Of a stretch of 38,262 nucleotides of DNA, positions 1 to 38,262 are shown piece after piece. The position numbers and the translations under genes were made by a program. The first letter of the stretch is position 1, and each line of letters opens with the position of its first letter. Under the pieces are notes generated by a model. It had not been told where the DNA came from and did not search any database. It worked only from the letters and a program-made list of their open reading frames with translations. Source of the stretch: Actinomycetota bacterium (lineage in GTDB: Bacteria; Actinomycetota; Actinomycetes; JACCUZ01); contig JAVEDI010000107.1 in assembly GCA_030841035.1 (NCBI GenBank), positions 1 through 38,262 on the forward strand, written 5' to 3'.

Positions 1-1311
1 GCCCACCTCGACCGACCCGATCTCGGCGTCGAGGCCATGCGCGACGGCCGGGCAGATCGTGTACTTGGCGACGTAGCGCATCGCCCGGTTGTTGTCGGCG
101 CCGTTATCGCCACCCCCATCGCCGGGCAGCGAGCCCCAGCGCTTCTTGCCGACGTGCGCGGTCTGCCACGTCCGCAGCGGCACTTCGCCGACCCGGCCCA
201 TCGCCTGCGAGTCCGAGCCAATCATGGAGATCGCGCCCAGGTCGTGGAGCAGGTCCTCGGCGGCGATCGTCGACGGACGGATCCGCGACTCGGCGAACGC
301 CAGGTCCTCGGGCACCGTCGGCTTCAGGTGGTGGCAGACCATCAGCATGTCGAGGTGCTCGTCGACGGTGTTGACAGTGTGCGGGCGCGTCGGGTTCGTC
401 GAGGACGGCAGCACGTTCGGCTGCCCCGCCACGGTGATGATGTCCGGCGCGTGCCCGCCGCCCGCACCCTCGGTGTGGTAGGCGTGGATGCCCCGCCCGG
501 CGATCGCCGCGAGCGTGTCCTCGACGAAGCCCGCCTCGTTGAGGGTGTCGGTGTGGATGGCGACCTGCACGCCGCTCTCGTCGGCCACCCGCAGGCACGC
601 GTCGATGGCCGCCGGGGTGGTGCCCCAGTCCTCGTGGAGCTTGAAGCCGGAGACACCGGACCGCAGCTGTTCCCGCAGCGAGTCGGGCGACACGGTGTTG
701 CCCTTGCCGAGCAACGCGACGTTGACCGGCCAGCCGTCCAGCGCCTCGAGCATCCGCTCGACGTGCCAGCCGGAGCTGGTGACCGTGGTGGCCTTGGTGC
801 CCTCCGACGGTCCGGTGCCACCGCCGATCCACGTCGTGACACCTGAGCCGAGGGCCTCGGGCAGCTGGGTCGGGCTGATCAGGTGGACGTGACAGTCCAC
901 GGCGCCCGCGGTGAGGACGTAGCCGTTCCCGGACAGCACCTCGGTGGACGGCCCGATCACCAGGGCCGGGTCGACCGCGTCCATGGTGTCCGGGTTGCCG
1001 GCCTTGCCGATGCCGACGATGCGACCGTCGCGCACCCCGACGTCCGCCTTGACGACGCCCCAGTGGTCGAGGATGACGGCACCGGTCACGACCAGGTCGG
1101 GCGCACCCTCCGCCCGGGTGGCCCGCGACTGACCCATCGACTCGCGGATGACCTTCCCGCCGCCGAAGACCGCCTCGTCCCCGGAGCCACCCCCGGGCCG
1201 GCACCGGTCCTCGGTGACCTCGATGAGCAGGTCGGTGTCCGCGAGGCGGATCCGGTCGCCCTGCGTGGGCCCGAAGAGGGCCGCGTACCGGTCGCGCGCG
1301 ATGCTGCTCAT
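1..1311 (-). CDS. ureC: Urease subunit alpha (3' part missing)
   Basis: Catalytic subunit of the cytoplasmic nickel urease, which hydrolyses urea to ammonia and carbamate. The 437 codons present are about three quarters of the usual ~570; the C-terminal part lies beyond the window start. Visible active-site elements in order are the HCHVH metal-ligand motif, the GFKLHEDWG segment whose lysine (K224) would be carbamylated to bridge the two Ni ions, [21 protein letters not shown], and the mobile-flap motif MVCHHL with its Cys and His. The ATG at 1311 overlaps the ureB stop by 4 bp (ATGA), which fixes the start and suggests translational coupling. The accessory genes ureD/E/F/G are not in the window and would be expected further left. 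Identity is certain. Confidence 0.97.
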
Positions 1312-1633
1312 CGGCCGGGTGCCCCGTCCCGGTCGAGCCGGCCGCCGTCCTCGATCTGCAGACCGGGCACCACCCGGTCCCCGGCGATCGCCACCAGGGT
1401 CACCTCGCGATCCACCCCCGGCTCGAACCGCACCGCCGTCCCGGCCGGCACGTCGAGGCGCCGGCCCCACGCCTGGTCACGGTCGAAGCTCAGTGCCGGG
1501 TTGGCCACCGCGAAGTGGAAGTGCGAACCCACCTGCACGGGCCGGTCACCGGTGTTCGTCACCTGCAGCACGGTGCGCTCGTCGCCGGGGTTGAGCGGCA
1601 CCTCACCCTCGCCGGTGATCACCTCGCCCGGCT

Positions 1634-1637
<4 letters not shown>
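1308..1637 (-). CDS. ureB: Urease subunit beta
   Basis: Small structural subunit of urease, 109 residues, separate from gamma as is usual in actinobacteria. It begins MKPGEV and carries the typical [15 protein letters not shown] and [17 protein letters not shown] segments. It starts at a GTG whose bases overlap the ureA stop codon by 4 nt (GTGA) and ends overlapping the ureC start, so the three genes form one tightly coupled operon in the order ureA-ureB-ureC. It is likely non-catalytic and serves assembly of the (alpha-beta-gamma)3 enzyme. Confidence 0.97.
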
Positions 1638-1936
<299 letters not shown>

Positions 1937-2137
1937 GCGCAGATCTTGCCCCTCACGTGTTTCGGGGAGGTCACGAGGGCAGGGATCGGCACGGCAGGGG
2001 GGCGGGCTGGGCCGAACGGGTGAGCGGCGCGCGCCGCGGCAGCAAAAACTGTCCCGCCTGCCCGTACCCCCGCGACGACGCCCGGCGATTACCCCTGCGA
2101 GATCCGCGGACAACTCGCGGACGTGTCCAAGAGCACC

Positions 2138-2143
2138 GAGGAG
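2138..2143 (+). promoter_or_regulatory. Ribosome binding site fixing the start of the RTX-like gene
   Basis: GAGGAG, 6 nt before the ATG at 2150. It favours that ATG over the in-frame GTG at 2123, which has no such site. The resulting protein also begins directly with a typical signal peptide. Confidence 0.75.
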
Positions 2144-2149
2144 TTCCAG

Positions 2150-2800
2150 ATGTCCACTGCACGTACGGCGCGTCGCGCGCTCGCCCTCGCGGCGACCCTG
2201 CCCTTCGCGTTCTTCGGCTACAACGTGTTCCCGGTCGCCGCGGCGACACCCCACTGCGGGGGCTCGGCGGCCACGATCGTCGTGGGCTCGCACTCACCGC
2301 ACACGGTCCGCGGCACCAACCACCGGGACGTCATCGTGGTCACGGCCGCCGGACACGTGGTCAAGGCGCGCGGCGGCGACGACCTGGTCTGCGGCTCCAG
2401 CGGACGCGACACGGTCAAGGGCGGCCCGGGCTCGGACCGTCTCCTCGGCCGCGGCGGGGACGACAACCTCCGTGGTGGCTCGGGCGACGACGACGTGTTC
2501 GGCGGGGTCGGCGACGACGTCGAGCACGGTGACGGCGGCGACGACGTCGTGCACGGGAACGCTGATGACGACGAGGTGGCCGGCGACGCGGGCGACGACG
2601 ACGTCTTCGGTGACGACGGCGACGACGCCGTCGAGGGCGGCGAAGGCGCCGACGACTGCCACGGTGGCGACGGTGCCGACGACGTCGATGACGGTGACGA
2701 CGACGGTGACACCGAGGACGCCGGTGACGACGACGGCGACGTCGAGGACGGCCACGGCGGCAACGGTGGCGACGACATCTTCCGGAGCACGCGCCTCTGA
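2150..2800 (+). CDS. Secreted Asp/Gly-rich RTX-like protein
   Basis: A 216-residue protein beginning [18 protein letters not shown], a signal peptide with likely cleavage after ...VAAA near residue 32. After a short region (about 33-80) comes a run of nonapeptide-like repeats of the GGxGxDxLx kind ([54 protein letters not shown]). These match the calcium-binding beta-roll of haemolysin-type repeat proteins. In the last third the periodicity decays into a nearly pure D/G/E/V tract. There is no catalytic domain, so it is probably a small extracellular calcium-binding or surface protein. No type I secretion genes are adjacent, and the signal peptide implies Sec export. The specific function is unknown. 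Confidence 0.8.
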
Positions 2801-2850
2801 ACCAGGTGGCGCCGGACCTGCGGCGCTGAACCTGCTAGCTCGAACAGCAC

Positions 2851-2885
2851 GAAGCCGGTGGCCGACCTTGTCGGCCACCGGCTTC
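2851..2885. terminator. Perfect 15-bp hairpin between convergent genes
   Basis: The arms GAAGCCGGTGGCCGA (2851-2865) and TCGGCCACCGGCTTC (2871-2885) pair perfectly around a 5-nt loop. The hairpin lies between the stop of the RTX-like gene and the 3' end of the minus-strand gene at 2951, so it can serve both directions. It has no T-tract, as is usual in high-GC actinobacteria. Confidence 0.85.
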
Positions 2886-2950
2886 TGCGTTGCGGGCTGC
2901 CGCAGCGAGCCCAGCCGGGGGTCGGCCGACCGTGCGGTCGGCCGCTCGAC

Positions 2951-3181
2951 TCAGGCCGATACGCGCGCGGCCTGGCGCACCCGCCGCTCCACGAGGATCG
3001 GCAGATAGGTCGTCACACGCACCGGCCCGAGGGCGGCGTACGCCTCATGCACCAGCCGTTCGACGTCGCCCTCGGGGACGACGCCGGTGAGCCGGGGGCG
3101 CAGGGCAGACAGCAGGTCCGCCTCCACGACATCGGGTGCCAGCTCGACGGACAGCTCCGGGCGCGAGACGTGGATGGTCAT
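2951..3181 (-). CDS. Small three-helix-bundle dimerization-domain protein
   Basis: A 76-residue protein ([21 protein letters not shown]...). It resembles small actinobacterial proteins annotated as carrying a three-helix bundle dimerization domain. The recognisable part is [33 protein letters not shown] followed by [20 protein letters not shown], which looks like successive amphipathic helices. A longer reading frame runs upstream into the ppk promoter, but the short start fits the family and has a CAGGCT hexamer (3189-3194, reverse strand) 7 nt upstream, suggesting a leaderless message. The role is unknown; partners would be helix-bundle proteins such as regulators with the same domain. Confidence 0.65.
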
Positions 3182-3265
3182 GGGGGCGAGCCTGGCACCT
3201 CGGGGGGACCGGGCCAAGCCCGGTCCCGTTGTCATGACCACCCCGTGGGCGAGTCGCCATCTGCT

Positions 3266-3287
3266 GTTCACCCCGTGTTCATCCAGC
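3266..3287 (+). promoter_or_regulatory. Candidate PHO box (PhoP-type direct repeat) upstream of ppk
   Basis: Two adjacent 11-nt units, GTTCACCCCGT (3266-3276) and GTTCATCCAGC (3277-3287), match the direct-repeat pattern bound by PhoP in actinomycetes. The box ends 39 nt before the ppk GTG, just upstream of where a -35 would fall. That position suits activation under phosphate limitation. The match is by eye; PhoP binding is inferred. Confidence 0.65.
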
Positions 3288-3326
3288 CCCTGGCGGTCGG
3301 CACCGGAGTGCACCCACGATGGCCTC

Positions 3327-5528
3327 GTGAGCACGTCGCCCGTCGCCTCGCGGCCCAGCGAGACCGAAGCCGAGCCGCCCCGCTACGCCGACGAGAGCGC
3401 CGAGGAGATCGAGGACGTCGCCACCGCCCCGACACTGACCCGCGAGCGGGCGGGCAAGGCCCCCGAGGAACGCTTCCTCGACCGTCACCTCAGCTGGTTG
3501 CAGTTCAACGAACGGGTGCTGGAGCTGGCCGAGGACCCGGCGGTGCCCCTGCTGGAACGGGTCCGCTTCACCGCCATCTTCGCCCGCAACCTGGACGAGT
3601 TCTTCATGGTCCGGGTCGCCGCGCTCAAGCGGCGGGTCGCCGCCGGCGTCGCAACGCGCAGCCCCTCGGGCGGCACGCCGCGCGAGCGGCTGGCGCAGGT
3701 CTCGGCCGCAGCACACGCGCTCGTGAAACGCCAGGCGACGCTGTGCGCAGACGTGCTGCTCCCCGCGTTGGCCGAGCAGGAGATGCGCATCCTGTCCTGG
3801 TCCCAGCTGCGGCCCGACGAGGAGGCACGGATGCGCACGCTGTTCACCGAGCGCATCCACCCCGTGCTGACTCCCCTGGCCGTCGACCCGGCCCACCCGT
3901 TCCCCTACATCTCCGGCCTCTCGCTGAACCTCGCCGTGGTCGTGCGCGACGAGAGCAGCGGCAGCGAGCACTTCGCCAGGGTCAAGGTGCCGCCGCTGCT
4001 GCAGCGGTTCGTCCGCACGTCCGAGCAGGAGACGCGGTTCGTGCCGCTCGAGTCGGTGATCGAGGCGAACCTCGACATCCTGTTCCCCGGCATGCGGGTG
4101 CTCGAGACCTCGACGTTCCGGGTCACGCGCAACGAGGACCTCGACATCGACTCCGACGTGGGCAACGTGCTGCACGCGCTCGAGCGCGAGCTCGAGCGCC
4201 GCCGCTTCGGCGCGGCCGTGCGTCTGGAGATCGACCGCGACATGAGCCCACGGGTGCTCGACCTGCTCACCCGCGAGCTGGAGGTCACCGCGGACGAGGT
4301 CTACCGCGTGCCTGCACCGCTCGACCTGGACAGCCTGTGGCCGCTGTCCGACCTCGACCGGCCCGACCTGCGCTACCCGCCGTTCGTCCCGGAGACCCAC
4401 ACGGCGCTGCGTGACAGCGAGGGCGGGGTCGGCGACGTGCTGGCGGCGATGCGCGACGGCGACGTGCTGCTGCACCACCCCTACGACGCGTTCGCCACGA
4501 GCGTGCAGGCCTTCATCGAGCGGGCGGCGACCGACCCCGGCGTGCAGGCCATCAAGCTCACGCTCTACCGCACCAGCGGCGAGTCGGCGATCGTCGACGC
4601 CCTCATCGAAGCAGCCCAGGCCGGCAAGCAGGTGCTCGTCGTCGTCGAGATCAAGGCGCGCTTCGACGAGCAGGCCAACATCCGCTGGGCGCGCAAGCTG
4701 GAGCAGGCCGGCTGCCATGTGGTCTACGGGCTCGTCGGGCTGAAGACGCACTGCAAGCTGGCCCTCGTGGTGCGCGACGAGCCCGACGGCAGCCTGCGCC
4801 GCTACGTGCACGTCGGCACCGGCAACTACCACCCCAAGACGGCTCGCGTCTACGAGGACCTCGGGCTGCTGACGACCGACGCGCGGATCGGTGCCGACGT
4901 CGCCGACCTGTTCAACCACCTGTCCGGCTACACCCGCCACCGCGACTACGACACGTTGCTGGTGGCGCCCGAGTCACTGCGCACCGGCCTGCTCCAGCGC
5001 ATCCAGCGGGCCAGCCGCCGGGCCCGCAAGGGCAAGCCGAGCGGCATCAGCATCAAGGTCAACAGCCTCGTCGACGAGGAGATCATCGATGCGCTGTACG
5101 ACGCCTCGCGGGCCGGCGTCCGCGTCCAGCTGCTGGTGCGCGGCATGTGCAGCCTGCGCCCGGGCGTGCCCTCGATGTCGGAGAACATCCGGGTGCGCAG
5201 CCTGCTGGGGCGCTTCCTGGAGCACTCCCGCATCTACCGTTTCGACGTCGCCGGTGAGAGCGAGACCCTCATCGGCAGCGCCGACGTCATGGACCGCAAC
5301 CTCGACCGGCGCGTCGAAGCGCTGGTGCGGGTCACCGACGCGTCCAGCGTGGCCACGCTGGACGACCTGCTCGACCTCGCCTGGTCCGAGGACGTGGACC
5401 ACTGGTCGCTGCTGCCCGACGGCAGCTGGCGTCGGGCCGAGCGGGCCGAGCGCACCGTCGACTACCAGCAGGCCGTCGCGCAGCGCCTCGAGAAGCTGCG
5501 TGCCGGGGCCGGGGTCAAGGACGGCTGA
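3327..5528 (+). CDS. ppk: Polyphosphate kinase 1
   Basis: Reversible transfer of the ATP gamma-phosphate to inorganic polyphosphate. The 733 residues from the GTG at 3327 have the family order. An N-terminal domain (from [20 protein letters not shown]) is followed by the middle domain ([27 protein letters not shown]) and two phospholipase-D-like C-terminal domains. The catalytic histidine lies in [11 protein letters not shown] (H475). Other conserved stretches are [54 protein letters not shown] and [15 protein letters not shown]. The frame is open upstream, but the GTG at 3327 gives a normal length and has CACGAT 6 nt before it, consistent with leaderless initiation. It is the first gene of an operon with the CYTH-CHAD gene (3-nt gap) and the mutT1-like gene. 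Confidence 0.96.
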
Positions 5529-5531
5529 GGC

Positions 5532-7049
5532 GTGAGCGAGGTGGCCGACACCTACCGGGTCCACCAGGACTTCGTGCTGCCACCCCTCGCCGCCCAGGGC
5601 GGTGCGGTGACCGCGGCGTCGGCCGCCAGCCGGAGCACCCTCGTCGCGGTCTACCACGACACCGACGACCTGCGGCTGGGGCGCGCCGGGGTCACCCTGC
5701 GCCGCGACTCCTGCAACGGCGAGTCCACCTGGGCCCTCTCGCTGCCCGCGCCCGGCGGCGAGGGAACGCAGCGCGAGATCACGCGCCCGGGCGTCGCCGA
5801 CGAGGTGCCCCAGGACCTGCGGACCCTGCTGCGGTCCCGCCTGGGCGGTGGCGCACCGCTGGTCCCCCGGTCGACGCTGCGGACCCGGCGCGCGGTCTAT
5901 CAGCTGCTCGGCGCGTCCGGCGAGGTGCTCGCCGACCTGGTCGACGAGGCCGTGGAGACCGCCGGGGCCGGCCACGGGAAGCTCACCCTCGCCCGGTTCC
6001 GCGACCTGCAGGTGGCCGACCGGGGTGGCGGACCGCAGCCGGTCCTCGACGTGGGCAGGGCGCTGCTCGAGGCGGGCGCCGTGCCGGGGAAGGTCGCGCC
6101 CGCCGTGGTGGGGGCGCTGGACGAGGGGGCCATCCAGGCGACCGACCCACCCGCACCCGCCCCGGTCGCCAAGCGTGACCCGGTCCGCGACCTGGTCGCG
6201 GCGGTCCTGCGCCTCCAGGCGCACGAGCTGCTCGACCACGAGCTGGCCGTGCACCTGGGCCACCACGACGGCGTCCAGCGGCTGCGCGTGACGGCGCGAC
6301 GGCTGCGCAGCCTGCTGCGTGACCTCGACCCCTTGCTGTCCGGCGGCTGGGCTGCGGGCCTGCAGGGCGAGCTGCACTGGCTGGGCCGTGCCCTCGCACC
6401 GGCTCGTGAGGCCCAGGCGATGCGCGAGCGGCTGGTCGCAGCGACGGCGCGGCTACCGGCCGAGTTGGACGGCACGGCCGCGCGGGGACGGATCGAGCGG
6501 GTGCTGGGGGCGGAGGTCGCGACCGCAGCCGGCGTGGTTCGCGAGACCCTCGGCGGCGACCGGTACCTCGCCCTCGTGGCCGCCGTCCTGGACGCCGCTC
6601 GCGCCCCGGCCACCTCCGAGGCCGCCGAGCAGCCCTGCCGCCGGGCGCTGCCCCCCATCGTGGCGGCGTCGCGGGCCCGGCTACGCGGCCGCTTCCGCCG
6701 CGCGCTGCTCACCCCCGAGCCCGCCGTGCTGGACCGCGCCCGGCTCGCAGCCGAACGAACGCGCTACCTGGCCGAAGCCCTCGACGTGGTCTACGGCAAG
6801 GACGCGCGCCGCTTCGCTGCCCGGGTCCGGCGGGCGCAGGAGGTGCTCGGTGAGCACCAGGACGCCATCCTCGCCGCCCGCACGGCGCAGCGGGTCGCCG
6901 CCGGCTCGCGCTCGCCCCAGGCGGCGTTCGCCCTCGGGGTGGTGTTCGCCCGAGAGCAAGGCGAGCAGCGACGGGCCCGCAAGCGGTTCGAGCGCGCGGC
7001 GGGCGAGGTCGTGGCGCCGCAGCGGCTCGGGTGGGCGGAGCAGCGATGA
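5532..7049 (+). CDS. CYTH and CHAD domain protein
   Basis: A 505-residue two-domain protein. The N-terminal half (about 1-200) is CYTH-like, with YHDTDDLRLGRAGVTLRR, STWALSLP and VLADLVDEAVE. The C-terminal half (about 215-500) is a CHAD domain of helical, His/Arg-rich segments (HELLDHELAVHLGHHDGVQRLR, RRLRSLLRDLDPLL, FAARVRRAQEVLGEHQD). CHAD domains bind polyphosphate, and CYTH enzymes hydrolyse triphosphates. The usual CYTH N-terminal ExExK motif is not visible: the equivalent region reads TYRVHQDFVLPP. The CYTH half may therefore be non-catalytic and act in binding. Position directly after ppk supports a role in polyphosphate granules or regulation of PPK. Its stop overlaps the next start (ATGA). 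Confidence 0.9.
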   Translation: MSEVADTYRVHQDFVLPPLAAQGGAVTAASAASRSTLVAVYHDTDDLRLGRAGVTLRRDSCNGESTWALSLPAPGGEGTQREITRPGVADEVPQDLRTLLRSRLGGGAPLVPRSTLRTRRAVYQLLGASGEVLADLVDEAVETAGAGHGKLTLARFRDLQVADRGGGPQPVLDVGRALLEAGAVPGKVAPAVVGALDEGAIQATDPPAPAPVAKRDPVRDLVAAVLRLQAHELLDHELAVHLGHHDGVQRLRVTARRLRSLLRDLDPLLSGGWAAGLQGELHWLGRALAPAREAQAMRERLVAATARLPAELDGTAARGRIERVLGAEVATAAGVVRETLGGDRYLALVAAVLDAARAPATSEAAEQPCRRALPPIVAASRARLRGRFRRALLTPEPAVLDRARLAAERTRYLAEALDVVYGKDARRFAARVRRAQEVLGEHQDAILAARTAQRVAAGSRSPQAAFALGVVFAREQGEQRRARKRFERAAGEVVAPQRLGWAEQR

Positions 7050-7984
7050 AGGTGGAGGCCGCGGGTGGCCTGCTGTGGCGCACCGGGCCGGACGGCGAGC
7101 CCGAGATCGCGCTGGTGCACCGCCCCCGCTACGACGACTGGTCGCTGCCCAAGGGCAAGCTCGAGCCCGGTGAGCACCCGTTGGCCGCTGCGCTGCGCGA
7201 GGTCCGGGAGGAGGCCGGGTCCGTCGCGACCCCTGGCCGGCCCCTGGGCCGGACCCGCTACGTCAAGGACGGTCAACCCAAGCGGGTGACCTACTGGGCC
7301 ATGCGCCACCGCGAGGGAGGGTTCAGCCCCAACGCGGAGGTCGACCGGCTGGACTGGGTCGCGCCCGAGGAGGCCATGGCCCGGATGCATCCCGAACACG
7401 ACCGGCGGATCGTGCAGGAGTTCCTGCGCGACCCGCGGGCCACCCGCGCCGATGTCGTCGTACGGCACGCCAGCGCGGGAGACCGGCACTCGTGGCGCGG
7501 CCCTGACGAGCAGCGTCCGCTCGACGAGCGGGGCCGCCGGCAGGCGCTCGGCCTCGTGCCGTTGCTGGCCGCCTACGGCGTCACACGCGCCTACTCGGCC
7601 GACGTCACCCGCTGCCTCGAGACGCTGGCGCCGTTCGCCCGGCAGTGCGGGGTGACCGTCGACGGCGAGCCGCTGCTGTCCGAGACGGGGTACGCCGGGC
7701 AGCCGCAAGCAGCCGTCCGGCGACTGCTCGAGCTGGTGCAGGCCCCGGTGACCGCGGTGTTCTGCACGCAGGCGGCAGCGCTGCCCGACCTGGTGGAACG
7801 GACCTGCGCGGCCCTGGGGCAGAAGGTGCGGCTGGGACCGGTCCCCAAGGGCTCGCTCGTGGTGCTGCACCTGAGCGAGGGCGCCGACGCGCAGCTGCTC
7901 GCGGTCGAGCAGCTGCCGCCGCCGTCCGCGGACGCCGGACAAGGCGGAACCCCGGAGCCGGGGGGGTGGCTCCGGGGTTCCTGA
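7046..7984 (+). CDS. mutT1: MutT1-like NUDIX hydrolase fused to a histidine phosphatase domain
   Basis: A 312-residue protein. Residues 1-130 are a NUDIX domain with a full Nudix box (GKLEPGEHPLAAALREVREEAG, from G37). Residues ~135-300 are a histidine-phosphatase-like domain opening with VVVRHASAGDRHSW (RH at 140-141) and continuing RPLDERGRRQA and AYSADVTRCLETL. This matches mycobacterial MutT1, which cleaves 8-oxo-(d)GTP and 8-oxo-(d)GDP and can act on dinucleoside polyphosphates. As I recall, mutT1 also neighbours ppk in mycobacteria, so the linkage is conserved. The ATG at 7046 overlaps the CHAD gene stop by 4 bp. The last codons form the 5' arm and loop of the terminator at 7946-7981, so the C-terminal tail is compositionally odd (GGTPEPGGWLRGS). 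Confidence 0.92.
   Translation: MKVEAAGGLLWRTGPDGEPEIALVHRPRYDDWSLPKGKLEPGEHPLAAALREVREEAGSVATPGRPLGRTRYVKDGQPKRVTYWAMRHREGGFSPNAEVDRLDWVAPEEAMARMHPEHDRRIVQEFLRDPRATRADVVVRHASAGDRHSWRGPDEQRPLDERGRRQALGLVPLLAAYGVTRAYSADVTRCLETLAPFARQCGVTVDGEPLLSETGYAGQPQAAVRRLLELVQAPVTAVFCTQAAALPDLVERTCAALGQKVRLGPVPKGSLVVLHLSEGADAQLLAVEQLPPPSADAGQGGTPEPGGWLRGS
7946..7981. terminator. 14-bp perfect hairpin overlapping the 3' end of mutT1
   Basis: The arms GGAACCCCGGAGCC (7946-7959) and GGCTCCGGGGTTCC (7968-7981) enclose an 8-nt G-rich loop. The structure sits inside the final codons of the plus-strand operon and immediately before its TGA. Confidence 0.8.
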
Positions 7985-8015
7985 TGTGGGCTGACGGGGG
8001 GGGTATCAGCCCACA
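7985..8015. terminator. Second tandem hairpin between convergent genes
   Basis: The arms TGTGGGCTGA (7985-7994) and TCAGCCCACA (8006-8015) pair perfectly around an 11-nt G-rich loop. The hairpin follows the first one directly and lies 22 nt from the 3' end of the minus-strand NlpC/P60 gene, so it probably terminates that gene. Confidence 0.7.
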
Positions 8016-8036
8016 CTCTCGGGGGTGGTCGTCAGG

Positions 8037-8822
8037 TCAGAGAATGCGACCATAGGACACGTTGGTCGACCACGCGCGGTGCTTGCCCACACCCATGCTC
8101 GGGTTGGACGCTTCGTACCAGTATCCACCGCCGGCGTAGATGGCGACATGGCCGATCGAGCCGCCACCACCGTTGTAGACGAAGACGAGGTCGCCGGGCG
8201 CCGGGCTGGAGACCGACCGCGCGACACCGCGCTGCAAGCCGGACTGGTGCGGCAAGGAGATGCCGACCTGGGCGAAGACGAACTGGGTGAAGCCCGAGCA
8301 GTCGAAGGCCTTCGGGCCATCGCCGCCGTGCACGTAGTAGGCGCCGGACGCGGCAGCGGCAGCGACCGCCAGGACGTGGCCGGCCGATGCCGAGATCGGA
8401 CCGTCCGCGGGACCGTTGGCCGGGCCGTCCGCGCGGCTGAAGGACCGCGACGACGTACCGGTCCTGAGCACACGTGCCTCGGCGGCCCGCTTGGCCGCGG
8501 CCTTCCTGGCCTTCTCGCGCTTGAGCTTGGCGCGTTGGCGGGCCGCGGTCAGCCGGGCCAGGGCCTCCTCGCGCGCCTGGCGCTCGAGGAGGTCGGCGCG
8601 CTGCACCCGCATGCCGGCCTGCGCGGCGGCGCCCGAGTACGGGCGGTCCAACGACACGGGTCTGACGCGAGGGGCCGGGACGCGCTGGTCGGAGGCCACC
8701 GCGACGACGGTGCCGGTCACGGCGACGCTGCCGGCGACACCAGCGGCGACGCTGATGTGCATCGGGCGCTTCGCCGAGCTGGCCAGGCGTGACAGAGCGG
8801 ACGGGCGACGGTGCTTGGACAA
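8037..8822 (-). CDS. NlpC/P60 family cell-wall peptidase
   Basis: Exported or membrane-anchored peptidoglycan endopeptidase of 261 residues, read from a TTG at 8822. Order: a basic N-terminus (SKHRRPSALSRLASSAKRP), a hydrophobic segment (HISVAAGVAGSVAVTGTVVAVA, about 22-43), a charged Lys/Arg/Ala coiled-coil-like linker (~75-120), then the NlpC/P60 domain. The catalytic Cys is in AFDCSGF (C175) and the His in GHVAIYAGG (H225), with a third polar residue expected in YEASNP. The TTG is chosen because GGAGAGGA lies about 8 nt upstream and the open frame beyond it lies inside the conserved riboswitch. This class of autolysin is commonly controlled by c-di-AMP riboswitches in actinobacteria. Confidence 0.88.
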   Translation of the reverse strand: MSKHRRPSALSRLASSAKRPMHISVAAGVAGSVAVTGTVVAVASDQRVPAPRVRPVSLDRPYSGAAAQAGMRVQRADLLERQAREEALARLTAARQRAKLKREKARKAAAKRAAEARVLRTGTSSRSFSRADGPANGPADGPISASAGHVLAVAAAAASGAYYVHGGDGPKAFDCSGFTQFVFAQVGISLPHQSGLQRGVARSVSSPAPGDLVFVYNGGGGSIGHVAIYAGGGYWYEASNPSMGVGKHRAWSTNVSYGRIL

Positions 8823-8837
8823 CCGTTGTCCTCTCCC

Positions 8838-8990
8838 ACGCCTACGAGGTGAGCTGTCGGGTTCGGACGGGAGATGTCCGGCCGCGACGCGCGGCTTCAC
8901 CCCAAGGACCCCAGAGGGCCCACCTTCGTGGGTCCCCCGCTCCTGCCAGGCGGTCTCGACGGACTGCACGGGCGGGGCAGGACTCGGCGG
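8838..8990 (-). promoter_or_regulatory. c-di-AMP (ydaO-type) riboswitch leader
   Basis: On the minus strand the leader contains blocks I recognise from actinobacterial ydaO elements. These are TCCTGCC pairing with GGCAGGA (8976-8982 and 8941-8947), GGCAGGAGCGGGGGACCC, GGGGTGAAGCCGCG, and a 3' end reading CCGAACCCGACAGCT then CACCTCGTAGGCG, followed within a few bases by GGAGAGGA and the start codon. It sits directly before a cell-wall hydrolase gene, the usual target. This is recognised by eye; a covariance-model scan would be decisive. The boundaries are approximate. Confidence 0.85.
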
Positions 8991-9033
8991 CCGCTCGCGC
9001 GCCGTCCCCCGTGGAGGAAGGGCGGCGGGGGGA

Positions 9034-9062
9034 AGGCTACGGGAGTCTCAGAAGGGTTTCAA
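9034..9062 (-). promoter_or_regulatory. Promoter of the riboswitch-NlpC/P60 transcript
   Basis: TTGAAA (9057-9062) and TAGCCT (9034-9039) on the minus strand are separated by exactly 17 nt, a good housekeeping-sigma match. The predicted transcript starts near 9027, giving a leader of about 205 nt that holds the riboswitch. Confidence 0.65.
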
Positions 9063-9082
9063 ACAGGGGTACGGCGCGTCGC

Positions 9083-9385
9083 TCACAGCTGGACCGGGTA
9101 GCCCGCAGCGACCCAGTCGTTGGTGCCCCCGTCGACGTTGACCGCGTCGACGCCGTGAGCGGCGAGGAACGCGACGGCCTGGGCGCTGCGACCTCCGACG
9201 GCGCACACGACGTACAGCGGTCGCGTCCCGGGGAGGTCGTCCAGGCGCTGCGGCACCGTCGCCAGCGGCACCAGTGCCGCCCCGGGGACGTGTCCGGCGG
9301 CGTACTCCTCGGGCTCGCGTACGTCGATGACGACCGCCCCCTCATCGAGGGCGGTCTTGAGCTCGTGGACGGTGACGGTGCGCAT
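9083..9385 (-). CDS. Single-domain rhodanese-like sulfurtransferase
   Basis: A 100-residue rhodanese domain. DVREPEEYAAGHVPGA is the conserved N-terminal signature, and the active-site loop is CAVGGRS with the catalytic cysteine C61. It likely carries a persulfide in the cytoplasm, acting on thiosulfate or a protein sulfur donor. Its start lies 9 nt after the ideR stop, so it is cotranscribed with the iron regulator. That linkage might relate it to Fe-S cluster supply, although this is inference. Confidence 0.9.
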   Translation of the reverse strand: MRTVTVHELKTALDEGAVVIDVREPEEYAAGHVPGAALVPLATVPQRLDDLPGTRPLYVVCAVGGRSAQAVAFLAAHGVDAVNVDGGTNDWVAAGYPVQL

Positions 9386-9394
9386 GGTGTCCTC

Positions 9395-10081
9395 TCAGCG
9401 GGCGGTGACGAACACGTGCGAGGCGACCAGGTCGCTGATCTCGGTCGTCTCCCCGCCGGAGCCCACCAGCAGCCCCTCGGGCGAGGAGATGACGGTCACG
9501 GACGCGCCCGGCTGCACCCCGGCCCGGCGCAGCCGCGACATCAGCACCGTGTCGGTCTGCAGCGGCTCGGCGAGCCTGCGGATGATGACCCGGGTCGCCG
9601 AGTCCAGCGACACCTGGTCCAGAGTGGTCAGCGCGCTTCCCGGATCGTCGAGGGCGCCCGGCTCCCCCAGCTCGGACAGCCCCGGGATCGGCAGCCCGTA
9701 AGGGGAGACCGTGGGGTGCCCCAGGATGTCGAGCAGCCGGCGCTCGACCTCCTCCGACATCACGTGCTCCCACCGGCAGGCCTCCTCGTGCACCAGCTCC
9801 CAGTCGAGGCCGATCACCTGGATCAGCAGGCACTCGGCGAGCCGGTGCTTGCGCATCACCCGGGTGGCCAGCGACCGACCGTCGGGGGTCAGCTCGAGGT
9901 GCCGGTCGCTGTCGACGTGCAGCAACCGGTCGCGCTCCATGCGGGCGACCGTCTGCGACACCGTGGGGCCGGACTGACCGAGACGCTCGGCGATGCGGGC
10001 CCGGAGGGGGACGATGCCCTCCTCCTCGAGCTCGAAGATCGCCTTGAGGTACATCTCGGTGGTGTCGATGAGGTCGCTCAC
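9395..10081 (-). CDS. ideR: Iron-dependent repressor IdeR/DtxR
   Basis: Fe(II)-activated transcriptional repressor of iron uptake and storage genes, 228 residues. The winged helix (TTEMYLKAIFELEEEGIVPLRARIAERLGQSGPTVSQTVARMERD) is followed by the dimerization and metal domain, then an SH3-like domain (~150-228). The metal ligands occupy the same positions as in DtxR: M10, C102, E105 and H106 (primary site); H79, E83 and H98 (ancillary site). Cys at 102 marks it as an iron regulator rather than MntR. The GTG at 10081 gives this exact numbering; GAGAAT lies 6 nt upstream, consistent with a leaderless mRNA. It is divergent from udgX across 88 bp. Confidence 0.95.
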   Translation of the reverse strand: MSDLIDTTEMYLKAIFELEEEGIVPLRARIAERLGQSGPTVSQTVARMERDRLLHVDSDRHLELTPDGRSLATRVMRKHRLAECLLIQVIGLDWELVHEEACRWEHVMSEEVERRLLDILGHPTVSPYGLPIPGLSELGEPGALDDPGSALTTLDQVSLDSATRVIIRRLAEPLQTDTVLMSRLRRAGVQPGASVTVISSPEGLLVGSGGETTEISDLVASHVFVTAR

Positions 10082-10131
10082 CGGGCCATTCTCGCGTACC
10101 CGCGCAACTGCCCCGGCCGTGGCGACAGGGC

Positions 10132-10137
10132 TACCGT
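10132..10137 (+). promoter_or_regulatory. -10 element for a leaderless udgX transcript
   Basis: TACCGT ends 6 nt before the GTG at 10144. The spacing places the transcription start at that GTG, so translation would begin with the mini-ORF rather than with udgX itself. Confidence 0.5.
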
Positions 10138-10143
10138 TCGCCC

Positions 10144-10173
10144 GTGACCTCGCCGGCCCGGCCGCAGCCATGA
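10144..10173 (+). CDS. Leaderless 9-residue upstream ORF overlapping udgX
   Basis: GTG ACC TCG CCG GCC CGG CCG CAG CCA TGA encodes VTSPARPQP (initiator read as M). Its stop codon overlaps the udgX ATG in an ATGA arrangement. The udgX ATG has no Shine-Dalgarno, so ribosomes entering at the leaderless GTG and re-initiating at the overlap would explain udgX expression. Translation is inferred from spacing only. Confidence 0.45.
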   Translation: MTSPARPQP

Positions 10174-10799
10174 CCGCCGCCGACTTCGTGCCCGCCGGAG
10201 CGGACCTCGAGGGGCTGCGGACCGCTGCCCGCGGCTGCCGCGGCTGCGAGCTGTGGGAGCCCGCGACGCAGACGGTGTTCTCCGCCGGCCCCGCCGATGC
10301 CACGGTCGTGCTGGTCGGTGAGCAGCCCGGCGACCAGGAGGACCGCCAGGGGCTGCCGTTCGTGGGGCCCGCCGGACGGCTGCTGGTCAAGGCGCTCGAC
10401 GACGCCGGCCTGCCGCGGGAGACGGTCTACCGGACCAACGCGGTCAAGCACTTCCGCTTCACCCAGGCCGGCCCGGGCAAGCGGCGCATCCACCAGACGC
10501 CCGACCGGGTGCACGTGGAAGCCTGTCGGCCCTGGCTGCGCGCCGAGCTGGCGCTGCTCGAGCCGGTGGTCATCGTCGCGCTGGGCGCGACGGCCGCGAA
10601 GGGCATGCTCGGAGCGAGCTTCCGGGTGACCCGCCAGCGCGGACAGCTGCTGGCGTTCCCGCCGAGCACCGCGACCGAGGGGCCGCCGTGGATCATGGCG
10701 ACCATCCATCCCTCCGCCGTGCTGCGGTCCGACGATCGCGACCAGGCCTATGCCGGCCTGGTGGCCGACCTGAGGGTGGCCGCCGTCGCCCTCGGGTGA
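10170..10799 (+). CDS. udgX: UdgX-type uracil-DNA glycosylase
   Basis: A 209-residue member of the family 4/5-like uracil-DNA glycosylase group. The active-site motif is GEQPGDQED (residues 50-58), followed by LPFVGPAGRLL. The diagnostic UdgX loop KRRIH lies at 104-108. Its histidine (H108, equivalent to H109 in the Mycobacterium smegmatis enzyme) becomes covalently attached to the abasic sugar after uracil release. TNAVKHFRF replaces the VVKCRPP-like segment of family 4. Cysteines C23 and C26 (GCRGC) and C119 (EACRPW) are candidate Fe-S ligands. The C-terminal motif is IHPSAVLR. It is likely to act on uracil in DNA, forming a stable covalent complex. The ATG at 10170 is in frame; the nearby GTG at 10144 is not. 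Confidence 0.93.
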   Translation: MTAADFVPAGADLEGLRTAARGCRGCELWEPATQTVFSAGPADATVVLVGEQPGDQEDRQGLPFVGPAGRLLVKALDDAGLPRETVYRTNAVKHFRFTQAGPGKRRIHQTPDRVHVEACRPWLRAELALLEPVVIVALGATAAKGMLGASFRVTRQRGQLLAFPPSTATEGPPWIMATIHPSAVLRSDDRDQAYAGLVADLRVAAVALG

Positions 10800-10850
10800 G
10801 GCCGCCGCTGGCCGGCGCCCGGCGGTGGGCCCGACCGGCCAGCTCCCCCC

Positions 10851-10856
10851 TAGGGT
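10851..10856 (+). promoter_or_regulatory. -10 element of a leaderless mRNA
   Basis: TAGGGT ends 7 nt before the GTG at 10864, so the transcript probably begins at the start codon. Confidence 0.6.
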
Positions 10857-10863
10857 GAGGCGG

Positions 10864-11616
10864 GTGCTACGCGACGACACCGCTGCCCCCGGCGGCCCCG
10901 TGCCGCTGAGCATCCCGAGCCGGTTCTGCGGTCCCTCGCGCAGCGCCAACGGGGGGTACGTCGCCGGCCGGCTCGCCGCCCTGGTCGGCGGGACGCGCCC
11001 GGTCGAGGTCACGCTGCGCCGGCCACCGCCGCTGGACACCCGGCTGGACGCCACCGCGCGCGACGGCGCGGTGGTGCTGACCCTCGGTGACGCGCTGCTC
11101 GCCGAGGCGCGACCGGGGCAGCTGCCGGGCGAGGTGGTGGACCCGGTGCCCTTCGACGTGGCCGCGGCGGCGATGTCGGCCTACAGCGGCCTGGTGCAGC
11201 ACCCGTTCCCGAGCTGCTTCGCGTGCGGGACCGACCGGCCGGCTCCCGAAGGGTTGGGCCTGCGACCCGGCCCGGTACCCGGCCGGCCCGACACCGTCGC
11301 CACCACCTGGGTGCCCGCCGAAGGCCTCGCCGAGCAGCCGGGAGCCGTCCCGCCCGAGATGGTGTGGGCCGCCCTCGACTGCCCGGGGGGCTGGTCCGCG
11401 GACCTGGCCGGGCGCCCGATGATGCTGGGCCGGATGACCGCGACCGTCCACGCGGTGCCGGCGACCGGCGAACGGTGTGTGGTGGTCGGTCGGCTGCTGG
11501 GCCGGCAGGGCCGCAAGGCGTTCACCGCCAGCACGGCGTACGACGCCGACGGCCGGGTGCTGGGCCATGCCGGCGCCACCTGGATAGCGGTCGACCCGTC
11601 CGCTCTGGATCGATGA
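10864..11616 (+). CDS. Hotdog-like (thioesterase-fold) hypothetical protein
   Basis: About 250 residues from the GTG at 10864. It begins LRDDTAAPGGPVPLSIPSRF and contains SRSANGGYVAGRLAAL, PSCFACGTDRP, and MVWAALDCPGGW followed by GRMTATVHAVPATGE and FTASTAYDADGRVLGHAGATWIAVD. The layout resembles actinobacterial proteins of the thioesterase/hotdog superfamily, with two half-domains joined by a CFACG segment. The enzymatic activity and substrate are unknown. Start choice rests on the leaderless -10 at 10851. It follows udgX by 64 nt but has its own promoter. Confidence 0.7.
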   Translation: MLRDDTAAPGGPVPLSIPSRFCGPSRSANGGYVAGRLAALVGGTRPVEVTLRRPPPLDTRLDATARDGAVVLTLGDALLAEARPGQLPGEVVDPVPFDVAAAAMSAYSGLVQHPFPSCFACGTDRPAPEGLGLRPGPVPGRPDTVATTWVPAEGLAEQPGAVPPEMVWAALDCPGGWSADLAGRPMMLGRMTATVHAVPATGERCVVVGRLLGRQGRKAFTASTAYDADGRVLGHAGATWIAVDPSALDR

Positions 11617-11626
11617 CAGAAAGTGT

Positions 11627-11656
11627 TTGTCGCGCCCGGCGTCCGCGTCGTAGTCT
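11627..11656 (+). promoter_or_regulatory. Promoter of a short structured transcript
   Basis: TTGTCG (11627-11632) and TAGTCT (11651-11656) are separated by 18 nt. It lies just after the hotdog-like gene and predicts a transcript starting near 11663. Confidence 0.55.
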
Positions 11657-11688
11657 GGACGTACACGGAAGGGAGGTGGTCCGGAGAC

Positions 11689-11727
11689 TTGAGTATTTCC
11701 AGGACGCGTGAGGTGGCTGTCAGCTAG
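11689..11727 (+). CDS. Possible 12-codon peptide (MSISRTREVAVS)
   Basis: A TTG start lies 9 nt after GGGAGGTGG and is followed by 11 sense codons and TAG. The stop lies in the 3' arm of a 7-bp hairpin (11712-11718 with 11726-11732), an arrangement that would let a translating ribosome open or hold the structure. The alternative GTG at 11676 (VVRRLEYFQDA) overlaps the Shine-Dalgarno itself and is less likely. No homolog is recognised. Confidence 0.4.
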   Translation: MSISRTREVAVS

Positions 11728-11786
11728 CCGCCGACTCCGGTTCGATGTTCCGGCCGTACGTGGCCGGCGAATCTCAGGCAGTCACC

Positions 11787-11839
11787 CGACCCGCGGGCCG
11801 CAGGGGAAACGTCCCCCCTGCACCAAGGCCCGCGGGTCG
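11787..11839. terminator. Two-tier hairpin (13 bp + 7 bp) between convergent units
   Basis: The outer stem CGACCCGCGGGCC (11787-11799) pairs with GGCCCGCGGGTCG (11827-11839). The inner stem GCAGGGG (11800-11806) pairs with CCCCTGC (11815-11821), leaving a 5-nt one-sided bulge (ACCAA). It ends the small transcript and can also terminate pdxH from the other side. Confidence 0.75.
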
Positions 11840-11874
11840 CTGCATGTCCGGGGCCCTGCCGTGCGGCCCGCCCG

Positions 11875-12537
11875 CTAGGGGGCCAGGCGCTCCACGACCC
11901 AGCCGGACGCGCCGTCGCGCCGGTAGCGCAACCGGTCGTGCAGCCGGTTGTCCCGACCGGCCCAGAACTCCACCGTCTCCGGCACGAGCCGGTAGCCGCC
12001 CCAGAAGTCCGGCAGCGGCACCTCGGTGCCCTCCGGCCACCGCGCCTCGAGCTCGGCCAGCCGCTCCTCGAGCTGCGCGCGGCTCGCGATCACCGAGGAC
12101 TGGCGGCTCGCCCAGGCGCCCAGCCGTGACCCGTGCGGGCGCGAGGCGAAGTAGCCGGCCGCCTCGTCACGGGTGAGCGGCCGGGTCGGGCCCACCAGAC
12201 GCACCTGCCGGTCCAGCGCGTGCCACGGGAACACCAGCGCCGCCTGCGGGTTCGCGGCCAGCTCCCGGGCCTTCTGCGAGCCGGTGTTGGTGTAGAACGC
12301 GAAACCCGCGGCGTCGTACCCCTTGAGCAGCACGGTGCGGGCGCTCGGTACGCCGGCCGGGGTGGCCGTCGCCAGCACCATCGCGTTCGGCTCGTCCAGG
12401 CCCGCGGCGAGGGCGTCGTGGAACCACCGGGCGAACTGCTCGAGCGGGTCGCGGGCCGCCCGGCTCTCGTCGAGGCCCTCTCGGGCGTAGCTGCGTCGCA
12501 TGGCGGCCAGGTCCGGCCGCACCGGGTGCGCGGTCAT
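11875..12537 (-). CDS. pdxH: Pyridoxamine 5'-phosphate oxidase
   Basis: FMN-dependent oxidation of pyridoxamine/pyridoxine 5'-phosphate to PLP, 220 residues and full length. Family segments in order: [136 protein letters not shown] and the C-terminal LAP. The ATG at 12537 is preceded by CACAGT 6 nt upstream, possibly leaderless. It shares a 93-bp divergent promoter region with citA. PLP made here is the cofactor of the nearby SerC. Confidence 0.95.
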
Positions 12538-12630
12538 GCGCTCACTGTGGCACGCTGCCCGAGAGCACACCCCTACTCGCCCGAGCCACTGCCCCGCCGC
12601 GGCGAACCCGCCTGTCGAGGAGGCCGTCCT

Positions 12631-13728
12631 GTGACCGCCACGTCCGACTTCGTACCCGGCCTCGAGGGCGTGATCGCCTTCGAGACCACGATCGCCGAGC
12701 CCGACAAGGAGGGCGGCTCGCTCAGCTATCGCGGGGTCGACATCGAGGACCTGGTCGGACAGGTGTCCTTCGGCAACGTCTGGGGACTGCTCGTCGACAA
12801 CGAGTTCAACCCGGGCCTGCCGCCCGCCGAGCCGTTCCCCCTGCCGGTGCACTCCGGTGACGTCCGGGTCGACGTACAGAGCGCCCTCGCGATGCTCGCG
12901 CCGGCCTGGGGATTCCGTCAGCTGCTCGACATCGAGGAGGCGGAGGCACGCGACAACCTGGCGCGCGCCTCGGTGATGGCGCTGTCCTTCGTCGCGCAGT
13001 CGGCCCGGGGCATCGGCCTGCCCATGGTGCCCCAGGCCGAGATCGACAAGGCCAAGACGATCGTGGAGCGGTTCATGATCCGCTGGCGCGGCGAGCCCGA
13101 CCCGCGCCACGTGGAGGCCGTCGACGCCTACTGGACCTCGGCCGCCGAGCACGGCATGAACGCCTCGACGTTCAGCGCGCGGGTCATCGCCTCGACCGGT
13201 GCCGACGTCGCGGCCTGTCTGTCGGGGGCGGTCGGCGCCATGTCCGGTCCGCTGCACGGCGGCGCGCCGTCGCGGGTGCTGCACATGCTCGAGGGGGTCG
13301 AGAAGAGCGGCGACGCGGCCGGCTACGTCAAGGGCGTCCTCGACCGCGGCGAGCGGTTGATGGGCTTCGGCCACCGGGTCTACCGCGCCGAGGACCCGCG
13401 GGCCCGGGTGCTGCGACGTACCGCCCAGCGGCTCGGCGCGCCGCGCTACGAGGCCGCGGCGGCGCTGGAGAAGGCCGCGCTTGCCGAGCTGCGCAGCCGC
13501 CGTCCCGACCGGGTGCTGGAGACCAACGTCGAGTTCTGGGCGGCCGTCGTCCTCGACTTCGCCCAGGTGCCGCCGCACATGTTCACGCCGATGTTCACCT
13601 GCGCGCGCACCGCCGGCTGGTCGGCGCACATCCTCGAGCAGAAGCGCACCGGCCGGCTCATCCGGCCCTCCGCGCGCTACATCGGCGAGGGTCCGCGCAA
13701 GCCGGCGGACGTCGCCGGCTCGCTCTGA
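12631..13728 (+). CDS. citA: Citrate synthase, second type (CitA-like)
   Basis: Condenses acetyl-CoA and oxaloacetate to citrate (or a methylcitrate-synthase-like reaction). It has 365 residues, the short two-domain form found as CitA in mycobacteria. Active-site regions are [16 protein letters not shown] (His), [18 protein letters not shown] (His and Asp region) and [39 protein letters not shown]. The N-terminus [32 protein letters not shown] is typical. The GTG at 12631 has a strong ribosome site, GAGGAGG (12617-12623), 7 nt upstream, unlike many neighbours that look leaderless. Substrate preference cannot be judged from sequence alone. Confidence 0.93.
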
Positions 13729-14961
<1,233 letters not shown>

Positions 14962-14965
14962 GCCG

Positions 14966-15001
14966 CAGCGGATCGCCGACCGGACGCGGTCGGTGGCCGC
15001 T
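14966..15001. terminator. Possible terminator between serC and a convergent gene
   Basis: CCGACC (14976-14981) and GGTCGG (14988-14993) form a core stem around a 6-nt loop, with further GCGG/CCGC pairing outside after a small internal loop. It lies in the 39-nt gap between two 3' ends. Confidence 0.4.
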
Positions 15002-15963
15002 CAGCCGTCCCGTCCTCGGGGACGGCGGCGACGGCGCCGGGTGGCAGCGCCCGCGGCGCCGAGCAGCAGGACGCCGAGCGCCCCGGCCCAGGTGAGGGCC
15101 CGGCGCCACGAGCTGCGACCGTCCGGTCCGCTGCCGGAGGCAGGGGAGGCTGCCGTCGCCGCAGGCCGCGAGCGCGCGGCCCGCGGCAGCGGCACCGCGT
15201 AGACCTCGCTGTGCACGCCCTCGCTGCCGACGAGCAGTCGGTTGCCGTCCACGGCGAGCGACTCGCCCTGTTCCTGGATCGGCAGCACGATCTGCTGGTC
15301 GAGGCGGCCGGGCGCGTCGTAGAGGTAGCCCGACGTGTAGGTACGCAGCACGAACTGCCCGCTGGGGAGGAACGCGCCGTCGGTGACCAGCGGCGGTACG
15401 TCGGCGACGCGCGTGAGCAGGTTGGTGCCGCGGGACCGGACCACCGGCCGGCGCGGTGCCCGGTAGAGCCCGCCGACGCCGAAGGACTTGGTCGCGATCC
15501 AGATGCGCCCGTCGCGTGGGTCGACCAGCAGCGCCTCGGCGTCGTGCGGCCCGTCGGGGTAGCGGAACCGGAACCACGTCGCCTCGCGCGTGTGCCTACC
15601 GAGCCGGCGCGCCTCGGTGACGCGGAACACCGACACGTCCGGGCGACGCTCGCGGTTGTCACCGATGTCGCCGAGGAACAGCGCCGGTCGGCCCCGCTCG
15701 TCACGACCAGGTGCGAGCGCCTCGGGGTCGTACGGGTCGATGCCGCGCAGCCGGATGCGCCCGACGGTCCGTCCGCGACGGTCGATCGCGAAGATGTCGG
15801 CGACGGCGCCCCCGTCGTTGTGGGTCCAGAGCAGGCCGGCGTGCCTGCCGGAGCGGGCCAGCCCGCTGGACTCGTCGATGGCCGCGTCCCGCAGCGTCAG
15901 CAGCGGCGTGGCGCTGGAGCCGGCGATCAGGACGCTGAGCAGGGCGGCGCTAGCCCAGGGCAT
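15001..15963 (-). CDS. Exported, C-terminally anchored propeller-like protein
   Basis: A 320-residue protein of unknown function. The N-terminus (MPWASAALLSVLIAGSSATP) is a signal peptide. The body has repeated strands of the kind seen in beta-propellers: GLLWTHNDGGAVADIFAIDRRG, PEALAPG, RPALFLGDIGDN, DAEALLVDPRDGRIWIATKS, LAVDGNRLLVGSEGVHSEVYAVPL. After a Ser/Pro/Ala linker comes a single transmembrane segment (ALTWAGALGVLLLGAAGAA, ~283-301) and an Arg-rich cytoplasmic tail. It is probably anchored facing outside. Its start overlaps the methyltransferase gene end by 14 bp, so the two are translated together, though a functional link is not obvious. Confidence 0.75.
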   Translation of the reverse strand: MPWASAALLSVLIAGSSATPLLTLRDAAIDESSGLARSGRHAGLLWTHNDGGAVADIFAIDRRGRTVGRIRLRGIDPYDPEALAPGRDERGRPALFLGDIGDNRERRPDVSVFRVTEARRLGRHTREATWFRFRYPDGPHDAEALLVDPRDGRIWIATKSFGVGGLYRAPRRPVVRSRGTNLLTRVADVPPLVTDGAFLPSGQFVLRTYTSGYLYDAPGRLDQQIVLPIQEQGESLAVDGNRLLVGSEGVHSEVYAVPLPRAARSRPAATAASPASGSGPDGRSSWRRALTWAGALGVLLLGAAGAATRRRRRRPRGRDG

Positions 15964-17113
15964 CGGCGAGCAGTGTCTGCAGGTACGGAGTGACGTGCCA
16001 CTGCGCGATCAGCGCGTCGTAGTCGGCGTCGGCGTCGGCGTCGGTGCCCGTTCGCGCCGGCCCGGGCCGGCGTACGGCCTTGATCATGGTGTTGCGGGGT
16101 GTGTACTCGGCCGCGACGAACTGCACGACCTCGGCGCGGTAGCCGACCCGGCGCAGCAGCGCGGCGCGCAGGGCATCGGTCAACGTGTCGCCGAAGCGTT
16201 CGCGCAGGATCGGGTGCCGGGTCAGCAGGCCGTAGGGCCCCGGTGCCGGCACCGCCTTCAGCTGCCGCTGCAGGTCGTGGTGGCAGCAGGGCGAGGCCAG
16301 GATGACCGGAGCCTGCCACCGCACGGCCTGGGCCAGCGCGTCGTCGGTGGCCGTGTCGCAGGCGTGCAGGGACAGCACGACATCGGCCGCCTCCGCTGCG
16401 GTGTCGACGATGCGGCCTTCCTCGAAGCGCAGGTGCTCGGCCCAGCCGAGCTCCGCCGCGAGCTCGTTGTTGCGGGTCCGGGCCGCGGCGCGCAGGTCGA
16501 GCCCGAGGACCTCGACGGGCCGCCGCTGTGCGAGGTAGCGGTAGGCCGCGAACGTCAGGTAGGCGTTGCCGCAACCGAGGTCGACCACCCGCAGGGGTCG
16601 GTCGGTGGGCAGCGCCGCGGCGTCCAGCTCGTCGGAGAGCAGGTGCAGGAAGGCGTCGACCTGACGGCGCTTGCTCGCGCCCGCGCCGAGGGCGGCAAAC
16701 AGCGGGTCCCCGGGGTCGATGAGGTGCGGCTTGGTGCGGTCGTGACCGGTGTGCTGGGTGCCGGCCGCGGCGGCGCGGTGCACCTGGGCCTCACCCTTCT
16801 TGGTGACCCGTAGCTGCACGGTCTCGGCGGTCGTCTCCACGTGCCAGTTGCCGAACGGCTGGGCCAGCAGCGCGTCGACGGCGGCGGCCGCGTCGCCGTC
16901 GTACGCCTCGTTGCGGGTACGCGGGCCCTGGGCCTCCTCGGTCACCACCTGCAGCCGGCGGCCGGTCTTGAGGTCGACCGGGCGCAGCGTCGCTCGGGCG
17001 AACGCCGGTCGGTCGCCGCGGCGGCGGCCCGCCGCGACGGCCCGCACGAGGCCGTCGGCGTCCAGCAGCAGCGGGCGCAGCGCGGCGAGCGCGTCGGCGA
17101 GCGGTTGAGGCAC
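15950..17113 (-). CDS. Class I SAM-dependent methyltransferase
   Basis: 387 residues. The SAM-binding motif I is VVDLGCGNAYLTFAAYRYLA (about residues 177-196), with VLGLDLR as motif II and VVLSLHACDTATDDAL followed by ILASPCCHHDLQRQL. The CCHHDL motif and the ~170-residue N-terminal region with LRPVDLKTGRRLQ are typical of the Methyltransf_32-like group, some of which are suspected RNA methyltransferases. The substrate is unknown. A short in-frame hexanucleotide repeat encodes DADADAD near the C-terminus. The GTG start lies 3 nt after the upstream MFS stop, so it is the middle gene of a three-gene minus-strand operon. Confidence 0.8.
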   Translation of the reverse strand: MPQPLADALAALRPLLLDADGLVRAVAAGRRRGDRPAFARATLRPVDLKTGRRLQVVTEEAQGPRTRNEAYDGDAAAAVDALLAQPFGNWHVETTAETVQLRVTKKGEAQVHRAAAAGTQHTGHDRTKPHLIDPGDPLFAALGAGASKRRQVDAFLHLLSDELDAAALPTDRPLRVVDLGCGNAYLTFAAYRYLAQRRPVEVLGLDLRAAARTRNNELAAELGWAEHLRFEEGRIVDTAAEAADVVLSLHACDTATDDALAQAVRWQAPVILASPCCHHDLQRQLKAVPAPGPYGLLTRHPILRERFGDTLTDALRAALLRRVGYRAEVVQFVAAEYTPRNTMIKAVRRPGPARTGTDADADADYDALIAQWHVTPYLQTLLADALG

Positions 17114-17116
17114 GGC

Positions 17117-18313
17117 TCAGCCTCGCACGGAGGTCGGCCGGCGGGCCGTGCCGGAGAGCACGACGATGCCGCCGGCCAGCGCGACCACGACCCACAGCGC
17201 CCCGTCGAGTCCGATCGCGTGAGCCAGCGAGCCGATGAGGGGTGGCCCGACCACGAAGCCGGAGCAGGCGATCGTCGCGACCATCGCGATGGCGGCCGGC
17301 CCGCGCGAGGGCGTCTCACCGGCGGCGCTCATCGCAAGCGGGAAGGCGATCGCGATGCCGAGCGCCCACAGCACGGCCCCGAGGTAGCCCAGGGCCAGCG
17401 AGGGCACGGACAGCAGGAGTACGACGCCCAGCGCGGCGACGACCGCGCCGGTCCTCAGCACCCGGACCCGGCCCCAGCGGTCCACGACCCGGTTGCCGGC
17501 GAGCCGGCCGACGGTCATCGCGCTGGCGAACAAGGTGAACCCGAACGCGGCCGCCGCGCCCGAGGCCTGCCGCTCATCGGCGAGCAGCAGCGCCAGCCAG
17601 TCGTTGGCGGCACCCTCCGCCCAGGCCGCGCAGAACGTCATCAGGCCCAGGCCGATCAGCCGCCGGTCACGCAGGACCGGGAGTCCGAGGGCCGGCGGCA
17701 CGTGGCGCTCGCCCTCGGCGCCGGCCCGGGCGCCGGTCTCGCGGGCGTTGGGCAGCCGACGTACGGCCCAGGCGGACAGCATCGCGGCGAGGACGCTCGC
17801 CGCCGCGAAGTGCGCCGCCGGCTGGACGCCGAGCCGTGCCGCGAGCGCGCCGAGGCCCGCACCGGTGACGCCACCCAAGCTCCACGCGGCGTGGAAGCCG
17901 GGCATCAGCGTGCGCCCGGCCCGCTGCTCTACCGCGTGTCCGGCGACGTTCATGGCGACGTCCCAGACGCCGACGCCGGCGCCGATCACGAACAGCACCG
18001 CCGCGAGCGCCACGAGGCTGGGCGCGAGCCCGAGCACGGGGTAGGCGACGAGGCTGACGGCGACGCAGACCGAGATCACCACGCGCTCGCCGACCAGGCC
18101 GATGAGCCGGCTGGAGAGCGGCATGGCCAGCAGCGACCCGACGGCGATGAACAGCAGCGCGAAGCCGAGCCCGCGCTCGTCGGCTCCGAGGTCGTCGCGC
18201 ACCGCCGGGATGCGCGAGACCCAGGTCGCGAACATGCCGCCGTTGGTCGCGAACACCGCGCGGGTCGCCCAGACCGCGGACGCGACCGAGCGGGGCGGGG
18301 CGGCGGTCTCCAC
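17117..18313 (-). CDS. MFS transporter (YbjJ-like)
   Basis: 398 residues with about 12 hydrophobic segments. It opens VWATRAVFATNGGMFATWVSRIPAVRDDLG, a start typical of the YbjJ-like major facilitator subgroup, and includes GVGVWDVAMNVAGHAVEQRAGRTLMPGFHAAWSLGG. The substrate is unknown; it is probably an exporter or sugar-like permease of the cytoplasmic membrane. The GTG at 18313 has TAGGGT (reverse strand, 18320-18325) 6 nt upstream, indicating a leaderless message. First gene of the operon MFS - methyltransferase - propeller-like protein. Confidence 0.85.
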   Translation of the reverse strand: METAAPPRSVASAVWATRAVFATNGGMFATWVSRIPAVRDDLGADERGLGFALLFIAVGSLLAMPLSSRLIGLVGERVVISVCVAVSLVAYPVLGLAPSLVALAAVLFVIGAGVGVWDVAMNVAGHAVEQRAGRTLMPGFHAAWSLGGVTGAGLGALAARLGVQPAAHFAAASVLAAMLSAWAVRRLPNARETGARAGAEGERHVPPALGLPVLRDRRLIGLGLMTFCAAWAEGAANDWLALLLADERQASGAAAAFGFTLFASAMTVGRLAGNRVVDRWGRVRVLRTGAVVAALGVVLLLSVPSLALGYLGAVLWALGIAIAFPLAMSAAGETPSRGPAAIAMVATIACSGFVVGPPLIGSLAHAIGLDGALWVVVALAGGIVVLSGTARRPTSVRG

Positions 18314-18319
18314 CGAGCC

Positions 18320-18325
18320 ACCCTA
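18320..18325 (-). promoter_or_regulatory. -10 element for the leaderless MFS operon
   Basis: On the minus strand TAGGGT ends 6 nt before the GTG at 18313, placing the transcription start at the initiator. Confidence 0.6.
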
Positions 18326-18423
18326 GGTCGTGACCACTCGGGCCGTGGCCCGCCGTGACCCGCCGGCGGACCGCCGTGGCCGGTCAGGGTTGGTTGCTGG
18401 ACGGGGACGGAAGGATCGGGCCC

Positions 18424-19398
18424 ATGGACTACACACACCTGGGCCGCAGCGGACTGTCCGTGAGCCGGCTCTGCCTCGGCACCATGAACTTCGGCCCGGA
18501 GACCTCCGAGGAGGACTCCCACGCGATCATGGACCGCGCGCTCGAGACCGGCATCAACTTCTTCGACACCGCCAACGTCTACGGCTGGAAGCAGGGCGAG
18601 GGCCTCACCGAGCAGATCGTCGGCCGGTGGTTCGCCACCGGTGGTGGCCGGCGCGACAAGACGGTCATCGCGACCAAGCTCTACGGCTCGATGAGCGACT
18701 GGCCCAACGACACCTTCCTGTCCGCGCGCAACATCCGCCGCGCGTGCGACGCGTCGCTGCAGCGGCTGCAGACCGACCACATCGACCTCTACCAGATGCA
18801 CCACGTCGACCGCGACACGCCTTGGGACGAGATCTGGGAGGCCTTCGAGGTGCTGCGCATGCAGGGCAAGGTGCTCTACTTCGGCTCGTCCAACCACGCC
18901 GGGTGGCACATCGCCAAGGGCCAGGAGGCGGCCGGCCGATGCGGGATGTTCGGACTGGTGAGCGAGCAGTCGATCTACAACCTGCTCACCCGTGAGGTGG
19001 AGCTGGAGGTGCTGCCGGCCTGCCAGGACTACGGGCTGGGCGTCATCCCCTGGTCACCGCTGCACGGCGGGCTGCTCGGCGGGATCATCCGCAAGACCGA
19101 GCGGGGGCAGCGGCGGCTCACCGGACGGGCGAAGGACGGCCTGCGCGCCCACCGCAAGGCGCTCAAGGCGTGGGAGGACCTCTGCGACGAGCTCGGCGAG
19201 AACCCGGCGCACGTCGGTCTGGCGTGGCTGCTGCAGCAGGAGGCGGTCACCGCCCCGATCATCGGGCCGCGGACCGTGGAGCAGCTCGACGGTGCGCTGC
19301 GGGCGCTGCGGATCCGGTTGACCAAGGACGTGCTCGCCCGGCTGGACGAGATCTTCCCCGGTCCCGGCGGCCGCGCACCCGAGGCCTACGCCTGGTAG
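18424..19398 (+). CDS. Aldo/keto reductase
   Basis: NADPH-dependent oxidoreductase with a TIM-barrel fold, 324 residues. It shows MDYTHLGRSGLSVSRLCLGTMNFG, DTANVYG (catalytic Asp and Tyr), VIATKLYG (Lys) and HIDLYQMHHVD (His). The later part is LYFGSSNHAGW, PWSPLHGGLLGG and the C-terminal PIIGPRTVEQLDGALRAL, which contacts the cofactor. It belongs to the YghZ/beta-subunit-like AKR group, and the carbonyl substrate is unknown. The ATG at 18424 is preceded by GGAAGGA, a good ribosome site, so this gene is not leaderless. Confidence 0.92.
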   Translation: MDYTHLGRSGLSVSRLCLGTMNFGPETSEEDSHAIMDRALETGINFFDTANVYGWKQGEGLTEQIVGRWFATGGGRRDKTVIATKLYGSMSDWPNDTFLSARNIRRACDASLQRLQTDHIDLYQMHHVDRDTPWDEIWEAFEVLRMQGKVLYFGSSNHAGWHIAKGQEAAGRCGMFGLVSEQSIYNLLTREVELEVLPACQDYGLGVIPWSPLHGGLLGGIIRKTERGQRRLTGRAKDGLRAHRKALKAWEDLCDELGENPAHVGLAWLLQQEAVTAPIIGPRTVEQLDGALRALRIRLTKDVLARLDEIFPGPGGRAPEAYAW

Positions 19399-19431
19399 CC
19401 CGAGTGAGCGCCCGGTCGTGACGCTCGCGGC

Positions 19432-19515
19432 TCAGACGACCGAGCCGACGACGACCACCAGGACCAGCAGCGCCAGCGCGCACAGCACGAGACACCGCCG
19501 CGTCCTCGGGCCCAT
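19432..19515 (-). CDS. 27-residue single-pass membrane microprotein
   Basis: An ORF starting ATG at 19515 encodes MGPRTRRC followed by an uninterrupted hydrophobic stretch (LVLCALALLVLVVVVGSVV) up to the stop, a basic N-terminus plus one membrane span. A TAGGGT hexamer on the minus strand (19523-19528) ends exactly 7 nt upstream, the leaderless arrangement seen at several real genes here. It occupies the gap between the aldo/keto reductase and thpR and would not be called by ordinary gene finders. The function is unknown. Confidence 0.5.
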   Translation of the reverse strand: MGPRTRRCLVLCALALLVLVVVVGSVV

Positions 19516-19529
19516 GCCCCCGACCCTAG

Positions 19530-20039
19530 TCATCCGCCGAGCGGCCACGCCTCGAGCAGCTCGTGACGGGGCTCCGGGCCGAGGTGGGAGCGCACCAGCC
19601 GCACCTGCTCGGCCGACCAGCCCGGACCGACGTACGTCGCCAGCTCCGCCGCCGCCGCCCGGGTCCGGCCGTCGCGGCGCATCCGCGCCACGGTCAGGTG
19701 CGGGCGGTAGGGCCGCCCGTCGGTCGCCACGTCCGCGGCCAGCCCCCGCAGCTCGCCGCGCTGGCCCGCGACCCCCACCCAGAGCACCCGGTCACCGAAG
19801 CGCCCCGATCCCTCGAAGCGCAGCGACAGCGCCGCCGCCCCCCGCGCGGCCCGGGCGACCCGCCGGCGCACCCGTGGCAGCCCGGCCTCGGGCACCTCGC
19901 CGTAGAACGCCAGCGTGAGGTGCCACCGCTCGCGCGGCACCCATTGCAGGTCGGGATGGCGGACCTGCACCGGCGCCAGCGCCGCGGCGAGGTGGGCCAC
20001 CGCCTCCGGCGGCGCCACGACCGCGACGAACAGCCTCAC
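19530..20039 (-). CDS. thpR: RNA 2',3'-cyclic phosphodiesterase (2'-5' RNA ligase family)
   Basis: A 169-residue protein of the 2H phosphoesterase superfamily. The two HxTx motifs are HLTL at H40 and HLTV at H114, at the spacing expected for the bilobal fold. It starts MRLFVAVVAPPEAV, as is typical of ThpR/LigT. It opens 2',3'-cyclic phosphate RNA ends, and the bacterial ligase activity on tRNA halves is seen in vitro. The GTG at 20039 overlaps the stop of the upstream flavoenzyme gene by 4 nt (GTGA), so it is the second gene of a two-gene operon. A shared pathway with that neighbour is not evident. Confidence 0.88.
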   Translation of the reverse strand: MRLFVAVVAPPEAVAHLAAALAPVQVRHPDLQWVPRERWHLTLAFYGEVPEAGLPRVRRRVARAARGAAALSLRFEGSGRFGDRVLWVGVAGQRGELRGLAADVATDGRPYRPHLTVARMRRDGRTRAAAAELATYVGPGWSAEQVRLVRSHLGPEPRHELLEAWPLGG

Positions 20040-21151
20040 GCCGCGAAGCGCCCGGGTGCGAACATCGCCAGGTCGTACGCCGGCTCCGCCCCCGTCGCGA
20101 GGTCGGCCAGCGCCTCACCCAGTACAGGCGTGAACTTGAAGCCGTGGCCCGAGAAGCCGCAGGCGAGCACCACCGCGGGCACCCGCGGGTGACGGCCGAC
20201 GACGAAGTGCTCGTCGGGCGTGAGGGTGTAGGCGCACTCGACCGAGCGCAGGTGCTCGGCCCCGAGCCCCGGCAGCAGCCCGCCGAGCAGCCGTGCCACC
20301 TCCTGTGCCGTCCAGGAGCCCGCGGGCCGGACCGCCGAGCGGTGCACCGACGCCTTCACCCCGCCGGCCGCGCCCGCCAGCGCCGGGACGCCGTAGGGAG
20401 CGGTGCCGTCGTCGCGCTCCCAGATCCACAGGGGGAACCGGCCCGGCTCGTAGGGCGCGACGCCGCCCGACGGCGCGAACCAGTGCATGACCCGAGGCTC
20501 GACCCGCAACGGCAGACCCAGCCCGGCGAGCACGTCCGGTGCCCACCGGCCGGTCGCGAGGACGAGGGCACCCGCATCGACCGACCCCGCCGCGGTGTGC
20601 ACGCGCACAGCACCTCCGCGCGGCTCCCAGCCGAGCATCGGCTGGCCGTGGCGCAGCTGCGCTCCCGCGGCGGCGGCCAGGCGCAGGTGCGCGAGCACCG
20701 CCCGCTCGGGCGGCACGACGCCGGCCCGCGGCTCGTACAGCGCGGCGGTGCCGGGCGGTGGGCGGAACGCCGGGAAGCGCGCGCTGACCTCGTCCGCGTC
20801 GAGCACCTCGTGGGTGATGTCCCAGTCACGGGCGCTGGCCAGGCTGCCCTCGAAGATCCGGGTGCCGGGCCGGCCGAGGAACAGTCCCCCCGTCTCGCGG
20901 AGCATCGGCTCACCGGCATCGCGCACCAGCCGCTCCCAGAGCTCGACGCCGCGCCGCAGCAACGGCACGTACGCGCTGCCCTCGAAGTAGGCCTGTCGCA
21001 CGATCCGCGACTCGCCGTGGCTCGCGCCGAACGCGTGCCCCGCCGGGTGCGGGTCGAGCCCGAGCACGCGGTGGCCCCGCGCCGCCAGGTGGTAGGCCGT
21101 CGCGCTGCCGAACCCGCCGAGGCCGGCCACCACGACGTCGTAGCTCGCCAT
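20036..21151 (-). CDS. Sarcosine oxidase / N-methyltryptophan oxidase-like flavoenzyme
   Basis: 371-residue FAD amine oxidase of the monomeric sarcosine oxidase family. The dinucleotide fold is VVVAGLGGFGSATAYHLAARGHRVLGLD at the N-terminus, followed by HGESRIVRQAYFEG. The C-terminal segment SVECAYTLTPDEHFVVGRHP contains C306, which matches the cysteine that binds FAD covalently in this family. VLACGFSGHGFKFTPVLGEALADL is the conserved FAD-contacting end. It likely oxidises a secondary N-methyl amino acid to the imine with H2O2 release; the substrate is uncertain. The ATG at 21151 is preceded by CAGGCT (minus strand, 21158-21163) 6 nt upstream, so it is possibly leaderless. Confidence 0.87.
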   Translation of the reverse strand: MASYDVVVAGLGGFGSATAYHLAARGHRVLGLDPHPAGHAFGASHGESRIVRQAYFEGSAYVPLLRRGVELWERLVRDAGEPMLRETGGLFLGRPGTRIFEGSLASARDWDITHEVLDADEVSARFPAFRPPPGTAALYEPRAGVVPPERAVLAHLRLAAAAGAQLRHGQPMLGWEPRGGAVRVHTAAGSVDAGALVLATGRWAPDVLAGLGLPLRVEPRVMHWFAPSGGVAPYEPGRFPLWIWERDDGTAPYGVPALAGAAGGVKASVHRSAVRPAGSWTAQEVARLLGGLLPGLGAEHLRSVECAYTLTPDEHFVVGRHPRVPAVVLACGFSGHGFKFTPVLGEALADLATGAEPAYDLAMFAPGRFAA

Positions 21152-21359
21152 GCTGCCAGCCTGCCGTACCGGCGCCCGCCGGGCGGGACCGACGTGACCA
21201 GCGTCACGACCGCGGGGCCGCGTCAGCTGGTGCGGAGCGCATCGACGGGGTGGTCGGCGACTGATCGGCTGAGGCACAACCCACCGTTCGGACCCTCCCG
21301 AGACGCGTCCCGGCTGCCGAGAAGGCTAGTGGTCAGTACGGCCGCCCCGCCGTAGCCAG

Positions 21360-21398
21360 CCTGGCCTCGTGATCACCTCCCGTACAAGAGGCCAGGAG
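21360..21398 (+). promoter_or_regulatory. Hairpin overlapping the ribosome site of the coiled-coil gene
   Basis: CCTGGCCTC (21360-21368) and GAGGCCAGG (21388-21396) form a perfect 9-bp stem with a 19-nt loop. The Shine-Dalgarno AGGAG (21394-21398), 7 nt before the ATG at 21406, starts within the 3' arm. The structure could limit ribosome access. Confidence 0.45.
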
Positions 21399-21405
21399 CT
21401 CCCCC

Positions 21406-22551
21406 ATGTCCGCTCACCCACGCCGTACGCCGGTGCGCGCGATCCTCGCCGTCGTGGTGGGTGCCCTGCTGGTCGGCGTCGCGCCCGCCTGGGCCGGGAC
21501 GCCTGCCGCCGCCGGACGGTCGAGCGGGACCAAGGCGAAGCTCGAGACGGCGCAGCAGGAGCTGGCGAGGATCGAGAGGCAGGCGATCCGGACCAACGCC
21601 CGGTACGTCGCCGCGACGGCTCGCCTGTCGCTGGCGCGGCAGGCCTCCATCCAGGCGGAGCAGCGCGGCACGGAGGCCAAGCAGCAGGCCGACCAGGCTG
21701 CCCGGGAGCTGGGGCAGCTGGCGTCCGACGCCTACCGCGCGGGCCCCATGGCGGGCGCGGCGGCGGTCCTGGCCAGTGACAGCCCCGCCGAGCTGCTGCA
21801 CACCGCGGCCATGTTGAGCATGGTCGGTGAGAACCAGGCGGCAACGGCGCGGCGGTTCCGGCAGGCCCAGGCCGCGACCGCCGCCTCGGGAGCCCGGGCC
21901 CAGCGGGGCCGGGACGCCGCCAGCGCGGCCGCCGCGGATGCCCACCGGCTGCGCGACCTGGCCCACCAGCAGCTGACCCGTGCGGTCGAGCTGCTCACCC
22001 AGCTGCGCGCCCAGGCCCGCCAGGAGGAGCGCGCGGCCGAGTCGCGCCGGCTCGCCGCTGCGCAGAGCGCGTTGCAGTCGGGCCCCGGCGAGGCACCGCC
22101 CGCGGCCACCGCACCCGGTCCGGCAGCGGGTCTGCCGGCCGACGCGGGGCTCGACCCGGGCGACGGCGCCCCCGGTCCGGACCACCTCCGGCCGCGCACC
22201 GAGCGGGCCAGACGACTGATCGTCGAAGAGTTCGGCGTCACCGACATCGGCGGCTGGCGCCCCTCGGACTCGGTCAGCGACGACCATCCCAACGGCAAGG
22301 CCCTCGACGTGATGATGTCGGGCGGCGGGATCCCCGACCCCGCGCACGTCGAGCTGGGCTGGCGGATCGCGCGGTGGGCGCAGGCGAACGCACCGGCCCT
22401 CGGCGTCACCTACGTCATCTGGCAGGCCCGCATCTGGAGCGTGGCACGCTCCTCGGAGGGCTGGCGCGACTACACCACGAACTTTCCGTACGGCGCCGCG
22501 GTCAACCCGACGACCCTGCACCTCAACCACGTGCACATCAGCTTCGCCTGA
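21406..22551 (+). CDS. Secreted coiled-coil protein with a peptidase-like C-terminal domain
   Basis: 381 residues. A signal peptide (RRTPVRAILAVVVGALLVGVAPAWA, cleavage near 30) is followed by a long Ala/Gln/Arg-rich coiled coil (about 45-225), of the kind seen in RipA/PcsB-type cell-wall hydrolase regulators, and an Ala/Pro/Gly linker. The C-terminal domain (~265-381) contains FGVTDIGGWRPSD, HPNGKALDVMM, GVTYVIWQARIWSV and HLNHVHISF. The last domain is often found in actinobacterial cell-wall proteins and resembles the VanY/ARB_07466-like fold, with His/Asp metal-type residues. It is likely a peptidoglycan-binding or hydrolysing factor at the septum or cell surface. A good AGGAG site fixes the start. 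Confidence 0.82.
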   Translation: MSAHPRRTPVRAILAVVVGALLVGVAPAWAGTPAAAGRSSGTKAKLETAQQELARIERQAIRTNARYVAATARLSLARQASIQAEQRGTEAKQQADQAARELGQLASDAYRAGPMAGAAAVLASDSPAELLHTAAMLSMVGENQAATARRFRQAQAATAASGARAQRGRDAASAAAADAHRLRDLAHQQLTRAVELLTQLRAQARQEERAAESRRLAAAQSALQSGPGEAPPAATAPGPAAGLPADAGLDPGDGAPGPDHLRPRTERARRLIVEEFGVTDIGGWRPSDSVSDDHPNGKALDVMMSGGGIPDPAHVELGWRIARWAQANAPALGVTYVIWQARIWSVARSSEGWRDYTTNFPYGAAVNPTTLHLNHVHISFA

Positions 22552-22611
22552 CCTGCCCGCGCCGCGGCAGCGCCCGGTCACGCACCGCGTGGGGTCGCGG
22601 TCGCGGTCGCG

Positions 22612-23889
22612 CTAGCGCTGGGCCGCGACGGCGTCGGCGAGGTCACGCTCGGGCGTCGTACGGAACCCACCCAGCAGCTCGCTGCGCCCCAGACCCTGCC
22701 GGCGGGCCAGCAGCAGCGACGCGACGGCCGTGGCACCGGCGGACACCAGACCGCCGCCGATCAGGCTCCACCGGGCGCCGAACGCCTCGGCGAGCGCCCC
22801 GACCAGCGGCGCGCCCAGCGGCGTACCGCCCATCAGCACGGCCATGTAGAGCGCCATCACCCGGCCGCGCATCAGCGGGTCGACACCGAGCTGCATCGTG
22901 GCGTTGGCCGAGTTGAGCAGGGTCATCTGGCACAGCCCGAGCGGGATGAGCACGGCGGTGAACGCGAGGTAGGACGGCATCAGCCCGGCCGTGATCTCCA
23001 CCAGGCCGAAGGCGATCGCCGCACCGACGACCAGGCGTAGCCGCGGCCGGCCGCGGCGCGCGGCCAGCAAGGCCCCGGACAGCGACCCCACCGCCATGAC
23101 CGAGCCGAGCAGGCCGTAGGCCCCCGCGCCCTTGTGGAACACCTCGGTGTTCATCAGCGCGGAGGTCATCTGGAAGTTGAGGCCGAACGTGCCCACGAAG
23201 AACACGATGACCATGACCAGCAGCAGGTCGGGCCGGCTGCGGACGTAGCGGATGCCCTCCCGGACCTGGCCGCGACCGGGCTTGGCGCGCGGTGCGGGAG
23301 CCAGCTCGGCGACGCGCATCTGCTTGAGCGCGACGATCACCGCACCGAACGAGGCCGCGTTGAGCAGGAAGACCGGCCCGGTGCCGATGAGCACGATCAG
23401 CAGACCGGCCAGCGACGGGCCGATCACCCGACCGAGGTTGAAGGACGCGCTGTTGAGCCCGACGGCGTTGGCCAGGTCGTCGGGCCCGACCATCTCGATG
23501 ACGAACGACTGGCGCGTGGGCGCGTCGACGGCCGCACCGACCCCGAGCAGCAGCGCCAGCAGGTAGACGTGCCAGACCTGCACGACGCCGGTGACGTCGA
23601 GCAGCCCGAGAACCGCACCGACGATTCCCATGGAAGCCTGGGTGAGCATCAGCAGGCGCCGCTTGGAGTAGCGGTCGGCGAGCATGCCGCCGTAGGGGCC
23701 GATCAGCAGCATGGGGAGGAACTGCAGCCCGGTCGTGATGCCGAGCGCGACACCGCTGTGGCCGGAGAGCTGCAGGACCAACCAGTCCTGGGCGACGCGC
23801 TGCATCCAGGTACCGACGTTGGAGACGAGGCCGCCGGTCGCGTAGAGGCGATAGTTGCGGACGCGAAGCGAGTGGAACGTCGGGCTCAT
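22612..23889 (-). CDS. MFS transporter (EntS/MFS_3-like)
   Basis: 425-residue membrane transporter. It opens FHSLRVRNYRLYATGGLVSNVGTWMQRVAQDWLVLQLSG, characteristic of the MFS_3/EntS-like subgroup, and includes LPMLLIGPYGGMLADRYSKRRLLM and GVGAAVDAPTRQSFVIEMVGPDDLANAVGLNSASFNLGRVIGP. This subgroup contains siderophore and drug exporters. Its ATG overlaps the stop of the marR gene (ATGA), so the pair is an operon and the regulator probably controls this pump. The ligand is unknown. Confidence 0.88.
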   Translation of the reverse strand: MSPTFHSLRVRNYRLYATGGLVSNVGTWMQRVAQDWLVLQLSGHSGVALGITTGLQFLPMLLIGPYGGMLADRYSKRRLLMLTQASMGIVGAVLGLLDVTGVVQVWHVYLLALLLGVGAAVDAPTRQSFVIEMVGPDDLANAVGLNSASFNLGRVIGPSLAGLLIVLIGTGPVFLLNAASFGAVIVALKQMRVAELAPAPRAKPGRGQVREGIRYVRSRPDLLLVMVIVFFVGTFGLNFQMTSALMNTEVFHKGAGAYGLLGSVMAVGSLSGALLAARRGRPRLRLVVGAAIAFGLVEITAGLMPSYLAFTAVLIPLGLCQMTLLNSANATMQLGVDPLMRGRVMALYMAVLMGGTPLGAPLVGALAEAFGARWSLIGGGLVSAGATAVASLLLARRQGLGRSELLGGFRTTPERDLADAVAAQR

Positions 23890-24308
23890 GTACGGGTGAT
23901 CCGGTCCAGGATGCTGGTGGCGGCCCGCAGGGTCTCGCGCTCGTCCGGCGTCAGCTCGGCGAGGCGGACCGCCAGCCAGGCCTCACGCCGGCGCCGGTCC
24001 TCACGCAGCAGATCCTTGCCTTCGGGTGTCACCGAGACCAGCTGCTGGCGGCCGTCACGGGGGTGTGCGGTGCGGCTGATGAGCCCGTGGGCCTCGAGCG
24101 TGCCGAGGACGCGGGTCATGGACGGTGGCTGCACGCGCTCGTGGTCGGCGACCGCTCGCGGGGTGATCGGCCCGTGCCGCTCGATCGTCGCCAGCGTGGC
24201 CAGCTGCGTCAGGGTCAGGCCCACGTCCGGGCGCTCGGCACGCAGCCGCCGTCCCAGGCGCATCACCGAGACCCGCATCGTGCTCGCCAGACCCGCGGTC
24301 GTGGTCAT
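23886..24308 (-). CDS. MarR family transcriptional regulator
   Basis: About 140 residues from MTTTAGLASTMRVSVMRLGRR. The winged helix includes LTLTQLATLATIERHGPITPRAVADHERVQPPSMTRVLGTLEAHGLISR, and the wing is HPRDGRQQLVSVTPEG. A longer start at 24335 (adds MSYANDVPT) is possible but would put the coding sequence through the putative operator, so the shorter form is preferred. It is the first gene of the operon with an MFS exporter, the classic MarR arrangement in which a small ligand relieves repression of the pump. Confidence 0.88.
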   Translation of the reverse strand: MTTTAGLASTMRVSVMRLGRRLRAERPDVGLTLTQLATLATIERHGPITPRAVADHERVQPPSMTRVLGTLEAHGLISRTAHPRDGRQQLVSVTPEGKDLLREDRRRREAWLAVRLAELTPDERETLRAATSILDRITRT

Positions 24309-24319
24309 CGTGGGCACAT

Positions 24320-24349
24320 CGTTAGCGTAGCTCATTACCTTTGCTAACG
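24320..24349 (-). promoter_or_regulatory. Putative MarR operator and promoter
   Basis: The inverted repeat CGTTAGC (24320-24326) ... GCTAACG (24343-24349) spans 30 bp of locally AT-richer DNA directly before marR. TACGCT (minus strand, 24324-24329) could be the -10. The symmetry and position suggest autoregulation of the marR-MFS operon. Confidence 0.6.
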
Positions 24350-24424
24350 ACTTTGCCGCCCCGCTTCTTCCGGCCACCCCCGCCCCCCGCCACCCCGCCC
24401 CACCGCCCCACCCCCCACCGCGCC

Positions 24425-24464
24425 ACCGCCCCACCGCCCCACCGCCCCACCGCCCCACCGCCCC
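24425..24464. repeat. Five tandem ACCGCCCC octamers
   Basis: Five perfect 8-bp units lie in a wider C-rich tract (about 24362-24468). The complementary strand reads (GGGGCGGT)5, with regularly spaced G-runs able to form G-quadruplex structures. The tract lies upstream of the marR promoter. Confidence 0.85.
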
Positions 24465-24468
24465 ACCC

Positions 24469-24521
24469 GTGATCGTGAGGGGCTCCGGCACGAATTCGGT
24501 GCCGATCCGCCTCACGATCAC
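24469..24521. repeat. Long imperfect palindrome, copy 1
   Basis: The left arm begins GTGATCGTGAGGGGCTCC and the right arm ends GCCTCACGATCAC. They flank a short centre holding GAATTC, with a few mismatches. A second copy lies 153 bp downstream and shares the flanking CCCACC on the left and CAACGCCGGGGGCCGAGG on the right. Confidence 0.85.
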
Positions 24522-24621
24522 CAACGCCGGGGGCCGAGGGGGCGCCGCGAGGGGGAGCGGCTTAGGTGGGCGCGGCCGGTCCGGTTCCTCCGGCCCACCC
24601 CCCCGTCCCACCGCCCCACCC

Positions 24622-24674
24622 GTGATCGTGAGGGGATCCGGCACCATTTCGGTGCCGATCCCCCTCACGATCAC
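24622..24674. repeat. Long near-perfect palindrome, copy 2
   Basis: The 24-nt arms begin GTGATCGTGAGGGGATCC and end GATCCCCCTCACGATCAC. The loop is ATTTC, with a single offset in the middle of the stem. This copy is more symmetric than copy 1. Both copies are followed further on by the same GCGGCTTAGGTGGGCGCGGC block (24557-24576 and 24764-24783). The last block stops at the end of the next gene. Confidence 0.85.
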
Positions 24675-24788
24675 CAACGCCGGGGGCCGAGGGGGGCGCC
24701 TGCTGGGGGCCGGGGGCCGACGGGCGCGCCGGCGACCGAGGGGGGCGCCGGGGGCCGAGGGGGGCGGCTTAGGTGGGCGCGGCCGGCG

Positions 24789-25691
24789 TCACAGCAGCCG
24801 ACGGAAGGCGCGCCAGTCCTCGGGCCCGTACCTCGTGTAGTGCCACAGGCTCGCGCCAGTGACCTGGGCGTCGTTGCAGGCCTGCACGAACGCCGTCGTC
24901 TCCGCGTCGTTCGAGGCGCCCGCTTCACCCCCGATGACGTGGATCGACGCCGCCGGACCGAGCCGCTCACGTAGGAAGGCAATGTTGCTCATCGTGTAGG
25001 CGTAGGTGTCCCGAGCGCCCCTGACCCGGTAGGTGTGGTAGCTCATCGGCAGCACCACGTCGTAGAAGCGGCCGACGGTCTCGTAGGGGAAGCTCGGCCA
25101 GAAGCGGGTCGAGACGGCCATACCCATCGGCGAGGGGATGATGGCGCCCAGCCGGTAGCTCACGCCCACCGATGCCCTGATCCGGCTGCTCAGCCTGCGC
25201 AGGTTGTCGTCACGGGTGACGCCCTTCGGGGTGCTCGCCGACGGCTCGATGTCCAGGGCGAAGCCGTCGAACCGCTCGCCCCGGCCCGTGCGGAACCTGA
25301 TCGCTGCCATGGCACGTTCGTACTCGCGCCCCACCCTGCGCAGCGGCGGCAGGTACCACGCGACCACCCGCATCCTGCGCGCGTGCGCGGCGTGGATGAA
25401 CCTGGCCAGCTGGGAGGGCCGGAACAGGTCCGTGCCGACCGGCCGGGTCGTGCTGGCCGTCTGCAGGAACAGCGTGTGGACCCCGCGCTGCTGCATCCGG
25501 CGGACGTGGCGCTCAGGGTGGTCCCAGACGGCGTCGCCGGAAAAGATCGACACCCAGGTCCCGGAGCCGGTGAACGGCCGTCCCCCGGCAGCGGCGGGAG
25601 CAGTCCCGACGGGTACGACGAGCAGGCACCCCAGGAGAGCGCCCACCAGACCCGGAACCAGAACAGAGGCCACACCCCGCCGTGGACGCAT
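24789..25691 (-). CDS. Secreted TIM-barrel, glycosidase-like hypothetical protein
   Basis: 300 residues from the ATG at 25691. The signal peptide is MRPRRGVASVLVPGLVGALLGCLLVVPVGTAPAAAG. The body reads like a (beta/alpha)8 barrel: RGVHTLFLQTA, RMRVVAWYLPPL, RFDGFALDIEPS, FYDVVLPMSYHTYR, IHVIGGEAG, GASLWHYTRYGPEDW. The DGFALDIE strand resembles the catalytic strand of GH18-like and GHL families, so hydrolysis of an extracellular or cell-wall polysaccharide is plausible but unproven. There is no clear Shine-Dalgarno; GACCAT lies 7 nt upstream, so initiation may be leaderless. The 3' end abuts the repeat region. Confidence 0.7.
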   Translation of the reverse strand: MRPRRGVASVLVPGLVGALLGCLLVVPVGTAPAAAGGRPFTGSGTWVSIFSGDAVWDHPERHVRRMQQRGVHTLFLQTASTTRPVGTDLFRPSQLARFIHAAHARRMRVVAWYLPPLRRVGREYERAMAAIRFRTGRGERFDGFALDIEPSASTPKGVTRDDNLRRLSSRIRASVGVSYRLGAIIPSPMGMAVSTRFWPSFPYETVGRFYDVVLPMSYHTYRVRGARDTYAYTMSNIAFLRERLGPAASIHVIGGEAGASNDAETTAFVQACNDAQVTGASLWHYTRYGPEDWRAFRRLL

Positions 25692-25727
25692 GCACAGGAT
25701 GGTCGCACGCGGACGTCCCGGGCGGAC

Positions 25728-25741
25728 CTCAACACGTTGAG
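25728..25741. promoter_or_regulatory. 14-bp inverted repeat between divergent genes
   Basis: CTCAAC-AC-GTTGAG (25728-25741) lies 36 bp before the secreted glycosidase-like gene and 8 bp before a TATCCT hexamer (25749-25754) that could be the corA -10. The position suits an operator acting on one or both promoters. Confidence 0.45.
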
Positions 25742-25802
25742 ACCGGGCTATCCTCGACCCGGCCGTTGCACCCGGGCGGCCCGGACGGATCGAACCGGCT
25801 GC

Positions 25803-25857
25803 GGGAGGTGAGTCGCTCATGCGCAGCGAGCCTCCCGGTCATACCGCCCGGCTCTGA
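25803..25857 (+). CDS. Possible 12-residue corA leader peptide (MRSEPPGHTARL)
   Basis: GGGAGG (25803-25808) is followed 10 nt later by an ATG at 25819 and a short ORF ending TGA at 25857, about 100 nt before corA. The ribosome site can pair with the proline codons: GGGAG (25803-25807) and GCTC (25815-25818) pair with the continuous block GAGCCTCCC (25828-25836), leaving a 7-nt bulge. Ribosome position on the ORF would thus affect folding. In Salmonella, corA and mgtA have leader peptides that sense Mg2+ or translation; any parallel here is inference. Confidence 0.4.
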
Positions 25858-25955
25858 CCGCACCGGCGTCGCCGCGCGACGCCTTGCTCCCCGGCCGTGC
25901 GCCGCCGGTGAGGACGGAGCCCGCGCGTCATCCGTCTCTCGTCCGAGGAGCCACC

Positions 25956-27092
25956 GTGACCGAGCGTCGCCTGCACACCCTGCGGTCCCTGGCCGGCCGC
26001 ACCCGCCGTACCCCGCCGCCTGACGTGACCGCGCGCCCCGCGGACCCGCCTGGTCACGACCCGGTGTCGCGCAGCAGCGTCGTGGACAGCGCGGTGTACG
26101 TCGACGGCGACCGCGTGGCGTCGCCGCGCACCCTTGCCGAGACGTACGAGATCCTGCGCGAGCACCCCGACAGCCTCGCCTGGATCGGGCTCTACCGGCC
26201 CGACGAGCGGCTGGTCGGCTCGCTGGCGTCGGAGTTCGCGCTGCACGAGCTGGCCGTCGAGGACGCGATCGTGGCCCATCAGCGGCCGAAGCTGGAGCGC
26301 TACGACGACACGCTGTTCGTGGTGCTGCGAGCGGCGCGCTACCTGGACGAGCGCGAGGAGGTCGAGTTCGGGGAGCTGCACGTCTTCGTCGGGCCCGACT
26401 TCGTACTCACCGTGCGCCACAGCGAGGCCCCCGACCTCTCGAGCGTGCGGCGGCGCATGGAGAGCAACCCCGAGCTGCTGCGCCGCGGACCCGAGGCGGT
26501 GCTCTACGCGATCCTCGACAAGGTGGTCGACGGCTACGAGCCGGTCGTGGCCGGTCTCGAGAATGACATCGACGAGATCGAGACCGAGATCTTCAGCGGC
26601 GACCCGCGGGTGTCGCGACGCATCTACGAGCTCTCCCGTGAGGTCGTCGAGTTCCAGCGGGCGACGCACCCGATGAACGGCATGCTGACCTCGCTGACGG
26701 CGGGCTTCGAGAAGTACGGCACCGACGACGAGCTGCAGCGATACCTGCGCGACGTCGCCGACCACCTCACGGTCGTGGCCGAGCGGGTGGACGGGTTCCG
26801 CCAGCTGCTGCGGGACATGCTCACGGTCAACGCGACCCTGGTCGCCCAGCAGCAGAACGAGGAGATGAAGGCGATGACGGAGGCGAGCCACGCGCAGAAC
26901 GAGGAGGTCAAGAAGATCTCCGCGTGGGCCGCCATCCTGTTCGCGCCGACGTTGATCGGCACGGTCTACGGCATGAACTTCGCGCACATGCCCGAGCTCG
27001 ACTGGACCTTGGGCTACCCCTTCGCACTGGTGTTGATGGCCCTGGTGTGTGCCGGCCTCTACACCGTCTTCAAGCGGCGCGACTGGCTCTGA
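25956..27092 (+). CDS. corA: CorA-family magnesium/cobalt transport protein
   Basis: 378-residue pentameric channel of the 2-TM GxN family. A long cytoplasmic funnel domain (VDSAVYVDGDRVA...LAWIGLYRPDE, FALHELAVEDA, RPKLERYDDTLFVVL, ELHVFVGPDFVLTVRH) leads into the stalk helices and two C-terminal membrane helices. The signature YGMNF precedes the second helix, and the protein ends FKRRDWL with a basic C-terminus. It imports Mg2+, with Co2+ or Ni2+ possible. The GTG at 25956 has GAGGAG 5 nt upstream. An open frame upstream is excluded by that site. Confidence 0.94.
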   Translation: MTERRLHTLRSLAGRTRRTPPPDVTARPADPPGHDPVSRSSVVDSAVYVDGDRVASPRTLAETYEILREHPDSLAWIGLYRPDERLVGSLASEFALHELAVEDAIVAHQRPKLERYDDTLFVVLRAARYLDEREEVEFGELHVFVGPDFVLTVRHSEAPDLSSVRRRMESNPELLRRGPEAVLYAILDKVVDGYEPVVAGLENDIDEIETEIFSGDPRVSRRIYELSREVVEFQRATHPMNGMLTSLTAGFEKYGTDDELQRYLRDVADHLTVVAERVDGFRQLLRDMLTVNATLVAQQQNEEMKAMTEASHAQNEEVKKISAWAAILFAPTLIGTVYGMNFAHMPELDWTLGYPFALVLMALVCAGLYTVFKRRDWL

Positions 27093-27111
27093 CGCGCGAC
27101 GCGCATCTGCG

Positions 27112-28620
27112 CTACTGGACCCCGAGCAGCTGCTGGATCGGGTCGATGGCGAAGTACACGACGAACAAGGCGGCCACCACCCACAGCAGCGGGTGCACCT
27201 GTCCGGCCTTGCCTCGCGCGGCCTTGATGACGACGTAGGCGATGAAGCCGGCGCCGATGCCGACGGTGATCGAGAAGGCGAACGGCATCAGGATGATGGT
27301 GAGGAACGCCGGCAGCGCGACCTCCCAGTCGTCCCACGCGATCGCCTTGACCTGCACCATCATCAGGAAGCCGACCACCACCAGTGCCGGGGTCGCCGCC
27401 TCGTAGGGCACGATCTCGACGAGCGGCGCGAGGAAGGTCGCGAGCAGGAACAGCACACCGGTGACGATCGAGGCCAGTCCGGTGCGCGCGCCCTCGCCGA
27501 CACCTGCCGCCGACTCGATGTAGGACGTGTTGCTCGACACCGAGGCGGCACCACCGGCCGCCGCGGCGAGCGAGTCGACGACGAGGATCCGCTGCGTGTT
27601 CGGGGGGTTGCCCTCCTCGTCCAGCAGCCCGGCCTCGGCGCCGATGGCGGTCATCGTGCCGAGCGTGTCGAAGAAGTCGGCGAGCAGAAGCGTGAAGGCG
27701 AACAGCACCGCCGTCACGAAGCCCACCCGCTCGAAGGAGCCCAGCAGGCTGAAGTGACCGAGCAGCCCGAAGTCCGGGGTGTCGACGACGTGGCCCGGGA
27801 TGGCGGGAACGTTCAGGCCCCAGCCGTGCGGGTTCACGTTGCCCTTGGCGTCGATCGAGGGACCGATGTCGGCGATGGCCTCGACGATGACGGCAAGCAC
27901 CGTCGCGCCCACGATGCCTATCAGGATCGCGCCCTTGATGCGCCGCACCATCATCACGATGATCGCGAGCAGTCCGATCACGAACACCAGGACCGGCCAG
28001 CCCTGCAGCTCCCCGCCGATGCCGAACCCGACGGGCACGGGCGTGCTCGCCACGTCGGGGTTGCGGCGTACGACGCCTGCATCGACCAGGCCGATGAAGG
28101 CGATGAACAGGCCGATGCCGACGCTGATGGCAATCTTGAGGGCGGGCGGTACGGCGGCGAACACCGCCCTGCGGAAGCCGGTCAGCACGAGCACGAGGAT
28201 GACCAGACCCTCGAGGACCACGAGGCCCATCGCGTCTGCCCAGCTCATCTTCGACGCGATCGAGAAGGCGACGAAGGCGTTGAGCCCGAGACCGGTCGCG
28301 AGGGCGAGCGGGTAGTTGGCCAGCGCGCCCATCGCGATCGTCATCACCCCGGCCACGAGCGCAGTCGCGGCGGCGACAAGGGCAAGGTTCGGCGCCGTAC
28401 CGCCGCCGAGGAAGTTCCCGTCGGCGTCCTTCGCCGTGCCGATGATCAGCGGGTTGAGCACGATGATGTAGGACATCGTGAAGAACGTGGCGAACCCACC
28501 GCGGATCTCCCGGGCGACGGTCGAGCCTCGCTCGGTGATGTGGAAGTAGCGGTCGAGGCCGCTGGTCGGCTCCTGTTCCGGCCGCTGGCGGGTGGCGGTG
28601 GCTCGGCTGGCACCAGACAT
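27112..28620 (-). CDS. NCS2 family purine permease (AzgA-like)
   Basis: 502-residue proton symporter for adenine, guanine or hypoxanthine, with about 13 hydrophobic segments. Diagnostic stretches are FHITERGSTVAREIRGGFATFFTMSYIIVLNPLIIG, NYPLALATGLGLNAFVAFS, LLLADFFDTLGTMTAIGAEAGLLDEEGN and SSNTSYIESAAGVGEGARTGLASIVTG, all typical of the AzgA/PbuG subgroup. The ATG at 28620 has GAGGA about 4 nt upstream. The leader (28621-28690) shows no purine-riboswitch core. Convergent with corA, with only 19 nt between the two stops. Confidence 0.92.
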   Translation of the reverse strand: MSGASRATATRQRPEQEPTSGLDRYFHITERGSTVAREIRGGFATFFTMSYIIVLNPLIIGTAKDADGNFLGGGTAPNLALVAAATALVAGVMTIAMGALANYPLALATGLGLNAFVAFSIASKMSWADAMGLVVLEGLVILVLVLTGFRRAVFAAVPPALKIAISVGIGLFIAFIGLVDAGVVRRNPDVASTPVPVGFGIGGELQGWPVLVFVIGLLAIIVMMVRRIKGAILIGIVGATVLAVIVEAIADIGPSIDAKGNVNPHGWGLNVPAIPGHVVDTPDFGLLGHFSLLGSFERVGFVTAVLFAFTLLLADFFDTLGTMTAIGAEAGLLDEEGNPPNTQRILVVDSLAAAAGGAASVSSNTSYIESAAGVGEGARTGLASIVTGVLFLLATFLAPLVEIVPYEAATPALVVVGFLMMVQVKAIAWDDWEVALPAFLTIILMPFAFSITVGIGAGFIAYVVIKAARGKAGQVHPLLWVVAALFVVYFAIDPIQQLLGVQ

Positions 28621-28695
28621 GATTCCTCGCAAGTCGCGTGGCCGGTCGGCGCCGACGGGGAACCACCATGCGCCTCGGGAGGAGCCTGCCAGACA

Positions 28696-28701
28696 TAGCC
28701 T
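28696..28701 (+). promoter_or_regulatory. -10 element for the leaderless DUF2530 gene
   Basis: TAGCCT ends 6 nt before the ATG at 28708, and no Shine-Dalgarno is present. Confidence 0.6.
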
Positions 28702-28707
28702 GACCCC

Positions 28708-28965
28708 ATGCCCCCGCCGCGCCGTCCGGATCCTGAGCCGCTGGAGACCGACGACGTCAAGGTGGTGCTGGTGGGCACGATTGCGTGGTTCGTCGCCTTG
28801 GTCCTGGCCCTGGTGTTCCACGCCCGGCTGTCCGAAGCAGGCAACGGAAGCTGGGTCTGGACGCTGCTCGCGGGCTGCTTCCTGGGGCTCGTCGGGGTGC
28901 GCTACGTCCTACGCCGGCGGGCCGCCCTGCGCCGCGACGCCGACCGCGGTGATGCGCCGCTCTGA
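28708..28965 (+). CDS. DUF2530 small membrane protein
   Basis: 85 residues with two transmembrane helices (VKVVLVGTIAWFVALVLALVF and WVWTLLAGCFLGLVGVRYVL) and an Arg-rich C-terminus. LETDDVKVVLVGT is the characteristic start of DUF2530, an actinobacterial family of unknown role. It is divergent from the purine permease across 87 bp. As I recall it also lies close to MarR and DUF3027 genes in mycobacteria, so this is a conserved neighbourhood. Confidence 0.85.
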   Translation: MPPPRRPDPEPLETDDVKVVLVGTIAWFVALVLALVFHARLSEAGNGSWVWTLLAGCFLGLVGVRYVLRRRAALRRDADRGDAPL

Positions 28966-28998
28966 CAGCCCGGGGCAGGTTCCCCCGATCCGTCCGCA

Positions 28999-31926
28999 CT
29001 AGCCGTCCTGGTCGCGCCACTCCAGCGCCACCTCGGCACGCAGCTCGCCCAGGCGCGAGGGATCGTCGAGGACGGCGCCCAGCAGCAACCGGTCGGACCA
29101 GCGGCCGGCCGCCCACGCCAGTCCGCGGGCCAGCCCGTCGAGGGTGCAGGCGTGCACCGTGCCGTCTGCCCCCACCCACCACTGCACCGGGTGGCCGGCG
29201 ACGCGCAGGTCGTCATGCTCCACCCACGACGTCGCGACGCCGGCCACCAGCGACTGCGCGGGCAAGGGGGTGGGTTGGCGGGTCCCGCCCGCGAGCGCCG
29301 CCACCTCCACCCGCGCGCTCGTCGTGGCGACGTCGAGGACGGCGGCCAGGTCTGCGGCCACGTCCAGCGGTACGACCAGCGGGGTCGTGGGCCAGGGCAG
29401 CTGCAGGTGCGCCGGCGAGTCGAGCACCAGCGCCTGCGAGGCGTCGACGACCAGGTCGGGCGCTACCCGTAACCGGTCGGGAGGAGAGACACCCTCGGGA
29501 TCGATGCGGGCCAGTGCGGTGTAGCAGCGACGCAGCGTGGCGTCGGTGACGGTGCGTCGTGGGTCGCAGAGCCGGTCCAGCAGGTCGTCGGCGCCCCCCG
29601 GGGCGGCGAGCAGCGCTGCCAGCGACGTCCGGACCCCCACCGCGGCGAGGAACTGTGCGTCCAGCGCCGAGTGCACCGGCTCGTAGAGGCCCGCGAGGTC
29701 CGGACCGGTGCTGCCCTCGCTGGGCGGGCGCCCGTCCAGCCGCGCGTGACGGCCCAGCCACCAGCCGGCGTACGACGCCACCGCGACCCGCCGTCCGTCG
29801 TCGGCGACCACGAGCGTCGGCTCCACGACGGCCGCCCGCAGCGCCCGGTCGGTGGCCAGCCGGGCGAGCAGCTCGTCCCACGCGTCGTCGCGCACGAGGT
29901 CGAGGTCGCGGACGGCCACCAGCTCGGGCGCCACGGCGGCGGCGTCGCTGCCGACCGCGCGGCCCACCACCTCGCGCACCCAGGTGGCTTCGTCGTCGAG
30001 GCCGTGCGGGTCCTCGTCCACCGTGGGGTCGAGCAGCACGTCATGGTCCACGACCAGCCCGAAGCGGTCCAGCACACCGGCGGCGGCGAGCACCTCGACG
30101 CCCCACCGTTGCAGAAGCGCAGGGTCGGGCCGGCCGACGAGGTCGTGGTCGGCGACCCGGTCGACGACCGAGCCGGGCACGACGAGCTCCCGCGCCGGGG
30201 CGTCCTCGCCCCGGTCGTCGACGAGCACGAGGTCGCCCAGCCAGTCGAGCTCGCCGGGCCGCAGCGCCGAGGCGGCGACCAGGGCCAGCACCGCGTCCGC
30301 GACGACCGACGGCGTCTCGGCGTCCCACATGTCCGCGACGGCGGCCCGTATCTCCGGCTGGTCGAGCACGGTCCGGGCGGTGGCCTCGGTCGCACCCAGC
30401 CGCAGCAGCAGCGGATGGGCGGCAGCGGGGTGCACGACCCGCAGCCCCAGGACCTCCAGCCCCGCCGGCAGACCCTCCTCGCCGGCCACGAGCAGCCCCC
30501 GCGGTCCGCGGACCACCCTGCCGTCGGCCAGCGGCACGCTCAGGGCGCCGAGGGCGTCGAGCACGCCCGGTCGGCCCGGCTCGGCGAGCGCGTCGTACAA
30601 CGCCCGCCACCAGGTGGGCGGACGGTCCAGGGCGCTGAGCTCGTCGACCACGTCGGCCAGCTCCAGGCGTCGTACGCCGAGGCGAGCCAGCGCCGGCGAG
30701 TCCTCGACGAGGCCGGGCAGCACCTGACCCAGCACCTCGCGAGCGGCCCGGCCGGGGCCCGGGACCGCGACGGCGTCGCGGGGGTGGACCCGTTCGCCGC
30801 TGACGCTGTGCAGCAGCGGCGCCTCGCGCAGCGCGGCGAGCACAGCGGCGCGCAGCTCGCTGTCGAGCCGGCCCACCCCCATCGTGCCCGGCACCAGCGC
30901 CAGCGGGTCCTCGGCCTCGACGGCCAGCACGGCGTACGCCGCAGCGGCCTGGGCGACGAGGAAGTCGGTGAGCGGTCCCGGAGCCACGTGGCGACGGCCC
31001 GGGTCCAGCGGGAACGACGCGATCAGCAGCGCGGGCAGGTCCAGCGGCTCATCGGTCGGCGTCGGCGCGTGCACGGTCGGGGGCACCGGCTGGGCGGCGA
31101 CAGGTCGGGCCCACGTCACCGACCACCCGGGCCTGGACCGCTCCTCCACCGGACGGTCGAGCAGCAGCGCCGGGTCGAGCGACCCCGACCGTCGTACGGC
31201 GTGCCACCGTCCGTCGTCGGTGACCACCCGCGTCCCGCCGTCGACCCGCACGGTGATCTCGGCCAACCCCGGCAGCGCAAGCAGCAGCGCGTCGTCGGCC
31301 TCGGCCAGCACGCGGCGGGCCAGCGCGGCCGCGGCCGCGTCGCGCAGGGGCAGCCGCACCGTCGTCTCCCACCCGGTCTCGGGCGCGGCGTCGGACGCGA
31401 ACGGCAGCCGCAGCACCGGCACGTGCCCGCCCCGGCGCAGCAGCTCCTCGGCGAGCGGCGGCAGGCCGGCCACCAGCTGCGCAGCATCGGCGGCCGACCA
31501 GCGCAGCGCCCCGGTGGTCGAGGCGACCACCGGGTCGTCGGTCAGCGCCAGCACGGCGGCGAAGCCGACGCCGAAACGGCCGGTGGCGCCTGCGTCCTCC
31601 CGCTTGGCCGAGGCCCGCAGCGTCGAGAGCGACTCGGCGCCCGCCGCGTCCAACGGGGCCCCGGTGTTGGACGCCACGAGCACGTCACCGTCGAGCCGCA
31701 GGGAGAGCCGGCCGGCGACTCCCGCCCGGGACGCGGCGTCGGAGGCGTTCTGCGCGAGCTCGACCACGACCCGGTCGCGATAGCTGCCGCGGGCAAGGTC
31801 CTCCTCCGCGTTCGCGTCCTCACGGAAGCGGGCGGCCGACGCCGCCCAGCCCTCGAGGACGTGGCGACGGATGCGCGCGGTGTCGAAGGGGTCCGCGGCG
31901 GCAGTCGACACACCGGCAGTGGGCAC
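28999..31926 (-). CDS. Large sacsin/Hsp90-type GHKL ATPase
   Basis: About 975 residues from a GTG at 31926. The N-terminal domain is GHKL/HATPase-like, as in sacsin repeats. The N-box is VVVELAQNASDAA (E56, N60), the nucleotide-lid region is LVASNTGAPLD, and the glycine box is GRFGVGFAAVLALTDDP (116-129). The remaining ~800 residues are Leu/Asp/Val-rich with no recognised domain; they may be helical repeats or a scaffold. Domain architecture suggests a chaperone-like ATPase. The start lies 8 nt after the DUF3027 stop, so the two form an operon. The start codon is uncertain by a few residues (a second GTG lies 15 nt downstream). Confidence 0.85.
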   Translation of the reverse strand: MPTAGVSTAAADPFDTARIRRHVLEGWAASAARFREDANAEEDLARGSYRDRVVVELAQNASDAASRAGVAGRLSLRLDGDVLVASNTGAPLDAAGAESLSTLRASAKREDAGATGRFGVGFAAVLALTDDPVVASTTGALRWSAADAAQLVAGLPPLAEELLRRGGHVPVLRLPFASDAAPETGWETTVRLPLRDAAAAALARRVLAEADDALLLALPGLAEITVRVDGGTRVVTDDGRWHAVRRSGSLDPALLLDRPVEERSRPGWSVTWARPVAAQPVPPTVHAPTPTDEPLDLPALLIASFPLDPGRRHVAPGPLTDFLVAQAAAAYAVLAVEAEDPLALVPGTMGVGRLDSELRAAVLAALREAPLLHSVSGERVHPRDAVAVPGPGRAAREVLGQVLPGLVEDSPALARLGVRRLELADVVDELSALDRPPTWWRALYDALAEPGRPGVLDALGALSVPLADGRVVRGPRGLLVAGEEGLPAGLEVLGLRVVHPAAAHPLLLRLGATEATARTVLDQPEIRAAVADMWDAETPSVVADAVLALVAASALRPGELDWLGDLVLVDDRGEDAPARELVVPGSVVDRVADHDLVGRPDPALLQRWGVEVLAAAGVLDRFGLVVDHDVLLDPTVDEDPHGLDDEATWVREVVGRAVGSDAAAVAPELVAVRDLDLVRDDAWDELLARLATDRALRAAVVEPTLVVADDGRRVAVASYAGWWLGRHARLDGRPPSEGSTGPDLAGLYEPVHSALDAQFLAAVGVRTSLAALLAAPGGADDLLDRLCDPRRTVTDATLRRCYTALARIDPEGVSPPDRLRVAPDLVVDASQALVLDSPAHLQLPWPTTPLVVPLDVAADLAAVLDVATTSARVEVAALAGGTRQPTPLPAQSLVAGVATSWVEHDDLRVAGHPVQWWVGADGTVHACTLDGLARGLAWAAGRWSDRLLLGAVLDDPSRLGELRAEVALEWRDQDG

Positions 31927-31934
31927 GTCGCCCG

Positions 31935-32783
31935 TCAGGAGTGCCCGAGGTCCTCGGCGGGCGCCGCGTCGTCGACCGAGCCGGGCGGGTGCGGCGCCGG
32001 GTGCAGCGCGATCACGTCGTAGGCGATGTCGTCGACCAGCGGTGCGGTCACCTCGACGGGGCCCGGCACGACCGCGATCTCGGAGTGCGCCCCGCAGCCG
32101 TGGTCGGCGGAGACGACCCGGCCGTCGGCCGGTGAGTACTCGTTGGCGCAGATCCCGAAGAGGGGGCGCAGGGCTCCGGCCAGCGGCACGAAGAAGCCGC
32201 ACGTCGAGCACTGCGCCGGCGCGGCCTGCGCGATGGCGGCGTGCGGTCCGTGGTCCCCGGCGTACCAGCGGTCGACGGCCTCGTCGCGACCGTCGGGCGA
32301 GAGCACGCGGGCGCGGCCGAGCCCCAGCTCCCACAGGGCGAGCTGGTCGGCGTCCTCGACACCGGTCGCGGTGTACCCGGGCAGCAACCGGTCGTCGTCC
32401 TGGTCGGTCGGGAGCAGGTCGCCGACACCGAGGTCTCCGGGCTTGAGCCGCTCGCTCCACGGCACCCACGCCGGTGCCAGCAGCGAGTCGGCGCCGGGCA
32501 GCAGCACCGCCTCATCGACCGTGACCGTCTTGCCGCGGGGGACCCGGGTGACGGTCACCGCCCAGCGCCAGCCGCGGTAGGCCGGGTCGAGACAGGCGAA
32601 GTCGTGGGTGACCAGCCGCTCCCCGTCCAGGTGGGCGCCCAGGTGCTCGCCGACATGGGCCGCGCCACCGGCGACGTCCTCGGCGGCGGACCGGGCGATG
32701 TCCACGGCGGCAGGCCCGCCGAGCGCGGCGTCGATCGTCGTACGTCGGCGGCTTGCCGGCCTCTGGGTCGTGGCTGTCGTCAC
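31935..32783 (-). CDS. DUF3027 protein with a cysteine-rich motif
   Basis: 282 residues. The N-terminal half has VDIARSAAEDVAG, HDFACLDPAYRGWRWAVTVTRVPRGKTVTVDEAVLLPG and APAWVPWSERLKPGDLGVGDLLPT, all conserved in DUF3027. The C-terminal half holds CSTCGF (C192, C195), C212 and GCGAHSE (C230, H233), a set that could bind zinc. It is actinobacteria-specific and of unknown function. It is cotranscribed with the sacsin-like ATPase downstream, which makes it a candidate cofactor or client adaptor of that ATPase (inference). It is divergent from an MFS gene. Confidence 0.82.
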   Translation of the reverse strand: MTTATTQRPASRRRTTIDAALGGPAAVDIARSAAEDVAGGAAHVGEHLGAHLDGERLVTHDFACLDPAYRGWRWAVTVTRVPRGKTVTVDEAVLLPGADSLLAPAWVPWSERLKPGDLGVGDLLPTDQDDDRLLPGYTATGVEDADQLALWELGLGRARVLSPDGRDEAVDRWYAGDHGPHAAIAQAAPAQCSTCGFFVPLAGALRPLFGICANEYSPADGRVVSADHGCGAHSEIAVVPGPVEVTAPLVDDIAYDVIALHPAPHPPGSVDDAAPAEDLGHS

Positions 32784-32848
32784 GAGCGTCGATTCTCCCT
32801 CATGGGCGAGCGGGACGCGAACCGGCGCCGACCCGGCAGGATGGGGGG

Positions 32849-34153
32849 ATGGACCCGGGCGGCGCCGTACGGCGTGGCCGCAGCACCGCCGTACGCGCGC
32901 GTTCGATGGCGCTGGGCGGCGCGCGGCGCGTCCGCCGCGTCACGCACGCCGGCGGCGCGGGCGAGTCGGGGCTGGGCCGGCTGATCGAGCTGCACGGCAT
33001 CAACACGATGGGCGACGCGATGATCGCGGTGTCCCTCGCCAACACGTTGTTCTTCTCGGTGCCGACCGGTGAGGCGCGAGGTCGCGTCGCGCTCTACCTG
33101 CTGATCACGATGGCCCCGTTCGCGGTCATGGCACCGGTGATCGGCCCGCTGCTCGACCGGTTCCGACACGGCCGCCGCTGGGCGATCGCGGTGACCCTGC
33201 TGGTGCGTGGCTTCCTCGCGTGGGTGCTCGCCGATGCGGTCGGTGGCGGGGACTTCTCGCTCTACCCGGCCGCCTTCGGCTGCCTGGTGGGGTCCAAGGC
33301 CTACGGCGTGACCCGGTCGGCGACCGTGCCCCGGCTGCTGCCGGAGGGTGCCAGCCTGGTGGCGGCGAACGCGCGGATCTCGCTGGCCGGCATCGTGGCC
33401 GGCGCCTTCGGTGCCGCCCTGGCCGGAGGTCTGTCGCTGCTCGGCCCCTCATGGTCGCTGCGCGGCGCGTTCATCGTGTTCGGCATCGGTGTCGTGCTCG
33501 CGCTGCGGCTGCCGGCGCGCGTCGACTCGACCGTCGGCGAGACGCGGACGACGATCTCGCTCGATGACACCGGCCCGATCCCGCGCCGCACCAGCGTGGG
33601 CCCGGCCGTCGTGACGGCGCTGCGCGCCAACGGGGCGCTGCGGGCCTTCTCGGGGTTCCTCACGATGTTTCTGGCGTTCCTGCTGCGCGAGCACCCGATC
33701 GGCGGCCTGCACGACACCGTCGCCATCGGCCTGGTCGCCGCGGCGGCCGGTGTGGGCAGCACGTCTGGCACCACGATCGGGGCGCGGCTGCGCACCCGGG
33801 CGCCGGAGACGGTCATCGTCGTCGTGCTGGCGGTCCTGACGGTGGCGGCGGTCGCCGGCGCGTTCGTCTACGGCCTGCCGACGGTGCTGGCCGTCGCACT
33901 CGCCGCCGGGCTGGCTCAGTCGCTCGGGAAGCTGTCGCTGGACGCGATCGTGCAGCGCGAGGTCCCCGAGGCCGTGCGGACGTCCGCGTTCGCCCGGTCC
34001 GAGACCGTGCTGCAGCTGTCCTGGGTGGTGGGCGGCGGTGTCGGGATCGCGCTGCCGCTCGACGGACGGCTGGGCCTGAGCATCGCGGCCGTCGGGCTGG
34101 TGGTCATGCTGGTCGTCACCGTGCGCGACCTGCGCGGCGCGCGGCGGCCGTAG
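32849..34153 (+). CDS. MFS-type membrane transporter
   Basis: 434 residues with a ~50-residue basic cytoplasmic N-terminus (VRARSMALGGARRVRRVTHAGG) and about 12 hydrophobic segments. INTMGDAMIAVSLANTLFFSVP, PFAVMAPVIGPLLDRFRHGRRWAI and GSKAYGVTRSATVPRLLPEGASLVAANARISLAGIVAG are features of an actinobacterial MFS subgroup next to cspB/DUF3027 genes (compare Rv0876c of M. tuberculosis, from memory). The substrate is unknown. The ATG at 32849 has CAGGAT 6 nt upstream and looks leaderless. Its stop is 3 nt from the convergent cold-shock gene. Confidence 0.85.
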   Translation: MDPGGAVRRGRSTAVRARSMALGGARRVRRVTHAGGAGESGLGRLIELHGINTMGDAMIAVSLANTLFFSVPTGEARGRVALYLLITMAPFAVMAPVIGPLLDRFRHGRRWAIAVTLLVRGFLAWVLADAVGGGDFSLYPAAFGCLVGSKAYGVTRSATVPRLLPEGASLVAANARISLAGIVAGAFGAALAGGLSLLGPSWSLRGAFIVFGIGVVLALRLPARVDSTVGETRTTISLDDTGPIPRRTSVGPAVVTALRANGALRAFSGFLTMFLAFLLREHPIGGLHDTVAIGLVAAAAGVGSTSGTTIGARLRTRAPETVIVVVLAVLTVAAVAGAFVYGLPTVLAVALAAGLAQSLGKLSLDAIVQREVPEAVRTSAFARSETVLQLSWVVGGGVGIALPLDGRLGLSIAAVGLVVMLVVTVRDLRGARRP

Positions 34154-34156
34154 CCC

Positions 34157-34540
34157 TCAGCCCTCCAGGTCGCCCGCGACTGCCCTCAGCACGGCGGCGG
34201 TCTTCTTCGCCGCCGCGCGGTCGGGGTAGCGCCCGCGGCGCAGCTGGTTGCCCACGCCGTCCAGCAGCTTGATGAGGTCCTCGACGATCACCGCCATGTC
34301 GTCGGCGGGCTTGCGCGCGCCGGCTGCCATCGACGGCAACGGGCCGAGCACCTTCACGGTGAGGGCCTGCTCGCCACGGCGCCCGTCGACGATGCCGAAC
34401 TCCACCCGCGCGCCCGGCTTGAGCGCCTCCACACCCTGGGGGAGCGCGTCGCGGTGCACGAAGACGTCCCCGCCGTCGTCACGGCTCAGGAAACCGAAAC
34501 CCTTGTCGGTGTCGTACCACTTGACCTTGCCGGTAGGCAC
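34157..34540 (-). CDS. Cold-shock protein with C-terminal extension (CspB-like)
   Basis: 127 residues. The first ~65 form a cold-shock OB-fold with RNP1 KGFGFLS and RNP2 DVFVH and the start PTGKVKWYDTDKGFGF. The remaining ~60 form an extra helical domain (DDMAVIVEDLIKLLDGVGNQLRRGRYPDRAAAKKTAAVLRAVAGDLEG). This long form, about twice a standard Csp, is typical of one actinobacterial paralogue. It probably binds single-stranded RNA or DNA as an RNA chaperone. The GTG at 34540 has AGAGG about 7 nt upstream. The leader contains a CTCTG-type short repeat (about 34550-34562). Confidence 0.92.
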   Translation of the reverse strand: MPTGKVKWYDTDKGFGFLSRDDGGDVFVHRDALPQGVEALKPGARVEFGIVDGRRGEQALTVKVLGPLPSMAAGARKPADDMAVIVEDLIKLLDGVGNQLRRGRYPDRAAAKKTAAVLRAVAGDLEG

Positions 34541-34660
34541 GGGTGACCTCTGCTCTGCTCTGGTGTCGGATGTCCTGCCGGGTCGCAGGCGGTTCGCCCC
34601 ACTGCTCCGGCGGCCGTCCAGCGTAACCCGCCGTACGCCGCGCCTCCTAGGCGTTTGCCC

Positions 34661-36097
34661 TCAGCGGAAACGTTCCGGATCGGGCAGCAGCTCGTTCATC
34701 GCCCCCGACCGGAAGCCGCGGGGATCGACCTCCACCGAGGTGAACCCTGCGTCGCGGACCGCCGCCAGGACGCCGTCGGCCGCCAGGACCCGGCGCACCG
34801 CCCCCGCGTCGACCTCGATCGAGGCGTGCTCGTCGAGGTCACGCACCCGCACGTCGCGTACGTCGATGCCGGCGTCGCGCAGCGCGGCCCGCAGGGCGGC
34901 CTCCGCCCGCTCGACCCGGGCCAGCCGCGCCGGGGTGATGGAGACGCCGTAGGCGATGCGGCTGGACAGGCAGGCGGCTGCCGGCTTGTCCCAGGTCCGC
35001 AGCCCGAGGCGGCGGCTGGCCTCCCGGACCTGCGCCTTGGTCAGCCCCGCGTCCAGCAGCGGCGTCACCGCGTCCCGCTCGGCCGCCGCGCGGATCCCGG
35101 GACGGAAGCCGGCGGCCGCGTCGTCGGCGTTCGTGCCGGTGGCGACGTGCCGGTGACCGTGCTCGGCCGCGACGGGCACCAGCACCTCGAGCAGCTCCGC
35201 CTTGCAGAAGTAGCAGCGGTCACCGGCGTTCGCTGCGTAGCCGGGCCGGTCCAGCTCGCGGGTCGCGGCAGTGACGTGCCCGACCCCGAGCGAGGCGGCG
35301 AGCTCCCGCGCGTCCTGCAGCTCCGCGGCGGGAAGGCTTGCGGAGACGGCGGTCGCGGCGAGCACGTTGTCGGGCCCCAGGACGCGGACGGCGGCGGCGA
35401 GCAGGAACGCCGAGTCCGCCCCGCCGGAGAACGCGACGGTCACCCGGCCCAGCTGCGCGAGCCTGGCGTCGAGCGCGGCGAGCCGCTGGTCGAGCACGTA
35501 GCCGTCGAGCCACTCGGGGAAGGCGCCGAGGTCGTCGAGCACCACGTCAGCGCCCGCCGCCCGCAGCTCCTCGGCGCTGATCGGGCCGCTGGGCACCGCG
35601 ACGCTGAGCGCGTTCGCGGCCCGCGCACCCTCGATGTCGCCGAGGTGGTCGCCGACGTACACCGTGGCGCCGTGCTGGCGCAGCGCCTCGCCCTTGGCCG
35701 GCCCCCAGAGCCAGCCGTGCAGCTCATCGACGTCCAGGCCCAGATGGTCGAGGTGCAGCCGCGCGTTGGGGCCGTACTTGCCGGTGACGACGACCACCCG
35801 CCCGCCGTGCCGGTGCACCGAGTCGATGGCCGCGCGCGCACCCAGGAGCGCCTCCGTCGGCGTGACGGCGAGGTCGGGGTAGAGCGCCCGGAAGCGGTGG
35901 CCCATCTCCTCGACCCGCTCCGCCTGGAACCAACGACCCAGCTCCTCCTCGAGGGGAGGACCCAGCCTGCTCACGGCCGCGACGCTGTCGATGGGCACGC
36001 CGGTCTCGGCGGACAGCGCGTCCCACACGGCCGCGATGCCCGGCCGGGTGTCGATGAGGGTCATGTCGAGGTCGAACCCGACGACGAGGGGCGGCAC
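34661..36097 (-). CDS. HAD phosphatase domain fused to LarE-type sulfur transferase
   Basis: 478 residues from the GTG at 36097, with no frameshift. Residues 1-205 are a HAD hydrolase: DLDMT (nucleophile D9, acid/base D11), VVVVTGKYG, and VYVGDHLGDIEGARAAN. Residues ~215-478 are LarE-like: PP-loop SGGADS (224-229), DRCYFCKAEL (C295, C298), GTNADD, GLTKAQVREASRRLGLRTWDKPAAACLSSR (C376). C376 matches the sacrificial cysteine of LarE, which donates sulfur to the nickel-pincer nucleotide precursor of lactate racemase-type enzymes. LarB and LarC are not in the window. The start is set by TAGGGT (minus strand, 36105-36110) 7 nt upstream; the GTG at 36106 would overlap that element. Confidence 0.88.
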   Translation of the reverse strand: MPPLVVGFDLDMTLIDTRPGIAAVWDALSAETGVPIDSVAAVSRLGPPLEEELGRWFQAERVEEMGHRFRALYPDLAVTPTEALLGARAAIDSVHRHGGRVVVVTGKYGPNARLHLDHLGLDVDELHGWLWGPAKGEALRQHGATVYVGDHLGDIEGARAANALSVAVPSGPISAEELRAAGADVVLDDLGAFPEWLDGYVLDQRLAALDARLAQLGRVTVAFSGGADSAFLLAAAVRVLGPDNVLAATAVSASLPAAELQDARELAASLGVGHVTAATRELDRPGYAANAGDRCYFCKAELLEVLVPVAAEHGHRHVATGTNADDAAAGFRPGIRAAAERDAVTPLLDAGLTKAQVREASRRLGLRTWDKPAAACLSSRIAYGVSITPARLARVERAEAALRAALRDAGIDVRDVRVRDLDEHASIEVDAGAVRRVLAADGVLAAVRDAGFTSVEVDPRGFRSGAMNELLPDPERFR

Positions 36098-36104
36098 CTG
36101 CCCC

Positions 36105-36110
36105 ACCCTA
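36105..36110 (-). promoter_or_regulatory. -10 element for leaderless HAD-LarE
   Basis: TAGGGT on the minus strand ends 7 nt before the GTG at 36097. It lies between the upstream gene stop (36118) and the start, giving this gene its own promoter. Confidence 0.6.
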
Positions 36111-36117
36111 GGTGCTG

Positions 36118-36726
36118 CTACTCAGGCGGCTCGGCACTGCGGGTCGGCGCGGGACTGCGGTCGTCGGCGGCAACGTCGCCGCCCTGCTGGGCGCTGGAGC
36201 GCTCGAGCAGCTCGGAGAAGAGCGCGCGATAGTGCACGAACGCGCGCCGCTGCTCCTCGGTCGTGCTGCTCTGGGCGTTGCTGCCGACCGCGTGGGCGGC
36301 CCGGTAGTGCTCGGCGACCTGCGGATGGTCGGCGGCCACCATGTCGGCCTGGCTCTCGAAGTCGTCGACCGGGTAGCCGCGCAGGCGCATCACCTCTCCG
36401 ATGAGCCGGTCGGCGTCACGCACGGCCGCCGAGGGGCTGTCCACGAAGTCGACCTGCACCAGCTGCCACCGCTCCACGAAGCCGGCCTGCTCCGCCGCGG
36501 ACAGCTCACGAACGTCCAGGGCGTCGCGCTGCTCGGCGACCTCGGCCAGGTGCGACTCGGCCGCCTTGCGGTCCCCGTGCTCGCCGACGGCCCGGTCGTA
36601 CTCCGGGCCGAAGCGGCCCTGCAGCTCTTCGCTGCGGCGGCGCTGACGGCTAGCCATGAACAGGACGACGGCAACGATGGCCAGGACGACGATGACCAGC
36701 AGGATCACTGCGCCGGTGGTGTTCAT
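36118..36726 (-). CDS. Membrane-anchored conserved hypothetical protein
   Basis: 202 residues. The N-terminal membrane helix is GAVILLVIVVLAIVAVVLFMA (about 4-24), followed by a basic stop-transfer (SRQRRRSEELQGRFGPEYDRAV) and a charged, mostly helical domain (GDRKAAESHLAEVAEQRD, FVERWQLVQVDFVDSPSAAVRDADRLIGEVMRLRGYPVDDFESQADMVAADHPQVAEHYR, AFVHYRALFSELL). Similar proteins occur widely in actinomycetes; no activity is known to me. The start ATG at 36726 has a near-ideal ribosome site AAGGAGGT 4-5 nt upstream, suggesting high expression. The ATG is preferred over the adjacent GTG at 36729. Confidence 0.8.
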   Translation of the reverse strand: MNTTGAVILLVIVVLAIVAVVLFMASRQRRRSEELQGRFGPEYDRAVGEHGDRKAAESHLAEVAEQRDALDVRELSAAEQAGFVERWQLVQVDFVDSPSAAVRDADRLIGEVMRLRGYPVDDFESQADMVAADHPQVAEHYRAAHAVGSNAQSSTTEEQRRAFVHYRALFSELLERSSAQQGGDVAADDRSPAPTRSAEPPE

Positions 36727-36773
36727 CACGACCTCCTTAAGGTCGCCTACCGGCTTACCCGCGCACGCGACCG

Positions 36774-38262
36774 CTATGCGCCTCGGTCAGCGGCGACCTT
36801 CTCCAGACCGAGCAGCTGCACCGAGCGGGACCGCATCTCCACCTTGCGGATCTTCCCGGTCACGGTCATGGGGAACTCCTCGACGACCTGGACGTAGCGC
36901 GGCACTTTGTAGTGCGCGAGCTTGCCGTTGCAGAACTCGCGCACCGCCTCGGCACTGAGCCCCTCCACCCCGTCCCGCAGGAGCACCCAGGCGCACAGCT
37001 CCTCGCCGTACTTCTCGTCCGGCACCCCGATCACCTGCACGTCGGCGATGTCGGGGTGGGTGTAGAGGAACTCCTCGACCTCGCGGGGATAGATGTTCTC
37101 GCCACCGCGGATCACCATGTCCTTGATGCGTCCGACGATGTTCACGTAGCCCTCGGCATCCATCGTCGCCAGGTCGCCGGTGTGCATCCAGCCCGCCCGG
37201 TCGAGCACCTCGGCGGTCTTCTCCGGCTCGTCCCAGTAGCCCAGCATCACCGAGTAGCCGCGCGTGCACAGCTCCCCGGGCTCGCCGCGCGGCAGCGTCA
37301 GCCCGGTCTCGGGATCGACGACCTTCACCTCGACGTGCGGGTGCACGGAGCCGACCGTGGACACCCGCCGTTCCAGGTCGTCGTCGGCGCGGGTCTGGGT
37401 CGACACCGGTGACGTCTCGGTCATGCCGTAGCAGATGGTCACCTCCTCCATGTGCATCTCGGTGACCACGCGCTTCATCACCTCCACCGGGCACGGCGAG
37501 CCGGCCATGATCCCGGTGCGCAGCGAGGAGAGGTCGTAGTCGGCGAAGTTCGGCAGCGCGAGCTCGGCGATGAACATCGTCGGGACGCCGTACAGCGAGG
37601 TGCACTTCTCGTCCTGCACGGCCTGCAGGGTCAGGGCGGGGTCGAAGCCGGGCGCCGGGATCACCATGGTCGCGCCGTGCGAGGTGGCCCCGAGGTTGCC
37701 CATCCCCATGCCGAAGCAGTGGTAGTACGGCACCGGGATGCAGACCCGGTCGGCCTCGGTGTAGCCGCAGCCCTCGCCCACGAAGAACCCGTTGTTGAGC
37801 AGGTTGTGGTGGGTGAGGGTCGCGCCCTTGGGAAAGCCGGTGGTCCCCGACGTGTACTGGATGTTGATCGGATCGTCGGCCGACAGTTGCGTCTCGCGCT
37901 CGGCCAGCAGGCCGCGGTCGGCCGAGCGGCCGGTTGCCAGCAGCTGCTCCCACTCGGCGTCGCCGAGGAACAGGACCTCGCGCAGGTCCGGGCACTCACC
38001 ACGGACCTCGGCGACCATCGCGCGGTAGTCGCTGGTCTTGAACGACGGCGCCGAGACCAGCACCGAGATGCCGGCCTGCTCGAGCACGTAGCCGAGTTCG
38101 TGGGTGCGGTAGGCCGGGTTGATGTTCACCAGGATCGCGCCGAGCTTCGCCGTCCCGTACTGGACGAACACCCACTCGGCGCAGTTCGGCGCCCAGATGC
38201 CGACCCGGTCGCCCTTCTTCACGCCGAGCGCGTCGAGACCGAGTGCGCAGGCGTCGACCTCG
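36774..38262 (-). CDS. AMP-binding acyl-CoA synthetase (5' part missing)
   Basis: FadD-like fatty-acyl-CoA synthetase; the N-terminus lies beyond the window end, where the frame stays open ([13 protein letters not shown] before [16 protein letters not shown]). Motifs seen are the P-loop-like [18 protein letters not shown], the acyl-pocket region [69 protein letters not shown] (hinge and A8), and the C-terminal catalytic lysine in [13 protein letters not shown]. It activates a fatty acid through an acyl-AMP intermediate and transfers it to CoA. The preferred chain length is unknown; ~496 codons of roughly 540-550 are present. Confidence 0.93.

Follow-up and report, generated by a model that had tools for sequence, protein, structure and literature searches.

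What is encoded in the gap between a hotdog-like gene and pdxH in the window (the whole 38,262-nucleotide stretch of DNA analysed here), where a first-pass annotation had described a small but complete transcription unit, its very short open reading frame (ORF) served by a strong ribosome site, and had recognised no known family? The unit lies after the end of the co-directional hotdog-like gene and is followed by convergent pdxH, then citA and serC. An Rfam covariance-model search settled its identity. The segment is an unannotated member of a known actinobacterial small RNA (sRNA) family, Ms_IGR-5 (RF02471), which it matches over model positions 1–184 of 184, i.e. at full length, with 117.4 bits against a gathering cut-off of 45. 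Every element described by the first-pass annotation was found at the position given for it. The elements of the unit are:

11627–11656, plus strand: promoter (−35 TTGTCG at 11627–11632, 18-nt spacer, −10 TAGTCT at 11651–11656)
11663–11845, plus strand: Ms_IGR-5 small RNA, the full-length RF02471 match
11672–11682, plus strand: extended Shine-Dalgarno (SD) sequence GGAGGTGGTCC, complementary to the 16S rRNA tail GGATCACCTCC with one G-U pair
11689–11727, plus strand: 12-codon ORF with TTG start and TAG stop, peptide MSISRTREVAVS
11787–11799 with 11827–11839, plus strand: terminator-like stem P4, 13 bp, pairing probability ~1.0 for 12 of the 13 pairs
11800–11806 with 11815–11821, plus strand: inner hairpin P5a, 7 bp, pairs checked

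The RF02471 model matched 249 of the 394 genomes of the class (~60% of those sampled), normally in single copy, together with 31 genomes outside the class but within the phylum, where matches mostly fell below the cut-off. Carriers include Mycolicibacterium, Mycobacteroides, Nocardia, Rhodococcus, Amycolatopsis, Micromonospora, Salinispora, Cellulomonas, Nocardioides and Geodermatophilus, and Streptomyces too. Two model matches were seen only in genomes G342 (contig C157) and G087, and the pair in G342 overlaps on one strand. A pattern scan for the core SD-GAGGTG-TAG, in which no start codon was required, found it in 223/394 class genomes (one each among the matches listed), while the reversed control gave zero matches in the same scan. 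The sampled genomes of several families (f5, f24, f25, f34 and f36 are examples), many of them small, gave neither a model nor a core-pattern match, which suggests lineage-specific loss in several families of the class. The core pattern was not found in viral contigs, and occurrence in phages is therefore not supported. For the comparisons below, ~230 relatives were used, among them 204 distinct class members and 30 full-motif loci from outside the class.

Ms_IGR-5 has been detected as an sRNA by RNA-seq in S. lividans, with no function given (PMC8079986), and a study of cold stress in M. smegmatis likewise mentions its detection without assigning a function (PMC10454040). In S. avermitilis it was mapped as a separate transcript with a start and an end (PMC8780764). 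In M. abscessus and M. smegmatis, MS_IGR-5 is reported to carry ribosome footprints, with the caution that footprints fall on other non-coding RNAs as well (PMC4974804). The name scr4389 was considered as another literature name for this RNA, and no link between the two could be made.

Conservation was then used to assess each element of the unit. All 202 relatives compared have TANNNT 21–24 nt ahead of the SD, and in 176 of the 202 TTG lies 16–19 nt upstream of that hexamer (at a spacing of 17 or 18 except in one), against 0.4% in shuffles; the family thus keeps its promoter. A strict scan of the segment for sigma-70 promoters and U-tract terminators found neither, because the consensus is too strict for a GC-rich genome. 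Both tiers of the 13+7 bp terminator-like stem stand at the coordinates given above, and the fold is more stable than 200 dinucleotide shuffles (−95.7 versus −78.8 ± 4.0 kcal/mol, z −4.2). The most conserved stretches of the family are the SD (GGAGGTGGTC), GGAC, GAGGTG and GCTAG; GGAGGTG is present in all aligned relatives, having served as an anchor for part of the set. The 11-nt SD highlighted by the first-pass annotation held up in its position and its complementarity to 16S rRNA, but the 11-mer itself is unremarkable, since this genome has 12 matches to GGAGGTGRTCC and 15 to its reversed control. Conservation therefore had to decide, and it is the conservation of the SD, rather than the 11-mer, that exceeds chance. 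The 16S tail was not found in the draft assembly of this genome; several relatives, both within the class and beyond it, have GGCTGGATCACCTCCTTTCT exactly. Where a lack of conservation in relatives had been named as the outcome that would count against the unit, the promoter, SD and mini-ORF were clearly all kept. This comparative evidence speaks for a real transcription unit, with its own promoter and terminator stem.

The mini-ORF was examined in the same way. The alignment was anchored on GAGGTG and the stop codon, and a pattern spanning codons 5–13 served to collect 119 loci, so that invariance there is partly built in, whereas the start codon, the spacer and codons 2–4 were not used as anchors. 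Without a start codon being required, ATG, GTG or TTG was found in frame with the conserved stop in 202 of the 204 distinct class relatives, versus 37 and 4 of 204 for the other two frames. The ORF is exactly 12 codons long in 190 class members and 11, 13 or 14 codons long in the remaining 12, all of which differ by whole codons; the SD-to-start spacer, by contrast, changes in single-base steps (10 to 13). No in-frame stop was seen where column frequencies predict 13.7. The frame is also kept by the most divergent class members, and all 81 members that were sampled by the Rfam model alone carry the ORF. By this comparison, selection acts on its start, frame, length and stop.

Start codons in the class are TTG (106), ATG (74) and GTG (22). 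An excess of TTG over ATG is unlike ordinary actinobacterial genes, and by these counts the mini-ORF leans to weak starts. Outside the class, 29 of the 30 full-motif loci have an open frame of 13–15 codons when near-cognate starts are allowed, with TTG (10), CTG (9), ATG (3), ATC (3), ATT (2), GTG (1) and ATA (1) as first codons; one of the three common starts is present in 14 of the 30. In five of these loci (L279, L281, L275, L282 and L288) ATT or ATC takes the place of the ATG, GTG, TTG or CTG of relatives, recalling infC and IF3 control. Within the class, a start codon is absent from the expected place only in L218 (Mycolicibacterium lacusdiani; TCG) and L182/L272 (a metagenome-assembled genome; TCA or ACG), and in both the frame stays open. 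The CTG, ATT and ATC codons outside the class, together with TCG and TCA in two class members, could mean that the site is an RNA motif and not a start codon. As the reading frame is kept in the relatives, and within a pseudoknotted fold (see below), ribosomes very probably read a mini-ORF of about 12–15 codons in Ms_IGR-5.

These features bear on the first alternative, that Ms_IGR-5 is a non-coding regulatory RNA or a ribosome decoy that works by base pairing, including pairing with the 16S tail, and in which the ORF is incidental. In its favour, Rfam classes the family as an sRNA, its structure is strong, and the 16S tail is complementary to GAGGUG as well as to the SD. A decoy, however, needs neither a start codon, a fixed frame nor a stop, yet 202/204 relatives have in-frame starts, length changes come in whole codons, in-frame stops are missing, and the first base of the start position is never C in the 202 class members with the ORF. 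A decoy, one of the options raised at the outset, would leave the conserved frame, start and stop unexplained, and we consider this alternative unlikely.

To place the ORF within the RNA fold, long-range and local pairings were compared across relatives. The pairings concerned are:

11702–11706, plus strand: 5' strand of the pseudoknot, GGACG, in codons 5–6, covarying with the terminator loop
11810–11814, plus strand: 3' strand of the pseudoknot, CGTCC, in the loop of the inner hairpin P5a
11712–11721, plus strand: 5' strand of helix P2, GGTGGCTGTC, in ORF codons 8–11, with covariation
11777–11786, plus strand: 3' strand of helix P2, GGCAGTCACC, directly before the terminator, with covariation
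11712–11732, plus strand: alternative local stop-codon hairpin GGTGGCT/AGCCGCC, competing with P2
11723–11729 with 11762–11768, plus strand: possible helix P3 in the stop-codon region, with an A-C mismatch, 69% paired at the best offset

Helix P2 joins codons 8–11 (GGUGRCUGYC) to GRCAGUCACC and is common to the folds of many relatives, with a predicted probability >0.5 in 144/189. When its 3' strand was located by a position matrix blind to the 5' strand, 644 of 690 cells were paired versus 620.4 ± 3.2 expected, a value reached by none of 1000 shuffles. One sequence per genus gave 544/570 versus 522.4 ± 2.6, with slid registers at 106–206. Compensatory pairs include GGUGUUCGCC/GGUGGACACC, GGUGGUUGUC/GGCAACCACC, GGUGACCAUC/GAUGGUCACC and GGUGGCUGCA/UGCAGUCACC. 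The first-pass annotation had buried the stop codon in a hairpin. In the predicted fold of the window RNA this is borne out, with the local stop-codon hairpin taking 94% of the ensemble; across the family, by contrast, covariation backs P2, and the local hairpin is dominant in only 11/189 relatives, with support at one position only. Given that the local hairpin is only 2 kcal/mol better than P2, the two forms are predicted to be near balance in this genome. For P3, pairing exceeds expectation at two positions, giving this helix modest support. A further candidate, P1, in which GUCC beside the SD would pair with GGAC of the ORF around the start codon, is nearly always compatible with the sequences but almost invariant, and gained no support.

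The pseudoknot pairs GGACN in codons 5–6 with NGUCC in the terminator loop. GUCC lies in the inner loop of the terminator in 186/190 relatives. Because shuffles do not remove relatedness, the covariation was counted by genus and by family: the third base of codon 6 pairs with the base before GUCC in 37/57 genera, versus 23.5 ± 3.5 expected (0/5000 shuffles). The same base pair is enriched at family level (16/25 versus 9.8, p 0.004), while shifted registers are not enriched. Two double changes were identified by eye: in L252 the ORF has GGAAC and the loop GUUCC, with GUCC still on the SD side, and in L270 UCGACC is matched by GGUCGA, with GGUCC still on the SD side. In both it is the terminator loop, rather than the SD side, that tracks the change in the ORF, against P1. 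Outside the class, complementarity often extends to 6–7 bases, e.g. CGGGACC/GGUCCCG (L279, L281) and AUGGACC/GGUCCAU (L284). A contact between two RNA molecules, instead of a pseudoknot, could equally leave this signal in the sequences.

Our version of the RNA shares with the Rfam model its SD, GGAC, GAGGUG, UAG, CAGUCACC and terminator. The model has no ORF, no P2 and no pseudoknot, and leaves CAGUCACC unpaired, whereas we infer P2, the pseudoknot and a translated frame for the family. Most subscription journals and the original description aside, this anatomy (translated ORF, P2, pseudoknot and near-cognate starts outside the class) appears to be unreported in the searchable literature.

If ribosomes read the mini-ORF, is it for its peptide? 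In the second alternative Ms_IGR-5 is a microprotein gene, with a 12-residue peptide of the M-x-x-x-R-T-R-E-V-A-x-R type as its product and the RNA as its mRNA. The conserved start, frame and stop would fit, as would Thr at codon 6, kept with a varying third base, and E-V at codons 8–9, constant partly because GAGGTG is an anchor. The synonymous bias that the first-pass annotation had proposed to look for was present in one part of the ORF and missing from another. Among sequences one change apart, synonymous change is in excess at codons 5–7 (46% versus 30% expected), mostly at the third base of codon 6, but not at codons 2–4 (16% observed versus 23% expected), which vary alike at all three positions. 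The excess at codons 5–7, which favours a peptide, can be explained by the pseudoknot, since it is this third base that covaries with the terminator loop. At codon 5 two bases (GG) are fixed and the residue is not, and codon 7 behaves likewise; residues 5, 7, 11 and 12 change while the pairing bases stay, and GAG GTG is never synonymously changed. The microprotein option is weakened by these patterns, and we regard it as unlikely too. As the amino acids are not conserved, the passage of the ribosome, rather than the peptide product, seems to be under selection. Type I toxin mRNAs, a further candidate, encode hydrophobic membrane peptides, whereas the short peptides here, such as MSISRTREVAVS and MNSSRTREVAAR, are polar or charged, and this candidate is not supported.

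Taken together, these observations point to a small RNA that stands alone and is translated, with the translating ribosome opening its fold, a reading to which we give a probability of about one half. A 30S subunit would load at the extended SD and the ribosome would read 12 codons, opening first the pseudoknot (codons 5–6) and then P2 (codons 8–11). At the stop codon it would hold codons 8–12 in its channel and free GGCAGUCACC and the terminator loop. GAGGUG ends six bases before codon 12, speculatively a suitable distance to hold the terminating ribosome by SD pairing. The RNA would in this way be gated between a closed, untranslated state and an open, translated one. Ribosomes reading the mini-ORF or leaving it unread would determine its effect, which is probably exerted in trans. 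More tentatively, Ms_IGR-5 might be a phylum-wide stand-alone sensor that reports translation-initiation capacity in trans, with an extended SD, often weak or near-cognate starts, and an ORF that exists for a ribosome to open the pseudoknot and long-range helix. Were the sensor reading true, translation would be read out by an RNA device that stands by itself, without any gene following it. A "non-coding" Rfam RNA of unknown function, present in Streptomyces and mycobacteria among others, with a conserved frame inside a pseudoknotted fold also changes which experiments are worthwhile, as mutants of the start codon, the stop codon and, by compensatory change, the helices become directly informative.

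Two kinds of known system resemble this proposal. In attenuator leader peptides (trp, erm), the position of a ribosome on a short ORF decides between RNA helices, as ribosome position on the Ms_IGR-5 ORF would choose between helices; Ms_IGR-5 differs in that no regulated gene follows it in a conserved way and its ORF lacks a codon run for an amino acid to be sensed. In the dual-function sRNAs SgrS/SgrT, RNAIII/hld and SR1 the peptide is functional and conserved. Ms_IGR-5 is like them a small structured RNA carrying a conserved ORF, but its peptide is not conserved, and codons 2–4 drift freely.

The genomic surroundings were consistent with a free-standing gene. The pdxH-citA side is common to several relatives, including Streptomyces-like genomes, whereas in others neither pdxH nor citA was found within 3 kb, and neighbours differ between lineages. 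Of the 56 relatives with a (rough) gene call, 35 have a convergent next gene and 21 a co-directional one, and no conserved co-directional downstream gene was found among them. The last alternative, a leader peptide or attenuator acting in cis on a downstream gene (the leader-peptide sensor first envisaged), has the classic layout, with alternative helices and a terminator behind a short ORF, and the 21 co-directional neighbours, in its favour, but with pdxH convergent here, no codon run for one amino acid and a separate unit mapped in S. avermitilis, it is very improbable. From its varied neighbours, Ms_IGR-5 looks like a free-standing gene. Elsewhere in the window, a c-di-AMP riboswitch (RF00379, 69 bits) lies at 8826–8971 on the minus strand, ahead of a minus-strand ORF (8037–8969) that resembles an NlpC/P60 cell-wall hydrolase in its C-terminal part.
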